Source: Streptomyces sp. Ncost-T10-10d (lineage in GTDB: Bacteria > Actinomycetota > Actinomycetes > Streptomycetales > Streptomycetaceae). Taken from it: 64,000 nucleotides of DNA. The stretch is taken from positions 1 to 64,000 of the forward strand of contig NZ_FMDF01000070.1 of assembly GCF_900091955.1 (NCBI RefSeq). The letters run 5' to 3'. The notes under the pieces are model-generated. The model worked only from the letters and a program-made list of their open reading frames with translations, was not told where the DNA came from and ran no database searches. Positions 1-64,000 of the stretch are shown one piece after another (the first letter of the stretch is position 1; every line of letters begins with the position of its first letter). Made by a program: the position numbers and the translations under genes.

Positions 1-21
1 TGGGTGCGGTTCGTATCGACG

Positions 22-63
22 ACATTATGGCACTCAGTACCCTCTGTAAAGGAACTTGGTGCC
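22..63 (-). promoter_or_regulatory. Leftward promoter with paired TetR-type operators
   Basis: Read on the minus strand: operator GGCACCAAGTTCC (63-51), -35 TTTACA (50-45), 3 nt, operator GGTACTGAGTGCC (41-29), 1 nt, -10 TAATGT (27-22). The -35 to -10 spacer is 17 nt. The two 13-bp near-palindromes lie 22 bp apart, on one face of the helix. The promoter points off the left edge of the window, so it serves an unseen gene divergent from the TetR gene at 95. The same architecture occurs at 824-866 and 48513-48554. Seen in sequence; repression by a TetR protein is inferred. Confidence 0.6.
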
Positions 64-94
64 AGAAAGGGTCTTCCGGTGCTACGTTCCCCGC

Positions 95-802
95 ATGACT
101 GACGCACACAGGCCAGGGAAGAAGCCCCCCATGCGGGAGGTGCTCGCCGAGGCGGCCTTCCAGCTCTTCCTGGAGCGGGGCTTCGAGCGGACCACGGTGG
201 ACGACATCGTGGCGCGGGCCGGGGTCGGGCGCCGGTCGTTCTTCCGGTACTTCCCCTCCAAGGAGGACGCGGTCTTCCCGGATCACGAGCGCTGCCTCGC
301 CGACATGACGGCGTTTCTTGCGGCGGCCGGTGACACGGAGCCGGTCGACGCGGTGTGCGACGCGGCCCGGCTCGTGCTGCGCATGTACTCCGCAAACCCG
401 GAATTCTCCGTCCAGCGCTACCGGCTCACCCGGGAGGTGCCCGGGCTGCGTACCTACGAACTGTCCGTGGTGCGCCGTTACGAGCAGACGTTGGCCGGTC
501 ATCTCCGTGACCGGTACGGCGAGTCGGGGGACGGGGCGCTGCGGGCCGAGGTGATCGCCGCATCCGTGGTGGCCGCGCACAACAACGGGCTGCGGAGCTG
601 GCTGCGTTCGGGCGGTGAGGGGGACCCGGAGGCCGCGGTGGATCACGCACTCGGGCTGGTGCGCCAGGTGTGGGGGAGTGCGCCGGCCGGGGGCGCGCCC
701 CCGGCCGCCACCGACGGTGACGTGGTGGTCATGGTTGCCGCCAAAGGGGCCCCGATGTGGCGCGTCGTGCAGCAGATCGAGTCGGTCATCGGCCAGGGCT
801 GA
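95..802 (+). CDS. TetR-family transcriptional regulator
   Basis: A 235-residue DNA-binding repressor. The N-terminal helix-turn-helix lies at about residues 18-60; its recognition segment contains GVGRRSFFRYF followed by the family-typical PSKEDAVFPDH. An all-helical ligand-binding domain fills the rest. The ATG at 95 is preferred over a GTG at 56 because the extra residues lie inside the operator region. It is clearly paralogous to the TetR at 49564-50379: both share FPDH, RYxLTREVP, a SGGEGD-like stretch and near-identical recognition helices. It is flanked by paired GGCACTnnGTGCC-type operators upstream (29-63) and downstream (824-859), so autoregulation and control of the DUF35 gene are likely. 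The ligand is unknown; an acyl-CoA is a reasonable guess because the paralogue sits next to ccr. Confidence 0.9.
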   Translation: MTDAHRPGKKPPMREVLAEAAFQLFLERGFERTTVDDIVARAGVGRRSFFRYFPSKEDAVFPDHERCLADMTAFLAAAGDTEPVDAVCDAARLVLRMYSANPEFSVQRYRLTREVPGLRTYELSVVRRYEQTLAGHLRDRYGESGDGALRAEVIAASVVAAHNNGLRSWLRSGGEGDPEAAVDHALGLVRQVWGSAPAGGAPPAATDGDVVVMVAAKGAPMWRVVQQIESVIGQG

Positions 803-823
803 CACCGGGGCCGACCTCGGTTT

Positions 824-866
824 GGTACTGAGTGCCTTTACGTTTCGACACTCAGTGCCCTATGGT
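824..866 (+). promoter_or_regulatory. Promoter with paired TetR-type operators upstream of DUF35 gene
   Basis: Operator GGTACTGAGTGCC (824-836), then -35-like TTTACG (837-842), 4 nt, operator GACACTCAGTGCC (847-859), 1 nt, and -10-like TATGGT (861-866). The spacer is 18 nt. The start would fall near 873, about 50 nt before the GTG at 924. The proximal operator fills the spacer, so a bound repressor would exclude RNA polymerase. The layout matches the ccr promoter almost exactly. Confidence 0.6.
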
Positions 867-923
867 GCGGACGCGCCGACGCGCAGGTGCGGCGCATCCG
901 AGCCGAGCGCAGGGGGTCGAACC

Positions 924-1307
924 GTGTCCCAGTCATCAAGTGGCACCGTGCAGACGGTGCATGAGGAAGCCGGCCTGTACTACCAGCGGTGCCGCTGGTG
1001 CGGCACGGCCTCCTTCCGGAGGCTGCTGTGTCCGGTGTGCGCATCGAGTGATCTGATGCCCGAGCGCAGCGCCGGTCTGGGTGTTGTGGTGAGGTCCGGC
1101 GTCGTCCATCGCTACACGGACGCGGCGCGCAACGAGTCCCTGGTCCGGCTCCCCGAGGGCTTTGTGTTCCGTTGCCGTGTCGTGGGCGCCGCGCCGCACG
1201 AGGTGTCGGTCGGCGCGCGGGTGCGCCCGATTGCCGGCGGTGATCGGGACACGGGCGAGGTGGTCTTCGAACTCTGCGATCCGCCCAGGCGCGACGACTG
1301 GTTCTGA
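924..1307 (+). CDS. Zn-ribbon/OB-fold (DUF35-type) acyl-CoA-associated protein
   Basis: A 127-residue protein of the DUF35 class: an N-terminal rubredoxin-like zinc ribbon (CRWCGTASFRRLLCPVC, about residues 21-37) followed by an OB fold. In characterised relatives the OB fold binds acyl-CoA and the protein partners thiolases or other acyl-CoA enzymes. GTG 924 is chosen because AGGGGG lies about 8 nt upstream and the product begins just before the ribbon; the longer open frame runs back into the TetR gene. No thiolase lies beside it. The paired operators just upstream are shared with the ccr operon, which suggests a role in short-chain acyl-CoA metabolism. Family assignment is good; specific function is unknown. 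Confidence 0.8.
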   Translation: MSQSSSGTVQTVHEEAGLYYQRCRWCGTASFRRLLCPVCASSDLMPERSAGLGVVVRSGVVHRYTDAARNESLVRLPEGFVFRCRVVGAAPHEVSVGARVRPIAGGDRDTGEVVFELCDPPRRDDWF

Positions 1308-1340
1308 GGCTGCGCGGGACCGGCCTGTGCGCCGCCGGGT

Positions 1341-1497
1341 GTGCTCGCCGACCGGGCCGCGATGCTCGCCTTGTTCTCCGCCGACTACGTCCCCACCGCT
1401 CGCGCCAAGGGGCTGTCCGGACGGGCCGTCGTCGGCGGGCACGCGCTGCGCAACTTGCTCGTCATCGTCGTGACCGTCCTCGATCTCCAGCTCGGCA
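1341..1497 (+). pseudogene. Remnant of a DppB/OppB-type peptide ABC permease
   Basis: An open stretch of about 52 residues reads like the cytoplasmic EAA region of dipeptide permeases: DYVPTARAKGLSGRAVV, then GGHALRNL and a hydrophobic run ending in LQLG. Intact permeases carry YIRTARAKGL, HALRNA and LGLQLG at this place. There is no start signal, no preceding membrane segments, and homology fades after about 1500. It is a fragment of a roughly 310-residue protein. The stretch from 1498 to 1714 shows nothing recognisable. Confidence 0.65.
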
Positions 1498-1714
1498 AGG
1501 GGTGCGCGCCAGTCACCCGGGCCCATCCCGCCCGCCGGTCGCGCAACCGCAGCCCAGCAGGGCGTTCACGCAGGAGCGCGACCCGGTACGGTCCGGATAC
1601 CGAGCGCGTCGCGGGGCCGCTCCGGGGCGTGATCGCCGGAATCCGGTATCCCTACGCTGCCACGGCCCGGCAGCCGGTAGCCGCACTCGGCTCGGCCGAC
1701 GCGACGGGCTCGCC

Positions 1715-2806
1715 TCATGAACCGCCGTGCGCCGCCGCCGTGCTTCCGCGTTCGATCAGCCCGGGCAAAGGTACTTGTACGGTGCGGGCGGCGCCGCCGT
1801 CGAGCAGCGAGGTCAACTCCCGCGCGGCGATCCGCCCGAACGCGATCGTGTCCCGGGACAGCGCGGTCAGCCAGGGGGCCGTCAGTCGGCACAGCGCGGA
1901 GTCCTCCCACGACACGACCGAGACATCGTCGGGGACGCTGCGGCCGAGGCCTGCGATGACCGCGGCTCCGGCCGCGGCCATCACATCGTTGTCGTAGATG
2001 ATCGCGGTCGGCGGGGTGGACTGTTCCAGCACTCGGCGGGTGACGGCCGCTCCCTCCGTGTCGGAGTAGTCCGTGGTCACCGAGTGGGCCTCGGCCAGCC
2101 CGCGCCGGTCGGCCTCGATCCGCAGGGAGCGGATGCGCCGGTCGGTGTGGGCGAGCGAGGGCAGACCGGCGATGTGCACGATACGCCGATGGCCCAGCTC
2201 GTGGAGCCGGCCGACGATCGCCGCCATCGCGCCGGCATCGTCCGCGCGTACCTGCGAGAGGCCGGGATGCGGACCGGTGTCGCTGCCGGGCAGTGCGCCG
2301 ATCACGACCCCCGGCAGCCCGAGTTCGTCCAGCAGGTCGGTCCGGGGGTCGTCGGTCCGCGGATCGACGACCAGCACCCCGTCGACCCGGTGCTCCGCCC
2401 ACCAGCGTCGGTAGACGCCGCACTCGGCCTCCACATCCTCCACCACCTGGAAGAGCAGGCCGAGTTGGCGCTCGGCCAGCACCTCCTGGATCCCGGAGAT
2501 CAACTGGAGGAAGAACGAGTCCACGCCCAGGCTCGCCGCCGGGCGTGCCACGACAAGCCCCACGGTCGCCGACCCCTCGCCCGACAGTGCGCGGGCGGCG
2601 GTGCTCGGACGCCAGCCCAGCTGCTCGGCGACCCGCCGAACGCGGTCCCGGGTGATCTCCGAGACGCCGGGGCGGTCGTTGAGGGCGAAGGACACGGCGC
2701 TCTCCGACACTCCGGCACGCTGGGCGATGTCCTTCATGGTCGGCCGTCGCGCAGGTGTGCGCCTGGCCGGCGGAGTCTCTCCGGCCGGCGGCCGCTTCGG
2801 TGTCAC
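1715..2806 (-). CDS. LacI-family transcriptional regulator of the sugar operon
   Basis: A 363-residue repressor. The LacI helix-turn-helix begins at TMKDIAQRAGVSESAVSFAL (about residues 23-42), followed by the hinge helix (STAARALSG) and a periplasmic-binding-like effector domain. GTG 2806 is chosen because AGGAAGAGGAG lies just upstream; the open frame continues upstream without a ribosome binding site, and ATG at residue 24 would be a later alternative. It is divergent from the sugar ABC operon at 3145, with two CTAAAGCGC operators in between (2919-2956). By family behaviour it should repress the transporter and glycosidase genes until an imported sugar or mannoside binds. The effector is unknown. 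Confidence 0.9.
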   Translation of the reverse strand: MTPKRPPAGETPPARRTPARRPTMKDIAQRAGVSESAVSFALNDRPGVSEITRDRVRRVAEQLGWRPSTAARALSGEGSATVGLVVARPAASLGVDSFFLQLISGIQEVLAERQLGLLFQVVEDVEAECGVYRRWWAEHRVDGVLVVDPRTDDPRTDLLDELGLPGVVIGALPGSDTGPHPGLSQVRADDAGAMAAIVGRLHELGHRRIVHIAGLPSLAHTDRRIRSLRIEADRRGLAEAHSVTTDYSDTEGAAVTRRVLEQSTPPTAIIYDNDVMAAAGAAVIAGLGRSVPDDVSVVSWEDSALCRLTAPWLTALSRDTIAFGRIAARELTSLLDGGAARTVQVPLPGLIERGSTAAAHGGS

Positions 2807-2918
2807 CCGGTGCTCCTCTTCCTGTGTTGCCCATGGTCCCTGGGGGGCGCGGTGTTCCTCGCCCCCGCGGGCATCGTAAGCCTTCCGAGCGTATTGGTCG
2901 ACCGAAGTTCTCCGTCGA

Positions 2919-2956
2919 CTAAAGCGCTTGAGTGAAGGTGTCCTAAAGCGCATTAG
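2919..2956. promoter_or_regulatory. Two LacI-type operators in the divergent promoter region
   Basis: CTAAAGCGCTTGAG (2919-2932) and CTAAAGCGCATTAG (2943-2956) are imperfect copies of one 14-bp palindrome with the central AAGCGCTT typical of LacI-family sites. They start 24 bp apart. They lie in the 338-bp gap between the LacI gene (start 2806) and the sugar-binding lipoprotein gene (start 3145), where they could control both directions. A TTGACT hexamer lies at 3036-3041 but no convincing -10 follows. Confidence 0.7.
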
Positions 2957-3144
2957 TCATGCGTCGCTGCAACCTGCTCATATCTGTCTGACCTGCAAGG
3001 ATAGTGGGATGTTGAGTTAGCTTCGAGCGAATGTATTGACTTTGCGACGCGTGCATTGGAAAGTCTGCTGGGCATACGCAGCCGGTGGGCCCACGTCCCG
3101 GCTCGCCGTCCGCACGCCTGGTCCGAGCAAAGGAGCCGTTCACC

Positions 3145-4431
3145 GTGCGCATCTCCCGCAGAGCAGTCGCCGCTGCCGTCGTTCTCGCCACCGTCCTGCC
3201 GCTGAGTGCCTGCGGCGGTGGATCCGACGGAGGCTCGTCCGATGCCTCCGGCAAGGTCGAAGGCGAGATCACCTTCCAGACCTGGAACCTGCAGGCGAAC
3301 TTCAAGGACTACTTCAACGGGGTGATCGCGGGCTTTGAGAAGAAGTACCCGGGGACCGACGTCAAGTGGGTCGACCGGCCCGGCGAGGGCTACGCGGACA
3401 AGATCAGCGCCGACGCGGCCGGAGGCACGCTGCCGGACGTCGTGAACGTCTCGCCCGACCTGGTCGCACCTCTGGCCAAGGCCGGGATCGCACTCGACCT
3501 CGACAAGGCGGCATCGAAGTACCGCAAGGAGTACCTGCCGGGCGCCTGGCAGAGCCATCGGATACCGGGCACGGAAGGGACGTACGCCTTCCCCTGGTAC
3601 CTCAACACCGGACCGCTGTTCTACAACAAGAGCCTCTTCAAGGACGCCGGACTCGACCCCGAGAAGCCGCCGACCACCTACGACGAGCTCTTCGAATCCG
3701 GTCTGAAGCTGGCCGAGAAGAGCAAGGGCAAGATCGCCACACTGGCGAACGTGCCCGCCATCGAGGACTTCGGCCGCTACGGCGGGCAGCTGATGAACAA
3801 GGAAGGTACGGGCTTCGCCTTCAATGACGCCAAGGGTGTTGAACTCCTCACGCACTACAAGGAGTTGTACGACGCCAAGGCGCTCGACCCGCAGGCGCTG
3901 ACCGCTACGCCCGAGTCGTCGGGCCACAAGTTCCTCACCGGGTCCGTGGCGATGAACCCCGGCAGTGCCCTGGATCTGGACCACTTCAAGAAGCAGGCCC
4001 CGAGTCTCTACAAGAACATCGGGATCACGGACCAGATCAGTAGCACCGGCAAGGCCAACATGTACGTCATGGGCGTCATGGTGAATGCGCAGACGAAGCA
4101 GAAGCCGGCGGCCGTGGCCTTCGCCCACTACGTGACCGACGCGACCCGGCAGGTGGAGTTCGCGAAGCAGGTCGCCATCTTCCCGAGCACCGCCGGGTCC
4201 CTCGACGATCCGTACTTCACCAAGGAGGACGGCACTGACGGGACGCGCGTCCGGGTGGCCGCCGCCAAGTCCCTGAAGACGGCCGTAAATTACACACCGG
4301 TTCTCTTCAGCGAACAGATGAAGACCGAGCTGCGCAACCAGATCGCCAAGGCGCTGCAGGGCAAGCAGAGCCCCAAGGAAGCTCTTGACAACGCTGTCAA
4401 GGGCTGTGACCGGCTACTGCAGCAGAGCTGA
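3145..4431 (+). CDS. Sugar ABC transporter substrate-binding lipoprotein
   Basis: A 428-residue extracellular solute-binding protein of family 1 (MalE-like). It begins with a lipoprotein signal: basic VRISRR, a hydrophobic core, and the lipobox LSAC with the cysteine at about residue 19, so it is anchored outside the membrane. The mature part shows the usual two-lobed pattern, with the conserved YxxPWYLNTG-like segment near residue 150. GTG 3145 is preceded by AAAGGAG at 8 nt. It is the first gene of the LacI-controlled operon with two permeases and two glycosidases. No ATPase gene is present; such systems usually borrow the shared MsiK ATPase. The substrate is probably a mannose-containing oligosaccharide, inferred from the GH38 gene downstream. 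Confidence 0.92.
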   Translation: MRISRRAVAAAVVLATVLPLSACGGGSDGGSSDASGKVEGEITFQTWNLQANFKDYFNGVIAGFEKKYPGTDVKWVDRPGEGYADKISADAAGGTLPDVVNVSPDLVAPLAKAGIALDLDKAASKYRKEYLPGAWQSHRIPGTEGTYAFPWYLNTGPLFYNKSLFKDAGLDPEKPPTTYDELFESGLKLAEKSKGKIATLANVPAIEDFGRYGGQLMNKEGTGFAFNDAKGVELLTHYKELYDAKALDPQALTATPESSGHKFLTGSVAMNPGSALDLDHFKKQAPSLYKNIGITDQISSTGKANMYVMGVMVNAQTKQKPAAVAFAHYVTDATRQVEFAKQVAIFPSTAGSLDDPYFTKEDGTDGTRVRVAAAKSLKTAVNYTPVLFSEQMKTELRNQIAKALQGKQSPKEALDNAVKGCDRLLQQS

Positions 4432-4438
4432 GCCCCTC

Positions 4439-5440
4439 GTGAAGACCCTCACTGTGAAGACCCGTGGCATCAACACGCGCACCGCAGCGACGGCGACAGG
4501 GCCGGATGCCGACGAGGCGGGACCGGAGGCCCGGAGTGCGCGTTCCGGCGGCCGCCGACCCGCCCACCGGATCAGCCGTCATCTTCCTTTCAGCCCCTGG
4601 CTGTTCGCGGCACCCGGCCTGCTCGTCGTCGGCGCCTTCAGCCTGTTCCCGTTCTTCAGCACCCTGGTCAACGCCTTTACGGACCGTCGGACCCTGATAC
4701 CGGGGAAGTTCGTCGGCCTGGCGAACTTCCAGGAGCTGATCCACGACGAGATGTTCTGGACCGGACTGCGCAACAGTGCGCTGTACGTCGTCGGCGTCGT
4801 CCCCGCGCTCGTCATCCTGCCGCTGCTGCTGGCGATGCTCGTCCAGCGCCACATCCCCGGCATCACCTTCTTCCGCTCCGCCTTCTACACCCCCGTCGTC
4901 GCTTCCATTGTCGTCGTCGGTCTGATCTGGGTGTGGATGCTCGACGACCGGGGGCTGATCAACGCGCTGCTGGAGGCGGTAGGGATCGGCAGGGTCGGCT
5001 TCCTCAGCGACCAGTGGCTGCTGCTGTTCAGTGCGATGACGGTGACGGTCTGGAAGGGGCTCGGCTACTACATGATCATTTATCTGGCCGCGCTGGCCAA
5101 CGTCCCACGGGAGCTCCACGAAGCCGCCTCCGTGGACGGTGCCGGAGCCGTGCGCCGCTTCTTCACCGTGACCGTCCCCGCTGTCCGCTCCACCATGGTT
5201 CTGGTCGGAGCGCTGGCGTCGGTCGCCGCCTTCAAGGCCTTCTCCGAGGTCTACCTGATGGCCGGCCCCTCCGGCGGCCCGGCAGGCGAGGACACCACGC
5301 TGGTGATGCTCGTCCAGCGCGTCGGCACCGGACTGACCGGGCGGGTCGGCTACGCCTCCGCCATCTCGGTCGTGATCTTCGTTGTGACGGTCGCCCTGAT
5401 GCTGCTGGTGCTCCGCGCCGACCGCAAGGAGGACGCGTGA
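4439..5440 (+). CDS. Sugar ABC transporter permease (MalF/UgpA type)
   Basis: A 333-residue inner-membrane permease with six predicted membrane segments after a charged N-terminal tail of about 50 residues. The EAA loop that docks the ATPase is visible as EAASVDGAGAVRRFFTVTVP near residue 225. GTG 4439 lies 8 nt after the lipoprotein gene; a second GTG at 4454 is an alternative and neither has a strong ribosome binding site. The stop overlaps a GTGA at 5438-5441 that may once have started the next permease. Partner of the permease at 5841. Confidence 0.88.
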   Translation: MKTLTVKTRGINTRTAATATGPDADEAGPEARSARSGGRRPAHRISRHLPFSPWLFAAPGLLVVGAFSLFPFFSTLVNAFTDRRTLIPGKFVGLANFQELIHDEMFWTGLRNSALYVVGVVPALVILPLLLAMLVQRHIPGITFFRSAFYTPVVASIVVVGLIWVWMLDDRGLINALLEAVGIGRVGFLSDQWLLLFSAMTVTVWKGLGYYMIIYLAALANVPRELHEAASVDGAGAVRRFFTVTVPAVRSTMVLVGALASVAAFKAFSEVYLMAGPSGGPAGEDTTLVMLVQRVGTGLTGRVGYASAISVVIFVVTVALMLLVLRADRKEDA

Positions 5441-5449
5441 GTTCCCTCA

Positions 5450-5634
5450 GTCAACCTCTGTGCCGCCAAGAGGGTGTCGTCGGCTGTCGACTCGATGTCT
5501 TGCTCGGTGTGTGCCGGCTCCCGGCGGTCCACGCGGGTGCCGGGGTTGTCCATGACGCCGACGTCGTGGGTCTCGGTCGCCCGGTCCCATCCGATGAACA
5601 CGAAAAAAGTACTCCTGTGACGTCGACGGAGCAC
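5450..5634 (-). mobile_element. IS110-family transposase remnant inside the sugar operon
   Basis: The minus-strand frame encodes FVFIGWDRATETHDVGVMD followed by NPGTRVDR and HTEQDIEST. This is the start of an IS110-type DEDD transposase, where the Asp of GWD is the first catalytic acidic residue and the HDV...D..G..VDR pattern is typical. Only about 55 residues survive; the rest of the roughly 400-residue enzyme is missing. The remnant fills most of the unusual 400-bp gap (5441-5840) between the two permease genes, which should nearly abut. The rest of the gap, 5635-5840, holds only GC-rich hairpins and the leader of the second permease. Confidence 0.6.
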
Positions 5635-5840
5635 CTGCCCGGTGGTGAGGTCGTCTGCCGGGAGCTCATTGATCGGCCCTGTGCGGGGCGTGTCCCCGCA
5701 GCCGATCGGACGGCCTCGGCCCGGCGGGGCCGGCGTAACTCATGCCGGCCGTCGAACGGCTCGCGCACTTGGCCGCGCACCCACCGGGACCGAAAGGTCA
5801 CAACCGTACCGAAGAGGGCTGCAGAAGGGATGGTCCTCTG

Positions 5841-6701
5841 ATGAGCTTCCTGAGCATCACCGATGCCGAAGGCCGCCGCATCCCGGTCTGGCAGCTCCTG
5901 CTGCGCTACGTCCTGCTGCTCGCCGTACTCGTGCTGACCGTCGGACCGTTCCTGTGGCAGCTCTCGACGTCGCTCAAGGGGCCCGGCGAGGACATCTTCA
6001 GCTCGCCGCCGAAGTTCTTGCCCAGCCATCCGACCCTGGACAACTACACACGGGTCGCGGACACTATCCCGGTCTGGGACTACGCGCTGAACTCCCTCAA
6101 GGTGGCCACCGCCAATGTGGTCACCAACTGCGTCGGCTCCGCCCTGGCCGGCTACGCGCTGGCCCGGTTGCGCTACCGCGGGCGCAGGGCTGCCACGCTG
6201 GCGTTCATCCTCGCCATGCTCGTACCCGTCGAGGGCATCATCATTGCCCAGTTCACCACCATGCGTGAGCTCGGTCTGAACAACACCCTGATCGGTGTGC
6301 TGCTGCCGGGATCCGTCGCGGCGATGAACGTGCTGCTGATGCGCAACGCCTTCCTCAACCTTCCGCACGAGGTGGAGGAAGCGGCCTTCATCGACGGCGC
6401 GAACGTCTGGCAGCGCTTCTTCTGGATAGCTCTGCCCTCGGTCAGAGGGACCCTCGCCGTCGTCGCGATCTTCGCCTTCATGGGGGCCTGGGACGACTTC
6501 CTGTGGCCGCTGATCGTGCTGAGCGACCCGGCGAACTTCACCCTGACGATCGGGTTGAACTATCTCCACGGCACGTTCGCGAACGACGAACGGCTCGTCG
6601 CCGCCGGCACGATCATTGCCGTGCTCCCGCTCATTTTGCTCTTCGCCTGTCTCCAGCGCTTCTTCTTCCGGGGGGTCGGCGAAGGCGCCGTCAAGGGCTG
6701 A
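5841..6701 (+). CDS. Sugar ABC transporter permease (MalG/UgpE type)
   Basis: A 286-residue permease with six membrane segments. The EAA loop reads EEAAFIDGANVWQRFFWIALP-like near residues 180-200, shared with MalG-type partners. ATG 5841 follows GAAGGGA about 12 nt upstream. Normally it would follow the first permease with little or no gap; here a 400-bp gap with an IS110 remnant intervenes, so its expression may rely on read-through or a new promoter. The N-terminus (MSFLS) resembles the codons directly after the upstream GTGA (SSLS), which hints at an original start there. Confidence 0.9.
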   Translation: MSFLSITDAEGRRIPVWQLLLRYVLLLAVLVLTVGPFLWQLSTSLKGPGEDIFSSPPKFLPSHPTLDNYTRVADTIPVWDYALNSLKVATANVVTNCVGSALAGYALARLRYRGRRAATLAFILAMLVPVEGIIIAQFTTMRELGLNNTLIGVLLPGSVAAMNVLLMRNAFLNLPHEVEEAAFIDGANVWQRFFWIALPSVRGTLAVVAIFAFMGAWDDFLWPLIVLSDPANFTLTIGLNYLHGTFANDERLVAAGTIIAVLPLILLFACLQRFFFRGVGEGAVKG

Positions 6702-6747
6702 CCGATTTGCCGCCACCCGCACCACAGAACCAGGAAACCCATACCGT

Positions 6748-8001
6748 ATGAGCAACTCCGCGCCGCGCTTCGGCGTCAACTACACGCCCAGCCAGGGCTG
6801 GTTCCACCACTGGCTGGACTTCGACCTCGACGCCGTGCGCGCCGACCTGGACTCGATCGCCGCACTCGGGCTCGACCACATCCGGGTCTTCCCGCTCTGG
6901 CCGCTCTTCCAGCCCAACCGCACCCTGATCCGGCCGCGCGCCGTCGAACAGCTCGTCCAGCTCGCCGACGCCGCGGCGGAACGTGGCCTCGATGTCAACG
7001 TGGACGGACTGCAGGGCCATCTGTCGAGCTTCGACTTCCTTCCGGCCTGGACGCAGACCTGGCACCGGCGCAACATTTTCACCGACCCCGATGTCGTGGC
7101 CGGCCAGGCCGAGTACCTGCGTACGCTCGCGGCCGCTCTCGCCGACCGCCCCCACTTCATCGGCATGACGCTGGGCAACGAGATCAACCAGTTCTCCGGC
7201 CCCCCGCACCCCGACCCGGATGCCATCACCCCCGAACAGGCGGGCAGTTGGCTGCGCACCCTGCTCGACGCCTGCGAGGGGGGAGCACCGGGAAAGCTCC
7301 ATCTGCACGCCGAGTACGACGCCGCCTGGTATCAGGACGACCACGCTTTCACACCCGCCCACGCGGCCCGGATCGGCGCCCTCACCGCCGTGCACTCCTG
7401 GGTCTTCAACGGCACCGCCCAACGGCACGGCCGTACCGGAACTGCCACCGAGCACCACGCCGCGTACTTGATCGAACTGTCCAAGGCATGGGCCACGGAC
7501 CCGCACCGACCGGTCTGGCTGCAGGAGGTCGGCGCCCCGTCCCCGCTCATTCCCGCCGAGCATGCCGCCGCGTTCACCGAGGCGACCGTCGCGAACGCCC
7601 TGGACTGCGAGGACGTGTGGGGCGTCACTTGGTGGTGCTCCCACGATGTGTCCCGCTCCCTGGCCGACTTCCCCGAACTCGAATACAGCCTGGGCCTGTT
7701 GACCAACGACCGGCAGGTCAAACCGGCCGGCCGGGCCATTGCCCGGATCGTCGAGCAGCAGCGGGCGAGGACCGACCGGCCGGCTCCCCGTACCACGGCA
7801 CTGGTGGTCGACACCGGTGACGACGAGACCGCGCCGCGCCGTTCGACCTGCGCCCCCGGCGGCACGTTCTTCGAAGCGTTCGCCCGTCTCACCGCAGACG
7901 GGGTCCGGCCCACGGCTGTCCTCGCGAGCCAGGCCGGGAACAAGGAACACCTGGACACCCGCGGGATCACCGACGTCCTCAAGCCCGACGAGGTCCGGTG
8001 A
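6748..8001 (+). CDS. GH5-like glycoside hydrolase (cytoplasmic)
   Basis: A 417-residue TIM-barrel hydrolase without a signal peptide, so it acts on imported oligosaccharides. The probable acid/base Glu145 sits in GNEINQF and the nucleophile Glu260 in WLQEVG, matching the NE and E positions of clan GH-A, family 5-like mannanases and mannosidases. ATG 6748 is preceded by CAGGAAA; the open frame extends back into the permease gene without a better start. The last 80 or so residues are a poorly conserved tail. It lies 46 bp after the permease and 57 bp before the alpha-mannosidase, in the LacI-controlled operon. The exact linkage hydrolysed cannot be read from sequence. Confidence 0.8.
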   Translation: MSNSAPRFGVNYTPSQGWFHHWLDFDLDAVRADLDSIAALGLDHIRVFPLWPLFQPNRTLIRPRAVEQLVQLADAAAERGLDVNVDGLQGHLSSFDFLPAWTQTWHRRNIFTDPDVVAGQAEYLRTLAAALADRPHFIGMTLGNEINQFSGPPHPDPDAITPEQAGSWLRTLLDACEGGAPGKLHLHAEYDAAWYQDDHAFTPAHAARIGALTAVHSWVFNGTAQRHGRTGTATEHHAAYLIELSKAWATDPHRPVWLQEVGAPSPLIPAEHAAAFTEATVANALDCEDVWGVTWWCSHDVSRSLADFPELEYSLGLLTNDRQVKPAGRAIARIVEQQRARTDRPAPRTTALVVDTGDDETAPRRSTCAPGGTFFEAFARLTADGVRPTAVLASQAGNKEHLDTRGITDVLKPDEVR

Positions 8002-8058
8002 CCGCGCACCCGCACCTGTATCCGCCCCCGCACCCTCATCCAGCTCGGAGCCACCCTC

Positions 8059-11000
8059 ATGCATGACGACCGCAACCTGGTCGAAGCCCGTCTCAAGCGC
8101 GTCCTCGACGAGCGCATCCGGCCGGCCGTCCACCCGGAGTCCGTACCGTTGGACGTCGCCGTCTGGAACGCGCCCGGTGAGCCCGTTCCGGTCGCCGAGG
8201 GCCTCGCCGCCCTGACCGAACCGATCGCGGTCGGTGACCGGTGGGGCGCGCCCTGGGGCACCTGCTGGTTCCGGATCTCCGGGACCGTCCCCGAGGCGTG
8301 GGCGGGCCGCACCGTCGAGGCGATCCTCGACCTCGGCTTCGACGAGAACATGCCCGGCTTCCAGTGCGAGGGCCTCGTCTACCGGCCCGACGGTACCCCG
8401 GTGAAGGGCCTCAACCCGCGCAACCAGTGGGTGCGCATCGGCGCCCCGGTCGCGGGTGGGGAGGACGTGCTGCTGCACATCGAGGCGGCGTCCAACCCGG
8501 TCATCCTCGACTACCACCCCTTCCTGCCGACGCAGCTCGGCGACAAGGAGACCGCCGGGAGCGAGCCGCAGTACGCTCTCGCCCGGATGGACCTCGCGGT
8601 CTTCGACGAGAACGTGTGGAACCTCGTCCAGGACCTGGAAGTGCTGGGCGAACTGATGCAGGAGTTGCCCGTCGAGGGGGCCCGCCGCTGGGACGTCCTG
8701 CGTGCGATCGGCCGCGCCCTCGACGCGGTCGACCTGCAGGATGTGAACGGCACCGCGGCCGCCGCCCGCGCCGAACTCGCCGCCGTCCTCACCACGCCCG
8801 CGGAGCCGACCGCCCACCGCATCAGCGCCGTCGGCCACGCGCACATCGACTCCGCCTGGCTGTGGCCGCTGCGTGAGACGGTTCGCAAGGTCGCCCGTAC
8901 GACGTCCAACATGACTGCGCTCCTGGAGGACGAGCCCGACTTCGTCTTCGCGATGTCGCAGGCCCAGCAGTTCGCCTGGATCAAGGAGCACCGCCCCGAG
9001 GTCTACGCCAAGGTCAAGAAGGCCGTGGCGGACGGGCGGTTCGTGCCGTCCGGCGGCATGTGGGTCGAGTCCGACACGAACATGCCCGGCTCCGAGGCGA
9101 TGGCCCGTCAGTTCGTGCACGGCAAGCGGTTCTTCCTCGACGAGTTCGGTATCGAGAACGACGAGGCATGGCTGCCCGACACGTTCGGCTTCGCCGCCGG
9201 GCTGCCGCAGATCATCAAGGCCGCAGGCTCGAAGTGGCTGCTCACCCAGAAGATTTCGTGGAGCCAGACCAACAAGTTCCCGCACCACACCTTCCAGTGG
9301 GAGGGCATCGACGGCACGCGGATCTTCACCCACTTCCCGCCTGTCGACACCTACAACTGCTCGATGAAGGGCAGTGAGATCGCCCACGCGGCGAAGAACT
9401 TCAAGGACAAGGGCGTCGCCCGGCACTCCCTTGCGCCGACCGGCTGGGGGGACGGCGGGGGTGGCACCACCCGCGAGATGATCGCGAAGGCCGCCAGGAT
9501 GCGCAGCCTCGAAGGCTCGGCGACCGTGACCTGGGAGACGCCCACCGACTTCTTCACCAAGGCGGAGGCGGAGTACCCGAATGCGCCGGTATGGGTCGGC
9601 GAGCTCTACCTGGAGCTGCACCGCGCCACTCTGACCAGCCAGGCGAAGACCAAGCAGGGAAACCGCCGCAGCGAACATCTGCTGCGCGAGGCCGAGCTGT
9701 GGGCCGCAACCGCCGCCGTACGGACCGGTTTCCCCTACCCGTACGAGCAGTTGGACCGGATCTGGAAGACGGTCCTGCTGCACCAATTCCATGACATCCT
9801 GCCCGGTTCGTCGATCGCCTGGGTGCACCGTGAGGCCGAGAAGACGTACGCGGCCGTCGCGGAGGAGCTGAACGGCATCGTCGACGCTGCGATGCGCGCC
9901 CTGGCGAAGGAGACCCCGTCGGGGGAGACGCTTGTCTTCAACTCTGCGCCGCACACCCGCGGAGGGGTTCCGGCCGGTGGCGCCGCGGCCGTCACCGTCG
10001 GCAGCGGCGGGCGGCTCGCACCGCGCGAGGACGGCGGATACGTACTCGACAACGATCTGCTCCAAGTGGAGATCGACAACCGTGGTCTGGTGGTGTCCGC
10101 GTACGACATCGGTGCCGAGCGCGAGGCCGTGGCGCCCGGCCAGGCCGCGAACCTGCTGCAGATCCACCCCGACTTCCCGAACATGTGGGACGCGTGGGAC
10201 GTCGACGCGTTCTACCGCAACACCGTCACCGACCTGACGGACCTCGATGAGCTCACCCCCGTCGAGGAGGGGGGCATGGTCGGCGTACGCATCGTTCGCA
10301 GCTTCGGCGACTCGAAGGTCACCCAGCAGCTGATGCTCCGCCCGGGTGCCAAGCGGCTCGACATCGACACCGAGGTCGAGTGGCACGAGACGGAGAAGTT
10401 CCTCAAGGCGGCGTTCCCGCTGGACATCCACGCCGAGCGGTATGCCTCCGAGACGCAGTTCGGGCACTTCTACCGGCCCACCCACACCAACACCAGCTGG
10501 GAGGCCGCCAAGTTCGAGGCCTGCAACCACCGCTTCGTCCACCTGGAGGAGCCGGGCTGGGGCGTTGCGCTCGTCAACGATTCGACGTACGGCCATGACG
10601 TAACCCGGTCCGTCCGCGACTGCGATGCCGGGACGACCACCACCGTCCGGGTGTCTCTGCTGCGCGCCCCGCGCTTCCCCGACCCGGAAACGGACCAGGG
10701 TGTGCACCGCTTCCGGCACGCGCTCGCGCCGGGCGCGGCGATCGGCGACGCGGTCCGCGAGGGCTTCCGGATCAACCTGCCGGAGCGCCGGGTCGTCGGC
10801 GAACGCGCGGTGGCTCCGCTGGTGACCGTCGACAACGACGCGGTCGTCGTCAGCGCCGTCAAGCTGGCGGACGACGCGAGCGGCGATGTCGTCGTACGGC
10901 TCTACGAGTCGACGGGTGGCCGTGCCAGGGTCCGGCTCGGTACCGGGTTCGAACTGGTCGGCATGACAGTGACCGACCTGCTGGAGCGGCCGCTCGCCGT

Positions 11001-11088
11001 GGGGAACGTGCCGGTGCGGGTGGACGGCGGCGTACAGCTGTCGCTGCGCCCGTTCGAGCTGGTCACGGTGCGTCTGAAGCGCGGCTGA
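8059..11088 (+). CDS. Alpha-mannosidase, glycoside hydrolase family 38
   Basis: A 1009-residue cytoplasmic enzyme that releases alpha-linked mannose. The GH38 zinc and catalytic motifs are present: HAHIDSAWLWP with His262 and Asp264, and WLPDTFGF with the likely nucleophile Asp374. A family-typical N-terminal beta-sandwich precedes the catalytic domain and large beta-sandwich domains follow it. The length matches bacterial class II mannosidases of about 1000 residues. ATG 8059 is the first credible start after the GH5 gene. It ends the operon, with a strong hairpin terminator 10 bp downstream. It provides the best clue to the substrate of the whole locus, alpha-mannosides such as yeast mannan or N-glycan fragments. 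Confidence 0.95.
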   Translation: MHDDRNLVEARLKRVLDERIRPAVHPESVPLDVAVWNAPGEPVPVAEGLAALTEPIAVGDRWGAPWGTCWFRISGTVPEAWAGRTVEAILDLGFDENMPGFQCEGLVYRPDGTPVKGLNPRNQWVRIGAPVAGGEDVLLHIEAASNPVILDYHPFLPTQLGDKETAGSEPQYALARMDLAVFDENVWNLVQDLEVLGELMQELPVEGARRWDVLRAIGRALDAVDLQDVNGTAAAARAELAAVLTTPAEPTAHRISAVGHAHIDSAWLWPLRETVRKVARTTSNMTALLEDEPDFVFAMSQAQQFAWIKEHRPEVYAKVKKAVADGRFVPSGGMWVESDTNMPGSEAMARQFVHGKRFFLDEFGIENDEAWLPDTFGFAAGLPQIIKAAGSKWLLTQKISWSQTNKFPHHTFQWEGIDGTRIFTHFPPVDTYNCSMKGSEIAHAAKNFKDKGVARHSLAPTGWGDGGGGTTREMIAKAARMRSLEGSATVTWETPTDFFTKAEAEYPNAPVWVGELYLELHRATLTSQAKTKQGNRRSEHLLREAELWAATAAVRTGFPYPYEQLDRIWKTVLLHQFHDILPGSSIAWVHREAEKTYAAVAEELNGIVDAAMRALAKETPSGETLVFNSAPHTRGGVPAGGAAAVTVGSGGRLAPREDGGYVLDNDLLQVEIDNRGLVVSAYDIGAEREAVAPGQAANLLQIHPDFPNMWDAWDVDAFYRNTVTDLTDLDELTPVEEGGMVGVRIVRSFGDSKVTQQLMLRPGAKRLDIDTEVEWHETEKFLKAAFPLDIHAERYASETQFGHFYRPTHTNTSWEAAKFEACNHRFVHLEEPGWGVALVNDSTYGHDVTRSVRDCDAGTTTTVRVSLLRAPRFPDPETDQGVHRFRHALAPGAAIGDAVREGFRINLPERRVVGERAVAPLVTVDNDAVVVSAVKLADDASGDVVVRLYESTGGRARVRLGTGFELVGMTVTDLLERPLAVGNVPVRVDGGVQLSLRPFELVTVRLKRG

Positions 11089-11097
11089 GCGGAGCCG

Positions 11098-11120
11098 GGC
11101 CCGCCCCTCGGGGGCGGGCC
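11098..11120 (+). terminator. Hairpin terminator after the mannoside operon
   Basis: Perfect 10-bp stem GGCCCGCCCC / GGGGCGGGCC with a TCG loop, 10 bp after the alpha-mannosidase stop. No U-tract, as is usual in Streptomyces. Confidence 0.75.
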
Positions 11121-11139
11121 GACTCCGATCAGCAGCAGG

Positions 11140-11418
11140 GTGTTCGGTGCAGCCGACCGCGAGGCCTGGTACGGCGACGCCGCCGACATCCCCCTCGACA
11201 CGCTGCTCCCGGAGCCGTACAACGCCGAGCGCCGCGCCCTCGAGGAGGGCATGGACCCGGAGGTCGTCGAGGAGCTGCGCCGCCGCGGCCATGACGTCAC
11301 CGTCGGCGACCCGTGGTCCGAGGGCCGGATGTGCGCCGTGGCCCGGGACCCGGAGACGGGAGTGCTGTCCGCGGCCGCGAACCCGCGCGGCATGCAGGGG
11401 TACGCCGTCGGACGCTGA
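11140..11418 (+). pseudogene. Internally deleted gamma-glutamyltranspeptidase remnant
   Basis: The frame reads ADREAWYGDAADIPLDTLL, then PYNAERRAL, then jumps to GHDVTVGDPWSEGRMCAVAR and ends PETGVLSAAANPRGMQGYAVGR-like at a proper stop. In complete GGT enzymes these two blocks belong to one protein but are separated by more than 100 residues, and the large N-terminal subunit precedes both. It is therefore a two-piece scar of a roughly 600-residue gene. No start signal is visible. The surrounding stretch 11121-11481 holds nothing else. Confidence 0.75.
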
Positions 11419-11481
11419 CCGGCCACCTCCCCGTCATGACCAGGTCGTCGGCACCGCGGTGGACCGTGCTTAGCTGGGGTC

Positions 11482-12309
11482 ATGATCGATGAATTCCTTG
11501 CCGGAGACCTGACCGAGGTCGAGGCGGCGGTCCGCGCAGCGGCCGCCGCCGAGATCATGCCGCGCTACCGGCAGCTCGCCGCGCACGAGATCGTCGAGAA
11601 GAGCGGCCCGCACGACCTGGTCACCACCGCCGACCGCCTCGCCGAGGAACATCTCACCGCATCCCTGACCAGGCTCCTGCCCGGCTCGGTCGTCGTCGGC
11701 GAGGAGGCGGTCCACGCCGATCCGAAGGTGTACGACGCCCTGGGCGGCGACGCGCCGGTGTGGGTCGTCGACCCGGTCGACGGCACCCGCCAGTTCGTCC
11801 GCGGCGAACCGGGTTTCTGCACCCTGGTCGCCCTCGCCCACCGCGGCGAACTCCTGGCCTCCTGGACGTATGCCGCAGCCCTGGACGAGATGGCGATCGC
11901 CGTCCGTGGCCGCGGTGCCACGCTCGACGGCAAGCCGATACACTCCGGCTCGCCTGCGCCCGGGGCTGTTCTGCGGGTGGCGATGTCGCACCCCGACTAC
12001 ACCACCGAGGCCCAGAAGCGCGCCCTCCTCGGCCTGCGCACCGAGGGCATCGATGCCCGCCCCTGTGGTTCCGCAGGCCTCGAATACCTCGCCGTCGCCC
12101 GCGGCGACCAGGACGCGGTCGCCTTCAACTGGGAGTACGCCTGGGACCACGCGGCAGGCCTGCTCCTGGTCACCGAGGCGGGCGGCGCCCAGGCCACGCT
12201 CTCCGGCGCCCCGTTCCGCATCACCGGCGGCAACGCCCTGCCGTTCACGGCGGCCCGTGACGAGGCGACCGTCGAGCGCGTCCTTCAGGCGCTCCGCGGC
12301 GAGGCCTGA
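11482..12309 (+). CDS. Inositol monophosphatase-family phosphatase
   Basis: A 275-residue metal-dependent phosphatase of the IMPase/FIG superfamily (inositol phosphate, histidinol phosphate or PAP phosphatases). Metal ligands are visible: GEEA near residues 73-76, WVVDPVDGTRQF with Asp97 and Asp100, and a C-terminal WDHAAG. The proline-isoleucine form DPIDG is here DPVDG. ATG 11482 lies close to a GTC/GGG context without a strong ribosome binding site. The 3' end overlaps the convergent VOC gene by 25 bp. Substrate cannot be assigned; histidinol-phosphatase-like or inositol phosphatase are both possible. Confidence 0.88.
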   Translation: MIDEFLAGDLTEVEAAVRAAAAAEIMPRYRQLAAHEIVEKSGPHDLVTTADRLAEEHLTASLTRLLPGSVVVGEEAVHADPKVYDALGGDAPVWVVDPVDGTRQFVRGEPGFCTLVALAHRGELLASWTYAAALDEMAIAVRGRGATLDGKPIHSGSPAPGAVLRVAMSHPDYTTEAQKRALLGLRTEGIDARPCGSAGLEYLAVARGDQDAVAFNWEYAWDHAAGLLLVTEAGGAQATLSGAPFRITGGNALPFTAARDEATVERVLQALRGEA

Positions 12310-12710
12310 CCCACCGCCGCCTCGCCGTTGCCGTGCTGGACCAGGCAGAACGGATGCCCGGCCGGGTCCGCGTAGATCCGCCAAGGGCGCCCCGTCCCGG
12401 CTCCGTCGTCGAGGACCACCGCACCGGCCGCCACTGCCTGCGTCTGCGCCGCGTCCAGGTCCGGGACGCCGAAGTCCAGATGGAACTGCTGCGGATGCGC
12501 CGGATCCCCCCACTGCGGCGGCCGGTGGTCCGCCACCCGCTGGAAGGCGAGGACCGGCCCGGCTGCCGTGTGGAGCGTCGCCCAGCCGTCGCCGAGCGCC
12601 CATCGCCGGTCCGGCCGGTCGACCTCGCCGCCGAGCAGACAGTGGTAGAACCCGGCGAGGCGTGCGGGATCGGCGCAGTCGAGCACCACGCACTGGAGTT
12701 CGGCGATCAC
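12285..12710 (-). CDS. VOC-family (glyoxalase/bleomycin-resistance fold) protein
   Basis: A 141-residue protein with two beta-alpha-beta-beta-beta repeats of the vicinal oxygen chelate fold. Typical landmarks are LDCADPARLAGFY at the N-terminus, FHLDFGVPDLDAA in the middle and ADPAGHPFCL near the end. GTG 12710 overlaps the stop of the upstream nucleotidyltransferase gene in a GTGA, so the two are translationally coupled. Its last 25 bp overlap the convergent IMPase gene. Members may be isomerases, dioxygenases or drug-binding proteins; nothing here decides. Confidence 0.82.
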   Translation of the reverse strand: MIAELQCVVLDCADPARLAGFYHCLLGGEVDRPDRRWALGDGWATLHTAAGPVLAFQRVADHRPPQWGDPAHPQQFHLDFGVPDLDAAQTQAVAAGAVVLDDGAGTGRPWRIYADPAGHPFCLVQHGNGEAAVGQASPRSA

Positions 12711-13582
12711 GAGGGGCTCCCGGGTTCTCCGGCGCCCGCCGCCAGCACCGATCGGACGTCCCGTACCAGCTCCGCAGCCCTGCGCACCGCCGCCGCGTCC
12801 AGCCCCCGCAGCGCCTCGCCGACCCGTTCGGCGAAGTCCGCGGGGGTGTCCGGCAGGGCGGCCGCAGCGGCCATCGCACCCTTCTCGTTCAGACACCAGG
12901 TGCGGTGGTGGGCGTGGAGCGACTGGGTGAGGATGCCGAACGCCCGCGACAGGCACAGGGCGACATGGAGCGGGTCCCCGGCAGAGGCCGACTTGCGGGC
13001 GGCCGCAACCGAGAATTCCGCCTCCCATGCGGCTTCGACGAGCGCGGTGCGCAGTGGCTCCGGGTAGGTCCGGGTCTCCTGCTGAAGCACCGTCAATTCG
13101 CCCCGGGGATCGGCGAGCACATGCCCGAGCGCGACCTCGCCGGGATAGGCGGGGGACCAGAACCCGAGCGGGTGCCCCGGCTGTACGCCCACTTCGAAGC
13201 GGCCTTCGAGGCAGTCGGACCAGACCGCCTCCACCCGGTCCAGATCGCGCAGGATCCAGTCCACCGGGGCGCCGTCCACCCGCAGCCAGGCCCCGCCGTC
13301 GACCCAGGGCCCCCAGCCGCCGGGACCCGCGACCTCTGCCGGGGAACCCTGTACCTCGGACGCCAACGCGGTCAGTGCGGCCAGGTCGGGAGTGCCGCGG
13401 TAGTACAAGCCCAGATCCCAGTCGGAGTCCGGGCGATGCGTGCCGCGGGCCCGGCTGCCGCCCAGGGCGACGGCCCGGATGCCGGGCAGCGCGGCGAGCC
13501 GGGAGGCCATGTCCGCGATACGGACGGGCGTGGCGGAGCAGGGATGCGGCACGGGCGCGGTATCGGAGTTCGGCGTGTTCAT
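12707..13582 (-). CDS. Nucleotidyltransferase-domain protein (Pol beta-like fold)
   Basis: A 291-residue protein. The signature GGSRARGTHRPDSDWDLGLY (about residues 42-61) is the GS...DxD motif of the polymerase beta/MNT superfamily that binds Mg-ATP and transfers a nucleotide. A helical C-terminal domain of about 120 residues follows. The nearest described groups include aminoglycoside nucleotidyltransferases and MNT-type toxins/antitoxins, but there is no HEPN partner gene beside it. It shares a GTGA overlap with the VOC gene downstream. The product is probably cytoplasmic; the acceptor substrate is unknown. Confidence 0.8.
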   Translation of the reverse strand: MNTPNSDTAPVPHPCSATPVRIADMASRLAALPGIRAVALGGSRARGTHRPDSDWDLGLYYRGTPDLAALTALASEVQGSPAEVAGPGGWGPWVDGGAWLRVDGAPVDWILRDLDRVEAVWSDCLEGRFEVGVQPGHPLGFWSPAYPGEVALGHVLADPRGELTVLQQETRTYPEPLRTALVEAAWEAEFSVAAARKSASAGDPLHVALCLSRAFGILTQSLHAHHRTWCLNEKGAMAAAAALPDTPADFAERVGEALRGLDAAAVRRAAELVRDVRSVLAAGAGEPGSPS

Positions 13583-13669
13583 CGAGCGGCGACCCTACCC
13601 GCGACCGAGCTGTCGGCGCCTCGGAATATCCTGGGTGTCCTGGCCATCGGCTGACGAAGGAGTCCGAAG

Positions 13670-15085
13670 GTGCCGTCGATGCTTGATGCCGTCGTCGTGG
13701 GGGCGGGGCCCAACGGACTGACCGCCGCGGCCGAACTGGCCCGCCGTGGCTTCGCCGTGGAGGTCTTCGAGGCGGCCGAGACCGTCGGAGGCGGTGCCCG
13801 TACCGAAGAGCTCACCCTCCCCGGCTTCCGCCACGACCCCTGCTCCGCCGTCCATCCGCTGGGCATCGGCTCGCCCGCGTTCAACGCGATGCCGCTGGCC
13901 CGGCACGGCCTGGAGTGGCTCCAGCCCGAGCTGGCACTCGCCCACCCGTTCCCGGACGGGTCGGCCGCCGTGCTCACCGGGTCGGTGGGGGAGAGCGCCA
14001 TGTCGCTCGGCGCCGAGGACGCCGGGGCGTACCGCAGGCTCGTCGCCCCGTACCTGGGGCACTGGGACACCCTCGCCCAGGACTTTCTGCGCACTCCGTG
14101 GGACGGGCTGCCCCATGACCCGTACCGCTGGGTGCGATTCGGTCTCGACGCGCTCCAGCCCGCGACACTGCTCTCCCGCCGCTTCCGCGGTGCGAAGGCG
14201 CGCGGCCTGTTCGCCGGGCTCGGCGCCCATGCCATAGCGCCCGTCAGCGGCCTGGCCACCGGCGGGGTCGCCCTGCTCTTCGCCCTCGCCGCGCACGAGA
14301 AGGGCTGGCCGGTGCCGCGCGGCGGATCGCAGTCCATCTCCGACGCCCTCGCCTCGTACATCCGCGAACAGGGCGGCACGATCCGTACCGGCACGGAGGT
14401 CAAGCGCCTGGACGAGCTCCCGCCCGCCCGCGCCTACATCTTCGACACCTCGCCGACCGCCCTCGCCCGCATCGCGGGGCTGGGCCGGGCCTACAGCGGC
14501 TATCGGTACGGGGCATCCTGCTTCAAGATCGATTACGCGCTGTCGGGCCCCGTCCCGTGGACCGCGAAGGAGGCCCGGCGCGCCGGAACGGTCCACGTCG
14601 GCCCCACGGCCGGCGAGATCAACTCCGCGCTGAGCGCCGCGGTGGCGGGCCGCGACCCGAGTGTGCCGTTCCTGATCACGGCGCAGCCCAGCCTGGTCGA
14701 TCCGTCCCGCGCGCCCGAGGGCCGGCATGTCTTCTGGGCGTACGGACACGTCCCGGCGGGCTGGGAGGGCGACGCCACTGATGTCATCGAGCGGCAGCTG
14801 GAGCGCTTCGCCCCGGGCTTCCGCGACCTGGTGCTCGCCCGAGCAGTCGCGGGGCCGCCCCAACTCGCGGCGCGCAACGCCAACTACGTCGGCGGCGACA
14901 TCGCGTGCGGCGCGTTCTCCGGCCTCCAGACGGTGATACGGCCCAAGCTCGCACGGGTTCCGTACGCGACGGCGCATCCGGCGGTGTTCATCTGCTCCTC
15001 GGCCACTCCGCCCGGCCCGGGCGTGCACGGCATGTCCGGTCACCATGCGGCGAAGGCCGTCTGGCGGCGGCTGCGGGCGGTCTGA
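13670..15085 (+). CDS. FAD-dependent oxidoreductase, phytoene desaturase-like
   Basis: A 471-residue flavoprotein. The N-terminal Rossmann motif [20 protein letters not shown] is followed by the E...GGGARTEE segment of the NAD(P)/FAD-dependent amine oxidase and carotenoid desaturase superfamily. The C-terminal end carries the second FAD contact near [17 protein letters not shown] 13670 has AAGGAG 8 nt upstream; ATG 13679 is also possible. No carotenoid genes surround it, and this subgroup (soluble desaturase/isomerase-like, pyridine nucleotide-disulfide oxidoreductase domain 2 type) is common and uncharacterised in actinobacteria. Confidence 0.85.
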
Positions 15086-15236
15086 GCGCCTCAAGGCGGT
15101 CCGGAGCGACGGGGCCGTCCGGCCCCGGGCCGATGTGCCCCCTGCCCCACCGGGCAGGGGCGCCGGTCGATTCCGGCCGGTCACGGCCGCGCAACCCCGG
15201 CCGTGACCTCCGGGGCCTTCGCCGGCCGACCGTGGA

Positions 15237-15455
15237 CGCCCGGACGACGGCGACCACGACCGGGATCACGTCGAGCACGGCGAGGGAGACCGGCGGAGGC
15301 ATCCGGACCACGGCGGCACCGGCGACGGCGCAGGCGGTGCGTGCGATGAGTCGTCCGGCCCGGTCCCGGCGGGTGATGACGCGGGAGTGGCGGGCCCGGT
15401 CGGCCAGGTGGACCACAGGGGCGCCGTACAGCGGCGCCGAGGGCCGTGCGGCCAA
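15237..15455 (-). other. Coding-like stretch, possible small gene or remnant
   Basis: Within the 392-bp gap between the FAD oxidoreductase and the macro-domain gene, one minus-strand frame shows very high third-position GC and a sensible composition: basic, then a hydrophobic segment (VSLAVLDVIPVVVAVV). The frame opens with only a TTG at 15455 and no ribosome binding site, and runs on to 14988 with a low-complexity arginine-rich tail into the neighbouring gene. I do not recognise a family. It may be the remains of a small membrane protein. Confidence 0.25.
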
Positions 15456-15477
15456 CGGGGTACGGCATCATGGCCGG

Positions 15478-16002
15478 ATGCGCACACCCGAGGGCGTCAC
15501 CGTCACCCTGGTACGCGGTGACATCACCCAGCAGTCCGCCGATGTCATCGTCAACGCGGCGAACTCCTCCCTGCTCGGCGGCGGCGGAGTCGACGGAGCG
15601 ATCCACCGGCGCGGCGGTCCGGAGATCCTCGCCGCGTGCCGCGAGCTGCGTGCCTCGCGGTACGGAAAGGGCCTGCGCACCGGCCAGGCCGTTGCCACGA
15701 CGGCCGGAAGGCTCGATGCCCGATGGGTGGTCCACACCGTGGGTCCGGTGTACGGGAGTTCCGGCAGTGATCCGTCCCTGCTGGCGTCCTGCTACCGCGA
15801 GTGCCTGCGCGTCGCCGACGAGCTCGGTGCGACGACCGTCGCTTTCCCAGCCATTTCGGCTGGTGCGTACGGTTGGCCGCTGGAGGATGCCGCGCGTATC
15901 GCGGTGGAGGCGGTGCGTACGGCTCACACGGCCGTCGAGGAAGTCAGATTCGTCCTCTTCGACGATCAGGCCTACGAGGCGTTCGCCGCGCAGGTCGGCT
16001 GA
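15478..16002 (+). CDS. Macro-domain protein (ADP-ribose / O-acetyl-ADP-ribose hydrolase type)
   Basis: A 174-residue stand-alone macro domain. Diagnostic ADP-ribose contacts are visible: GDIT at residues 14-17, NAANSSLLGGGGVDGAIHR at about 26-44, and FPAISAGAYGWP at about 123-134. Enzymes of this MacroD-like arrangement hydrolyse O-acetyl-ADP-ribose or mono-ADP-ribosyl esters. ATG 15478 matches the usual N-terminus. It stands alone, but two degraded relatives occur at 25505-25804 and 28802-28847, and a sirtuin that could make O-acetyl-ADP-ribose lies at 32430. Confidence 0.92.
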   Translation: MRTPEGVTVTLVRGDITQQSADVIVNAANSSLLGGGGVDGAIHRRGGPEILAACRELRASRYGKGLRTGQAVATTAGRLDARWVVHTVGPVYGSSGSDPSLLASCYRECLRVADELGATTVAFPAISAGAYGWPLEDAARIAVEAVRTAHTAVEEVRFVLFDDQAYEAFAAQVG

Positions 16003-16356
16003 CGTTGCTGAAGCGATTGCCCGGCCTGAATCGCTACCAGTGGCAGCCGCTGCAGCACGATCCGTCACTGAGGTGTCGTGCGGCCAGGCATGACTCGTCG
16101 CTCGTCGCTCGTCGTGTCTGTGAAGGGTGTACGTGAGGCTGAGGTCGCTGGTGCAGGACAGTATCCACCGGCGACGTGATCCTGATGATGCATCAGGTGG
16201 AGTGCGTGGCTATCCTCGAACTGGTCGCGAAGGGGTCCTGACCTGTGGCTTTGCGCGTGCGCATGGCAGCTCCCGGAGTCACGCTTCGGGTTGACCGCTC
16301 GCGTCGATGCCGGGCCCGGAGCTGTTGCTCCGAGCCCGGCGCCGGTCGCTGGGCGA
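16003..16356. other. Intergenic stretch between macro-domain gene and ThuA-type gene
   Basis: No frame in these 354 bases has convincing coding bias, a start signal or family resemblance. A short CTCGTCG repeat lies at about 16087-16110. The only structured element is the terminator at 16309-16340. Confidence 0.5.
16309..16340 (-). terminator. Terminator for the ThuA/sugar dehydrogenase gene
   Basis: Stem CGGGCCCGGAGC (16311-16322) and GCTCCGAGCCCG (16327-16338) with loop TGTT and one internal mismatch, 18 bp after the minus-strand stop. Confidence 0.75.
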
Positions 16357-19300
16357 CTACAGGTTCCGCACCCGGATGTTGCGGAACTCGATCAGGTCGG
16401 TGTTGCTGTGGTTCTGCAGTCCCAGGTACCCGCTGAGGAACTGACGCAGGTCCGTGGGCGGGTCACCGGCACGGGACGAGTTCTTGCCGGGCGTGTTGTC
16501 GAACTCGTTGATCACCACGCCGTTGCGGATGATCGTGTAGTGCTGTCCGACCACGCGTACCTCGTAGTCGTTCCACTGGCCCTTCGGCGTCACCCCCGCC
16601 TTGTCCAGGCCCACCGGCTTGAAGTTGTACACCGAGCCGGTCTTCTGGACCTCGCCCGTGGCCCCGTCGTAGATCTGGATCTCCTGGCCGCAGTAGATCG
16701 CGACCCATTCGGGCGCGGTGCGAGCCGAGCCCACAGTCCCGCAACTGCCGGCCGGGCGGTCGGCCAGTGGCGTCCGCGGGTCCGGGAACCGGGTGAAGAC
16801 CCCGCTGTTGGCGTTGCTGGTGCCCGGAGCCATGTCCCGGAACTGGAGCCTGACCGAGAAGTCCTTCAGCTCCTGCTTGGCGTACCACAGCATGCCCATG
16901 CCGCCGGAGCTGCGCATGGTGCCGTCGGGCAGGAGTGAGAACTTCCCGGCGCCCGCCTGCCGCCAGTCGGCCAGGCTGGCCGCGGTCCCGTCGAAGATGG
17001 GCTTGTACCCGGCGACCTTGCCGATCTGGCTCTGAGCCGCCGCCTTGCTGATCGCCGACGACTCGCGGTTGTCGAGGACGTCCTCCTTGCGAAGGTCATT
17101 GACCACGGCGTTGACGTGACTGACGAACGCGCCGTGGTTCGACCAGGATGCCTCGTCGTCGATCAGGTCGTTGACCGTGCAGCCGCCGCCTGCGCGGTGG
17201 TTGGCCACGCCGGTGTCGGTGTCGAGCAGCTTGACGGTCGGACGGGCGTCGGGCGCGGGGCAGCCGGCCTCGGCGTCGAACGCCGCGGTGGCTTTCTCGC
17301 CATCGGCGTAGGTGACCGTCAGCTTCGCGTGGTACGTGCCGTAGTCGGCGTAGGTGTGCGTGGGGTTGGCCTCGTGCGACGGCGCGCTGCCGTCACCGAA
17401 GTCCCACTCCCAGGCCACACCGCCGACCTTGGCACCGGAGAACGCCACAGTCCTGGGCTTGCTCTGGGTGATGACGCGCGCCCCGGCGTCCTGCGGCTTC
17501 GGGGTGGCCGGGCCACCCTGGTAGCTGATGCGGATGAGCTTCTGGTTGGAGTGCAGGCTGAAGAAACCGCCCGCGTAGTCGAGCATGTACAGCGCACCGT
17601 CGGGACCGAACTTGGCGTCCATCCAGCTCTGCAGCTGGGTGGCACCGCTGCCGGGTGCGATGATGCTGCGCAGGTCCTCGCCGAAGGCCGGCGCGCCCGC
17701 GTCCTTGACCCGGTCGGGGTCGACGGTCACCGCGACCCGGTTGTTGGCGTTCGATTCGTCACCGATGAACCATTTGTCCTCCCAGTACGCCGGCCAGGCG
17801 ACACCGCTCTTGGTGTCCACCTGGGAGCGGTGGTAGGTCGGACCGGACATGACGGCCTGGCCGCCGCCCTTGAGGTACGGCTGGGTGTAGGTGGCCTCGC
17901 TGTCGACGTAGCTCGGGACACCGCTGCCGTCGGAGCGCTTGGGGAAGACCGGGCCGCCGCCCTGGGGCGAGTACCAGATCATGTTGTCGCGGGCCGGCGG
18001 GATGTCCACCAGGCCGGTGTTGCGCGGCGACTCGTTCTTGAGGTGGTCGCAGTCGTACCAGCCGGTGAGGACACTGGCGTCGGTGTTGCTGCGGTCACGG
18101 TACGGCTGCCGGTTGCCCATGCAGTACGGCCAGCCCTGGTTGCCCGCGGAGGTGATGATCGTGGCCGTCTCGTACTTGGCCGGGCCCAGCTCGGGGCTCG
18201 GGGCTCCCGCGTCCGGCCCGACCCAGCCGGCATTCAGCCAGTTGTGTACCGGGTCGACGGAGAGCCGTGAGATGTTGCGGACACCCATCACGTAGATCTC
18301 GGGGCGGGTCTTGGCCGTGCCCGGCGGGAAGAGGTTCCCCTTGGGGATGGTGTAGGTGCCGTCGGGCTCGGGGTGGATGCGGATGATCTTGCCGTTGAGG
18401 TCGTTGGTGTTGCCGGCGGTGCGGCGGGCGTCCTGGAAGGAGACACCCTTGTAGTCCTGGGTCCAGTTGTTCCCGGAGTAGCCGCTGGAGCCGCCGGAGG
18501 AGTTGCTGTCACCGGAGCCGATGTAGAGGTTGCCGTCCTTGTCGAAGGACATGCCGCCGCCGGCGTGGCAGCAGCTGTGTATCTGGGTGTCCCAGTGCAG
18601 CAGGTCCTTTCGGGTGCGCTGGTCGATGGACTCGGTCGCGAAGTCGTAGGTCAGCCGGGAGACCGTCCGCTGGCCGATCCGCTTGTCGCGGTCGATCGAC
18701 TCGTGCGGCATCCAGTAGATGTAGATCCACCCGTTCTTCTCGAACTTCGGGTCGAGGGTGATGCCGACGAGGCCTTCCTCGTTCTTGACCAGTTCGTCGC
18801 CGCTGCCCCGGTTGCCCATCACATCGAGTGTGGTCAGCAGCTTGACCTGCTTGGTCTTGGAGTCCCACTGGTGGATGGTGCCGCAGCCCAGGCCGACCTT
18901 GGGGTCGTTCCAGGAGCTGATCGGGCCGGACGGGCAGGCGGCCTTGCCGATGTAGAAGGCATTGCCGTCAGGGGCCATGGTGAGGCCGTGCGGCTCACCG
19001 ATCTGGTCGAGCTGCCCCGCCTGGTTCTGGGCGGTCAGGCGCTCGGTCTTGTAGTTGGACGCGATGGTCGCCTGGCAGTCGCCGCGGACCATGCCGGTGG
19101 TCCACCGGATGGCGCCGAGGAGGTGGCTCTGGAACTTCGTGTCGGTGGTGTAGCTCTCCTCGGTGCGGCCCATGCCGGTGTAGAAGGACCGGCCGCCGTC
19201 GTAGTCGCGGCACCACGAGATCGGGTGGAACGGGCCGTTGGCGCTGATTCCCGGCTTGTACTTCCACTCCTCGACCTGGGCAATGGTGTGGACCTTGCCG

Positions 19301-20400
19301 ATCGGGTTGGGGTCCCAGTTGATCCACTGGTCCGAGCGGGTCCAGTTGAGCGGCAGGCCCTTGTTGGCCGGGTGCTGGCGGTCCGTCACGTCGACGACGG
19401 CCTGCTGGACCTTGGAATCCTGCGGAGGCGTCGGGTTGGAGTTGAAGAGCCGCAGCTCGGCCAGCTGGGTCAGCGGCTCACCACTGTTCGCGGTGATCTC
19501 CAACCGGTAGTTCTGGTAGGCCTGCTTGTTGGTGAACTGGAACTGCCTGGTCTGGAACCGCGACGGGAAGGTCTCGCCGGTCCGGGTGTCCAGGGTCGTC
19601 CAGCTCTCGCCGTCCTGCGAGCCCTGCAGCTTCCAGTCCTTCGGGTCCCGTCCCGTGAAGTCGTTGGCGGAGGTCAACGCGTAGTTGACCACCGCGGCGG
19701 GCTTGTCCAGCTTCATGGTGACCCAGCCGGTCGGCGTATGGGCCAGCCACTTGGTGTCGTTCTTGCCGTCGAACAGCTTGTCCTTGGTTTCGTTCGGCGG
19801 GTTCTCCGAGTTGACCGCGCTCTCGACGACCTTCTCGGGGTCGGGGAGGCCCAGGGCCGGGCGGGTGCCGATCAGCCCGGTGAACCAGGAGGAGTCGGAC
19901 TGGGCCCGGGCGGCGTCGTGGACGCCGACGAAGCCGCCTCCGTTGTTGATGTACGACTGGAACGCGGCTTCCTGCTCGGCGTTGAGCTTCACGCCGTCGG
20001 CCGACAGGAACACCACACCTCGGTACTTGGCGAGGTCGGCGGTGTTGAACACGCTCGCGTCCTCGGACTCGACGACCTCGAACCCGTTCTTCTCGCCGAG
20101 GTTCTCGATCGCCGCCGTTGCCTTGTTGACCGGGTCGTCCTGCTTGGCGGCCGGTCCGTGGAAGACCAGGACGTTCACCTGGGTTTCGGCGGCGGCGTCC
20201 TGGTCCCGGGTGACGCGTTCGACGGGTGGCTGCGCCTGCGCCTGGACGGTCGGCAGCGTGGACAGCCCGACGGTCATTGCGGCGCTGGACAGCAGAACGA
20301 CCGCGCGGCGCCAGGGCCACGCGTGACGAGAGGTCCGCGCAGGACGTGACGGCGGTGATCCGCTTCGTCTCGACAGGGAGAACCGGTCTCTCTTGCCCAT
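16357..20400 (-). CDS. Giant secreted ThuA / F5-8C / sugar dehydrogenase / PKD / DUF1080 protein
   Basis: A 1347-residue exported protein. Domains in order: Sec signal peptide ending near TVQAQAQ (residues 1-56); a ThuA-like glutamine-amidotransferase fold (about 74-180 and 330-440), split by a discoidin/F5-8C-like carbohydrate-binding insert (about 186-320); a glucose/sorbosone dehydrogenase-like beta-propeller (about 445-950) with EPHGLTMAPDG and GGGMSFDKDGNLYIGSGD; a PKD domain (about 970-1035, WEWDFGDGS); a helical module (about 1057-1128) also found in the protein at 22333; and a C-terminal 3-keto-disaccharide hydrolase (DUF1080) domain. ATG 20400 follows AAGGAG at 6 nt. It lies downstream of a small laccase gene in the same orientation. 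Probable role: extracellular glycan binding and oxidation. Confidence 0.9.
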   Translation of the reverse strand: MGKRDRFSLSRRSGSPPSRPARTSRHAWPWRRAVVLLSSAAMTVGLSTLPTVQAQAQPPVERVTRDQDAAAETQVNVLVFHGPAAKQDDPVNKATAAIENLGEKNGFEVVESEDASVFNTADLAKYRGVVFLSADGVKLNAEQEAAFQSYINNGGGFVGVHDAARAQSDSSWFTGLIGTRPALGLPDPEKVVESAVNSENPPNETKDKLFDGKNDTKWLAHTPTGWVTMKLDKPAAVVNYALTSANDFTGRDPKDWKLQGSQDGESWTTLDTRTGETFPSRFQTRQFQFTNKQAYQNYRLEITANSGEPLTQLAELRLFNSNPTPPQDSKVQQAVVDVTDRQHPANKGLPLNWTRSDQWINWDPNPIGKVHTIAQVEEWKYKPGISANGPFHPISWCRDYDGGRSFYTGMGRTEESYTTDTKFQSHLLGAIRWTTGMVRGDCQATIASNYKTERLTAQNQAGQLDQIGEPHGLTMAPDGNAFYIGKAACPSGPISSWNDPKVGLGCGTIHQWDSKTKQVKLLTTLDVMGNRGSGDELVKNEEGLVGITLDPKFEKNGWIYIYWMPHESIDRDKRIGQRTVSRLTYDFATESIDQRTRKDLLHWDTQIHSCCHAGGGMSFDKDGNLYIGSGDSNSSGGSSGYSGNNWTQDYKGVSFQDARRTAGNTNDLNGKIIRIHPEPDGTYTIPKGNLFPPGTAKTRPEIYVMGVRNISRLSVDPVHNWLNAGWVGPDAGAPSPELGPAKYETATIITSAGNQGWPYCMGNRQPYRDRSNTDASVLTGWYDCDHLKNESPRNTGLVDIPPARDNMIWYSPQGGGPVFPKRSDGSGVPSYVDSEATYTQPYLKGGGQAVMSGPTYHRSQVDTKSGVAWPAYWEDKWFIGDESNANNRVAVTVDPDRVKDAGAPAFGEDLRSIIAPGSGATQLQSWMDAKFGPDGALYMLDYAGGFFSLHSNQKLIRISYQGGPATPKPQDAGARVITQSKPRTVAFSGAKVGGVAWEWDFGDGSAPSHEANPTHTYADYGTYHAKLTVTYADGEKATAAFDAEAGCPAPDARPTVKLLDTDTGVANHRAGGGCTVNDLIDDEASWSNHGAFVSHVNAVVNDLRKEDVLDNRESSAISKAAAQSQIGKVAGYKPIFDGTAASLADWRQAGAGKFSLLPDGTMRSSGGMGMLWYAKQELKDFSVRLQFRDMAPGTSNANSGVFTRFPDPRTPLADRPAGSCGTVGSARTAPEWVAIYCGQEIQIYDGATGEVQKTGSVYNFKPVGLDKAGVTPKGQWNDYEVRVVGQHYTIIRNGVVINEFDNTPGKNSSRAGDPPTDLRQFLSGYLGLQNHSNTDLIEFRNIRVRNL

Positions 20401-20604
20401 GCTTGCTCCTTGACTCGATCCGGAAACGGAAGAGCGATCAGGGGATGGAGCGAGGGCTGCCGCAGAGGCCCCGCCCGGCATGCGCCGGGCGCGACGGCTT
20501 TCAGCGGGCGGTGACGCGGCCCGCGAAGGACGGGGTGCCGGAGCAGGGAGGTCAGGTTCGCCTCCGGTCCTGGCGGGCGAGTACCGAACGGCGGCAGACT
20601 GGTA

Positions 20605-20642
20605 CACGCCCGTCAGGCCGTCAGGCAGGCCTGACGGGCGTG
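20605..20642. terminator. Perfect hairpin between laccase and ThuA-type genes
   Basis: 15-bp perfect stem CACGCCCGTCAGGCC / GGCCTGACGGGCGTG with an 8-nt loop, 43 bp after the laccase stop on the minus strand. It should separate the laccase transcript from the ThuA-type gene, which then needs its own promoter in 20401-20604. Confidence 0.8.
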
Positions 20643-20684
20643 GCTTCGGGGGCGGAGCCCGCATCAGGACCCCGCCGCTGCCTT

Positions 20685-21662
20685 CTAGTGGTGGGGCATG
20701 CCGCCGGGGACCGTGCCGTCGGCCTCGGTCACGAGGAAGACCCCGACCATGCCCATGTCTGCATGGCTCTGGACATGGCAGTGGTACATCCAGGCACCAG
20801 CGCCGACCCGGGCACCCGCGATCACCTGGAACCCGAAGGAGTCACCGGGGCCGACGGTCTTGGTGTCGATGACCGCGCTCACGTCCTGCGGACCTTGCAG
20901 GATCCCGGTGCGGTTGTCCACCCAGCGGTGCCCGTGCACATGGAAGGTGTGGAAGAACTCCCCGTGGGTGATGACGATGAACTCCACGCGCTCGCCGCGG
21001 ACAGCCGTGAAGGTGGGTGCGTTGTGGTGGGCCTTGTTGTTGATCGTCATGTCGTTGAAAACGACCGTGAACTGCTTGTCCGGCAGCACGTCGCCCTTGC
21101 GGCGCACGATCACGGGTCCGTACAGGCCCTTCTTGAGGCCGCCCGTGCCGTGTTCGGTCCCCACATTGTGATCGTGGTACTGCCAGTAGCCGGCGCTGCC
21201 GGCCTCCCACGTCCCGTCGTGATTCGGTCCCGGGGCGTGGGTGCGCCAGACGTAGGTCCGTCGGCCGCCCGGCTCGACAACGCTGTCATTCATCTTGGTG
21301 CCGTCGCTGGCGACGTCGTAGTCCACGCCGTGCACGTGCAGACTCGCAGCGACGTTCAGGTTGTTGACGACCTCGATATGCATCGTGTCGCCCTCGGTCA
21401 GCTCGATGAGCGGGCCGGGAATCGACGCCTTACCGGGCTCCAGGCCGTAGCCCATCTCCCCGTTCGGCAGGTTCTCCATGTACAGCGTCAGCTCACGGAC
21501 GGTGCCCTTGCCGTTTCCTTGACCGTTTCCTCCACCGGGCTTGTCCTTCGGGGCGGCGGCGGTGGCGCCGAGCACCGTGGGCACGACCGCCGCGGCGGCC
21601 GCGCCGGTGGCGAAAGCTCGCCGGGAGAAGAGGCGTCTCGTGCCTGCGCCTGAGTCGGTCAT
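20685..21662 (-). CDS. Two-domain multicopper oxidase (small laccase, SLAC type)
   Basis: A 325-residue secreted copper oxidase that takes electrons from phenolic or similar donors and reduces oxygen. Twin-arginine signal: [12 protein letters not shown], followed by an alanine-rich core. Copper ligands are complete: HVH (109-111), HDH (163-165), HTFHVHGH (238-245) and [12 protein letters not shown] (294-305) with type 1 Cys295. The two-cupredoxin layout and length match homotrimeric Streptomyces small laccases. ATG 21662 is preceded by GGAGAG. It sits between the giant ThuA-type gene and a divergent cupredoxin gene, which suggests a shared extracellular redox role. Tat export fits cytoplasmic copper loading. 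Confidence 0.93.
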
Positions 21663-22332
21663 CGCTCTCCAATCCTCGAAACGCGAAGGTGCTCGAAGGC
21701 GTTTCGTGGTCGTGGTGTGAGCCGCCGCAGACGGCAGCTGTCCCGTCGCGGCGGTACGCGGTGGTGCGCCGGGCGTTCGGCCCCGCGAGGCAGGCGGGGC
21801 GTTCGCCGAACCGAACTCCGGTGGAGACGATCCGACTTGGCCGGACCCCCGTGGAAGCGGTCCGGCTTGGCTCGATGTGCCGGCCAGGGCCGGGATCGGA
21901 TCGGCTGGGCGAAGGGGATTCGCCTCGGGACCTGGACACCGTAGCGGGCACGTATCCAGTTTTTCCAGACTCAGGTCAAAGTTGGTTGGATCCTGGTCAT
22001 AGGTCTTGGCAGATAGTCAAAAGACCCGCTAACTTCCCATCGTTGCCGCATGGAAAGAGGTTGCGTGAACCCCGCCCTCGGGTTCGCGGTGCCAGCGGCC
22101 TCGTAACGACAGGGGCGGATGCCGCCTGTGCGTGACTGACGGCGGCCCCCGCCGTCGTGGCGCGCGGGCGATCTACCTAAGCGCGGCACTCGCCCCGTTC
22201 CGTCCAGGGCGCCGGTCCGGTGAGTGGAGTACTCGCGTCTCGAACGCGCTCATCCCAGCGGCTGATTGTCCACCCGGCGTGACCGCGAGTCCTGCGCGGT
22301 GCCGCACAAGCGAATTCCCGAAAGGTGCAGCG
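21663..22332. promoter_or_regulatory. Divergent intergenic region between laccase and cupredoxin genes
   Basis: 670 bases with no convincing gene. It contains a short imperfect tandem repeat at about 21819-21874 (two units sharing GGTGGA/GTGGAA, CCGACTTGG/CCGGCTTGG) and a distinctly AT-richer patch at about 21953-22055 that is the best place for promoters. No Zur, CsoR or other metal-regulator palindrome could be identified by eye. Confidence 0.4.
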
Positions 22333-23970
22333 GTGTCCAGAAGACTGCTCCATGCCCAGACGGATCCGCCCCCCTCAAGATCCGCGCTACGTGACCGATT
22401 CAGCGAGCATCCGGTGCTGATGGCGCTGATGGCCGTTGTCTTCACAGCTTTCGCATTGGCCGTTCCGGCCGCGTACGCGGCGGTGAATCGCGCGGAGGAG
22501 CCCGCAGCGACCCAGGTGCTCACCTGGACGGCCGGCGACGACTACATGAAGTACACGTCAGCCCCCGCCACCGCGGTGGCGGGCAAGGCGACCATTGTGT
22601 TCGAGAGCAGCGCGGCGACCGGCAACACGACGGGGTTGACGCACACCCTGACGTTCGACGTCTCGAACCCCGACTACAACAGTGACGTCAGCCTCAACAT
22701 CCTGGCGAGCCCCTTCGACCCCGAGGGAGGCAGGCACACGGCCGAAGTCACCCTCACGCCTGGCGTCTACCGCTATTTCTGCGCGATGCCGGGCCACCAG
22801 ATGATGACGGGTGAGCTCATTGTCACCGCCGCGCCCGGCGACGACACCACTGCGCCGGAAACGTCGGCGACGGTGTCGGGGACGAAGGACGCTGCCGGGA
22901 ACTACGTCGGCAGTGCGAATGTGACGGTGACTGCTTCCGACGCGGAGTCGGGTGTGGCTGGAATTGAGTACTCGCTCGACGGTGCGGCGTACAGGAGTTA
23001 CACAACTCCGGTTGCTGTCAGCAGTGTTGGTCAGCATGCGTTGGCCTATCGGGCGACGGACAAGGCGGGCAACACCTCGTCGGTGAAGTCGGTGGAGTTC
23101 ACTGTTGTGGCGCCTGAGCCGCCGAAGGACACCACTGCGCCGGAGACGTCGGCGACGGTGTCGGGGACGAAGGACGCTGCCGGGAACTACGTGTCGAGCG
23201 CGACGGTCACGGTGACTGCTTCCGACGCGGAGTCGGGTGTGGCTGGAATCGAGTACTCGCTCGACGGCGCGTCATACCGCGCCTACACGGCGCCCGTTGC
23301 TGTCAACGCCGTGGGCCGACACGCATTGGCCTATCGAGCGACGGACAAGGCGGGCAACACCTCGTCGGTGAAGTCGGTGGAGTTCACCGTCGTGGCGGCT
23401 CCGCCCGAGGACAGGACACCGCCGCAGGTGTCGGCCTCCGCCTCCGGCACGAAGAACGACTCCGGTGACTACGTCGGCAGCGCGAAGGTGACGGTGACGG
23501 CCTCGGACGCGGAGTCGGGTGTGGCCAGGATCGAGTACTCCCTCGGCGGTGCCCCCTACCTCCAGTACTCCGCCCCGGTGGCGATCGACAGAGCCGGGAG
23601 CCACACCTTGCTCTACCGGGCCACCGACAAGGCCGGCAACACGTCCACGCCGCAGTCGCTGTCCCTCACCATCGTCGACAGCAAGCCGCCGACCGACTGT
23701 CCTGAAACGGACGACCGCTCCACCGTGTTCACCGGCTCGATCAACACCGGTGTCCCGAACCGCATCACGACCAACGGCTGCACGGTCAACGAGCTGATCG
23801 AGGATCACCGGGCCTGGAAGAACCACGGCGCGTTCGTCTCGCACGTCGGGGAGATCGTCACGACGCTGCGGAAGGAGGGAGTCCTCGACCAGCGGGAGGC
23901 CGCCGAGATCAAGAAGGCGGCCGGCCAGTCCGACGTCGGCATGCCGACTCGCGGTCCCGCCGGTCGCTGA
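22333..23970 (+). CDS. Secreted cupredoxin with three Ig-like repeats and a C-terminal helical module
   Basis: A 545-residue exported protein. After a hydrophobic signal or anchor (about residues 30-51) comes a plastocyanin-like domain (about 59-169) with type 1 copper ligands His104, Cys150, His155 and Met158 in FCAMPGHQMM. Three tandem repeats of about 94 residues follow, each starting TxPxxSAxxSGTKxxxGxYV and ending TDKAGNTS, resembling OmpL47-type Ig-like domains. The last 70 residues match a module in the giant protein at 16357. GTG 22333 has AAAGG 8 nt upstream. Probable role: copper electron carrier held at the cell surface, acting with the divergent laccase and sugar dehydrogenase. 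Partner choice is inferred. Confidence 0.88.
   Translation: MSRRLLHAQTDPPPSRSALRDRFSEHPVLMALMAVVFTAFALAVPAAYAAVNRAEEPAATQVLTWTAGDDYMKYTSAPATAVAGKATIVFESSAATGNTTGLTHTLTFDVSNPDYNSDVSLNILASPFDPEGGRHTAEVTLTPGVYRYFCAMPGHQMMTGELIVTAAPGDDTTAPETSATVSGTKDAAGNYVGSANVTVTASDAESGVAGIEYSLDGAAYRSYTTPVAVSSVGQHALAYRATDKAGNTSSVKSVEFTVVAPEPPKDTTAPETSATVSGTKDAAGNYVSSATVTVTASDAESGVAGIEYSLDGASYRAYTAPVAVNAVGRHALAYRATDKAGNTSSVKSVEFTVVAAPPEDRTPPQVSASASGTKNDSGDYVGSAKVTVTASDAESGVARIEYSLGGAPYLQYSAPVAIDRAGSHTLLYRATDKAGNTSTPQSLSLTIVDSKPPTDCPETDDRSTVFTGSINTGVPNRITTNGCTVNELIEDHRAWKNHGAFVSHVGEIVTTLRKEGVLDQREAAEIKKAAGQSDVGMPTRGPAGR
22843..23685 (+). repeat. Three in-frame tandem repeats of about 285 bp
   Basis: Units begin at 22843, 23128 and 23410. 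Units 1 and 2 are nearly identical over long stretches at the DNA level (for example 22843-22900 against 23128-23185), while unit 3 is clearly diverged. This indicates recent duplication or gene conversion between the first two. Confidence 0.9.
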
Positions 23971-24062
23971 GTCACGGCCCGGCGGTGACACCGCCTGAGC
24001 CGTGTGCCTCGGTCGACTGCATCAGCAGTCCGCCGCGGCGACCCAGACAGCACACCAGGGTT

Positions 24063-24096
24063 GATGGGGTGGAGAGTTGGACGGCTCCACCCCATC
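24063..24096 (+). terminator. Terminator after the cupredoxin gene
   Basis: Perfect 12-bp stem GATGGGGTGGAG / CTCCACCCCATC with a 10-nt loop, 93 bp after the stop. The rest of 23971-24289 has no gene. Confidence 0.8.
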
Positions 24097-24289
24097 GCCC
24101 GGCCGCATCAGCAGCCGAGGCGGCAACGATGCAGTGCTGCCCCGCACCGGCTTTGTCCGTCAGCTGATGAAAGTCCTGTGAATCGGTGCACGAGTTTCTT
24201 TTGCCTTCGAGCACGGTGCTACGGTCCGGGTGGAAGTCGCACCCCCAAACACCGGGCATGCGAACGGCTCTGGCCACGACGGGGGCGGC

Positions 24290-25480
24290 GTGAGGAGTAC
24301 GACGGCTCGACCGGCCAATGTCCATCAGGCCCGGCTGCTTCGCCTCCTGCGCGACCTCGGCCCGCAGTCCCGGGTCGCCCTCGGCGACCAGGTAGAGCTG
24401 TCGCGCTCCAAGCTCGCGTTCGAGATCGACCGCCTGCTGGAAACCGGCCTGGTCGTCCCGGACGGCCTCGCCGCCTCCCGCGGCGGCCGCCGCTCGCACA
24501 ACGTCCGGATTGCCCCGTCACTGCGGTTCCTCGGCGTGGACATCGGCGCCACCTCCGTGGATGTCGCGGTCACCGACGCCGAGTTGGGCGTCCTCGGCCA
24601 TGTGGCCGAGCCGCTGGACGTGCGCGACGGCCCGGTCGCGGTCTTCGAGCGGGTGCTCGCGTTGGTCGGCAAGCTGCGCGAGACGACATCGGTGGAGCAC
24701 TTCGACGGCGCCGGGATCGGCGTGCCGGGACCCGTCCGGTTCCCCGAGGGTGTCCCCGTCGCGCCGCCGATCATGCCCGGGTGGAGCGGCTTCCCCGTCC
24801 GCGAAGCGATGAGCCAGGAGCTCGGCTGCCCCGTTCTCGTCGACAACGACGTGAACCTGATGGCCCTGGGCGAGCAGCAGGCCGGCGTCGCCCGGTCCGT
24901 GCGCGACTTCTTGTGCGTGAAGCTCGGGACCGGTATCGGCTGTGGCATCGTCGTCGGCGGCGAGGTCCACCGAGGTATCACCGGCAGTGCCGGCGACATC
25001 GGCCACATCCAGGTGGACCCGGACGGGCCGCGGTGCGCCTGCGGCAACACCGGTTGCCTGGAGGCGTACTTCGGCGGCAACGCCCTTGCACGCGACGCGA
25101 CCGCGTTCGCCCAGTCCGGCCGCTCGACGGAGCTGGCCGGACGGCTCGCATCGGCCGGAAGGCTGACCCCCGAGGACGTGTCGGCCGCCGCGGGCGCCGG
25201 AGACGCCGCGGCCCTGGATCTGATCCGCTGGGGAGGCAACCGTACCGGTCAGGTCATCGCCGGCCTGGTCAGCTTCTTCAACCCCGGCCTGGTGGTCATC
25301 GGAGGAGGGCTCACCGGACTGGGCCACAACCTCCTGGCGAGCATTCGTACCCAGGTCTACCGTCAGTCGTTGCCGTTGGCGACCGGCAACCTGCCGATCG
25401 TGCTCGGAGACCTCGGCCAGGTCGCCGGCGTCGTCGGCGCCGCGCGGCTGATCAGCGACCACATCTTCTCACCGGCCTGA
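24290..25480 (+). CDS. ROK-family transcriptional regulator
   Basis: A 396-residue regulator. An N-terminal winged helix (about residues 8-65, NVHQARLLRLLRD then LSRSKLAFEIDRLLE) is joined to a ROK sugar-kinase-like domain. The ATP/sugar motif VDIGATSVDVAV, the GIGVPGPV segment, and the zinc motif CACGNTGCLE are all present. The DNGTxxG-type kinase catalytic motif is replaced by DNDVNLMALGE, which still keeps the Asp pair. GTG 24290 fits other family N-termini; a GTG at 24230 would add 20 residues. No sugar operon adjoins it, so its targets lie elsewhere. Confidence 0.88.
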   Translation: MRSTTARPANVHQARLLRLLRDLGPQSRVALGDQVELSRSKLAFEIDRLLETGLVVPDGLAASRGGRRSHNVRIAPSLRFLGVDIGATSVDVAVTDAELGVLGHVAEPLDVRDGPVAVFERVLALVGKLRETTSVEHFDGAGIGVPGPVRFPEGVPVAPPIMPGWSGFPVREAMSQELGCPVLVDNDVNLMALGEQQAGVARSVRDFLCVKLGTGIGCGIVVGGEVHRGITGSAGDIGHIQVDPDGPRCACGNTGCLEAYFGGNALARDATAFAQSGRSTELAGRLASAGRLTPEDVSAAAGAGDAAALDLIRWGGNRTGQVIAGLVSFFNPGLVVIGGGLTGLGHNLLASIRTQVYRQSLPLATGNLPIVLGDLGQVAGVVGAARLISDHIFSPA

Positions 25481-25504
25481 CGCTTCGACACGCGGCCGGA
25501 ACCC

Positions 25505-25804
25505 GTGGTGAGGCGGGCCATGCGACGTACCTGCCCGGTCTGGAGCGGCGCCGAGGACCGTTCCGCGCTCCTCGCCTCCTGCTGCCGCGAATTGCTTCGT
25601 GTGGCTGCGCAGCCGGTGGCTCGTACCGTCGCCTTCCCCGCCATCTCGACCGGGATCTACGGTTTGCCCATGGGTGACGGGGTGTGTATCGCCGTCCGTA
25701 CGGTTCCGTAGGAGGCCGCCCCGCTCGTCGAGGAGGTGCGGTTCGTGCTGTTCGACGCGCATGCGTATGCGGAGTTCGAGGAGGCCCTGGCAGCGCAGGA
25801 CTGA
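25505..25804 (+). pseudogene. Macro-domain gene remnant with an in-frame TAG
   Basis: The C-terminal half of a macro-domain protein: WSGAEDRSALLASCCREL, then VAFPAISTGIYGLP, then after an in-frame TAG at 25709 VEEVRFVLFDAHAYAEFEEAL to a final TGA. The N-terminal ADP-ribose-binding half is missing. The reading frame either side of the TAG is the same, so it is a nonsense mutation on top of a truncation. Compare the intact gene at 15478. Confidence 0.85.
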
Positions 25805-25897
25805 TGGGCGTGGCGCGTACGCAGGGCCCTGACGCGAGGGGGCCGCGTGCGGTCGACCGGCCGGGGAGGGGCCGGCGAGCGCACGCAACCTGCGCCG

Positions 25898-26134
25898 TTA
25901 CCTGTGCGCGTAGGGCAGCAGGGCCATCTCACGAGCATTCCTGATTGCCCGGGCGAGCTGTCGCTGCTGCTGCGCGGTGACCCGGGTCACGCGACGGCTG
26001 CGGATCTTGCCGCGGTCGGAGATGAACTTCCGCAGCAGATCGGTGTCCTTGTAGTCGATGCAGGTGATCCCGGCCGCGTCCAGCGGATTGGGGCGGGACT
26101 TCAGCGGCTTGTGGGGATCGTTGTGTCGTGCCAT
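25898..26134 (-). CDS. rpsR: 30S ribosomal protein S18, zinc-independent paralogue
   Basis: A 78-residue S18: [19 protein letters not shown] and the C-terminal basic part ([20 protein letters not shown]) are family-typical. It lacks the extra cysteines of zinc-binding S18 forms, keeping only one. ATG 26134 has AAGGAA upstream. It is last in the minus-strand arm of the Zur-type cluster (L33, L31, CobW-like, S18). Such C-minus copies replace zinc ribosomal proteins when zinc is scarce, freeing the metal. Confidence 0.92.
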
Positions 26135-26182
26135 GTGACATTCCTTGGAGGTGGGGGCTGCGCCGCCGTGTTCGGCGCGGGG

Positions 26183-27337
26183 TCAGGAAACCTGGTTGAG
26201 GAGCGAGTCGAAGGGGGCCGGGAGCTGTTTCCACGCCTCGGGTCCTGCGGCGTATTCGGTGTCGGTGAGCAGACAGGATTCGAGGAGTTCGGCCAGCCCG
26301 TCGCGGTCGAGGCCGGGGGAGGTGAAGACGAGGTGCTGGCAGCAGTCGCCGTGCTCGGGGTGCCAGTCGAGCGAGGCCGCCGCCCTGCGCATGGGGGGCA
26401 CCATGTCCCAGGCCGCGTCCGGCAGGGAGGCCAGCCACGGCCCTGCGCTCTCCAGGCAGAGCGCACCACCGGCGGCGTCCCAGGCCAGAAGGGTGTCGGG
26501 GCGGTCGGCGAGCCAGAACCGGCCTCGGCTGCGCGCGGCCGCGCAGCACAGGTCTTCCAGCGCCTCGTAGAGCCGCTCGGGATGGAAGGGGCGGCGGCGG
26601 TGCCAGACGAGCGTGGCGACCCCGGCCTCGTCCGCCTCCTGCGGCAGCAGGGCGCAGGCGGGGTGCTGGGCCGCGGCCGCAGCCTCCACGTCGAAGCCCG
26701 CGAAGGCCAGTCGGCCGAGTTCGCCCGAACCGGCGGGCACCTGATGTGCGGTCGGGTGGAGCTGAGTGAGCAGCGCGCGGTCCTCGTCGTCGGCCGCTTC
26801 GCTGTCGACGAGCGCGAGCACGGGCGCGTACTCCAGCTGTCGCGCCCAGGTGTCTCCCACGGTTCGCCGGTCGGTGGTGGCCGCCGCGAGACCCGCTTCG
26901 GCCAGGTCGTCGCCGTTGCCGAGGTACGGCAGCACGAGCGCGGGGTCGACGGCCGTCATCACATTGGTGAGTTCGAGTACGTGACCGCCGTGCGCGACGA
27001 CGACCTCGGCCATCGCCCTGGGCTCGACGGAGTCCCAGAGCTCGACGATCGCCAGCCGGGTCGGACCGCTGCCGGCCAGGCGCTCCAGCTCGGGGACCAG
27101 GTCCTCGCGCAGAGCGCAGCAGGCGCAGTCGTTGACGAGCGGGGCAGCGCTGTGGGACAGCTCGCCCGATGCGTCCCGTACGACGCGCCGCACGGTGCCC
27201 TCGGCGCCGGTGGCCAGATCGTGGTGGAGGGCGACGCTGCCGGGGACGATGCGCAGCAGCCGGTCCACAACCTCCTTGCGGGCATCGGAGTGCAGCCCGC
27301 CGACGATCACGACGGGCAACCGGGCCTGGTCCCGCAT
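26183..27337 (-). CDS. CobW/COG0523-family protein with degenerate P-loop
   Basis: A 384-residue member of the COG0523 metal-chaperone GTPases. The hallmark CxCC motif is present as NDCACCALRED (about residues 69-79), and the C-terminal CobW domain starts near RPFHPERLYEAL. The Walker A that should read GxxGxGKT is instead VVIVGGLHSDARKEVV, so the GKT is absent. ATG 27337 overlaps the L31 stop in a TGATG, giving coupled translation. Under zinc starvation relatives are thought to deliver zinc to essential proteins. Loss of the P-loop questions GTP hydrolysis in this subgroup. Confidence 0.85.
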   Translation of the reverse strand: MRDQARLPVVIVGGLHSDARKEVVDRLLRIVPGSVALHHDLATGAEGTVRRVVRDASGELSHSAAPLVNDCACCALREDLVPELERLAGSGPTRLAIVELWDSVEPRAMAEVVVAHGGHVLELTNVMTAVDPALVLPYLGNGDDLAEAGLAAATTDRRTVGDTWARQLEYAPVLALVDSEAADDEDRALLTQLHPTAHQVPAGSGELGRLAFAGFDVEAAAAAQHPACALLPQEADEAGVATLVWHRRRPFHPERLYEALEDLCCAAARSRGRFWLADRPDTLLAWDAAGGALCLESAGPWLASLPDAAWDMVPPMRRAAASLDWHPEHGDCCQHLVFTSPGLDRDGLAELLESCLLTDTEYAAGPEAWKQLPAPFDSLLNQVS

Positions 27338-27591
27338 CAGTTCGCCCCGCGGCGGCCGTAGCGGCGCTCGAACCGCTCGACGCGTCCCGCAGTGTCCAGA
27401 ACGCGGGCGGTGCCCGTGTAGAAGGGATGGCTCACGGAGGAGATCTCGACATCGACGACGGGGTAGGTGTTGCCGTCCTCCCACTCGACCGTCTTGTCGC
27501 TGGTCGCGGTGGAACGGGTGAGGAAGGCGGAACCGGCGGCCTTGTCGCGGAAGACGACGGGACCGTAGGCGGGGTGGATTCCTGGCTTCAT
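27337..27591 (-). CDS. rpmE2: 50S ribosomal protein L31 type B (zinc-free)
   Basis: An 84-residue type B L31, starting [20 protein letters not shown] and containing [21 protein letters not shown]. It lacks the CxxC zinc ligands of type A L31. ATG 27591 lies 34 bp after the L33 gene. Its stop shares one base with the CobW-like start. Expressed as the zinc-starvation substitute for rpmE. Confidence 0.95.
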
Positions 27592-27625
27592 GACGGTGTC
27601 CTTTCCTGGTGGCGTGCGGGAGCGG

Positions 27626-27790
27626 TCAGCGCTCTTCGCGGAAGTCGACGTGTTTGCGGGCGACCGGGTCGTACTTGCGCAGGACCATGCGCTCGGGGTC
27701 GTTCCGGCGGTTCTTGCGGGTGACGTACGTGTAGCCGGTCCCCGCGGTGGAGCGGAGCTTGACGACCGGGCGTAGTTCGGTGCGAGCCAT
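27626..27790 (-). CDS. rpmG: 50S ribosomal protein L33, zinc-free paralogue
   Basis: A 54-residue L33 ([19 protein letters not shown], then [20 protein letters not shown]). The four cysteines of zinc-binding L33 are all absent. First gene of the minus arm; its start lies 13 bp from the Zur box at 27803-27823. Confidence 0.95.
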
Positions 27791-27802
27791 GGCGCTACTA
27801 TA

Positions 27803-27823
27803 TGGCAATGATTTCCATTTCCA
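27803..27823. promoter_or_regulatory. Zur box between rpmG and rpmB
   Basis: TGGCAATGATTTCCATTTCCA is a good match to the actinobacterial Zur operator pattern (TGaaAatGattttCAttttCA). It sits centrally in the 66-bp divergent gap, so one zinc-loaded Zur dimer pair could silence both arms of the cluster. The surrounding DNA is markedly AT-rich for this genome. Confidence 0.85.
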
Positions 27824-27856
27824 ACAAACGGTTCGCCGTGGAAAGCAGGTAGCGCC

Positions 27857-28093
27857 ATGTCCGCCCACTGCCAACTGACCGGCGCCCGGCCGGGCTTCGG
27901 CAACAACATCTCCCACTCGCACCGGCGCACCTCGCGCCGCTTCGACCCCAATATTCAGCGCAAGAGGTACTGGCTGCCGAGCGAAGGCCGCAGCATCCGG
28001 CTGACGCTCAGCGCCAAGGCGATCAGGACGATCGACAGGATCGGGATCGAGGCGGCCGTCGCCCGTATCCGTGCCGGGGGAGTGACGGTCTGA
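27857..28093 (+). CDS. rpmB: 50S ribosomal protein L28, zinc-independent paralogue
   Basis: A 78-residue L28: [20 protein letters not shown] followed by [12 protein letters not shown] and the [16 protein letters not shown] tail. Only one cysteine remains of the usual zinc set. Its TGA overlaps the rpsN ATG in a TGATG, so L28 and S14 are coupled. First gene of the plus arm of the Zur-controlled divergon. Confidence 0.94.
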
Positions 28094-28398
28094 TGGCCAA
28101 GAAGAGCAAGATCGCGCAGAACGAGAAGCGCAAGGCGATCGTCGAGCGGTATGCCGCTCGCCGTGCCGAGTTGAAGGAGATCATCCGTCGGCCGTCCTCC
28201 ACGGACGCCGAACGCCGTGCCGCCGTGGACGAGTTCCGGCGCCAGCCGCGTGACGCCGCTCCGACCCGGGTGCGGAACCGGGACGGCGTGGACGGGCGGC
28301 CGCGCGGGCATCTGCGGAAGTTCGGGCTTTCTCGCGTCCGTATGCGCGAGCTGGCCCATGCCGGATACCTTCCCGGAGTCACCAAGTCCTCCTGGTGA
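28093..28398 (+). CDS. rpsN: 30S ribosomal protein S14, zinc-independent paralogue
   Basis: A 101-residue long-form S14: [20 protein letters not shown] at the start and [20 protein letters not shown] at the end. The CxxC...CxxC of the short zinc form is missing. Translation is coupled to rpmB by a one-base overlap. A terminator hairpin follows at 28479. Confidence 0.95.
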
Positions 28399-28478
28399 CC
28401 CGCTCGTTCGTGATGTGTGGTGGCCGGTCGTGATCCCCCGGCCGCTGCGGTTCGCTGAGCGCAGGTGTGGCATGACAC

Positions 28479-28510
28479 AGCCCCGGTGGCCGAATCGGCT
28501 ACCGGGGGCT
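28479..28510 (+). terminator. Terminator after rpmB-rpsN
   Basis: Stem AGCCCCGGTGGCC / GGCTACCGGGGGCT with an AATC-type loop, one bulge and one wobble pair, 80 bp after rpsN. Confidence 0.7.
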
Positions 28511-28525
28511 GCGGGCGAGAGGGGA

Positions 28526-28609
28526 TCAGGGGGCGCGGGTGACGGTTCCGGCCGCCGTGAGCGCGACGGTGACGGCCGGTGCGGTTGCCGCGCGAGCCGT
28601 ACGTTTCAT
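28526..28609 (-). CDS. Possible 27-residue signal-peptide-like ORF
   Basis: ATG 28609 is preceded by GGAGA at 8 nt on the minus strand. The product, MKRTARAATAPAVTVALTAA plus GTVTRAP, has a basic start and a hydrophobic core like a Sec signal peptide, but nothing follows it. It may be the truncated front of a small secreted protein or a leader peptide. It lies in the 496-bp gap 28399-28894, which otherwise contains only the terminator and a macro-gene tail. Confidence 0.3.
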   Translation of the reverse strand: MKRTARAATAPAVTVALTAAGTVTRAP

Positions 28610-28801
28610 CGATGGTCTCCCGGATGTGGGTCCGAAGGGCATGCGGAGACGAACGCTCCGCACCCGGATGCCTGTCCTGCGATGGCGACCGGAACGCTAG
28701 GGCCGGGTGTTCGGTGGAGACCAGAAGGGTGCTGTTCATGCTCGTTGATCGCCCTTTAGATCATTCTGCTCAAGATCGATCACCGTCCCGTCCGTTTTGT
28801 T

Positions 28802-28847
28802 CGAGAGGTGAGGAATTCGAAGAGGCCCTGGCAGCGCAAGGCTGATG
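28802..28847 (+). pseudogene. Second macro-domain gene tail
   Basis: GEEFEEALAAQG and stop, matching the end of the degraded macro gene at 25505 (AEFEEALAAQD). DNA at 28812-28847 matches 25771-25806 at 31 of 36 positions. Only this tail remains. Confidence 0.65.
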
Positions 28848-28894
28848 TCGGATTCTCGCCAGCCCCCGCGTGCCCCGTGACCGATGCTTGAGTC

Positions 28895-30367
28895 ATGCAC
28901 ACCGACACCGAGCGCTGCGTGCGGGCCGTCCAGTCCAAGGACTCCCGCTTCGACGGCTGGTTCTTCACGGCGGTCCTGACGACCCGGATCTACTGCCGCC
29001 CCAGCTGCCCCGTCGTGCCGCCCAAGGTCGAGAACATGACCTTCTACCCCAGCGCCGCCGCCTGCCAGCAGGCCGGATTCCGGGCCTGCAAGCGGTGCCG
29101 CCCCGACACCAGCCCCGGCTCCCCGGAATGGAACGCCCGTGCCGACTCCGTCGCCCGCGCGATGCGACTCATCCGGGACGGCGTCGTCGACCGCGAAGGG
29201 GTCCCCGGTCTTGCGGCCCGGCTGGGCTACTCCGCCCGCCAGATCGAGCGCCAGCTGCTCGCCGAGCTGGGCGCCGGCCCGCTGGCCCTGGCCCGTGCGC
29301 AGCGCGCCCAGACCGCGCGGCTGCTCATCGAGACGACCGGGCTCCCCATGGCCGAGGTCGCGTTCGCAGCCGGGTTCTCCTCGATCCGTACCTTCAACGA
29401 CACCGTCCGTGAGGTCTTCGCACTGGCCCCGGGCGAGCTGCGCAGCCGCGCCGCCCGTTCCGCGACACCGTCGCCCACTCCGGGCGTGATAGCGCTGCGG
29501 CTGCCGTACCGGGCCCCGCTCAACCCCACCAACCTCTTCGGCCACCTGGCCGCGACCGCGGTCCCCGGCGTAGAGGAGTGGCGCGACGGCGCCTACCGCC
29601 GCACCCTCACCCTCCGGTACGGACACGGCACCGTCGCGCTCAGCCCGCACCCCGACCACATCGTCTGCAGGCTCTCGCTCACCGATCCGCGCGATCTCAC
29701 CCTCGCGATCAGCCGCTGCCGCTGGCTGCTCGACCTGGACGCCGACCCCGTGGCCGTCGACGAGCAGTTGCGCGCCGATCCACTGCTCGCCCCCCTGGTC
29801 GACAAGGCACCGGGACGACGGGTGCCGCGTACCGTCGACGGGGCGGAATTCGCTGTACGGGCGGTGCTCGGCCAGCAGGTCTCGACCGCGGCCGCCCGCA
29901 CCCACGCCGCCCGCCTGGTCACCGCCCACGGCCTCCCCGTCGACGACCCGGAGGGCGGCCTCACCCATCTCTTCCCGACCCCCGAGGCCCTCGCCGCGCT
30001 CGACCCCGAACAGCTCGCCCTGCCGCGCAGCCGTCGCACCACCCTCACCACACTCGTCGGCGCACTCGCCGACGGCACACTGCGACTCGGCACCGACACC
30101 GACTGGGAGAAGGCGCGGGCCGAGCTGACCGCCCTGCCCGGCTTCGGCCCCTGGACCGTCGAGGTGATCACGATGCGGGCGCTCGGGGACCCGGACGCGT
30201 TCCTCCCCACCGACCTCGGCATCCGCCGCGCGGCCGGACAACTGGGCCTCCCGTCGACACCCGCAGCGCTCACCGCCCGCGCGGCGGCCTGGCGGCCCTG
30301 GCGGGCGTACGCAGTCCAGTATCTTTGGACCGTGGACGATCACCCCATCAACCACCTGCCCGCATAA
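28895..30367 (+). CDS. alkA: Ada-AlkA fusion: alkylation-sensing regulator and 3-methyladenine DNA glycosylase
   Basis: A 490-residue fusion. Residues 1-75 form the Ada zinc domain that takes methyl groups from DNA phosphotriesters (Cys34, Cys38, Cys65, Cys68 in YCRPSC and CKRC). Residues 85-185 form an AraC-type helix-turn-helix (LAARLGYSARQIERQL, FAAGFSSIRTF). Residues 195-490 form AlkA, with the helix-hairpin-helix LPGFGPWTVEV and catalytic Asp440 in FLPTDLGI. It should both sense methylation damage and excise alkylated bases. The ogt gene follows after 20 bp, so one transcript carries the whole adaptive response. Confidence 0.95.
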   Translation: MHTDTERCVRAVQSKDSRFDGWFFTAVLTTRIYCRPSCPVVPPKVENMTFYPSAAACQQAGFRACKRCRPDTSPGSPEWNARADSVARAMRLIRDGVVDREGVPGLAARLGYSARQIERQLLAELGAGPLALARAQRAQTARLLIETTGLPMAEVAFAAGFSSIRTFNDTVREVFALAPGELRSRAARSATPSPTPGVIALRLPYRAPLNPTNLFGHLAATAVPGVEEWRDGAYRRTLTLRYGHGTVALSPHPDHIVCRLSLTDPRDLTLAISRCRWLLDLDADPVAVDEQLRADPLLAPLVDKAPGRRVPRTVDGAEFAVRAVLGQQVSTAAARTHAARLVTAHGLPVDDPEGGLTHLFPTPEALAALDPEQLALPRSRRTTLTTLVGALADGTLRLGTDTDWEKARAELTALPGFGPWTVEVITMRALGDPDAFLPTDLGIRRAAGQLGLPSTPAALTARAAAWRPWRAYAVQYLWTVDDHPINHLPA

Positions 30368-30387
30368 GCAAGTTGGGAAGTTCACTC

Positions 30388-30912
30388 ATGACCGCGACGC
30401 ATAAGCGTGACGTGACCCGGCAGCACACGGTCGTCGACAGCCCGTACGGTCCGCTCACTCTCGTCGCCACCGACGGAGTCCTCGCAGGCCTCTATATGAC
30501 GGACCAGCGGCACCGCCCGCCCGAGGAGACCTTCGGCGACCCGGACCCGCGCCCCTTCGCGGAGGCGATCCGTCAGCTCGACGCCTACTTCGCCGGTGAA
30601 CTGCGCGAGTTCGACCTTCCGCTGCGTCTGGACGGCACCCCGTTCCAGCGCAGCGTCTGGGCGCAGCTCCAGCTGATTCCGTACGGCGAGACCCGCTCGT
30701 ACGGCGAACTGGCCGAGTTCCTCGGCAAACCGGGCGCCTCACGCGCGGTGGGCCTCGCCAATGGCAAGAATCCGGTGGGCATCATCGTCCCCTGCCACCG
30801 TGTCATCGGCGCCTCCGGCAGCCTCACCGGCTACGGCGGCGGGCTCGACCGCAAGCAGCGGCTGCTGGCCTTCGAGAACGGTACGCAGGACGACACCCCG
30901 GCACTCTTCTGA
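30388..30912 (+). CDS. ogt: Methylated-DNA--protein-cysteine methyltransferase
   Basis: A 174-residue suicide repair protein that moves methyl groups from O6-methylguanine to its own cysteine. The active site IVPCHRVI holds Cys136, and the helix-turn-helix arginine finger region (GASRAVGLANGKNP) precedes it. ATG 30388 lies 20 bp after the Ada-AlkA stop, so the genes are co-transcribed. The Ada regulatory domain is absent here because it is fused to AlkA. Confidence 0.95.
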   Translation: MTATHKRDVTRQHTVVDSPYGPLTLVATDGVLAGLYMTDQRHRPPEETFGDPDPRPFAEAIRQLDAYFAGELREFDLPLRLDGTPFQRSVWAQLQLIPYGETRSYGELAEFLGKPGASRAVGLANGKNPVGIIVPCHRVIGASGSLTGYGGGLDRKQRLLAFENGTQDDTPALF

Positions 30913-30939
30913 CGCCGACCGTGGGAAGAACGTGAGGAC

Positions 30940-30965
30940 GGGCTCGGAAGACCTGGTCCGAGCCC
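30940..30965. terminator. Bidirectional terminator between ogt and GDT1-type gene
   Basis: GGGCTCGG / CCGAGCCC stem with a 10-nt loop in the gap between convergent genes. Confidence 0.6.
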
Positions 30966-31017
30966 GCCCGGAAGCCACGCACGAAAGAGCCGAAGCAGCG
31001 CCGTAGCGGCGGAGGCG

Positions 31018-31602
31018 TCAGCCGGTGAAGATCTCCACGAGGGTCCAGATCGCCAGCCCCAGCATGCAGAGCCCACCGATCCGCTGAACCGTCTTGAGGG
31101 GCACCCGCTTCGCGATGAACCGCCCTGCGAGCAGCGCCAGCGCCGAGACGGACATCAGGGCGGCCGCGGACCCGATCGCCGTGGACCAGGTGCCGTTGCT
31201 CGCGGCCAGATTGGCCGTGGTGATCTGGGTGAGGTCGCCCCACTCGCTGATGAAGACCGCCATGAACGCGGTCGAGTAGACCGGCCAGAAGCCGGTCACC
31301 GTTTTGGTGCCGCCCTCCTCCTCGCCATCGCCGCCGCCGTTGCGCAGCAGCATGAACGCGCCGAACGCGAAGAGGGACGCCGAGACGAGCTTGACGATCC
31401 AGTCGGGCAGCAGCCCGATCAGGCTGCCTGCCCCGACGGCGATGGCGACGTGCACGATGAATGCGGAGGACGTACCGAACCAGACATACAGCGGTCGCAT
31501 ACGGGTGCCCATGGCAAGCGACGCGAACATCGTCTTGTCGGGGAGTTCCGCGAGGAAGATCAGCCCGAAGGCGGTGAGGATCGCCAGGGGGTCGAGGTGC
31601 AT
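31018..31602 (-). CDS. TMEM165/GDT1-family manganese (divalent cation) exporter
   Basis: A 194-residue membrane protein with six or seven hydrophobic segments in two homologous halves. Each half carries the family signature: ELPDKT at residues 19-24 and SEWGDLTQI in the second half (normally ExGD[KR][TS]). Characterised relatives export Mn2+ or Ca2+. ATG 31602 gives the normal N-terminus; the longer open frame runs through the riboswitch. The yybP-ykoY aptamer at 31727-31825 upstream makes manganese export the most likely role. Confidence 0.9.
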   Translation of the reverse strand: MHLDPLAILTAFGLIFLAELPDKTMFASLAMGTRMRPLYVWFGTSSAFIVHVAIAVGAGSLIGLLPDWIVKLVSASLFAFGAFMLLRNGGGDGEEEGGTKTVTGFWPVYSTAFMAVFISEWGDLTQITTANLAASNGTWSTAIGSAAALMSVSALALLAGRFIAKRVPLKTVQRIGGLCMLGLAIWTLVEIFTG

Positions 31603-31726
31603 TCCGGGTGGCTTTCTGTAAGAGCCGGGCCCCGGGCCTTCGCGAAGCGCCACTCGGGCTTTTCGGAGGACCACTCGGCCCGGCATGACGTCAGCGCCCA
31701 CGGGGCGCGGGCGCGTCATACCTGAC

Positions 31727-31825
31727 CGAAGGTCTCGCCCGCCCGTAAGAATCTTCGGGCCCGGCCACCGGGAACCCGGGGGCTCCAGTGTGTCGACGAC
31801 CGGTTTGCGGGGCTACTCCCCTTCG
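31727..31825 (-). promoter_or_regulatory. yybP-ykoY manganese riboswitch
   Basis: On the minus strand the leader contains CGAAGG directly followed by GGAGTAGC (31825-31812), and ends with GGCGAGACCTTCG (31739-31727). These are the two conserved halves of the yybP-ykoY aptamer (GGGGAGUAGC and GCGAGACCUU). The terminal stem CGAAGG / CCTTCG pairs perfectly over 6 bp. Between them lie two GC-rich hairpin arms. The expression platform (31603-31726) is GC-rich and can fold over the weak ribosome binding site of the exporter. By family knowledge Mn2+ binding turns the exporter on. Confidence 0.9.
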
Positions 31826-31939
31826 CAGCCATCCACTCTACCTCACCGGCCGGCGGGGCAGAGCAGGTGTTCGACCCGACGGCAGGGACCGGTAGAGTCC
31901 CACGGTGATCATCCGCGCCGGCACCGGAGGCGTCCCTGT

Positions 31940-32344
31940 ATGAGCCGCCGCACCCGCAAGGCCGACCCCGCCCAGGGCACGCCTCGCCCCACGGTCAGCG
32001 TCTGCCGCGGCTGCTGCTGCGGGACACCGAAGATCCCGGACGTCGACCACGCCGGTCAGCTCGCCGAGCTGCGCCGCTCGCTCGGCGAGACCGCCACGGT
32101 CCGTGCCGTCGAATGCCTGGACGCCTGCGAGCAGGCCAACGTCATCGTCGTGCAGCCTTCCGCGCAGGGACGCAGGGCCGGCGGCCGCCCGGTCTGGCTC
32201 GGGCTGGTCAACGACCCGGACGCCGTGACGGACATCGCCGCCTGGGTCGCGGCGGGCGGCCCGGGGCTGGCGGACCCACCCGGGATCCTCGACCTGTACA
32301 CGTTCCGCCCCTCGCGCCGCATACAGCAGGAACTCGATCACTAG
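31940..32344 (+). CDS. (2Fe-2S) ferredoxin-like, thioredoxin-fold protein
   Basis: A 134-residue protein related to thioredoxin-like [2Fe-2S] ferredoxins. Cysteines occur as CRGCCCG (22-28) and ECLDACEQ (58-65), the paired ligand sites of this family. A C-terminal helix ends in QQELDH. ATG 31940 has GGAGG 9 nt upstream. It is divergent from the manganese exporter leader and convergent with the sirtuin. In Streptomyces such proteins are often near cobalamin or sulfur genes, but not here; electron partner unknown. Confidence 0.8.
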   Translation: MSRRTRKADPAQGTPRPTVSVCRGCCCGTPKIPDVDHAGQLAELRRSLGETATVRAVECLDACEQANVIVVQPSAQGRRAGGRPVWLGLVNDPDAVTDIAAWVAAGGPGLADPPGILDLYTFRPSRRIQQELDH

Positions 32345-32429
32345 GCCTTCAACAGCCCGTCTCTCGCACTCCCCGGCTCGATCGGTGCCGCTGTGGCAGG
32401 GGTGAGCGTTTTTCGGCCGTACCGACCAC

Positions 32430-33179
32430 TCAGCCCCTGGAGCCCGTACCCGTGTCCGGGCCCGCGGCCAGTCGCTTCAGCAGTGCGGGAAACGCCGTGC
32501 CGATGGGCTCGCGGATCGTCTCGTCGGCCAGTTCGTCGTACGGCGTGGGATCCGCGTTCACCACGATCAGCCGCGCCCCGTTGTCCACCGCGATCCCGGC
32601 CAGCGAGGCTGCGGGCTGCACCTGCAGCGTCGTACCGACCGCGATGAATACCTCGCAGGCCTTGGCGATCGACATCGCCTCGCCCAGCACCACCGGATCG
32701 AGCCGCTCGCCGAACATGACCGTCGCCGATTTCAGGATGCCGCCGCAGACGGTGCACGGCGGGTCGGCCTCGCCCGCCTCCACCCGGACCAGCGCCTCGG
32801 CCATCGAGGAGCGGGCATGACAGCGGGTGCAGACCGTCTCGCGCGCCGTCCCATGCAGTTCGAGTACCTTGCGGGCGGTCAGACCGGCGAGCTGATGCAG
32901 ACCGTCGACGTTCTGAGTGATCACCCGCACCGCGGCCCCGGACCGCTCCAGCTCCGCCACCGCACGGTGGGCCGCGTTCGGCTCCGCGCCCCAGGTCGCG
33001 CTGGTGCGGCGCATCTGCCAGGAGCGGCGGCGGACCTCCGGATCGGCCATGTAGAAGTCGTACGTGACAAGCTTCTCGGCCTCCGGATCCTTGCGCCAAA
33101 GCCCATGGGGCCCGCGGTAGTCGGGGATGCCGGAGTCCGTGGAGATACCGGCGCCGCTGAGGATCGCGACGAGCGTCAT
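32430..33179 (-). CDS. cobB: Sir2-family NAD-dependent protein deacylase
   Basis: A 249-residue class III sirtuin. NAD motifs GAGIST at residues 9-14 and TQNVDGLH with the catalytic His near residue 98-105 are present, along with the zinc cysteines CTRC and CTVC. The GIPDYRG segment binds NAD. It removes acetyl or related acyl groups from lysines, for example from acyl-CoA synthetases, producing O-acetyl-ADP-ribose, a substrate of macro-domain proteins such as the one at 15478. ATG 33179 is the clear family start. Confidence 0.95.
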   Translation of the reverse strand: MTLVAILSGAGISTDSGIPDYRGPHGLWRKDPEAEKLVTYDFYMADPEVRRRSWQMRRTSATWGAEPNAAHRAVAELERSGAAVRVITQNVDGLHQLAGLTARKVLELHGTARETVCTRCHARSSMAEALVRVEAGEADPPCTVCGGILKSATVMFGERLDPVVLGEAMSIAKACEVFIAVGTTLQVQPAASLAGIAVDNGARLIVVNADPTPYDELADETIREPIGTAFPALLKRLAAGPDTGTGSRG

Positions 33180-33246
33180 GGCACGAGCCTACGCATCGCC
33201 GGCCGTCTCCCGCGAGGTCATTTCACCCGGTGCCGCGGTCCCCGCC

Positions 33247-33442
33247 CATGGCCGAGGCCACCGCAGGTCTCGATGCGGAACGCGTGGTGACGGTGCTCGC
33301 GGGCGTCGGCAGCCCGCGGGACGCCGTCGGACACGTGGCGCACGACCACATCGCGCGCGGCCACCGCACCGGAGCGCGGACCGCCGCACGCGAGGAGTCG
33401 CTGCGCGAGGTGGACGTCAGGCCGCAGGACCGACAGGGCTGA
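33247..33442 (+). CDS. Possible small hypothetical protein
   Basis: A 64-residue frame with high third-position GC and mostly helical composition, overlapping the 3' end of the convergent secreted-protein gene by 26 bp. It has no clear ribosome binding site and I recognise no family. It may be a remnant rather than a gene. Confidence 0.25.
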
Positions 33443-34619
33443 ACGGCGACGGGGTCCGGCCCGTCCAGGTGTTCAGCACGGCGCGGGCCGTCTGCTTGGT
33501 GACGCCGCCGTCCTGGACCGTGCCGCTCCGAGCCACATAGAACCGCCCGTCGTCGAGCGAGATCAGCCCGTACTGCCCGTACTGCCCCGGCACCGGCCAC
33601 CCGTACGTGCCGGTCGCCGCATCGTGCGCGCCATCGCGCAGCGGGGGGAGCAGCAGACCGCGCTCCGGCTTCTGCTGACCGAGGACGGGGCCGCGTACCG
33701 GCTTCCTCGCACCGTCCAGTGCGAAGACCGAGTAGTTGGGGAAGCCCGGCTTGGTGCCCTTGTAGACGGCCATCAGCCAGTTGCCGCTGTAGCCGTCGTA
33801 CTCCAGGTTCTGCACGCCGTACGTGGTGTTCCCGGTGTACGCGAAGAACTTTCCGTCGACGTGTGCGGGGCCGCTGGTGTGCGGGGCGGACTCGGTCAGC
33901 GGCCGCTCGTACTTCTTCCACCGTGCGACGTCGTACTGGAGCAGCACCTGGTGGTCGTTGTCCGTGCGACCCGTGTTGGCGTACACGCCGTACGCGACCG
34001 TCAGCTTCTGCTCACCGCGCTTGCCGCGCCGGTCGCCGAACGCCGGGCCGAACGCGACGCCGTCGATGCCGCTGCAGCCGTAGCGGTGGTCGGGCGTATG
34101 GGCCGTGTCGCCGTCGAAGACGCCGTCGCCGTTCATATCGGCGGTGAAGTCCTTCACCACTTCCCTGAGATGGACGGTCGACACGACACCCGTGGACTGG
34201 GCGTCCATGCCCATCCGGGTGATGCGGTCGACGTCGAGGATCGCGATGTAGAAGGACTTCGCCTCCTTGTACTCCAGCGAGCCGTAGACCCTGCCGTCCT
34301 TCTCGTTGAAGTCCAGATCGCCGAGATGGCCGGTGAATCCGGTGACCGAGCCGACCGGGTTGCCCTTGAGGTCGGTCTTGACCAGCAGGTTGGTCATCGA
34401 GAAGTACATGAAGCCCTTGCGGCGGTCGATGGCCATGCCCTGGACATGCCCCGACTGCCACGCGCCGCCGTCGACCGACAGCGGCACCTTGCGGTGTGCG
34501 GCCGGGGCCGAAGCCGGTTCCGCGGCCGCGGTCGACGCCGTGGCGACAACTGCCGTACAGGCGAACGCTGCGACGATCGTGGCCGGCAGCCTGCCGAGGT
34601 GTCCCGTGTGCGTACGCAT
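33417..34619 (-). CDS. Secreted hypothetical protein, probable beta-propeller
   Basis: A 400-residue exported protein. Signal peptide: MRTHTGHLGRLPATIVAAFA to an AAA-E cleavage region near residue 32. The mature part has repeated segments of the GMAIDRRKGFMYFS, LDFNEKDGRVYGSLEY and NLEYDGYSGNWLMAVYKG kind, consistent with propeller blades, and one EF-hand-like calcium loop, DMNGDGVFDGD, near residue 172. ATG 34619 follows GGAGGG. It stands alone with no linked pathway. I do not recognise an enzyme family; an extracellular binding or sensing role is possible. Confidence 0.75.
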   Translation of the reverse strand: MRTHTGHLGRLPATIVAAFACTAVVATASTAAAEPASAPAAHRKVPLSVDGGAWQSGHVQGMAIDRRKGFMYFSMTNLLVKTDLKGNPVGSVTGFTGHLGDLDFNEKDGRVYGSLEYKEAKSFYIAILDVDRITRMGMDAQSTGVVSTVHLREVVKDFTADMNGDGVFDGDTAHTPDHRYGCSGIDGVAFGPAFGDRRGKRGEQKLTVAYGVYANTGRTDNDHQVLLQYDVARWKKYERPLTESAPHTSGPAHVDGKFFAYTGNTTYGVQNLEYDGYSGNWLMAVYKGTKPGFPNYSVFALDGARKPVRGPVLGQQKPERGLLLPPLRDGAHDAATGTYGWPVPGQYGQYGLISLDDGRFYVARSGTVQDGGVTKQTARAVLNTWTGRTPSPFSPVGPAA

Positions 34620-34811
34620 GATCCCTCCGCTGTCGTGGAGTTCGGATGATGCCGGTCGAGCGTGCACTGCGGACAAATGACACATGAACTCGGGTGTCCG
34701 GCAGCTGTCGACCGGACTATCAGCTGACGGTCGGTCAAGACAACGGGACGCAAAGGGAATACGGGCTATACGTGACGGGTGGTGGATGCGGGGCGCGAGC
34801 GGGCGCATACG

Positions 34812-35306
34812 TCAGCCGGCCACCGGGCGGCCGTCCTCCAGCTCCACTGCACCACTGCTGGAATCGAGCACGTCCAGTGCCGCCCTCAGGCGCAGCGCGA
34901 GACCGCCGTGCAGATAGCGGTCGAGGTCGTCGCGCTCGACCAGTTCCCAGGACAGGAGTTCCTCCTCCTGCAGCCGGATCGCCTTCAACTCCGCCTCGTC
35001 CAGCACTCCGCCGTCGTACAGATACGCGGCGATCGGTGGCCGCTTCGGGCCGCGTGCCCAGTCGATCGCGAGCAGCCGTCCCGGCTTCAGATCGAGACCG
35101 ATCTCCTCGGCCGTCTCGCGTCGCGCGGCCTGCCGAGGGCTCTCGCCCTCGTCCGACTCGACCGTTCCGCCGGGCAGCGCCCAGCCGTCCCGGTAGTTCG
35201 GCTCGACGAGCAGCACTCGTCCACGGGCGTCCCGGAACACGGTGGCCGCGGCAGCGAGAACCCGGGGGAGTCCCGCGATGTAGGTGGCGTAGTCAGTGGT
35301 GGTCAC
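34812..35306 (-). CDS. Nudix hydrolase
   Basis: A 164-residue pyrophosphatase. The Nudix box is complete: GTVESDEGESPRQAARRETA followed by EEIG (about residues 47-70), with the metal-binding RExxEE. The core beta-strands VLLVEPNYRDGWALPGG precede it. GTG 35306 is chosen as start because the frame upstream becomes the antisense of the glycerate kinase. Substrate could be a nucleotide or a nucleotide sugar; not decidable. Confidence 0.9.
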   Translation of the reverse strand: MTTTDYATYIAGLPRVLAAAATVFRDARGRVLLVEPNYRDGWALPGGTVESDEGESPRQAARRETAEEIGLDLKPGRLLAIDWARGPKRPPIAAYLYDGGVLDEAELKAIRLQEEELLSWELVERDDLDRYLHGGLALRLRAALDVLDSSSGAVELEDGRPVAG

Positions 35307-35420
35307 GCGGGCAGCGTAGTGGGGGCGGAGCCGGTGCGAGGTCGGCTCTGGGCAGCAGGTATCCGCTGCGGATAGGGTCAGGGGCGGCGCGACTGCCTGT
35401 TCGAAAGCAAGGGATTCAAG

Positions 35421-36554
35421 GTGGCGGACGGAGCAGTGATGGAGACCGCACGCGTGCTCGTCGCGGCGGACAAGTTCAAGGGCTCGCTCACGGCCGTACA
35501 GGTCGCGGAGCGGGTGACGGCCGGGCTGCGGCGCGTCGCCCCCGGGGTGCAGGTCGAGACCCTGCCGGTGGCGGACGGCGGCGACGGAACGGTGGCGGCG
35601 GCGGTGGCCGCCGGGTTCGAGCGCCGCGAGGTGCGGGTGACGGGGCCGCTCGGGGATCCGGTGACCGCGGCGTACGCGCTGCGCGACACCACGGCGGTGG
35701 TGGAGATGGCCGAGGCCTCGGGCCTCCAGCACCTCCCCGCAGGGGTGTTCGCCCCGCTCACGGCCACGACGTACGGCTCCGGCGAGCTGCTGGCCGCGGC
35801 GCTCGACGCGGGTGCCCGGACGATCGTGTTCGGCGTCGGCGGCAGCGCGACCACGGACGGCGGCGCGGGCATGCTGGCCGCGCTCGGAGCCCGCTTCCTG
35901 GACACGGACGGCAAGCCGGTCGGCCCCGGGGGCGGCGGGCTCGCCGACCTGGCCGAGGCGGACCTGTCCGGCCTCGACCCGCGCATGGCCGATGTGGACC
36001 TGATCCTCGCCAGCGACGTGGACAACCCGCTGACGGGCCCGAAGGGTGCGCCCGAGGTCTACGGGCGGCAGAAGGGCGCGACCGAGGACGACATCGCGAC
36101 CCTCGACGCCGCGCTCGCCCACTACGCGTCCGTCCTGGGCCCGGACCACGCCGGACTGCCCGGAGCAGGCGCCGCGGGCGGCATCGGCTACGGGGCGCTG
36201 GTCGCTCTCGGCGCCCGGTTCCGCCCCGGCATCGAGGTCATGCTCGATGTCCTCGGCTTCGCGCCCGCACTGGCACGCGCCACGCTGGTGATCACCGGGG
36301 AGGGTTCGCTCGACGAGCAGACCCTCCATGGCAAGGCCCCGGCAGGTGTGGCCGCTGCAGCCCGTGCCGCGGGCGTCGAGGTCGTGGCGGTCTGCGGCCG
36401 CCTCGCCCTGCGGCCGGAAGCCCTGGCCGGCGCGGGCATCAGCCGCGCGTACGCCCTCACGGACCTGGAACCGGACCCCGTGGTCTCCATGGCCCAGGCG
36501 GGACCACTACTGGAACGGGCGTCCGAGGCGATCGCGCGCGATTTCCTGCTGTAA
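35421..36554 (+). CDS. glxK: Glycerate kinase
   Basis: A 377-residue GarK/GlxK-type kinase that phosphorylates glycerate from ATP. Family landmarks: VLVAADKFKGSLTA at the start, PVADGGDGTV near residue 50, GVGGSATTDGGAGMLAALG near 140, and GPKGAPEVYG near 210, with TGEGSLDEQTLHGKAP near the end. GTG 35421 or ATG 35439 (GGAG at 6 nt) may start translation. It links glyoxylate metabolism to glycolysis; glyoxylate is also an output of the ethylmalonyl-CoA pathway at 42-48 kb, though the genes are not adjacent. Confidence 0.93.
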   Translation: MADGAVMETARVLVAADKFKGSLTAVQVAERVTAGLRRVAPGVQVETLPVADGGDGTVAAAVAAGFERREVRVTGPLGDPVTAAYALRDTTAVVEMAEASGLQHLPAGVFAPLTATTYGSGELLAAALDAGARTIVFGVGGSATTDGGAGMLAALGARFLDTDGKPVGPGGGGLADLAEADLSGLDPRMADVDLILASDVDNPLTGPKGAPEVYGRQKGATEDDIATLDAALAHYASVLGPDHAGLPGAGAAGGIGYGALVALGARFRPGIEVMLDVLGFAPALARATLVITGEGSLDEQTLHGKAPAGVAAAARAAGVEVVAVCGRLALRPEALAGAGISRAYALTDLEPDPVVSMAQAGPLLERASEAIARDFLL

Positions 36555-36560
36555 TCCGCC

Positions 36561-36607
36561 GCGGTTTCGGGAAGGGCGGGCAGAGGGCAGCCCTTTCCCG
36601 AAACCGC
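36561..36607. terminator. Strong bidirectional terminator
   Basis: 17-bp stem GCGGTTTCGGGAAGGGC pairing with GCCCTTTCCCGAAACCGC (one bulged base) between convergent genes, 6 bp after the glycerate kinase stop. Confidence 0.9.
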
Positions 36608-36621
36608 ATCCCCACCTCGCG

Positions 36622-37131
36622 TCACCCCACAGAGGGCGCCGCCCCCTGATCGTCGGTCGTGTCCCCGTCGGTCGTGTCCGCGTCGGGATGGTCCCCGTCG
36701 GTGAGCAGCTCCGCCAGACACTGCAGCTCCGTCGGCAGATCACGACGCCACGCCATTGTCACGAACGGCGCAAGAATGATCATTCCGCCGTCCAGATGGG
36801 GCTTGACCGAAACGGTGACCATCGTTCCCTGCCGGCTCGGACTCAGCCGGAACTCGAGTTCCGGGGAGTGGCGGCCCAGCGGGGTCCACATTCGCGCACC
36901 GCGGAACACCAGGTACTCGACGGGTGTACTCACGGTGCACGTGAGGCGATGCATCCGCCGCCTGCCCGGGAACTTGCACGTGTACTCGTCGCCGCGTTCC
37001 GTGCTGATCGGGCCCTCGATCACCTGATCTATGCTCGACGACCACACGGCCAGATTCCGCGGATCCCGGAGAAACGAGAAGATCTCGTCGGCGGGGCGGG
37101 ACACGTGGACCTTCGCAGACACATAGGGCAT
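36622..37131 (-). CDS. SRPBCC-superfamily (polyketide cyclase/START-like) protein
   Basis: A 169-residue protein: VSRPADEIFSFLRDPRNLAV at the N-terminus is the classic start of the helix-grip fold, followed by a beta-sheet with TVSVKPHLDGGM and a C-terminal helix. The acidic tail (TDGDHPDADTTDGDTTDD) is low-complexity. The pocket binds a hydrophobic ligand in relatives. It stands alone and its ligand is unknown. Confidence 0.8.
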   Translation of the reverse strand: MPYVSAKVHVSRPADEIFSFLRDPRNLAVWSSSIDQVIEGPISTERGDEYTCKFPGRRRMHRLTCTVSTPVEYLVFRGARMWTPLGRHSPELEFRLSPSRQGTMVTVSVKPHLDGGMIILAPFVTMAWRRDLPTELQCLAELLTDGDHPDADTTDGDTTDDQGAAPSVG

Positions 37132-37259
37132 GGCTCCACCTCTTATGGCGCCCGTCCGCCGAGTCTCGGCGTCCGGTTGCCCTCGTTGCGGTGCCGTTCG
37201 CCCATCAGCTTGCTTCGGATCGCGGGTCCGCGCACTCTTCGTACGGCCGTTGGAGTGAT

Positions 37260-38219
37260 TCAGAGGTCCTGTTGTGACACCTTTTCGGAGAGTTGCTCAC
37301 AGAGTCGCTTGATCTCCTGGTATGTGCGGTTCCGTTCGGTGACGACCGCCGCGAGGAGCAGCGCTGTGAGTGAGGTGGCTCCGTTGAATGCCTGGAGCGT
37401 GATCATGCTGGTGAGGAGACCGTGGTGGGCGAAGGGGCCTGTCATCCGTCCGGCGGCGAGGATCACGAAGACGGACACGCCCAGTGCGCAGCATGCGGCG
37501 CCGGCCCGCTCGAAGCGGAAGGCGGCCCAGATCAGGAACGGGAACACGAGGAAGAGCAGGGAAGCGTTGGAGGTGTCGGTCGCCAGGAGGGTGACGGTCA
37601 GCGTGCACGCCACCAGCGCGGCGGCCTCCACCCACCTGGGCAGGCCGACGCCGTGCGGCCATCGGACCCTTCGGACGACGAGGAGGAACGGCGTGACGAC
37701 CATGACGCCCATGGCGTCGCCCGTCCACCAGACCGACCAGGTCGGCCGGAAGTCACCGGCCTGGAGCGCCCCCGACAGGACCAGGATGCCGGTGCCCACG
37801 GTCGCGCTGATCAGCATGCCGCCCAGCGCACCGAGGAAGACCAGCGCCAGCGCGTCCCGTAGGCGGTCGAGGGTGTCGTGGAAGCCGGCACGGCGCAGCA
37901 TCAGGTAGGAGCAGATCGGGGCGAGAGTGTTTCCGGCCGCGATGAACAGGACGGGCACAAGGGAAGGCCCGATGAAAATGTTGACGACGAGGGCGCCGAG
38001 CGCGATTCCCGGCCAGATCCGCATACCGAACACGAGCAGCGCCGCGACCGCGATACCGGTCGGGGGCCACAGCGGCGTGACCTGGCCGCGCACCAGCTGC
38101 TGGAGCAGCCCCAGACGGGCCGTCGCGAAGTAGCAGACGGCCACCGCCAGGCACGTCAGGACCGTGACCGTGTGCTGCCGGAGCTGTGCGCTGTCCACCA
38201 CCACAGCATCAGACACCAT
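37260..38219 (-). CDS. MASE1-domain integral membrane sensor
   Basis: A 319-residue membrane protein of about eight segments with the MASE1 pattern (VTPLWPPTGIAVAALLVFG, later VWWTGDAMGVMVVTPF). It ends with a short coiled-coil tail (YQEIKRLCEQLSEKV) and stop, so no kinase, GGDEF or phosphatase domain is attached. ATG 38219 and a GTG at 38246 are both weak starts. It lies 110 bp downstream of the SpoIIE phosphatase gene in the same direction. In many Streptomyces proteins MASE1 and the SpoIIE phosphatase are one polypeptide; here they are separate. Confidence 0.82.
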   Translation of the reverse strand: MVSDAVVVDSAQLRQHTVTVLTCLAVAVCYFATARLGLLQQLVRGQVTPLWPPTGIAVAALLVFGMRIWPGIALGALVVNIFIGPSLVPVLFIAAGNTLAPICSYLMLRRAGFHDTLDRLRDALALVFLGALGGMLISATVGTGILVLSGALQAGDFRPTWSVWWTGDAMGVMVVTPFLLVVRRVRWPHGVGLPRWVEAAALVACTLTVTLLATDTSNASLLFLVFPFLIWAAFRFERAGAACCALGVSVFVILAAGRMTGPFAHHGLLTSMITLQAFNGATSLTALLLAAVVTERNRTYQEIKRLCEQLSEKVSQQDL

Positions 38220-38329
38220 GCCGAGGCGGCCCGGCCGGTCAGGCACGCCGACGCCACACCGATGAAGCGGACGAACGAGGCACGCCCCTGCCCGGGCTGC
38301 CGCCGTGGCCGACGAGTGAGGACGTCCCG

Positions 38330-39157
38330 CTAGCCGCCGCCCGGCACACCGTCGTAGCGGACGACGAGGACAGCGGCGTCGTCCTCATGACCGGTCAGAT
38401 CCGCCACCTCGATCACTCGCGAAGCCAGCTCGCCGGGATCGGCCCCGTCCGCCGCACCGACCAGCGCGGACACCGCAGCCAGTCCCTCGTCCATGGGGAA
38501 GGCCGGTCCTTCCACGACCCCGTCGGTCACCAGGACCAGATAGCCGGGCTGCTTCAGCCGCCGACGGGTCACGGGGTACTGCTGGCCGGGCAGTATCCCC
38601 AGGGGCACCCCGCCGGCGTCCAGGGAGATGCCCGAATGGCCGCCGTCGGTGCCCCAGACGATCGGGACGTGCCCGGCCCGGGCGACGCAGAACTCACCGC
38701 TCTGCGGGACGATGCTCAGCAGGCAACAGGTCGTGAACAGGTCGGAGCCCATGGAGATCAGCAGGTCGTTGGCGCACGCAAGCACCTTCCCCGGGTCGAC
38801 CGTGACGCTGGCGAGGGCCCTGAGACTGGCACGGGCCTCACCCATGAAGGCCGCGGCCTCCACCCCGTGACCCTGCACATCACCGATGGCGATCTCCGCC
38901 ACCCCGTCCCTCATCGAGAACGCGTCGTAGAAGTCGCCGCCGACAGCCAGACCGTTCTGCGAGGGCGAGTACCGGGCCGCGATCCGGATGCCCGGAAAGT
39001 CCGGCAGCTCGGCCGGGAGCATGTGCCGCTGCAGCGCCATGCCCATCTCCGCCCGGGCTCGCTGCAGCCTGATGTTCTCCAACGCCTGATCGACCAGACG
39101 CCCCAGGGTGACCAGGAGCTCCTGGGTGCTGTCCGGTGCGCTGCGGTGTCGGTGCAT
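38330..39157 (-). CDS. SpoIIE-type PP2C serine phosphatase
   Basis: A 275-residue PPM phosphatase. An N-terminal helical linker (DQALENIRLQRARAEMGMAL) leads into the catalytic domain: LQRHMLP, then GGDFYDAF with metal-binding Asp residues, IGDVQGHG, and a C-terminal GHEDDAAVLVVR. Such enzymes dephosphorylate anti-anti-sigma factors. ATG 39157 is preceded by AGGGA. The upstream linker would normally follow a sensor domain, and a separate MASE1 protein is encoded next, so the two may form a split receptor. No sigma or anti-sigma gene is nearby. Confidence 0.9.
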   Translation of the reverse strand: MHRHRSAPDSTQELLVTLGRLVDQALENIRLQRARAEMGMALQRHMLPAELPDFPGIRIAARYSPSQNGLAVGGDFYDAFSMRDGVAEIAIGDVQGHGVEAAAFMGEARASLRALASVTVDPGKVLACANDLLISMGSDLFTTCCLLSIVPQSGEFCVARAGHVPIVWGTDGGHSGISLDAGGVPLGILPGQQYPVTRRRLKQPGYLVLVTDGVVEGPAFPMDEGLAAVSALVGAADGADPGELASRVIEVADLTGHEDDAAVLVVRYDGVPGGG

Positions 39158-39231
39158 GACGTCCCTGGGCGTTCTCGGTGCGCCCCTGTTGAAACCTTAG
39201 CGCTCCTGCCGCCACACGCAGGAGCGCACGG

Positions 39232-40374
39232 GTGAACACGGTCCGAGCACCGCGGCGGTCCTGGTTCGGGGCTGTGGCTGTCTTCTCGCACACGGACGAC
39301 GGGCCGGTTGCCTCTCCGACTCCGCCGCCGCACGCTGGATGGGTGGATGGCTCCGTATCCGTCCCGGCCGAGCAGAGCGGCTGGGCCGTCCGGACACCCG
39401 GTCCGATCGGCACCGGGCCCCTGACGCGCGTGCACCGCACGATGCCTGCTCCCGGTCCCGGGGAGCTTCTGCTGACCGTGGAAGCGTGCGGTGTCTGCCG
39501 CACGGATCTCCATCTGGCCGAGGGCGATCTCCTGCCGCGTCGTCCCTCCACGGTGCCCGGTCATGAGATCGTCGGCCGGGTGGCGGCCGTCGGCGACGGG
39601 GCCGGCCTCTTCCGTATCGGCGACCGCGCGGGTGGAGCGTGGCTGCGCGGAACGTGCGGGAGCTGCCGGTACTGCCTGGGCGGCCGGGAGAACCTCTGCC
39701 CACGGTCCACCTATACGGGGTGGGACGCGGACGGCGGCTTCGCCGACACGGCGCTGGTTCCGGAGGCGTTCGCCTACCGGCTCCCGGAAGACCAGGACGC
39801 CGTCCGGCTCGCACCACTCCTCTGCGCGGGAATCATCGGATATCGGTCGCTGAGGCGCAGTGCGCTGCCGGAGGGCGGGCGGCTGGGAATCTACGGCTTC
39901 GGGGCGTCGGCCCATCTGGCTGCCCAGGTGGCCATCGCCGAGGGCGCCACCGTTCATGTGCTGACCCGCTCGGCACAGGCACGCGCGCTCGCTCTGGACC
40001 TCGGCGCCGCGTCGGTGGGCGGTGCCTACGACCGCCCACCGGAGCCCCTGGACTCGGCGATCCTGTTCGCACCCGTCGGCGACCTGGTGCCGGTGGCGAT
40101 GGAGGCACTGGACAGGTCCGGCACGCTCGCCATCGCCGGAATCCATCTGTCGGACATTCCCGTGCTGAACTACCAGCGCCATCTGTTCCAGGAGCGCAAT
40201 CTGCGCAGCGTCACCTCAAACACCCGCGAGGACGGCCGCGATTTCCTCGCTCTGGCCGGGCGCGTGGGCATCCGGGTCACGGTGAGCCCCTACCCGCTCA
40301 GCAGGGCCGACCAGGCACTGGCCGATCTGGCGGCCGACCGGGTGAACGGAGCCGCTGTGCTCGTGCCCGGCTGA
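39232..40374 (+). CDS. Zinc-dependent alcohol dehydrogenase (MDR family)
   Basis: A 380-residue medium-chain dehydrogenase. Catalytic zinc ligands: CGVCRTDLH near residue 86 and GHEIVG near 110. Structural zinc cysteines: [15 protein letters not shown]. The Rossmann segment is [15 protein letters not shown], where the usual GxGxxG is GFGASA. GTG 39232 has GGAG upstream and gives about 40 extra N-terminal residues compared with the family; a later start is possible. It is divergent from the SpoIIE gene and followed by a strong terminator. Aldehyde/alcohol substrate unknown. Confidence 0.88.
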
Positions 40375-40445
40375 GGGCCGGGCGGTGCGCAGCGAGCGGC
40401 AGCACCGGGACACGTGCGTCAGCGGGTTCGCTCACCGGCACATGC

Positions 40446-40483
40446 AGAGGGCCCCGGGTGCTGGGGAACACCCGGGGCCCTCT
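40446..40483. terminator. Strong bidirectional terminator
   Basis: Perfect 15-bp stem AGAGGGCCCCGGGTG / CACCCGGGGCCCTCT with an 8-nt loop between convergent adh and pssA genes. Confidence 0.92.
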
Positions 40484-40501
40484 TACGTATCCGCTGTACC
40501 G

Positions 40502-41359
40502 CTATGGCAGCTGTGTCGCCCGTGCCTCACGCCGGTTGTCGCGGAAGGTGTTCACCCGCCGCGCCGTCGCGAAGAGCGGGATGACCGCTCCCAGGACCAC
40601 CTGCAGCGCACAGCCGGTCTGGAGAAGCAGCTGACCGCCGGGGGCGTCGAACGCCCACGCGGCGAGGAGCCCCATCGCGGCCACGATCCAGCTGAGCATC
40701 GCCACCGCGAGGACACCCCGCGGCTTCGGGTACTCGACCCGGCTGACCATCAGCCACGCCACTCCGACGATCGCGAGCAGCGTCGGTACGAAGGGCAGCT
40801 CCAGGAGCACGATCGAGACGACCGTGAGCGCTCCGAAGGGGCTCGGCATGCCCTGGAACATGCCGTCCTTCATGGTCACACAGGAGAATCTGGCAAGTCT
40901 GAGCACCACAGCCAGCAGCACCACGATCGCCGCCAGCGCCGAAACCCGTTGGTGTGCGTCGTCCGCGACCATGCCGTACACGAGGACGAAGTACGCCGGG
41001 GCGAGGCCGAAGCTGATGAGGTCCGAGAGGTTGTCCAGCTCGGCACCCATCGGCGAGGAGCGCAGCTTGCGTGCCACGAGCCCGTCGAAGAGGTCGAACA
41101 CCGCGGCCATGAGCATGAGGATCACGGCGGTGGCCGCGGAGTGCCGGGCCATGCCGCTCTCGTCGCTGCCCGTGAGGTGCGGGATGAGGATTCCGGTGGT
41201 GGTGAAGTACACCGCCATGAAACCGCATGTCGCGTTGCCGAGAGTGAGGGTGTCCGCTATCGACAGCCGCAGAGAGAGCGGCATGTCCTCGCCGGCGTCC
41301 TCCTCGGACTCCGCCTCCGGCACCCAGCCCGCCTGCGTGTCAGGATCAATCACGGTCAA
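40502..41359 (-). CDS. pssA: CDP-diacylglycerol--serine O-phosphatidyltransferase
   Basis: A 285-residue integral membrane enzyme that makes phosphatidylserine from CDP-diacylglycerol and serine. The CDP-alcohol phosphotransferase motif is visible around residues 88-111: DLFDGLVARKLRS then GAELDNLSDLISFG. About eight membrane segments follow. The start overlaps the psd 3' end: TTG at 41359 or GTG at 41353, so translation is coupled to psd. Together the two genes supply phosphatidylethanolamine. Confidence 0.92.
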   Translation of the reverse strand: MTVIDPDTQAGWVPEAESEEDAGEDMPLSLRLSIADTLTLGNATCGFMAVYFTTTGILIPHLTGSDESGMARHSAATAVILMLMAAVFDLFDGLVARKLRSSPMGAELDNLSDLISFGLAPAYFVLVYGMVADDAHQRVSALAAIVVLLAVVLRLARFSCVTMKDGMFQGMPSPFGALTVVSIVLLELPFVPTLLAIVGVAWLMVSRVEYPKPRGVLAVAMLSWIVAAMGLLAAWAFDAPGGQLLLQTGCALQVVLGAVIPLFATARRVNTFRDNRREARATQLP

Positions 41360-41993
41360 TTCGAGTCACCCCCGCGGTGGTGGCCTGGCCGACCTCGACC
41401 GCGACATCGATACCTTCCGGAAGGTAGATGTCGACCCGGGAGCCGAAACGGATCAGGCCGATGCGCTCGCCCTGCTCCACCTTCGTGCCCTGCGGGATAT
41501 ACGGGACGATGCGACGGGCGACCGCACCCGCGATCTGCACCATCTCGATGTCACCGAGCTCGGTGTCGAAGTGCCAGACAACGCGCTCGTTGTTCTCGCT
41601 CTCCTTGTTGAACGCCGGAACGAACCCACCGGGGATGTGCTCGACCGAGGTCACCGTGCCGGCCAGGGGCGCACGGTTGACATGGACATTCAGCGGGCTC
41701 ATGAAGATCGCGACGCGGGTGCGCCCGTCCTTCCACGGCATGATGCTCTGCACCACGCCGTCGGCCGGCGAAATGACCCGGCCCTGGGTGATCTCACGCT
41801 CGGGGTCGCGGAAGAACCACAGCATGCCCGCCGCGAGCGCAGTCGTGGGCACGGCCACCGCGGCCCAGCGTCCGGACTTGCGGGCCCGGGTGAGGCTGAG
41901 TGCCGCGGTGGCGACGGTCGGGAGGAGCCACGGCGAAGCTCCGCGCGCAAGGCGGACTCCGCCGCGTGGTGCAGAGGTTTGGCTGTCGGGCAT
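41346..41993 (-). CDS. psd: Phosphatidylserine decarboxylase proenzyme
   Basis: A 215-residue short-form (archaeal/actinobacterial type) decarboxylase. Self-cleavage occurs at Gly184-Ser185 in RFGSRVD, leaving the pyruvoyl cofactor on the alpha chain. The catalytic Asp78 (SPADG) and His104 (NVHVNR) are in place. Two hydrophobic segments lie in the first 60 residues. ATG 41993 gives the family N-terminus. It decarboxylates the PssA product to phosphatidylethanolamine and its 3' end overlaps pssA. Confidence 0.94.
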   Translation of the reverse strand: MPDSQTSAPRGGVRLARGASPWLLPTVATAALSLTRARKSGRWAAVAVPTTALAAGMLWFFRDPEREITQGRVISPADGVVQSIMPWKDGRTRVAIFMSPLNVHVNRAPLAGTVTSVEHIPGGFVPAFNKESENNERVVWHFDTELGDIEMVQIAGAVARRIVPYIPQGTKVEQGERIGLIRFGSRVDIYLPEGIDVAVEVGQATTAGVTRIDRD

Positions 41994-42055
41994 GGATGAC
42001 CTTCGTAGCGGATGATGCCGCGCTGGCAACGGGGGACGGCGGCTTTTCCGGCGAT

Positions 42056-42084
42056 GTTATCGGTTGCGAGCCGCAACTGGGCAA
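42056..42084 (-). promoter_or_regulatory. Probable psd-pssA promoter
   Basis: On the minus strand TTGCCC (42084-42079), 17-nt spacer, GATAAC (42061-42056), about 63 nt before the psd ATG. No regulator site recognised. Confidence 0.4.
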
Positions 42085-42174
42085 GCCAGCAGCCGAGTCG
42101 GACGGCTTGAACGCACCGCCTGAGGTTGACAGGGTGTGATCTTCTTCGCGGTTAAATCACCTCGAAAGGGACGA

Positions 42175-43380
42175 TCACCCCTGGAACCGGTACTCCTCGA
42201 GGAGTCGGCGCCCAATGATCATTTTCTGGATCTCGGCGGTACCCTCACCGATCAGCAGCATCGGGGCCTCCCGGTAGAGGCGCTCGATCTCGTACTCCTT
42301 GGAGAAGCCGTAACCGCCGTGGATCCGGAAGGCGTCCTCGACGACTTCCTTGCAATACTCGGAGGCGAGGTACTTCGCCATCCCTGCCTCCAGGTCGTTT
42401 CGTTCCCCGGAGTCCTTTTTGCGCGCTGCGTTTACCATCATCGCATGGGCGGCCTCGACCTTGGTGGCCATTTCGGCCAGCTTGAACTGGATCGCCTGGT
42501 GCTGAGCGATCGGCTTTCCGAAGGTGTGGCGCTGTTGGGCATAAGCAACACCCAGCTCGAATGCACGCTGTGCGACGCCGCAGCCACGTGCAGCCACATT
42601 CACCCGGCCGACCTCTACGCCGTCCATCATTTGGTAAAACCCCCGGCCGGTGGTGCCGCCCAGGACTCGATTGGCCGGAATGCGTAGCCCGTCCATGATG
42701 AGTTCGGTCGTGTCGACGCCCTTGTAGCCCATTTTGTCGATTTTGCCGGGGATGGTGAGACCGGGCCGCACCTCGCCGAAACCGGGCTCCTTCTCCACCA
42801 GGAACGTCGTCATCGACTTGTGCGGGGCGGTCCCCTCGGGGTGGCCTTCGTCACTCCGGCACAGCACGGCGACGAGCGAGGACGTGCCGCCGTTCGTCAG
42901 CCACATCTTCTGGCCGTTCAGGACGTACTCATCGCCGTCCTTGACGCCCTTGGAGGTGATCGCCGCGACATCGGAGCCCAGTGCCGGCTCGGACATCGAG
43001 AAGGCGCCGCGGACCTCGCCCAGCGCCATCCGCGGCAGGAACGTGTCCTTCTGCTCCTGCGTGCCGTGCTGCTTGAGCATGTACGCCACGATGAAGTGCG
43101 TGTTGATGATTCCCGACACGCTCATCCAGCCGCGGGCAATTTCCTCCACGCACAGCGCGTATGTGAGAAGCGACTCACCCAGGCCCCCGTACTCCTCGGG
43201 AATCATCAGCCCGAACAGGCCGAGCTCCTTGAGCCCCTCGACGATCTCGGTCGGGTACTCGTCACGGTGCTCCAGCCGGGTCGCGACCGGAATGATCTCC
43301 TTGTCGACGAAGTCCCGGACCGTGGAGAGAATTTCCTGCTGGACATCGTTGAGACCGGCAGTCTGGGCAAGTCGCGTCAT
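42175..43380 (-). CDS. mcd: Acyl-CoA dehydrogenase, probably methylsuccinyl-CoA dehydrogenase
   Basis: A 401-residue FAD enzyme with the standard fold: FAMSEPALGSD-like segment (GAFSMSEPALGSDVAA near residue 130), the WLTNGGTSSLVAV FAD-binding segment, and a C-terminal IHGGYGFSKEYEIERLYREA. It is last in the ethylmalonyl-CoA operon, starting 2 bp after the mesaconyl-CoA hydratase gene. Position and order match Streptomyces loci where this enzyme oxidises (2S)-methylsuccinyl-CoA to mesaconyl-CoA. It lacks the long N-terminal extension of the proteobacterial enzyme. General acyl-CoA dehydrogenase assignment is certain; substrate is by context. Confidence 0.88.
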   Translation of the reverse strand: MTRLAQTAGLNDVQQEILSTVRDFVDKEIIPVATRLEHRDEYPTEIVEGLKELGLFGLMIPEEYGGLGESLLTYALCVEEIARGWMSVSGIINTHFIVAYMLKQHGTQEQKDTFLPRMALGEVRGAFSMSEPALGSDVAAITSKGVKDGDEYVLNGQKMWLTNGGTSSLVAVLCRSDEGHPEGTAPHKSMTTFLVEKEPGFGEVRPGLTIPGKIDKMGYKGVDTTELIMDGLRIPANRVLGGTTGRGFYQMMDGVEVGRVNVAARGCGVAQRAFELGVAYAQQRHTFGKPIAQHQAIQFKLAEMATKVEAAHAMMVNAARKKDSGERNDLEAGMAKYLASEYCKEVVEDAFRIHGGYGFSKEYEIERLYREAPMLLIGEGTAEIQKMIIGRRLLEEYRFQG

Positions 43381-43382
43381 GG

Positions 43383-43910
43383 CTACTTCTCCACGTTCTT
43401 CTGCGAAGGCTGGTTCAGCTCGGGGCGGCCGGGCTGCTCCCCGCCGCGCTCCTTGATGTACGTCTCGGTGGGGACCATCACCTTGCGACGGAACACGCAG
43501 ACCAGCGTGCCGTCCTGCTTGTACCCCCTGGTCTCCACATAAACGATTCCACGGTCGTTCCTGGACTTTGACGGGGTCTTGTCCAGAACGGTCGTCTCGC
43601 CGTAGATCGTGTCGCCGTGGAAGGTCGGCGCGACATGCTTCAGCGACTCGACCTCGAGGTTGGCGATCGCCTTTCCGGAGACATCCGGAACGGACATTCC
43701 GAGCAGCAGCGAGTAAATGTAGTTGCCGACGACAACGTTCTTCCCGAAGTCGGTCGTCCTCTCCGCGTAGTTGCTGTCCATGTGGAGCGGATGATGATTC
43801 ATGGTCAGCAGGCAGAAAAGGTGGTCGTCGTACTCGGTGACCGTCTTTCCGGGCCAGTGCTTGTAGATCGCACCGACTTCGAACTCCTCAAATGTGCGTC
43901 CGAACTGCAT
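43383..43910 (-). CDS. mch: MaoC-family hydratase, probable mesaconyl-CoA hydratase
   Basis: A 175-residue hot-dog-fold dehydratase: GRTFEEFEVGAIYKHWPGKT at the start, the active-site-like DDHLFCLLTMNHHPLHMD and GKNVVVGNYIYSLLLGM segments following. It should hydrate mesaconyl-C1-CoA to beta-methylmalyl-CoA. It is about half the length of two-domain proteobacterial Mch, as in other actinobacteria. ATG 43910 lies 2 bp after the upstream lyase stop, and the stop lies 2 bp before the dehydrogenase start. Confidence 0.88.
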   Translation of the reverse strand: MQFGRTFEEFEVGAIYKHWPGKTVTEYDDHLFCLLTMNHHPLHMDSNYAERTTDFGKNVVVGNYIYSLLLGMSVPDVSGKAIANLEVESLKHVAPTFHGDTIYGETTVLDKTPSKSRNDRGIVYVETRGYKQDGTLVCVFRRKVMVPTETYIKERGGEQPGRPELNQPSQKNVEK

Positions 43911-43912
43911 GC

Positions 43913-44932
43913 TCAGGCCTCCGGTGCTTCGAACTTGGAGGTGCGCTGCATTCCGGCCGCGCGGCCCTTGCCCGCGACGACGAGCGCCATCTTGCGGCTC
44001 GCCTCGTCGATCATCTCGTCGCCGAGCATCGCCGAGCCCTTCTTGCCGCCCTCCTCGGAGGTGCACCACTCGTACGCGTCGAGGATCAGCTCGGCGTGGT
44101 CGTAGTCCTCCTGCGACGGCGAGAACACCTCGTTGGCCGCGTCGACCTGACCGGGGTGCAGCACCCACTTGCCGTCGAAGCCCAGCGCCGCCGCACGGCC
44201 TGCGACCTCGCGGTACGCGTCCACGTCGCGGATCTGCAGGAAAGGACCGTCGATCGCCTGGAGGTCGTGTGTACGGGCCGCCATCAGAATGCGCATCAGG
44301 ATGTAGTGGTAGGCGTCCGCGCCGTATCCGGGCGGCTGCTGACCGACGACCAGGGTCTTCATGTTGATCGACGCCATGAAGTCTGCCGGGCCGAAGATCA
44401 GCGTCTCCAGGCGGGGAGACGCGGCGGCGATGTCGTCGATGTTCACCAGGCCCTTGGCGTTCTCGATCTGTGCCTCGATGCCGATCCTCCCGACCTCGAA
44501 GCCCATCGTCTTCTCGATCTGGGTCAGCAGCAGATCGAGGGCGACGACCTGCTGGGCGTCCTGGACCTTCGGCAGCATGATGCAGTCGAGGTTCTGGCCG
44601 GCGCCCTCGACCACCGTGATCACATCGCGGTACGTCCAGTGCGTCGTCCAGTCGTTGACGCGTACGACCCGGGTCTTGCCCGTCCAGTCGCCGTTGTTCA
44701 GCGCGTCGACGATGTGGTGCCGGGCGCCCTCCTTGGCGAGCGGTGCGCAGGCGTCCTCCAGATCGAGGAAGACCTGGTCGGCCGGGAGACCCTGGGCCTT
44801 CTCCAGGAACCGCGGGTTCGAGCCGGGCACTGCCAGACACGAGCGGCGTGGACGCAGACGGTTCGGGACGTGTGCGGCGGAGCCGCTCCCCGGAAGGGTG
44901 GTCGCGGGAGACGGGGGGGCGGGCTGGGTCAT
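43913..44932 (-). CDS. mcl: HpcH/HpaI (CitE-like) lyase, probable beta-methylmalyl-CoA/malyl-CoA lyase
   Basis: A 339-residue TIM-barrel lyase. Family motifs: SCLAVPGSNPRFLEKA near residue 31, FLDLEDACAP with metal-binding acidic residues near 55, and IEAQIENAKGLVNIDDIAAA near 150, then FGPADFMAS. It cleaves beta-methylmalyl-CoA to glyoxylate and propionyl-CoA, the final step of the ethylmalonyl-CoA cycle. Its ATG overlaps the meaA stop by 4 bp. Minor alternative: citryl-CoA lyase-like activity, unlikely given the operon. Confidence 0.9.
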   Translation of the reverse strand: MTQPAPPSPATTLPGSGSAAHVPNRLRPRRSCLAVPGSNPRFLEKAQGLPADQVFLDLEDACAPLAKEGARHHIVDALNNGDWTGKTRVVRVNDWTTHWTYRDVITVVEGAGQNLDCIMLPKVQDAQQVVALDLLLTQIEKTMGFEVGRIGIEAQIENAKGLVNIDDIAAASPRLETLIFGPADFMASINMKTLVVGQQPPGYGADAYHYILMRILMAARTHDLQAIDGPFLQIRDVDAYREVAGRAAALGFDGKWVLHPGQVDAANEVFSPSQEDYDHAELILDAYEWCTSEEGGKKGSAMLGDEMIDEASRKMALVVAGKGRAAGMQRTSKFEAPEA

Positions 44933-46941
44933 GCGGGGACCTCCAGAGGGTCGAGCTTGTTCGCTTTCCGGATCTCGTCGACGATACGGCCGATGATCTC
45001 CGTGATACCGAAATCCTTCGGGGTGAACACGGCGGCGACGCCCGCCTCGATCAGCGCGGTGGCGTCGGCGGGCGGGATGATCCCGCCCGCGATCACCGGG
45101 ATGTCGGCGGCGCCCGCCTCGCGCAGCCGGGTGAGTACGTCCGGTACGAGTTCGGCGTGCGAACCCGACAGGATCGACAGACCGACGCAGTGCACGTCCT
45201 CGGCGAGGGCGGCCGAGACGATCTGCTCGGGGGTCAGCCTGATCCCCTGGTAGACGACCTCGAAACCGGCGTCACGGGCCCGTACGGCAATCTGCTCGGC
45301 GCCGTTGGAGTGCCCGTCCAGCCCCGGCTTGCCGACCAGCAGCCGCAGCCGCCCGGCGCCCAGGTCGGTCGCGGTGCGCGCGACCTTCTCGCGGACCAGG
45401 GCGAGCGGTGTGCCGGCCTCCGCGGTGACCGCGACCGGAGCGGACGAGACGCCCGTCGGAGCCCGGAACTCGCCGAAGACATCGCGCAGCGCCCAGGACC
45501 ACTCGCCGGTGGTGACACCCGCGCGGGCACACTCCACGGTCGCTTCCATCATGTTCTCGGTGCCCGCGGCGGCCTTCTTCAGCGCGGCCAGCGCGTCGGT
45601 GGCACGGGCCTCGTCGCGGTTGTCGCGCCACTCGTGGAGGGCTGCGGTGACCCTGGCCTCGTTGGCGGGGTCGATCGTCATGATCGCCCCGTCGAGGTCC
45701 GTGGTGAGCGGGTTCGGTTCGGTCGTCTCGTAGATGTTGACGCCGACGATCTTCTCCTCGCCGCCCTCGATCCGGGCCCGGCGGGCGGCGTGCGAGGAGA
45801 CCAGCTCGGATTTCAGATAGCCGGACTCGACGGCCGCCATGGCGCCGCCCATCTGCTGGATCCGGTCGATCTCGGCGAGCGACTCGGTCACCAGCTCGTC
45901 CACCTTGGCCTCGATGACATGCGATCCGGCGAAGATGTCCTCGTACTCCAGCAGATCGCTCTCGTGCGCGAGCACCTGCTGGATACGGAGCGACCACTGC
46001 TGGTCCCAGGGCCGCGGGAGCCCCAGTGCCTCGTTCCAGGCCGGCAGCTGGACGGCCCGGGCGCGGGCGTCCTTGGAGAGGGTGACGGCCAGCATCTCCA
46101 GGACGATGCGCTGGACGTTGTTCTCCGGCTGTGCCTCGGTCAGGCCGAGCGAGTTGACCTGGACGCCGTAGCGGAAGCGGCGCTGCTTGGCGTCGGTGAT
46201 GCCGTACCGCTCGCGGGTGACCCGGTCCCAGATGCGGCCGAAGGCGCGCATCTTGCACATCTCCTCGATGAAGCGGACGCCCGCGTTCACGAAGAAGGAG
46301 ATCCGCGCGACCACATCGCCGAACTTCTCCTCGGGCACCTGACCGGAATCGCGTACGGCGTCCAGGACCGCGATGGCCGTCGACATGGCGTACGCGATCT
46401 CCTGGACCGGAGTGGCTCCCGCCTCCTGCAGGTGATAGCTGCAGATGTTGATCGGGTTCCACTTCGGGATGTGGTTGACCGTGTACGTGATCATGTCGGT
46501 GGTCAGCCGCAGCGAAGGACCGGGCGGGAAGACATGCGTCCCGCGCGAGAGGTACTCCTTGACGATGTCGTTCTGCGTGGTGCCCTGGAGCCTGGTGGCG
46601 TCGGCGCCCTGTTCCTCCGCGACCACCTGGTAGAGCGCCAGCAGCCACATCGCGGTGGCGTTGATCGTCATCGAGGTGTTCATCTGCTCCAGGGGGATGT
46701 CCTGGAACAGCCGGCGCATGTCACCCAGGTGCGACACGGGCACGCCGACCCGGCCGACCTCGCCGCGGGCGAGGATGTGGTCGGGGTCGTACCCGGTCTG
46801 CGTCGGCAGGTCGAAGGCGACCGACAGGCCCGTCTGGCCCTTGGCGAGGTTGCGCCGGTAGAGCTCGTTGGACGCCTCGGCGGTCGAGTGACCGGCGTAC
46901 GTCCGCATGAGCCACGGGCGGTCCTTCCGGCGGCCCGTCAT
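44929..46941 (-). CDS. meaA: Ethylmalonyl-CoA mutase (MeaA)
   Basis: A 670-residue adenosylcobalamin mutase converting ethylmalonyl-CoA to methylsuccinyl-CoA. The N-terminal barrel contains [15 protein letters not shown], the C-terminal B12 domain has [11 protein letters not shown] (DxHxxG), then LSILSGSH and VIAGG. ATG 46941 is preferred over 46950: AGGA lies 9 nt upstream of 46941 but only 1 nt from 46950, and the product then starts like known MeaA proteins. The start is 1 nt from the ccr stop; the stop overlaps the lyase start by 4 bp. Confidence 0.95.
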
Positions 46942-46942
46942 G

Positions 46943-48280
46943 TCAGACATTCCTGAAGCGGTTGATGGCGTCGATGTGCTTCTCGCGCAGTTCCTCGTCG
47001 CGTACACCCAGACCCTCGCGGGGGGCCAGTGCGAGCACGCCGACCTTGCCCTGGTGGAGGTTGCGGTGGACGTCGTACGCGGCCTGGCCGGTCTCCTCCA
47101 GCGAGTAGACCTTCGAGAGCGTCGGGTGGATCCTGCCCTTGGCCACCAGCCGGTTGGCCTCCCATGCCTCGCGGTAGTTGGCGAAGTGCGAGCCCACGAT
47201 CTTCTTCAGCGACATCCACAGGTAGCGGTTGTCGTACTCGTGGTTGTAGCCGGACGTGGACGCGCAGGTGACGATCGTGCCGCCCTTGCGGGTCACGTAC
47301 ACCGAGGCACCGAACGTCTCGCGGCCCGGGTGCTCGAAGACGATGTCCACGTCCTCGCCGCCGGTCAGCTCACGGATGCGCTTGCCGAACCGCTTCCACT
47401 CGCGCGGATCCTGGTTGTGCTCGTCCTTCCAGAACTTGTAGCCCTCGGCGTTGCGGTCGATGATCGCCTCGGCGCCCATCTTCCGGCAGATGTCCGCCTT
47501 CTGGTCGCTGGAGACGACACAGATCGGGTTGGCGCCACCGGCCAGCGCGAACTGAGTGGCATATGAACCGAGTCCGCCGCTGGCGCCCCAGATCAGCACG
47601 TTGTCGCCCTGCTTCATGCCTGCGCCGTTGCGCGAGACGAGCTGACGGTACGCGGTGGAGTTGACCAGGCCCGGAGCTGCGGCCTCCTCCCAGCTGAGGT
47701 GCTGCGGCTTCGGCATCAGCTGGTTGGACTTGACGAGCGCGATCTCGGCGAGGCCGCCGAAGTTGGTCTCGAAGCCCCAGATCCGCTGCTCGGGGTCGAG
47801 CATCGTGTCGTTGTGGCCGTCGGAGGACTCCAGTTCGACCGAGAGGCAGTGCGCGACGACCTCGTCGCCGGGGTGCCAGGCGTTGACGCCGGGGCCGGTG
47901 CGCAGGACGACGCCCGCCAGGTCGGAGCCGATGACGTGGTACGGCAGGTCGTGGCGCTTGGTGAGCTCGCTGAGCTTCCCGTAGCGCTCCAGGAAGCCGA
48001 AGGTGGACATCGGCTCGAAGATCGAGGTCCAGACCGAGTTGTAATTCACCGAGCTGGCCATGACGGCGACCAGTGCCTCACCGGGCCCGAGCTCGGGCAC
48101 CGGAACCTCGTCGAGATGCAGTGACTTGCGGGGGTCCTTGTCACGGGTGGTGAGACCGGCGAACATCTCCGTCTCGTCCTTGTGCACGGTCACCGCGCGG
48201 TACGACTCAGGGATGGACAGGGCCGCGAAGTCTGCGGCGGTGCTGTCCTGCGATTGGATCGCGTCCAGGATTTCCTTCAC
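46943..48280 (-). CDS. ccr: Crotonyl-CoA carboxylase/reductase
   Basis: A 445-residue MDR-family enzyme that uses NADPH and CO2 to turn crotonyl-CoA into ethylmalonyl-CoA. All four CO2-binding residues known from characterised Streptomycetaceae enzymes are present at the same numbers: Asn81, Phe170, Glu171 and His365. The NADPH site is WGASGGLGSYATQFA near 231. GTG 48280 has GGAGG at 7 nt. It heads the operon ccr-meaA-mcl-mch-mcd, and supplies both acetate assimilation and ethylmalonyl-CoA extender units for polyketides. Its promoter carries paired TetR-type operators. Confidence 0.97.
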   Translation of the reverse strand: MKEILDAIQSQDSTAADFAALSIPESYRAVTVHKDETEMFAGLTTRDKDPRKSLHLDEVPVPELGPGEALVAVMASSVNYNSVWTSIFEPMSTFGFLERYGKLSELTKRHDLPYHVIGSDLAGVVLRTGPGVNAWHPGDEVVAHCLSVELESSDGHNDTMLDPEQRIWGFETNFGGLAEIALVKSNQLMPKPQHLSWEEAAAPGLVNSTAYRQLVSRNGAGMKQGDNVLIWGASGGLGSYATQFALAGGANPICVVSSDQKADICRKMGAEAIIDRNAEGYKFWKDEHNQDPREWKRFGKRIRELTGGEDVDIVFEHPGRETFGASVYVTRKGGTIVTCASTSGYNHEYDNRYLWMSLKKIVGSHFANYREAWEANRLVAKGRIHPTLSKVYSLEETGQAAYDVHRNLHQGKVGVLALAPREGLGVRDEELREKHIDAINRFRNV

Positions 48281-48512
48281 GGTGTGCCTCCGGCGGGTGG
48301 GGGCGCTGAGGGAACGCTTGAGGATCCCTGCACGCTGAGGGGAGCGGTGTGGTGTGGAGGTGCTGCCGTCGGTTCGGCTGGTGAGGCTGCGGCTTGCTCT
48401 GTGGAGCGGAAGGGTTTGCCTGTGACGCAGGCGTCCGGGCGCGCAGGCACATTGCTTGCGGGGACAGCCGGCGTGCGTGAGGTCTCAGCACGCCGGCCGC
48501 CCGGACAACTTC

Positions 48513-48554
48513 AACGTATGGCACTCCGTGACACCTGGCAAGGCACTCGGTGCC
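48513..48554 (-). promoter_or_regulatory. ccr operon promoter with paired TetR-type operators
   Basis: Minus strand: operator GGCACCGAGTGCC (48554-48542), -35 TTGCCA (48541-48536), 3 nt, operator GTCACGGAGTGCC (48532-48520), 1 nt, -10 TACGTT (48518-48513). Spacer 17 nt, operators 22 bp apart. A start near 48506 leaves a leader of about 225 nt before ccr. No gene or riboswitch was recognised in the leader (48281-48512). The layout is the same as at 22-63 and 824-866. Confidence 0.75.
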
Positions 48555-48638
48555 AACAATTTCTCTCACTTGTCACCCGCCGGGTACGCATGAGCAACCC
48601 AAGAGGTGTTTCGGGCGGTTCTGTCCCGCCGGAAGCGG

Positions 48639-49435
48639 TCAGTGCGAGGGCCGGTACACGTGAGGAGTCGTGGTGCTCAGGGCCAGGAATCCGAGTCGCT
48701 GGAGGATCGGGCTGCTCTGATCGGAGGCGTCGACCTGAAGGTAGCCGTAGCCGCGCTCCGCCGCGATCCGGGCGCGGAAGGCGACCAGGGACCGGTAGAT
48801 GCCCCTTCCGCGCCACGCCTCGACCGTTCCGCCGCCCCAGAGCCCCGCGAAGCCAGTGCCCGGGTACAGCTCCATCCTGGCCGAGCTCACCGGCTCGTCG
48901 CCCACCATGGCGAGGACGCCGACGAAGCTGTCCGGGTCCTCGGTCAGCCTGGCCAGCACCTGATGCCGCAGCCGCGACCAGTCCGAGCCGAATGCCTGCT
49001 CATGGGCGCGGGCCATCAGCTCCACATCGTCCGCGTCACTCACGGTGCGCAGCCGGACGCCCTCGGGCAGCTCCACCGTTGTCGAGAGGGCCGCCACCGG
49101 GGCGACCAGCAGGGTCTCCGGCTCCTCCGCCTCGAAACCGGCCGCCAGCAGCCGCTCCGCCAGGTCCACCGGCCGGTCGTGGGTGTACAGCTTCCACTCG
49201 AACTCGTCGTGTCCCAGTGCCGTGTAGTGCGCCACCTGTGCCGCGATCGCGGCGTCCGCCCGTACGGCATCCAGGTCCGGGGCCGACCACACGACACCGT
49301 TCCAGTCGTCGGCCGCGCCGACCTGCCGTACGACATCACCGGTGCGTTCGACCCGGACCCGGGGCCGTCGGGGCGGGCGTGCTCGCGCATTTCCCGGTCG
49401 AAAAGGGTCAGAAGTGTGTCGCGGTCATGATTCAT
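48639..49435 (-). pseudogene. GNAT-family acetyltransferase, apparently frameshifted
   Basis: Start MNHDRDTLLTLFDREMREHA (ATG 49435) is in one frame, but the continuation VERTGDVVRQVGAADDWNGV and all the rest to 48639 lie in another. The switch falls at about 49350-49372, in a run of C and G. The C-terminal part is a full GNAT domain (MELYPGTGFAGLWGGGTVEA, then WRGRGIYRSLV acetyl-CoA loop). Either a one-base loss has broken the gene, or a sequencing error has, or translation starts internally (GTG 49292). It lies between ccr and its TetR, same strand. Confidence 0.7.
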
Positions 49436-49563
49436 CCGCACACCACAGCACCGGGGTGCGGGCGCGGCAACCGAGATTCCGAGGCGGGCCGGGTACCGGC
49501 CCGCCGGCCGAGCGGGGCCGGTACGTCTCCGGCCGGCAGGGGCCCCGGTCGGTACGTCCCCGT

Positions 49564-50379
49564 TCAGCGGCTCTTGAGCGCCTGCTGGATCGTGCGCATC
49601 ACTTCTTCGAGGGGTGCGTCCGTCCGCGCCACCGTGACGAGTACCTCGCCCTGGGACGTCACCGAAGCGGCAGGCTGCTTCGCCGGTTCGGTGCCGGCGA
49701 TCCGGCCCGCGCCGATGCCGGTCCCGAACGTGTCGCGGACGATCGAGAAGGCGTGGTCGAGCTGGGCCTCCACATCGCCTTCGCCGCCCGCCCGCAGCCA
49801 GCGGCGCAGCACATGGTTGTGCGCGGTGACGACGGCGGATGCGGCGACCTCCGCGAGCAGCGGGTCGTCATTGCCGACATGGTGGTCGCGCTCGTCGAAG
49901 TGGCCCAGCAGATAGCGCGTGAACAGCCGCTCGTAGCGGGCCACCGAGGCGATCTCGGCCTCACGCAGCGTGGGGACCTCACGGGTCAGCTTGTAGCGGG
50001 CCACGGAGACCGCGGGCTTTGCCGCGTACATCTTCATGACTTCCTTGATGCCGCGGCAGACGGTGTCGAGCGGGTGCTCGTGCGCGGGGGCGGCATTGAG
50101 GACGGCCTCGGCCCTGACGAGGGTGTCGTCGTGGTCCGGGAAGATCGCCTCTTCCTTGGAGCGGAAGTGCCGGAAGAAGGTCCGCCGGGCGACTCCCGCG
50201 GCGCCCGCGATCTCGTCGACCGTCGTCGCCTCGTACCCCTTCGAGGCGAAGAGTTCCATTGCCGCGGCGGCCAATTCGCGACGCATTTTGAGCCGTTGGG
50301 TGGCGGCGCGGGTGCCTGCGGCACTCTCCTGGGCATCGGGCGCGGCGGAGACACGGGGGGACCTGGCGGGCTGGGACAT
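49564..50379 (-). CDS. TetR-family regulator of the ccr region
   Basis: A 271-residue TetR protein. Helix-turn-helix at about residues 33-80 with recognition segment GVARRTFFRHF and the following RSKEEAIFPDH. It is a paralogue of the TetR at 95-802, with shared MYxAxPxxSVxRYxLTREVP and RAGGEGD. ATG 50379 is used; an ATG six codons upstream is possible. It lies upstream of ccr in the same direction with a GNAT remnant between, and upstream of it is a 3-hydroxyacyl-CoA dehydrogenase. No GGCACT-type operator was seen at its own promoter. It is the natural candidate to bind the operators at 48520-48554, probably sensing an acyl-CoA. Confidence 0.9.
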   Translation of the reverse strand: MSQPARSPRVSAAPDAQESAAGTRAATQRLKMRRELAAAAMELFASKGYEATTVDEIAGAAGVARRTFFRHFRSKEEAIFPDHDDTLVRAEAVLNAAPAHEHPLDTVCRGIKEVMKMYAAKPAVSVARYKLTREVPTLREAEIASVARYERLFTRYLLGHFDERDHHVGNDDPLLAEVAASAVVTAHNHVLRRWLRAGGEGDVEAQLDHAFSIVRDTFGTGIGAGRIAGTEPAKQPAASVTSQGEVLVTVARTDAPLEEVMRTIQQALKSR

Positions 50380-50470
50380 GGTGTGAACGTACTGCATCGG
50401 TGCAGGGGAATGCGCCCGCGGGGGCGGGCCGCCCGAAGGATCGAGCAGCCCGCCCCACCCGGCTCCCGGC

Positions 50471-52252
50471 TCAGCGCCGGGCATATTCGCGGAAGCCGCG
50501 CCCCGTCTTGCGACCGAGGCAGCCGGCGGCCACCAGATGCTCCAGCAGTGGAGCCGGGGCCAGGCCCGGGTCGCGGAACTCGCTGTGCAGCACCTTCTCG
50601 ATGGCGAGCGAGACATCGAGTCCGACGACGTCGAGGAGCTCGAACGGGCCCATCGGGTAGCCGCCGCCCAGCTTCATCGCGGCGTCGATGTCGTCGAGGC
50701 TCGCGTAGTGCTCCTCGACCATCTTGATCGCGTTGTTGAGGTACGGGAACAGCAGCGCGTTCACGATGAAGCCGGCCCGGTCCCCGCAGTCCACCGGGTG
50801 CTTGCGGACCTTGACGCACACCTCGCGGACGGTGGCGTGGACATCATCGGCGGTGAGCACCGTACGGACGACCTCGACCAGCTTCATCGCGGGCGCCGGG
50901 TTGAAGAAGTGCATCCCGATGACGTCCTGCGGGCGCGAGGTGGCCCGTGCGATCGCCACGACCGGCAGTGACGAGGTGGTGGTGGCGAGCACCGCACCCG
51001 GCTTGCACACCTTGTCGATCGTCCCGAACAACTGCTGCTTGACCGACAGGTCCTCGGCGACCGCCTCGACCGCGAGATCGACATCGGCGAAGGCGTCCAG
51101 CGAACCGGATGCGGTGATCCGGGCCAGGGTCTCGTCCCGCGCCTCGGCGGTCAGCCGCCCCTTGGTGACGGATCGCTCCAGGGACTTGGCGATCCGGCCC
51201 TTCGCCGTGTCCGCCTTCTCCTGGCTGCGGGCGGCGAGCACCACGTCGTAGCCGGCCTTCGCGAAGACCTCGGCGATCCCCGAGGCCATCGTCCCGGAGC
51301 CCGCGACGCCCACCGAGCGCACCGTGCGCCCGCCGGCCCCGGACACGCTCTCCCGCGGGGTCAGCGAGTCCGGCACCACGGTCCGGCTGCCGGATTCCGT
51401 GTACGTGTAGAAGCCGCGGCCCGACTTGCGACCGGTCAGCCCCGCCTCGCTGAGCTGCCTGAGGACGGGGGCCGGGGCGTGCAGCCGGTCGTGCGACGCG
51501 GAGTACATCGCCTCCAGGACGGTACGGGCGGTGTCGATCCCGATCAGGTCGAGGAGGGCGAGCGGGCCCATCGGCAGGCCGCAGCCCAGCTTCATCGCCG
51601 CGTCGATGTCCTCACGGGAGGCGTAGTTCGCCTCGTACATCGCGGCGGCCTGGTTGAGGTACCCGAACAGCAGCCCGTCGGCGACGAAACCCGGCCGGTC
51701 GCCGACCGCGACCGGCTCCTTGCCCAGGCTGCGGGCGAGCGCGGTGACCGCCTCGACGGCCGGCGGCGCGGTCAGCACCGAGGAGACCACCTCGACCAGC
51801 TTCATCGCGGGCGCCGGGTTGAAGAAGTGCAGACCGAGCACGCGCTCGGGGTGCAGCGATTCGGCGGCGAGCCGGGTGACCGACAGGGCATTGGTGCCGG
51901 TCGCCAGGATCGCGGTGGGGGAGACGATCGCGTCGAGCTCCCGGAAGAGCTGCTGCTTGATCTCGTACGACTCGGGCACGACCTCGATGACCAGCTCCGC
52001 CTCCGCGGCGGCCTGGAGGTCACCGAAAGTACGGAACCGGGCGAGGACGTCGCCGCGCTCCTCCTCCGTGATCCGCTCGCGCCGCACGGCGCGGGCGGTT
52101 GCGGCTTCCAGGGCCGCGACGGCCTGACGGGCGGCCGCGTCGCTGATGTCGATACCGATGACCTCGTGGCCGGCGCGGGCCAGGACTTCGGCAATGCCGG
52201 TGCCCATGGTGCCGAGACCGACGACGGCAATGGTGCTGAGCGGGGTGTCCAT
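50471..52252 (-). CDS. Tandem-duplicated 3-hydroxyacyl-CoA dehydrogenase
   Basis: A 593-residue protein containing two complete 3-hydroxybutyryl-CoA dehydrogenases in a row. Each has a Rossmann motif (VVGLGTMGTGIAEVLARAG at residue 8; VAGSGTMASGIAEVFAKAG near 318), HFFNPAPAMKLVEVV and a C-terminal GxPMGPxxLLDxxG block. Single-copy relatives are about 285 residues. It interconverts 3-hydroxyacyl- and 3-oxoacyl-CoA with NAD(P), here probably feeding crotonyl-CoA formation for Ccr. ATG 52252 has TGGAG at 8 nt. Same strand as the TetR and ccr genes. Confidence 0.93.
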   Translation of the reverse strand: MDTPLSTIAVVGLGTMGTGIAEVLARAGHEVIGIDISDAAARQAVAALEAATARAVRRERITEEERGDVLARFRTFGDLQAAAEAELVIEVVPESYEIKQQLFRELDAIVSPTAILATGTNALSVTRLAAESLHPERVLGLHFFNPAPAMKLVEVVSSVLTAPPAVEAVTALARSLGKEPVAVGDRPGFVADGLLFGYLNQAAAMYEANYASREDIDAAMKLGCGLPMGPLALLDLIGIDTARTVLEAMYSASHDRLHAPAPVLRQLSEAGLTGRKSGRGFYTYTESGSRTVVPDSLTPRESVSGAGGRTVRSVGVAGSGTMASGIAEVFAKAGYDVVLAARSQEKADTAKGRIAKSLERSVTKGRLTAEARDETLARITASGSLDAFADVDLAVEAVAEDLSVKQQLFGTIDKVCKPGAVLATTTSSLPVVAIARATSRPQDVIGMHFFNPAPAMKLVEVVRTVLTADDVHATVREVCVKVRKHPVDCGDRAGFIVNALLFPYLNNAIKMVEEHYASLDDIDAAMKLGGGYPMGPFELLDVVGLDVSLAIEKVLHSEFRDPGLAPAPLLEHLVAAGCLGRKTGRGFREYARR

Positions 52253-52592
52253 CACGGGACTCCAGACAATGAGTGACGACTGTGAGGAGCACGGCGCGCG
52301 CACAAGAGGCGAACTGGCGCAGGGCGTGCGGGATTTGCGTGTCGTGGTGCTCAGGGCCTGGGCGCGACGGGCACGCCCGGACCGGGAAGGGGTGACGGAC
52401 TCTGTCCCGGAGTCACGTCTCGCAAAGCTGCCGAACCGACAAGCACTCCGGGTGGCTGCGTCACCAGGCCACCGGAGCCGGCGGGGAGTGTGTCCCGCTC
52501 ACATGAGCTTAACCGGCGAGTAACGAGCGCGCCAGCCCCGAGTTGCTGTGGTCCGCCTCACACTCACCGTCATCGTCGATACGCTGAGGGTC
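52253..52592. other. Divergent intergenic region
   Basis: 340 bases between the dehydrogenase (minus) and the HEAT-repeat gene (plus). No gene is supported. No GGCACTnnGTGCC operator is present. A weak 5-bp inverted pair (GACTC / GAGTC) sits near 52400-52420. Promoters for both genes must lie here. Confidence 0.5.
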
Positions 52593-53165
52593 ATGGATGA
52601 GGAGTTCCGGTCGCTGACGGACCGGCTGGCGGACGAGGCGGGGGAGTCGGCGGCGTACCGCAGACTGCTCGCCACCGACGACGACGAGGAACTGGCCCGG
52701 GTCCTCGTGGAACGCGAACGCCCGCTCTGGGCGCGGGAGATCGCCGCGTTCCGGCTCGGCTGCGGCGGTGACCGACGGGCCTTCGAGGCGCTGGTCCTGC
52801 TGCTCAACCACCGCGACCCGGAGCGCTGCGTCTCCGCCGCCCACGCCCTGGTGCGCCTCGGCGACCCCCGCACGCCCCGGGCCGCCGCCGCCCTGGCAAC
52901 GAACAACCTGCGCACCGCGTACGCCCTGCACCCGGTGCGGCTGCTCACCGCGCTTCGGGCCCCGGAGTCCGTCCCGGCGCTGATGAGCACCCTGGAGCGG
53001 CTCCTGGCCCCGGACGATCCGCACTGGCGGGTGGCGCTCGCCTGCGTGGAAGGGCTCGGGCAGCTCGGGGACGAACAGGCCCGCCCGCTCCTGGAGGCGG
53101 CGCTGCCGCACCCGCGACTGGGCGGTGCGGCACGGGACGCGCTCAGCCGCCTGCGGAGGGCCTGA
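52593..53165 (+). CDS. HEAT-repeat protein
   Basis: A 190-residue all-helical protein with about five HEAT-like repeats (for example AREIAAFRLGCGGDRRAFEA, VSAAHALVRLGDPRTPRAAA, VALACVEGLGQLGDEQARPL). Such scaffolds bind other proteins or, in phycobilin lyase-like members, tetrapyrroles. ATG 52593 has GAGGG upstream; a longer GTG start at 52548 is possible. No functional context. Confidence 0.8.
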   Translation: MDEEFRSLTDRLADEAGESAAYRRLLATDDDEELARVLVERERPLWAREIAAFRLGCGGDRRAFEALVLLLNHRDPERCVSAAHALVRLGDPRTPRAAAALATNNLRTAYALHPVRLLTALRAPESVPALMSTLERLLAPDDPHWRVALACVEGLGQLGDEQARPLLEAALPHPRLGGAARDALSRLRRA

Positions 53166-53204
53166 GAGCGCGGACCGCTGCCGGCCGGTCCGGCGCCGAC
53201 GCGT

Positions 53205-53747
53205 TCAAAGGGCGCCGAGGGCACGCACGTACCGCACCTCGGGCACGAGTACGCCGTCCACCTCGAAGGGCTCCTCGGCGCCGTCGGGGAGGAAACCCGA
53301 GCGCTCGTAGAAGCGGCGGGCCGGGCCATTCTCCTTCAGCACCCAGAGCGCCAGGTCCGGGAAGCCGTCCGCGGTGGCGCGGGTGAGCATCTCCGCCATC
53401 AGGGCGCGGCCGGCCCCGGTCCCGATCTGCTCGGGCAGCACATAGATCGCGTACAGCTCGCCCCGCGCCGACCGTCCGCCGTTCTCGCGGTACGGGCCGT
53501 AGCAGGCCCAGCCGATCACACCGAGGCCTGCCCGTTCGGCCACCACATTCACGACCGGGTTGCCCTCGGCCAAGAATCCACGACGCCGTTCCGCGTCCTC
53601 GGCGATGTCCATGGCGTCCAGATGAGACTGCGGCATCAGTCCGGCGTACGCGGCCTGCCAGCCGCGCACCCGGACTCGCGCGACCGCCTCGCAGTCGTCG
53701 ACAGTCATGTCCCGTACAAGCGCATCCGGCGTGGTCCGCATCGTCAT
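53205..53747 (-). CDS. GNAT-family N-acetyltransferase
   Basis: A 180-residue acetyltransferase. The acetyl-CoA loop is LPEQIGTGAGRALMAEMLTR near residues 104-123, and the C-terminal LALWVLKENGPARRFYERSGF block is typical of the RimI-like group. Start uncertain: ATG 53747 sits at the edge of a 38-bp perfect palindrome that contains its potential ribosome binding site; ATG 53741 or 53708 would lie clear of it. It follows the secreted hydrolase gene on the same strand. Confidence 0.88.
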   Translation of the reverse strand: MTMRTTPDALVRDMTVDDCEAVARVRVRGWQAAYAGLMPQSHLDAMDIAEDAERRRGFLAEGNPVVNVVAERAGLGVIGWACYGPYRENGGRSARGELYAIYVLPEQIGTGAGRALMAEMLTRATADGFPDLALWVLKENGPARRFYERSGFLPDGAEEPFEVDGVLVPEVRYVRALGAL

Positions 53748-53784
53748 ACGGGCCATCCTGACGCATGCGTCAGGATGGCCCGTA
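53747..53784. repeat. 38-bp perfect palindrome, probable terminator
   Basis: Arms of 19 bp (TACGGGCCATCCTGACGCA and its exact complement) meet with no loop at 53765/53766. It lies 29 bp beyond the stop of the hydrolase gene and ends on the first base of the GNAT ATG. As RNA it would form a strong hairpin able to terminate the hydrolase transcript; it could also mask the GNAT ribosome binding site. Confidence 0.9.
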
Positions 53785-53812
53785 CGGGAATCCGGCCCGG
53801 GTTCGCAGGGCG

Positions 53813-55417
53813 TCAGCCGCGGAAGCCGAGCAGGCCGTGCAGGATGCTGCCCCTGCTGCCGGAACCCGTTCCCCGGGCCGACTCCACTGCCGCCCTGCCG
53901 GTCAGCGGCTTCGGGTCGGGGGACTTGGCGCAGATCGCGTCCGCGTCGGCCCCGCTGCCTCTGCCGCGTGGGACGGTGCCCTTGTCGAGATAGTCCGCCA
54001 GATAGGTGTCCAGGCAGTCGTTGCCGCTCAGTGTGATGCCGTGGTTGCCGCCGCCCTGCTCGACCACCAGGCTGGAGTCGCGCAGCTTGCGGTGGAGGGT
54101 GACTCCGCCCTCGTACGGCGTGGCCGCGTCCTCGGTGGCCTGGAAGAGCAGCACCGGCGGCAGGCTGTCGTTGGAGACCTGTACCGGGTTCAGCGGCTCC
54201 ACCGGCCAGTCGACGCACGGGGCGTTGTACCAGGTGTTGTTCCAGGTGAAGAAGCGTGCCTTGTCGTGCACCTTCCAGCTGTCGTTGCGCCAGGTGTTCC
54301 ACTGGCGGGGCCACTGGGTGTCGCGGCACTGCACGGCCGAGTAGACCGAGTACCCGTTGTCGGCCTTCGCGTCGACCGCGCCGAACTTCTCGTACGCCTT
54401 CACGAGCGCGTCCGGGTCCTGGTCGTTCACATACGCCGCGAACGCATCGGCCAGATAGGGCCAGTAGCCGTTGTAGTAGCCGCCGGGCAGGAAGGTGTCC
54501 TCCAGCTCGCTCGCCCCGACCTTCCCGCCCGCGGGGTGCGCCTTGACGGCGGCGCGCATCGCGTACCAGACATCCTCGACCTTCGCCGGGTCGTTGCCGA
54601 GCCGGTATGTGGTGTCGTGCTTCGCGACCCAGGCGGCGAACGCCTTGTGGCGGGCGTCGAAGGCGTAGTTCTGGCCGATGTTGTCGTCGTACCAGACGCC
54701 CTCCGGGTCGACGTTCGAGTCGAGGACCAGGCGCCGCACCCGCTCCGGGAACAGCTTGGCGTACACCGCGCCGAGGTAGGTCCCGTACGAGTACCCGAAG
54801 TAGTTGAGCTGCTCGGAACCGGTTGCCTGCCGGATCACATCGAGGTCCTTGGCGGCGCTGACGGTGTCCATGTAGGGCAGCAGATCCGGGTACTTCTCGC
54901 CACATGCCTGCGCGAACGAGCGGGCGCGGTTGCGGTTGGCCTCCTCGACCGCGAGCGAGTCCGGCACCGAGTCGGGGCGCAGCGGATCGAAGTACTTCGG
55001 TACGCAGTCCAGCGCGGGCTCGCTCTCGCCGACGCCGCGCGGGTCGAACCCGATCACGTCGTACTGCGCGGCAACCGACTTCGGCAGCGAGGACGCCACG
55101 AAGCCGGCCATCGAGAGGCCGCTGCCCCCGGGACCGCCCGGGTTGACGAGCAGGGGACCCTGGAAGGTCTTCGCGGTGTGCGGGATGCGGGACAGGGCGA
55201 GGGTGATCTGCCGACCCGACGGATCGTCATGATCGAGCGGCGTACTGACCGATGAGCACTGCAGACTCGGGTACGACTTGGTGCCGCAGTCGGTCCATAC
55301 GGGCTCGGCCGCGCTGCGCCGCGCACCGTTGTCGGCGGCTGCCGGGGACGGGGCGGCGGTCACCAGACCGGCGACCGTCGCACCGACGGCGAGCAGAATT
55401 CCTGGACGTTTCGTCAT
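53813..55417 (-). CDS. Secreted alpha/beta-hydrolase, tripeptidyl aminopeptidase-like
   Basis: A 534-residue exported peptidase of the S33 family resembling Streptomyces tripeptidyl aminopeptidases (Tap, SlpD/SlpE). Signal peptide to about residue 28 (PSPAAA-D). Oxyanion segment NPGGPGGSG (92-100), nucleophile Ser210 in GYSYG, and C-terminal Asp (FQATEDAATP) and His (GGGNHGIT). The TAP C-terminal cap is present. ATG 55417 has GGGAGG at 5 nt. It removes N-terminal peptides from extracellular substrates. Single transcription unit, ended by the palindrome at 53747. Confidence 0.93.
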   Translation of the reverse strand: MTKRPGILLAVGATVAGLVTAAPSPAAADNGARRSAAEPVWTDCGTKSYPSLQCSSVSTPLDHDDPSGRQITLALSRIPHTAKTFQGPLLVNPGGPGGSGLSMAGFVASSLPKSVAAQYDVIGFDPRGVGESEPALDCVPKYFDPLRPDSVPDSLAVEEANRNRARSFAQACGEKYPDLLPYMDTVSAAKDLDVIRQATGSEQLNYFGYSYGTYLGAVYAKLFPERVRRLVLDSNVDPEGVWYDDNIGQNYAFDARHKAFAAWVAKHDTTYRLGNDPAKVEDVWYAMRAAVKAHPAGGKVGASELEDTFLPGGYYNGYWPYLADAFAAYVNDQDPDALVKAYEKFGAVDAKADNGYSVYSAVQCRDTQWPRQWNTWRNDSWKVHDKARFFTWNNTWYNAPCVDWPVEPLNPVQVSNDSLPPVLLFQATEDAATPYEGGVTLHRKLRDSSLVVEQGGGNHGITLSGNDCLDTYLADYLDKGTVPRGRGSGADADAICAKSPDPKPLTGRAAVESARGTGSGSRGSILHGLLGFRG

Positions 55418-55570
55418 ATGGCCTCCCGTAGTGGGGAAAAGACGGCGGCGCGTGACGCGGCCCCCGCCGCATGCTCCCCACATTCGCGCCCGGAAGGACA
55501 TGTTCTGTTGAGAGTTGACCCGTTTGCCCGCTTCGGATGCGCCGGGCCCGCCCTTGGCGTATCCGCCGGG

Positions 55571-56620
55571 TCAGAGCAGGGTCAGCTGGGTGGGCCCGGA
55601 GCCGTCGAGCGGTGACCGCCGCTCCTGGCGCGCGGGGAGCCGGCGGGCCGAGCCGCGGTGCGAGGGGCCGATGCCGAACTCGGTCGCCAGTTCGTGGACG
55701 TACCGCGTGATGCGCCGCTGGTACCACTTGGGCGCATAGGCCCCCTCGGCGTACAGCCGCTCGTAGCGCCGTACCAGGTGGGGGTGGCGCTGCCCGAGCC
55801 ACCGCATGTACCACTCCCGGGCGCCGGGCCGCAGATGCAGGACGAGCGGGGTCACCGAGGTCGCCCCGGACGCGGCGATCGCCCGGACCGTGGCGCGCAA
55901 CTGGTCCGGGTGGTCGCCGAGGAACGGGATGACGGGTGCCATCAGCACGCCGCAGTCGATGCCGTGCTCGCTCAGCGTGCGGACGGCGTCGAGGCGGCGC
56001 TCGGGGGAGGGTGTGCCGGGCTCCACGGTGCGCCACAGCCCGTCGTCGACGAAGCCCACGGAGACGGAGATCCCGACATCGGTGACCTCGGCCGCCTGCC
56101 GCAGCAGCTCCAGATCGCGCAGGATCAGAGTTCCCTTGGTCAGGATCGAGAACGGGTTCGCGTGATCGCGCAGGGCCGTGATGATGCCGGGCATCAACCG
56201 GTAGCGGCCCTCGGCGCGCTGATAACAGTCGACGTTGGTCCCCATCGCGATGTGCGCGCCGTGCCAGCGGCTGGACGACAGCAGGCTGCGCAGCAGCTCC
56301 GGGGCGTTGATCTTGACGACGATCTGGGAGTCGAAGCCGATTCCGGTGTCGAGGTCCAGATAGCTGTGGGTCTTGCGGGCGAAGCAGTACACGCAGGCGT
56401 GCGTACAGCCTCGGTACGGATTGACGGTCCACTCGAACGGCATCCGCGACGCGCCCGGCACCCGGTTCACGATCGAGCGGGCCCGGACCTCGTGGAAGGT
56501 GATCCCTCGGAATTCGGGGGTGTCAAAGGTGCGCGTGGTCACCGAGTCGGCGGTGAAGAGCGCGCGGGCTCCGGTGTGGGTGGGACCGGTGGGGTTGTCG
56601 GCCAGATTGTCCCAGCGCAT
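55571..56620 (-). CDS. Rv2578c-family radical SAM protein (spore photoproduct lyase-like)
   Basis: A 349-residue radical SAM enzyme. The cluster motif is GCTHACVYC with Cys72, Cys76 and Cys79 (CxxxCxxC, as in the spore photoproduct lyase relatives). The preceding NPYRG and following FARKTHSYLDLDTG segments are typical of the Rv2578c group. ATG 56620 has GAGGAGG upstream. A LexA-type box lies 34 bp ahead, which fits a DNA-damage role. The C-terminal 60 residues are variable. The exact reaction is unknown in this group. Confidence 0.9.
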   Translation of the reverse strand: MRWDNLADNPTGPTHTGARALFTADSVTTRTFDTPEFRGITFHEVRARSIVNRVPGASRMPFEWTVNPYRGCTHACVYCFARKTHSYLDLDTGIGFDSQIVVKINAPELLRSLLSSSRWHGAHIAMGTNVDCYQRAEGRYRLMPGIITALRDHANPFSILTKGTLILRDLELLRQAAEVTDVGISVSVGFVDDGLWRTVEPGTPSPERRLDAVRTLSEHGIDCGVLMAPVIPFLGDHPDQLRATVRAIAASGATSVTPLVLHLRPGAREWYMRWLGQRHPHLVRRYERLYAEGAYAPKWYQRRITRYVHELATEFGIGPSHRGSARRLPARQERRSPLDGSGPTQLTLL

Positions 56621-56653
56621 GGACGCCTCCTCGGTAGCACTGGACAGAGAATA

Positions 56654-56665
56654 GAACACTTGTTC
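56654..56665 (-). promoter_or_regulatory. LexA (SOS) box
   Basis: GAACACTTGTTC fits the actinobacterial/Gram-positive SOS core GAAC-N4-GTTC exactly, 34 bp upstream of the radical SAM gene in an AT-rich patch (56641-56685). Confidence 0.75.
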
Positions 56666-56769
56666 CCTTGATCGTTTTCTCCCCTTCGTCCCGGCCCGGA
56701 TTTTGAGCGGCGTCCCGGAGGTGGTTGGCTCAGCACACCCCCGAACAACCGAGTGCTGGAGGAACAGCC

Positions 56770-57213
56770 ATGGCGCAGGTCGAGGCAACGACGGAGCGAG
56801 TCATCGCGGCGGACGCGGAGACGGTGTTCGACGCGCTGGCCGACTACAAAGAAGTCCGGGGCAAGGTGCTGCCCGGACACTTCAGCGAGTACGAGGTGCG
56901 TGAGGGCGGTGACGGCGAGGGCACCCTCGTCCACTGGAAGCTCCAGGCCACCAGCAAGCGGGTGCGCGACTGTCTGCTGGAGGTCACCGAGCCCACCGAG
57001 GGCCGGCTCGTGGAGAAGGACCGCAACTCCTCGATGGTCACCACCTGGACCGTCACTCCGGCCGGTGAGGGCAAGTCGAAGGCGGTCGTGTCGACCGTCT
57101 GGAACGGCGCGGGCGGCATCGGTGGATTCTTCGAGAAGACCTTTGCGCCCAAGGGGCTCGGGCGGATCTACGACGAGCTGCTGCAGAACCTTGCCGCCGA
57201 GGTCGAGAAGTAA
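56770..57213 (+). CDS. SRPBCC-family protein
   Basis: A 147-residue helix-grip protein: VIAADAETVFDALADYKEVR at the start, EGTLVHWKLQA mid-strand, and a C-terminal amphipathic helix (LGRIYDELLQNLAAEVEK). Polyketide cyclase/dehydrase-like subgroup that binds hydrophobic ligands. ATG 56770 has GGAGGAA at 6 nt. It is divergent from the LexA-box gene, about 104 bp from that site, and could share it, though no damage link is known for this family. Confidence 0.85.
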   Translation: MAQVEATTERVIAADAETVFDALADYKEVRGKVLPGHFSEYEVREGGDGEGTLVHWKLQATSKRVRDCLLEVTEPTEGRLVEKDRNSSMVTTWTVTPAGEGKSKAVVSTVWNGAGGIGGFFEKTFAPKGLGRIYDELLQNLAAEVEK

Positions 57214-57400
57214 CTCCGGCCTCTCTTGACCGGCCTCACCGGTTCGGGTGGTTTTCTTGGCCCGTCGGTTGTGCGCCGTAGTGGCCCTCACCGGGGGCTA
57301 AGCCCCCCGAGTGCGCCGTCAGCGCCCCCCGCCGCGTTTGCCCTCCCTTGTCGCGCAATGCAAGAAATGGGCGGCGCAGATGCGACGAGGGGAGCGGCAC

Positions 57401-59854
57401 GTGGTGGGTGGGATCACTCTGTTGGAGGACGAGCCGAGCGGCACGGGGGCCGCCGAGGCGGCGAACACGCCGCCCCCTGCCGCGAAAAGGACGCCGGAGG
57501 CGGAAGAAGTCGCGGTCATCGCGCCTTCCGCCGTACCGGAGACCACCTCCCGCCACATCCGGCTGGTCTTCCTCGGTCTGATGCTCACGCTGCTGCTCGC
57601 GGCGCTCGACCAGATGATCGTCGCCACCGCACTGCCGAAGATCGTCGGCGAGCTGCACGGCCTGGAGAAGATGTCCTGGGCCGTCACCGCGTACCTCCTC
57701 GCCTCCACCATCGGGCTGCCGATCTACGGAAAGCTCGGCGACCTCTTCGGTCGCAAGGGCGTCTTCCAGTTCGCCATCGTCGTCTTCGTCATCGGCTCCG
57801 CGCTGGCCGGCTGGTCCCGCACCATGGACGAACTGATCGCCTTCCGTGCCGTCCAGGGCATCGGCGGCGGCGGGCTCATGATCGGTGTCCAGGCGATCAT
57901 CGCGGATGTCGTACCGCCCCGGGAACGCGGCCGGTTCATGGGGCTCATCGGCGCAGCCTTCGGCCTCGCCTCCGTCGCGGGTCCGCTGCTCGGCGGCTTC
58001 TTCACCGACCATGCCTCCTGGCGCTGGTGCTTCTACATCAACGTCCCGTTCGGCCTGATCACCCTCGCCGTCATCACCGTCGTACTGAAACTCCCCAGGC
58101 CCACCGTCCGGCCCCGCCTCGACATCCTCGGTGCGCTGCTGCTCGCGGCCGCCTCCACCTGCCTGGTGCTCCTGACCAGCTGGGGCGGTACGGAGTACGC
58201 CTGGGGATCGCGCACCATTCTGGGGCTGGCCGCCGGAGCCGCCGGAACGGCCCTGCTGTTCATCGTCGTCGAGCACCGGGCAGCCGAACCGATCATTCCG
58301 CTGCGGCTGTTCCGTGACTCGATCTTCAATGTCACCGCGCTCGTCGGCGCGGTCGTCGGGGTCGCGCTGTTCGGCGCCGCCAGCTATCTGCCGACGTTCC
58401 TGCAGATGGTCGACGGCGCCACGGCCACCGAATCCGGGTTGCTGATGCTCCCGATGATGGGCGGCATCGTCGGCGCTTCCGTCATCTCCGGTCAGCTGAT
58501 CTCCCGCACAGGCCGCTACCGCGTCCATCCGATTCTCGGCGGTGCCGTCTCGGTGGTCGGCATGTGGCTGCTTTCCCGGCTCGAAACCGACACCCCGCGG
58601 TTCGAATACAGCATCGCGCAGGCCGTGCTCGGCATCGGGATCGGCCTGGTCATGCCGGTACTCGTGCTCGCCGTGCAGAACTCCGTGGAGCCCGCCGACC
58701 TCGGCGCCGCCACCAGTGCCAACAACTACTTCCGGCAGATCGGCGGCAGCGTCGGCGCCGCCGTCTTCGGGACGCTCTTCGCGGGCCGCCTCGCGGACGC
58801 GCTCGCCGTCCGTCTGCCGTCCGGCGCCGACCTCCCGGACCCCGAGTCGATCACCCCGCAGCTGGTCCATGCCATGGAGCCCGCGCTGCGCGACAGTTAC
58901 ATCCAGGCATACGCCGACGCGATGCCGCGAATCTTCCTCTACCTCGTGCCGGTGCTCGCGCTCGGCCTGTTCTTCGCCTTCTTCCTCAAGGAGAAACCGC
59001 TGGTGTCCCATCACAGCCCCGAAAGCGCCGCCGAGTCCGCACCGATCCCCGCCGCACGCACCACCGCTGCCGCTCCGCCACCGCCCGTCTATCTGTCGGG
59101 TGTGCCGGTGTGCGGCAGCGTCCAGCACCCCGACGGTACGAAGGTCCCGCGCGCCGCCCTCACCCTCATCGACGTCCAGGGACAGCAGGTCGGACGGGGC
59201 GCGAGCGGGGACGACGGGCGGTACGCGCTGAGCGTGCCCGGCGCCGGCAGTTACGTCCTCATCGCCGCGGCCGGCGGCCACCAGCCGCAGGCCGTCAGTG
59301 TCACCGTGGGCGAACGGCCCGTCGAGCTCGATGTGGTGCTCGGCGGTGCGGGGCGCCTTGCCGGGACCGTCGTCACCGCCGACGGCATTCCGGTGCGCGA
59401 CGCCGCCGTCACCCTCACCGATGTACGCGGCGAAGTGGTCGCGTCCACCCGCAGCGGCCGCGAAGGCGGCTATGTGATCACGGAGTTGGTGGCCGGCGAG
59501 TACACCCTCGCCGCCAGCGCTCCTGCCTTCCGGCCCGCCGCGCTGCCGGTGAGCGTGCAGGCGGCCAGGGAGACCCGGCAGGACATCGAACTCGCCGGCG
59601 GAGCGGTGCTGCGCGGCGTCGTACGGGCCAGCGGCGGCCGGCCCGTCGAGGACGCCCGGGTCACGCTCCTGGACGCGGCGGGCAATGTGGTCGACACGCT
59701 CACCACCGGGCCCGACGGCGCCTTCCGGTTCGTGGACCTGTCCACCGGCGAGTACACGGTGATCGCGGCCGGGTATCCGCCGGTGGCCACCGTTCTCCAG
59801 GTCGCGGGTGGCGGACGGACCGAACGCGACCTCCAACTGGGCCACGAGGACTGA
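57401..59854 (+). CDS. MFS (DHA2, 14-TM) drug exporter with C-terminal Ig-like repeats
   Basis: An 817-residue protein. Residues about 50-535 form a 14-segment EmrB/QacA proton-driven exporter: [13 protein letters not shown] (motif D1-like), [10 protein letters not shown] (motif A) and GPLLGGFF (motif C). Residues about 560-817 contain three carboxypeptidase-regulatory-like (CNA-B/SdrB-like) beta-sandwich repeats, each with a GxVxxxxGxPVxxAxVTLxDxxG start. GTG 57401 has GGGGAG at 7 nt. With 14 segments the tail should be cytoplasmic, although such repeats are usually extracellular. No TetR regulator adjoins. Substrate unknown. Confidence 0.88.
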
Positions 59855-59868
59855 CCGTTGCGAGGAGG

Positions 59869-59898
59869 GGGCCGGCCGGTGGCTTCACCGGCCGGCCC
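59869..59898 (+). terminator. Terminator after the MFS gene
   Basis: Perfect 13-bp stem GGGCCGGCCGGTG / CACCGGCCGGCCC with a GCTT loop, 14 bp after the stop. The rest of the gap to 60167 contains no gene. Confidence 0.9.
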
Positions 59899-60167
59899 GG
59901 CACCGCAACGGCGCCGGGCCGTGCGTGGCCGGGTGCGCCGGGCGCACCACCCCGGGGCCCCGCGCATGGGGCAGCAGCACCACGGCACACGGCAAGACCG
60001 TCCGGTTCGAACAGGCGCTCAGCCGCATCCCGCGCCCCCGGTCGCACACCTGGTGATGGATGGCGCCACGGGCGGTGATTGCCGGGTGCGGTCTTGCCGC
60101 GGCCGCCCCGGGGCGGTAGTCCGTACCTGAGCGACATGCCTCAGGAAAAGCGGACCCGGGAGTGCGT

Positions 60168-60899
60168 ATGGACGTGTCACAGCGTTACCGCGAGGCATGG
60201 GAGGGCTTCTGGTCCGCCACCTCGGACGCGCCCGGTGAGGCGATCTGGGACGCCGACCCCTCCCTCAGCTCCGTACCCCACAGCGAGTTGCTCCTGCCGT
60301 ACGCGGACGCCTCGCTGCCCGTCGTCGACCTCGGCTGCGGGAACGGCACCCAGACCCGCTATCTCGCCACCCGTTTCCCCCGCGCGATCGGTGTGGACCT
60401 CTCGCACGCGGCGATCGCGCACGCACGCCGCGCGGACCCGGACCGCGTCGCCGAGTTCGCCCAGCTCGACCTCGTCGACGCGGAGGCCGTGGCGGCCCTG
60501 CACGAGCGGATCGGTGACACCAATGTCTATATGCGTGCGGTGATCCACCAGAGCGAGGCCGAGGCCAGGCCCTCCGTTGCCGCGGCGGTTGCGACGATGG
60601 TGGGGGAGCGGGGCCGGGCGTTCGTCGCCGAGCTGACCCCGGCCTCCAAAGATGTGCTCCAGCAGGTGGCGCAGGGGCCGGACGGCCCGCCCGAGAAGCT
60701 GCGCCGGGTCCTGGACCACGGTCTCAAGCCGGCCAGTGCCACGGAGGAGGAGGTGCCTCAGCTGCTGCGGGCGGCCGGACTGACCACGCTGGCCGGCGGT
60801 GAGACCGCCCTGGCCCAGACCGAGTATCTGCCCGACGGAACCCGTATCGACCTGCCCGCACGCTGGTTCGTGCTGGCCGCGTCCGCCGCCGTCGGCTGA
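60168..60899 (+). CDS. Class I SAM-dependent methyltransferase
   Basis: A 243-residue Rossmann-fold methyltransferase. Motif I is VVDLGCGNGTQTR (about residues 51-63), followed by the acidic GVDLS and a motif-II-like QLDLVDAEAV. ATG 60168 (GGGAG 6 nt upstream) is chosen over GTG 60162. It is convergent with the acyltransferase gene, 39 bp away. Substrate unknown. Confidence 0.88.
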   Translation: MDVSQRYREAWEGFWSATSDAPGEAIWDADPSLSSVPHSELLLPYADASLPVVDLGCGNGTQTRYLATRFPRAIGVDLSHAAIAHARRADPDRVAEFAQLDLVDAEAVAALHERIGDTNVYMRAVIHQSEAEARPSVAAAVATMVGERGRAFVAELTPASKDVLQQVAQGPDGPPEKLRRVLDHGLKPASATEEEVPQLLRAAGLTTLAGGETALAQTEYLPDGTRIDLPARWFVLAASAAVG

Positions 60900-60938
60900 C
60901 ATCGTCCGCCGGCAGCACAGGGAGCGGCGGGCGGGAGG

Positions 60939-62081
60939 TCACGGCAGCAGCCGTGGCCCCCGCTTCGCCGCGAGGTCCTCGACCCAGCCGAACAGCGCCA
61001 CCGCCGCGGCGATCAGCACCCAGGCGACGGCGAACTGGAACCACGTGCTGTCCAGCGGAAGATCCCGTTCGAGGGCCGGCACATTCCACATCAGGTCGAT
61101 CAGCGGCACGCTCACCATCAGCGCGACCTCGTGCCACAGATAGACGGTCACGGCACGGGCGTTGAAGACCTTCACGATCCGGTCCGCCACGGCATGGCGG
61201 GCCGGCCATCCGAAGTCCGGCCGGAAGCGCAGAAGCAGCAGGACGAATCCCGCGGACCACAGTGCCTGGGCGAGCGGGATGTCGTCGAGGTCGTAGGAAC
61301 CGTCGATCCGGTGGTGGAAGGCCCACCAGCCGCCCGCCGCCATCAGAACGGGCGCCGAGGCCACGACGACGGCGGGGCGCAGCCGGTCGAGGACACCCTC
61401 CCGGTGTGCGAAGCCCAGCAGCCAGCAGAACAGGAAGACCGACAGATCGCTGAGCGCACTGCCCAGACGTCCGTCCGGCACGCTCCACACCGTCGTCAGG
61501 AGCAGGACGGGGACGAGCGACAGAGCGAGGACGGGGAGCGGGGCGATCCGGAAGCCACGCAGCAGGAGGGGCGACAGCAGGACGAACCACAGGTAGGTGC
61601 GCAGATACCAGAGCACCGCCCACGCCTGTTCGCCCCATGCGTTGCCGGGTGGGTCGCCCACCGGCAGCACCCAGTACAGAACGTCGGCGCCGGGCAGCCA
61701 GCCGTGCAGCAGCATCGCCACGCCGAGCACCAGGGCGAATGCCCACAGCGGGATCAGCAGCCTGCGCAGCCGGCCGCGGATCACCTGCCCGGCGGGGCGC
61801 TCCAGGGAACGCGCCATGAGTGATCCGGCGAGCGCGAACATCACACCCATCGAGGGGAAGACCAGCCCCAGCCATGGCCATTCGAAGGTGTGATAGGTCA
61901 CCACGCGCACCAGGGCGAAGGCCCGCAGCGCGTCGAAATAGCGGTCACGGCCCCCGCTTCGGGCAGCGGCGCCCGAGGGCTCGGACGGTGCGGGTTCCGG
62001 CGCACCGATGACGACGAGCGCCCCCCGTTCCTTCGTGCGCGGCGACGGGCGCGGTGCCCTCCTGCGGTGTGCGCCCGCCAT
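60939..62081 (-). CDS. Acyltransferase family 3 (OafA/NodX-like) membrane protein
   Basis: A 380-residue integral membrane acyltransferase with about ten segments. The family start RDRYFDALRAFALVRVVTYH contains the catalytic-type histidine (YH), and the motif YLWHEVALMVSVPLI ends the domain. It acylates sugars on the outer face, using acyl-CoA as donor. Its ATG overlaps the stop of the glycosyltransferase gene by one base (TGATG), so the two are translationally coupled and probably modify the same surface polysaccharide. Confidence 0.9.
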   Translation of the reverse strand: MAGAHRRRAPRPSPRTKERGALVVIGAPEPAPSEPSGAAARSGGRDRYFDALRAFALVRVVTYHTFEWPWLGLVFPSMGVMFALAGSLMARSLERPAGQVIRGRLRRLLIPLWAFALVLGVAMLLHGWLPGADVLYWVLPVGDPPGNAWGEQAWAVLWYLRTYLWFVLLSPLLLRGFRIAPLPVLALSLVPVLLLTTVWSVPDGRLGSALSDLSVFLFCWLLGFAHREGVLDRLRPAVVVASAPVLMAAGGWWAFHHRIDGSYDLDDIPLAQALWSAGFVLLLLRFRPDFGWPARHAVADRIVKVFNARAVTVYLWHEVALMVSVPLIDLMWNVPALERDLPLDSTWFQFAVAWVLIAAAVALFGWVEDLAAKRGPRLLP

Positions 62082-64000
62082 CAGCGCACCTCCGTGCCGG
62101 GCATGGGCGTACCGACCTCGCCGGTGCGCTTCAGCTTCTGCCAGCGCAGCCGGCCACCGGTCGCGGCGGTGACACACGAGTGGATCAGCACCAGATACAT
62201 CAGCTGCCGGTAGGCCAGTTGCTGCAGCGGGAGCATCAGCAGGTAGCGGTACTTCTCACCGTCGAGGCGGAACGCGTAGGCCGCACAGACCAGTTGGACC
62301 ACCAGTACGGCCAGCCAGGCCAGCAGGGACGCCCTCAGGTCCACAAAGATCATCGCGTAGACCGTGAACACATCGATCAGCGGTGCGAAGACGGGTGTGA
62401 CGATCTGGAAGAGGACGACCAGCGGCATGCCGATCCGGCCGAAGCGACCTGAGGGTCCCCGGTCCGTGACCGATCCGCGGTGCTTCCAGAGCGCCTGCAT
62501 CGTGCCGTAGCTCCAGCGATAGCGCTGCCGCCACAGCTGCCCCAGCGACGCGGGCGCCTCGGTCCAGGCATGTGCGTGCTCGGCATACACGACCCGCCAT
62601 CCGGCCCGGTGCAGGGAGATCGTGATGTCGGTGTCCTCGGCGAGCGTGTCCTCGCTCATCCCGCCGACGGCCAGTACGGCCTCGCGACGGAACGCACCGA
62701 TCGCGCCCGGGATGGTGGGCATGCAGCGCAGCAGGTCGTACATCCGGCGGTCGAGGTTGAAGCCCATCACGTACTCGATGTGCTGCCAGGCGCCGATCAG
62801 GGTGTCGCGGTTGCCGACCTTGGCGTTTCCGGCCACCGCGCCGACCTCCGGGTCACCGAACGGCTGCACGAGCCGGCGTACGGTGTCGGGTTCGAACACG
62901 GTGTCGCCGTCCATCATGACGACGATGTCGCAACGCGCCTGCCGCACACCGTTGTTGAGCGCCGCCGACTTGCCCGCGTTCTCCTGGCGGACGACCCGGA
63001 CATTGGGCAGCCCCAGCGACTCGGCGATCTCGGCGGTCTCGTCGGTCGATCCGTCGTCGACGACGATGATCTCGATCGGATGGGTGCTCGCCGCCAGCGA
63101 GTTGAGCGTATTGGCGATGCACTCCTTCTCGTTGTACGCGGGGACGATCACGCTCACCGGGACGGTGACCGCGGGCCCCCAGGTGAACCGGCCTCTGTTG
63201 CGCCGGCGGTAGTGACGCCGGGCGAGGAGGAGCATGGTGCCGAACCTGCCCATCATGGCGATTCCGACCACCACCAGCGCGGCGGCCAGGCCGGGCACGG
63301 TCCACTCCGCGACGGCCACCGCGGCGAGGAGGGCACGGCCCTCCCAGCGGGTGGCGGTGTCGGCGGTCCGGTGTGCGGCCTGGTCGGGGTTGTTCTGCAG
63401 GGCATTGCCGGGGGAAGCGTGTGCGCCGGGTATGCCTTGTGTGCTCTGGGTGCTCCGCGTGCTCCGTGTGACCTGTGCGGCCTGCGCGCCGCTGACCGTG
63501 GTGAAGGTGTAGCCCTTCGCCTTCATCTTCTTGATGTACTGCGGCAGCGCCTTGAGTGTCTGGGCCCGATTGCCGCCCGCGTCGTGGAAGAGCACCGAAG
63601 CGCCCTTTCCGTCCTTCGGAGTGGCCCACTTGACGATCTTGCCGACGCCTGGCCGCTGCCAGTCCTCGCTGTCGGTGTCGACGAAGACGCTGGTGTAGCC
63701 CATGGCGCCGAGCTTCTTGTAGACGGGCCAGCTGTAGTTGTCGATGGCGTCGTTGGTCGAGGAGTACGGGGCGCGGAACAGCGTCGTCGTGATGCCCGCG
63801 GCGCCCGCCAGGGCAAGCTGCGTCTGGGCGATCTCGCGGGTGATGCGGGAGGAGCTCTGGTACGAGAGGTCGACGTGCGTGAACGTGTGGACGCCCACCT
63901 CGTTGCCGTCGTTGACCATCCGGCGCACGACATCCGGGTAGCGCGAGATCATCGAGCCGACCAGGAAGAATGTGCCCGGCACATCGTTGTCGTCCAGGAT
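62081..64000 (-). CDS. Polysaccharide deacetylase / family 2 glycosyltransferase fusion (5' end outside window)
   Basis: At least 640 residues; the N-terminus lies beyond 64000. The visible NodB deacetylase part has VPGTFFLVG, HTFTHVD (metal-binding His pair), RAPYSSTND and VLFHDAGG; the first catalytic Asp pair is off-window. A linker and membrane segment lead to a GT2 synthase: VIVPAYNEKECIANTLNSLA, VVDDGS, MDGDTVFEPDT, and QRYRWSYGTMQ, with C-terminal membrane helices. This is the architecture of Streptomyces MatB-type enzymes that make a partly deacetylated beta-linked aminoglycan at hyphal surfaces. Coupled to the acyltransferase gene. Confidence 0.92.
   Translation of the reverse strand: MLDDNDVPGTFFLVGSMISRYPDVVRRMVNDGNEVGVHTFTHVDLSYQSSSRITREIAQTQLALAGAAGITTTLFRAPYSSTNDAIDNYSWPVYKKLGAMGYTSVFVDTDSEDWQRPGVGKIVKWATPKDGKGASVLFHDAGGNRAQTLKALPQYIKKMKAKGYTFTTVSGAQAAQVTRSTRSTQSTQGIPGAHASPGNALQNNPDQAAHRTADTATRWEGRALLAAVAVAEWTVPGLAAALVVVGIAMMGRFGTMLLLARRHYRRRNRGRFTWGPAVTVPVSVIVPAYNEKECIANTLNSLAASTHPIEIIVVDDGSTDETAEIAESLGLPNVRVVRQENAGKSAALNNGVRQARCDIVVMMDGDTVFEPDTVRRLVQPFGDPEVGAVAGNAKVGNRDTLIGAWQHIEYVMGFNLDRRMYDLLRCMPTIPGAIGAFRREAVLAVGGMSEDTLAEDTDITISLHRAGWRVVYAEHAHAWTEAPASLGQLWRQRYRWSYGTMQALWKHRGSVTDRGPSGRFGRIGMPLVVLFQIVTPVFAPLIDVFTVYAMIFVDLRASLLAWLAVLVVQLVCAAYAFRLDGEKYRYLLMLPLQQLAYRQLMYLVLIHSCVTAATGGRLRWQKLKRTGEVGTPMPGTEVR

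Follow-up and report, generated by a model that had tools for sequence, protein, structure and literature searches.

EMC-pathway genes and an ETF electron carrier of Streptomyces share a twin-operator promoter design, most likely read by two sister TetR-family regulators

The ethylmalonyl-CoA (EMC) pathway is a central route of acetate assimilation, and Streptomyces draws from it ethylmalonyl-CoA and related units for its polyketide antibiotics. For Methylobacterium extorquens, Hu and Lidstrom are said to have reported in 2012 that CcrR activates a gene of this pathway. CcrR resembles the two proteins described here, TetR-1 and TetR-2, in being a TetR-family regulator of an EMC-pathway gene; it differs from them in being described, as far as the accessible accounts go, as an activator and in belonging to another phylum, and the comparison is one of description. 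Another point of comparison is MftR of Mycobacterium smegmatis with its mycofactocin operator. According to the accessible part of PMC8728441, it protects 27 bp containing GGCACTCGATGCC followed by ATATAT, it binds long-chain acyl-CoA, and its residues R29, D38 and R48 are needed for DNA and H68 for oleoyl-CoA. SCO3201 of S. coelicolor is a TetR-family regulator with lipid-related targets and the published site TGGCAGATTCTGCCA (PMC7324645, accessible part).

We analysed a stretch of 64,000 nucleotides (the window), which forms the first 64 kb of a 102.6-kb contig (C95) in a Streptomyces assembly of 9,359,216 bases (9.36 Mb) and 243 contigs. Three promoters in the window follow the same plan, in which a 13-bp palindrome resembling GGCACTnAGTGCC (O1) abuts the -35 element and a second palindrome (O2) lies in the spacer. 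The leftward promoter, on the minus strand, is composed of O1 GGCACCAAGTTCC (51..63), the -35 TTTACA (45..50), O2 GGTACTGAGTGCC (29..41) and the -10 TAATGT (22..27). On the plus strand, the middle promoter, that of a DUF35 gene, has O1 GGTACTGAGTGCC (824..836), the -35 TTTACG (837..842), O2 GACACTCAGTGCC (847..859) and the -10 TATGGT (861..866). The third promoter, that of the ccr gene, is again on the minus strand and consists of O1 GGCACCGAGTGCC (48542..48554), the -35 TTGCCA (48536..48541), O2 GTCACGGAGTGCC (48520..48532) and the -10 TACGTT (48513..48518). The sites were read from the sequence and compared across relatives, those of ccr across ccr loci. The distance from O1 to O2 is 22 bp at the left, 23 bp at the middle and 22 bp at the ccr promoter; in the same order, the -35/-10 spacers measure 17, 18 and 17 bp and the gaps between the -35 and O2 are 3, 4 and 3 nt, while the gap between O2 and the -10 is exactly 1 nt at all three. 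Both promoter elements recur among the related pairs: TT of the -35 and TAnnnT of the -10 were found in 67/68 and 68/68 pairs on the leftward side, in 62/66 and 64/66 on the DUF35 side and in 90/90 and 89/90 at ccr. The original prediction had placed a shared O1/-35/O2/1 nt/-10 architecture, with sites 22–23 bp apart, at 22–63 (minus), 824–866 (plus) and 48513–48554 (minus); on direct reading the architecture is present at all three promoters and these coordinates are exact to the base.

The MftR operator, as given in the accessible part of PMC8728441, looks similar: a 13-bp GGCA-N5-TGCC frame is followed by one base (A) and then by a -10-like TATAT run, although a single footprint is reported there, whereas two sites 22–23 bp apart are predicted here. 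The GGCA-N5-TGCC frame is kept in the operators of the present system with class-specific changes, for example T or A at positions 2–3.

Between the leftward and the DUF35 promoters lies the gene of TetR-1 (95..802, plus strand), which profile searches identified as an MftR-like TetR-family regulator (TetR_N and TetR_C_14). It has an extended -10, TGnTACGTT, at 80..88 on the plus strand, 6 nt before the ATG; the element is conserved across 66 loci, where it stands 6–7 nt before the start codon. The expected -35 position of this promoter falls on O1 of the left pair, so TetR-1 itself may come under the control of that pair too. The DUF35 gene on the other side (924..1307, plus strand) encodes a ChsH2-like protein with a zinc ribbon and an OB fold (zf-ChsH2, 31.5 bits with a cut-off of 23.2; OB_ChsH2_C, 23.2 bits, under its cut-off of 27.1). 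To score the flanks of TetR-1 we used 69 Streptomyces loci (L003–L071) of 77 relatives; the remaining eight were a fragment and seven loci from other genera. A pair at 22 bp was present in the left flank in 67/69 loci, and the right flank carried a pair in 65/69, which was spaced at 23 bp in 60 loci and at 22 bp in five.

The original prediction had also assigned the left promoter to an unseen leftward gene. In related genomes this gene is etfB, encoding electron-transfer flavoprotein beta (full-length loci such as L009, L015, L037, L042, L066 and L070, with the ETF domain confirmed in L009, L015 and L070), and loci of other lineages have an acyl-CoA dehydrogenase gene in its place. By comparison with L009, the GTG of etfB would begin about 16 nt to the left of window base 1, past the contig edge that coincides with the left edge of the window; 41 of the 69 TetR-1 loci likewise end less than 400 bp upstream of TetR-1. 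In three genomes assembled into 2–3 contigs, a block of etfB and etfA of 1.82–1.86 kb is duplicated, and the identity between the copies is 97.4% (L340/L336), 100% (L337/L341) and 98.5% (L339/L338), which suggests recent duplication or gene conversion. One copy carries the operator pair, and the second, without the pair, stands under another promoter. It is probably because of this near-identical duplicate that contigs break to the left of TetR-1; an rRNA operon, also considered as the cause, gave no Rfam match in four loci. EtfB was not found with either of two queries in the window's own assembly (called 99.99% complete). It was matched in 58 of 61 genomes, so a gap in the assembly is a likelier explanation than true absence of the gene, which was probably lost at a collapsed repeat to the left of window base 1.

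The third promoter precedes a minus-strand operon of EMC genes. Its first gene is ccr (46943..48280), for crotonyl-CoA carboxylase/reductase (TIGR01751, 634.9 bits with a cut-off of 378.55). This is followed by a gene with the limits of an open reading frame at 44929..47007, for a mutase of the methylmalonyl-CoA mutase family, from its position presumably ethylmalonyl-CoA mutase, by a CitE/HpcH-type lyase gene found in profile searches (43913..44932; presumably beta-methylmalyl-CoA lyase), by a MaoC-type mesaconyl-CoA hydratase gene (43383..43913) and by an acyl-CoA dehydrogenase gene (42175..43380), whose product is a candidate methylsuccinyl-CoA dehydrogenase, this substrate being presumed. 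Enzymes of this kind pass their electrons to ETF. In the accessible part of PMC13118837, synteny of ccrA/ecm with an acyl-CoA dehydrogenase and a MaoC protein is described, and overexpression of meaA1 and citE2 in a pteF mutant is described in that of PMC9394381. After the EMC genes, at 40502–42029 of the window (minus strand), genes for phosphatidylserine decarboxylase and synthase were seen.

Upstream of ccr, at 49564..50379 on the minus strand (start codon approximate), lies the gene of TetR-2, a paralogue that is 46% identical to TetR-1. Directly upstream of it, one open reading frame (50471–52303, minus strand) holds two tandem 3-hydroxybutyryl-CoA dehydrogenase units. Among the matches listed, which leave six of the 98 ccr genomes outside, all 89 genomes with both genes on one contig have TetR-2 on the strand of ccr and upstream of it; the distance is below 12 kb in 88 of the 89 (383–7,913 bp) and 17,619 bp in the remaining one. 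Two genomes (G010 and G037) gave a TetR-2-like match with no ccr ortholog found, and two ccr genomes (G050 and G073) gave no TetR match at E ≤ 1e-30. The upstream region of TetR-2 itself has no recognisable operator, the lowest count being 4 mismatches. In S. coelicolor, SCO6473 is presumably ccr, and the probable counterpart of TetR-2 is sco6474, a TetR gene next to the FadB-like sco6475. The accessible part of PMC7324645 mentions sco6474 as a TetR gene near sco6475 and gives it no function.

Of 98 parsed Streptomyces genomes with ccr, 90 entered the promoter test at this gene. The pair was present in 90/90, the best pair being always spaced at 22 bp (at locus L236 the reported pair is a false one whose score equals that of the true site), with 3 mismatches in 17, 4 in 63 and 5 in 10 of the pairs. 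After shuffling of the ccr upstream regions, only one of 1,800 reached 5 mismatches or fewer, with one pair at 5. Ten further Streptomyces ccr loci all showed the pair at 22 bp with 3–5 mismatches. The composite motif is thus enriched at orthologous promoters, as the original prediction implied, both at ccr and, in the counts given above, on the two flanks of TetR-1. Outside Streptomyces but within the class (the best 14 of 69 genomes with a match), the pair was absent from 14/14 ccr loci, the lowest counts being 7–10 mismatches over all spacings of 14–33, and no relative of TetR-1 or TetR-2 was present in their 1.5-kb flanks.

Both TetR proteins score above the cut-off of 24 for TetR_N (PF00440; TetR-1 58.9 bits, TetR-2 60.5 bits). 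The C-terminal domain TetR_C_14 of MftR (PF17754) was found in TetR-1 (37 bits, cut-off 22.7) and was not reported in TetR-2 at E ≤ 0.001. With 96.9 and 93.4 bits, the two did not reach the cut-off of 224.9 of the MftR equivalog TIGR03968 (NCBIfam), and no MftC (TIGR03962) was detected above cut-off in the window's own genome or in any of 14 control genomes. Residues were matched to MftR by the spacing between the published positions and by phmmer alignments. MftR R29, D38, R47 and R48 correspond to R28, D37, R46 and R47 of TetR-1, conserved in 68, 68, 69 and 69 of 69 sequences, and to K, E, R and R in TetR-2; E also occupies the D38-equivalent position in the MftR chain of R. jostii. The ligand residue His68 is replaced by Cys in 69/69 TetR-1 sequences and by Thr in 11 of 16 TetR-2 rows, the other five rows being unreadable, so the MftR ligand is not simply transferable. 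When TetR-1 was modelled with AlphaFold2 (mean pLDDT 86.8), the closest folds included two MftR structures, 2rae at rank 1 and 8x0a at rank 6. A conserved C-terminal extension was seen at about residues 205–233 of TetR-1, with V210, V212 and P220 in at least 90% of 38 rows that include TetR-2; this extension, which is modelled with low confidence, could contact a neighbouring dimer. MftR is like TetR-1 and TetR-2 in its TetR fold, its conserved DNA-contact residues and its link to acyl-CoA (PMC8728441, accessible part), and the present system is unlike it in having EMC and ETF genes as predicted targets and in the replacement of His68.

We then come to the question of which protein reads which promoter. 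The two were told apart by identity and place (TetR-1, at least 57% identity), and TetR-1 was present in 58/101 genomes among the matches listed. Among the 90 ccr pairs tested, 34 sit in genomes in which TetR-1 was not detected, and for this reason ccr is the probable target of TetR-2 and etfB/DUF35 that of TetR-1. Most likely, judging from sequence, TetR-1 controls etfBA in the leftward direction, itself and the DUF35 gene, and TetR-2 controls the ccr operon of the EMC pathway. The assumption that one regulator type governs all three promoters thus holds at the level of one TetR subfamily; within it, two paralogues are probably at work, in view of these 34 pairs and of a difference at position 6 of O2. 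This position is G in 86/90 ccr promoters and T in 129/134 pairs flanking TetR-1 (67/68 on the etfB side, 62/66 on the DUF35 side).

It is unlikely, in our opinion, that a single regulator, either TetR-1 or TetR-2, serves all three promoters and that its paralogue has another role. The operators are indeed alike, and two genomes (G027 and G043) have kept the DUF35 pair (1 and 3 mismatches; loci L329 4606 and L330 7815) with only TetR-2 found, so TetR-2 could read both kinds of operator. The class-specific base at position 6 of O2 speaks against a single reader, and the ccr pairs of genomes without detected TetR-1 speak against TetR-1 as the sole one. The two genomes make some cross-reading of operators likely, and the division of labour between the sister proteins would be blurred to that extent.

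We consider it probable that the three promoters, with their tandem operators, belong to a small regulon under two paralogous MftR-like TetR repressors. One repressor dimer would bind O1 next to the -35, and another would bind O2 inside the -35/-10 spacer. O1 and O2 are about two helical turns apart and would therefore be on the same DNA face; two 27-bp footprints at a distance of 22 bp would touch, which fits adjacent dimers on one face. Together, the dimers would cover the core promoter and shut out RNA polymerase. An acyl-CoA-type ligand (a CoA thioester) would free the repressors when CoA-ester flux is high, and on their release the enzymes of the EMC pathway would rise together with the ETF that takes electrons from acyl-CoA dehydrogenases. 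Since the spacers of 17–18 bp are at the sigma70 optimum, a twist of the MerR type would not be needed. Rather tentatively, a more detailed version can be proposed, in which the two sister repressors have partly separate codes (TetR-1 reading T at position 6, TetR-2 reading G at that position of O2), bind cooperatively on one face, possibly through the C-terminal extension, and each sense their own CoA thioester from the EMC pathway or from acyl-CoA oxidation, thereby switching the pathway together with a duplicated, dedicated copy of ETF.

That the TetR proteins activate these promoters instead of repressing them, as CcrR reportedly does in Methylobacterium extorquens, seems to us very unlikely. 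There is a precedent in another phylum, where an EMC gene has an activator from the TetR family whose mutant had half the Ccr activity (PMC4207312, accessible part). However, with O2 in the -35/-10 spacer and O1 at the -35, bound proteins would block the polymerase in an ordinary promoter, and the spacers already have the optimal length. The name CcrR also occurs in a Streptomyces paper (PMC5627430, accessible part), where it denotes a primer and not a regulator.

A still smaller probability is given to a different reader of GGCA-N5-TGCC, for example a TetR protein of the SCO3201 type. According to the accessible part of PMC7324645, SCO3201 is like TetR-1 and TetR-2 in its family, in the outer GGCA...TGCC half-sites and in its lipid-related targets, and SCO3201 structures are among the closest folds to the TetR-1 model. 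It is unlike them in being a different gene and in having another palindrome core, and no tandem geometry is mentioned in that part of the paper. Its inner core, GATTC, matches neither CTnAG nor the core of the ccr sites, and the pairs follow the distribution of TetR-1 and TetR-2.

If TetR-1 and TetR-2 are repressors as we propose, their removal would be an obvious way to raise precursor supply. With predicted operators that are precise to the base and two candidate repressors, control of the ccr operon becomes directly testable, and the shared rigid promoter design provides a specific starting point for understanding how Streptomyces controls its supply of building blocks for antibiotics. In the literature searched, of which little came from subscription journals and most papers were unopened, no regulator was assigned to the Streptomyces ccr operon; within the same scope neither the operator pair nor either TetR protein as a ccr regulator appeared, which is weak evidence of novelty. 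A search of the literature by the operator letters gave nothing relevant among the matches listed.

The probability that the pairs are chance or a common promoter consensus and not operators is negligible, for although single palindromes are scarcely commoner than in the reversed control (26 places in the genome against 18, at no more than 1 mismatch), three pairs were found in the window (at most 5 mismatches, spacing 22 or 23) and none in 200 dinucleotide shuffles of it, and the single spacing at 90/90 ccr promoters goes together with absence from 14/14 ccr loci of other genera. In all three window pairs, the -35 and the -10 are placed in one direction. When single sites were matched to a looser pattern, 33 matches were counted in the window, where shuffles averaged 19.7 and 2 of 100 reached 33. 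At 11 of the 22 single-palindrome places outside the window, those examined, the partner site was absent in every case, and the single-site scan was dropped as a route to more targets. The signal resides in the pair, not in single palindromes.

With up to 3 mismatches allowed, the whole 9.36-Mb genome gave two pairs at 22 bp and one at 23 bp, every one inside the window and no further one outside it, and the reversed-pattern control gave none. In a scan of 61 genomes, the 22-bp pattern was found in 34 genomes and the 23-bp pattern in 23, with one each for the reversed controls. All 28 places of the 23-bp pattern were at TetR-1 clusters; the 22-bp pattern matched at 45 places, 38 of them at TetR-1 or ccr; 5 of the 73 places sit elsewhere, without explanation. 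All 34 TetR-1 genomes among the 61 had a flanking pair, which was at 3 mismatches or fewer in 32 of them and at 4–6 in the other two (G003 and G045). Four genomes had an additional pair within 15 kb of TetR-1, and the two of these clusters that were read contain an acyl-CoA dehydrogenase gene with etfB and etfA behind it. In L252 (9053) and L253 (4560), a cluster of an acyl-CoA dehydrogenase gene followed by etfB and etfA was seen near TetR-1 with a 23-bp pair of its own, and in L253 a short-chain dehydrogenase gene also adjoins TetR-1.
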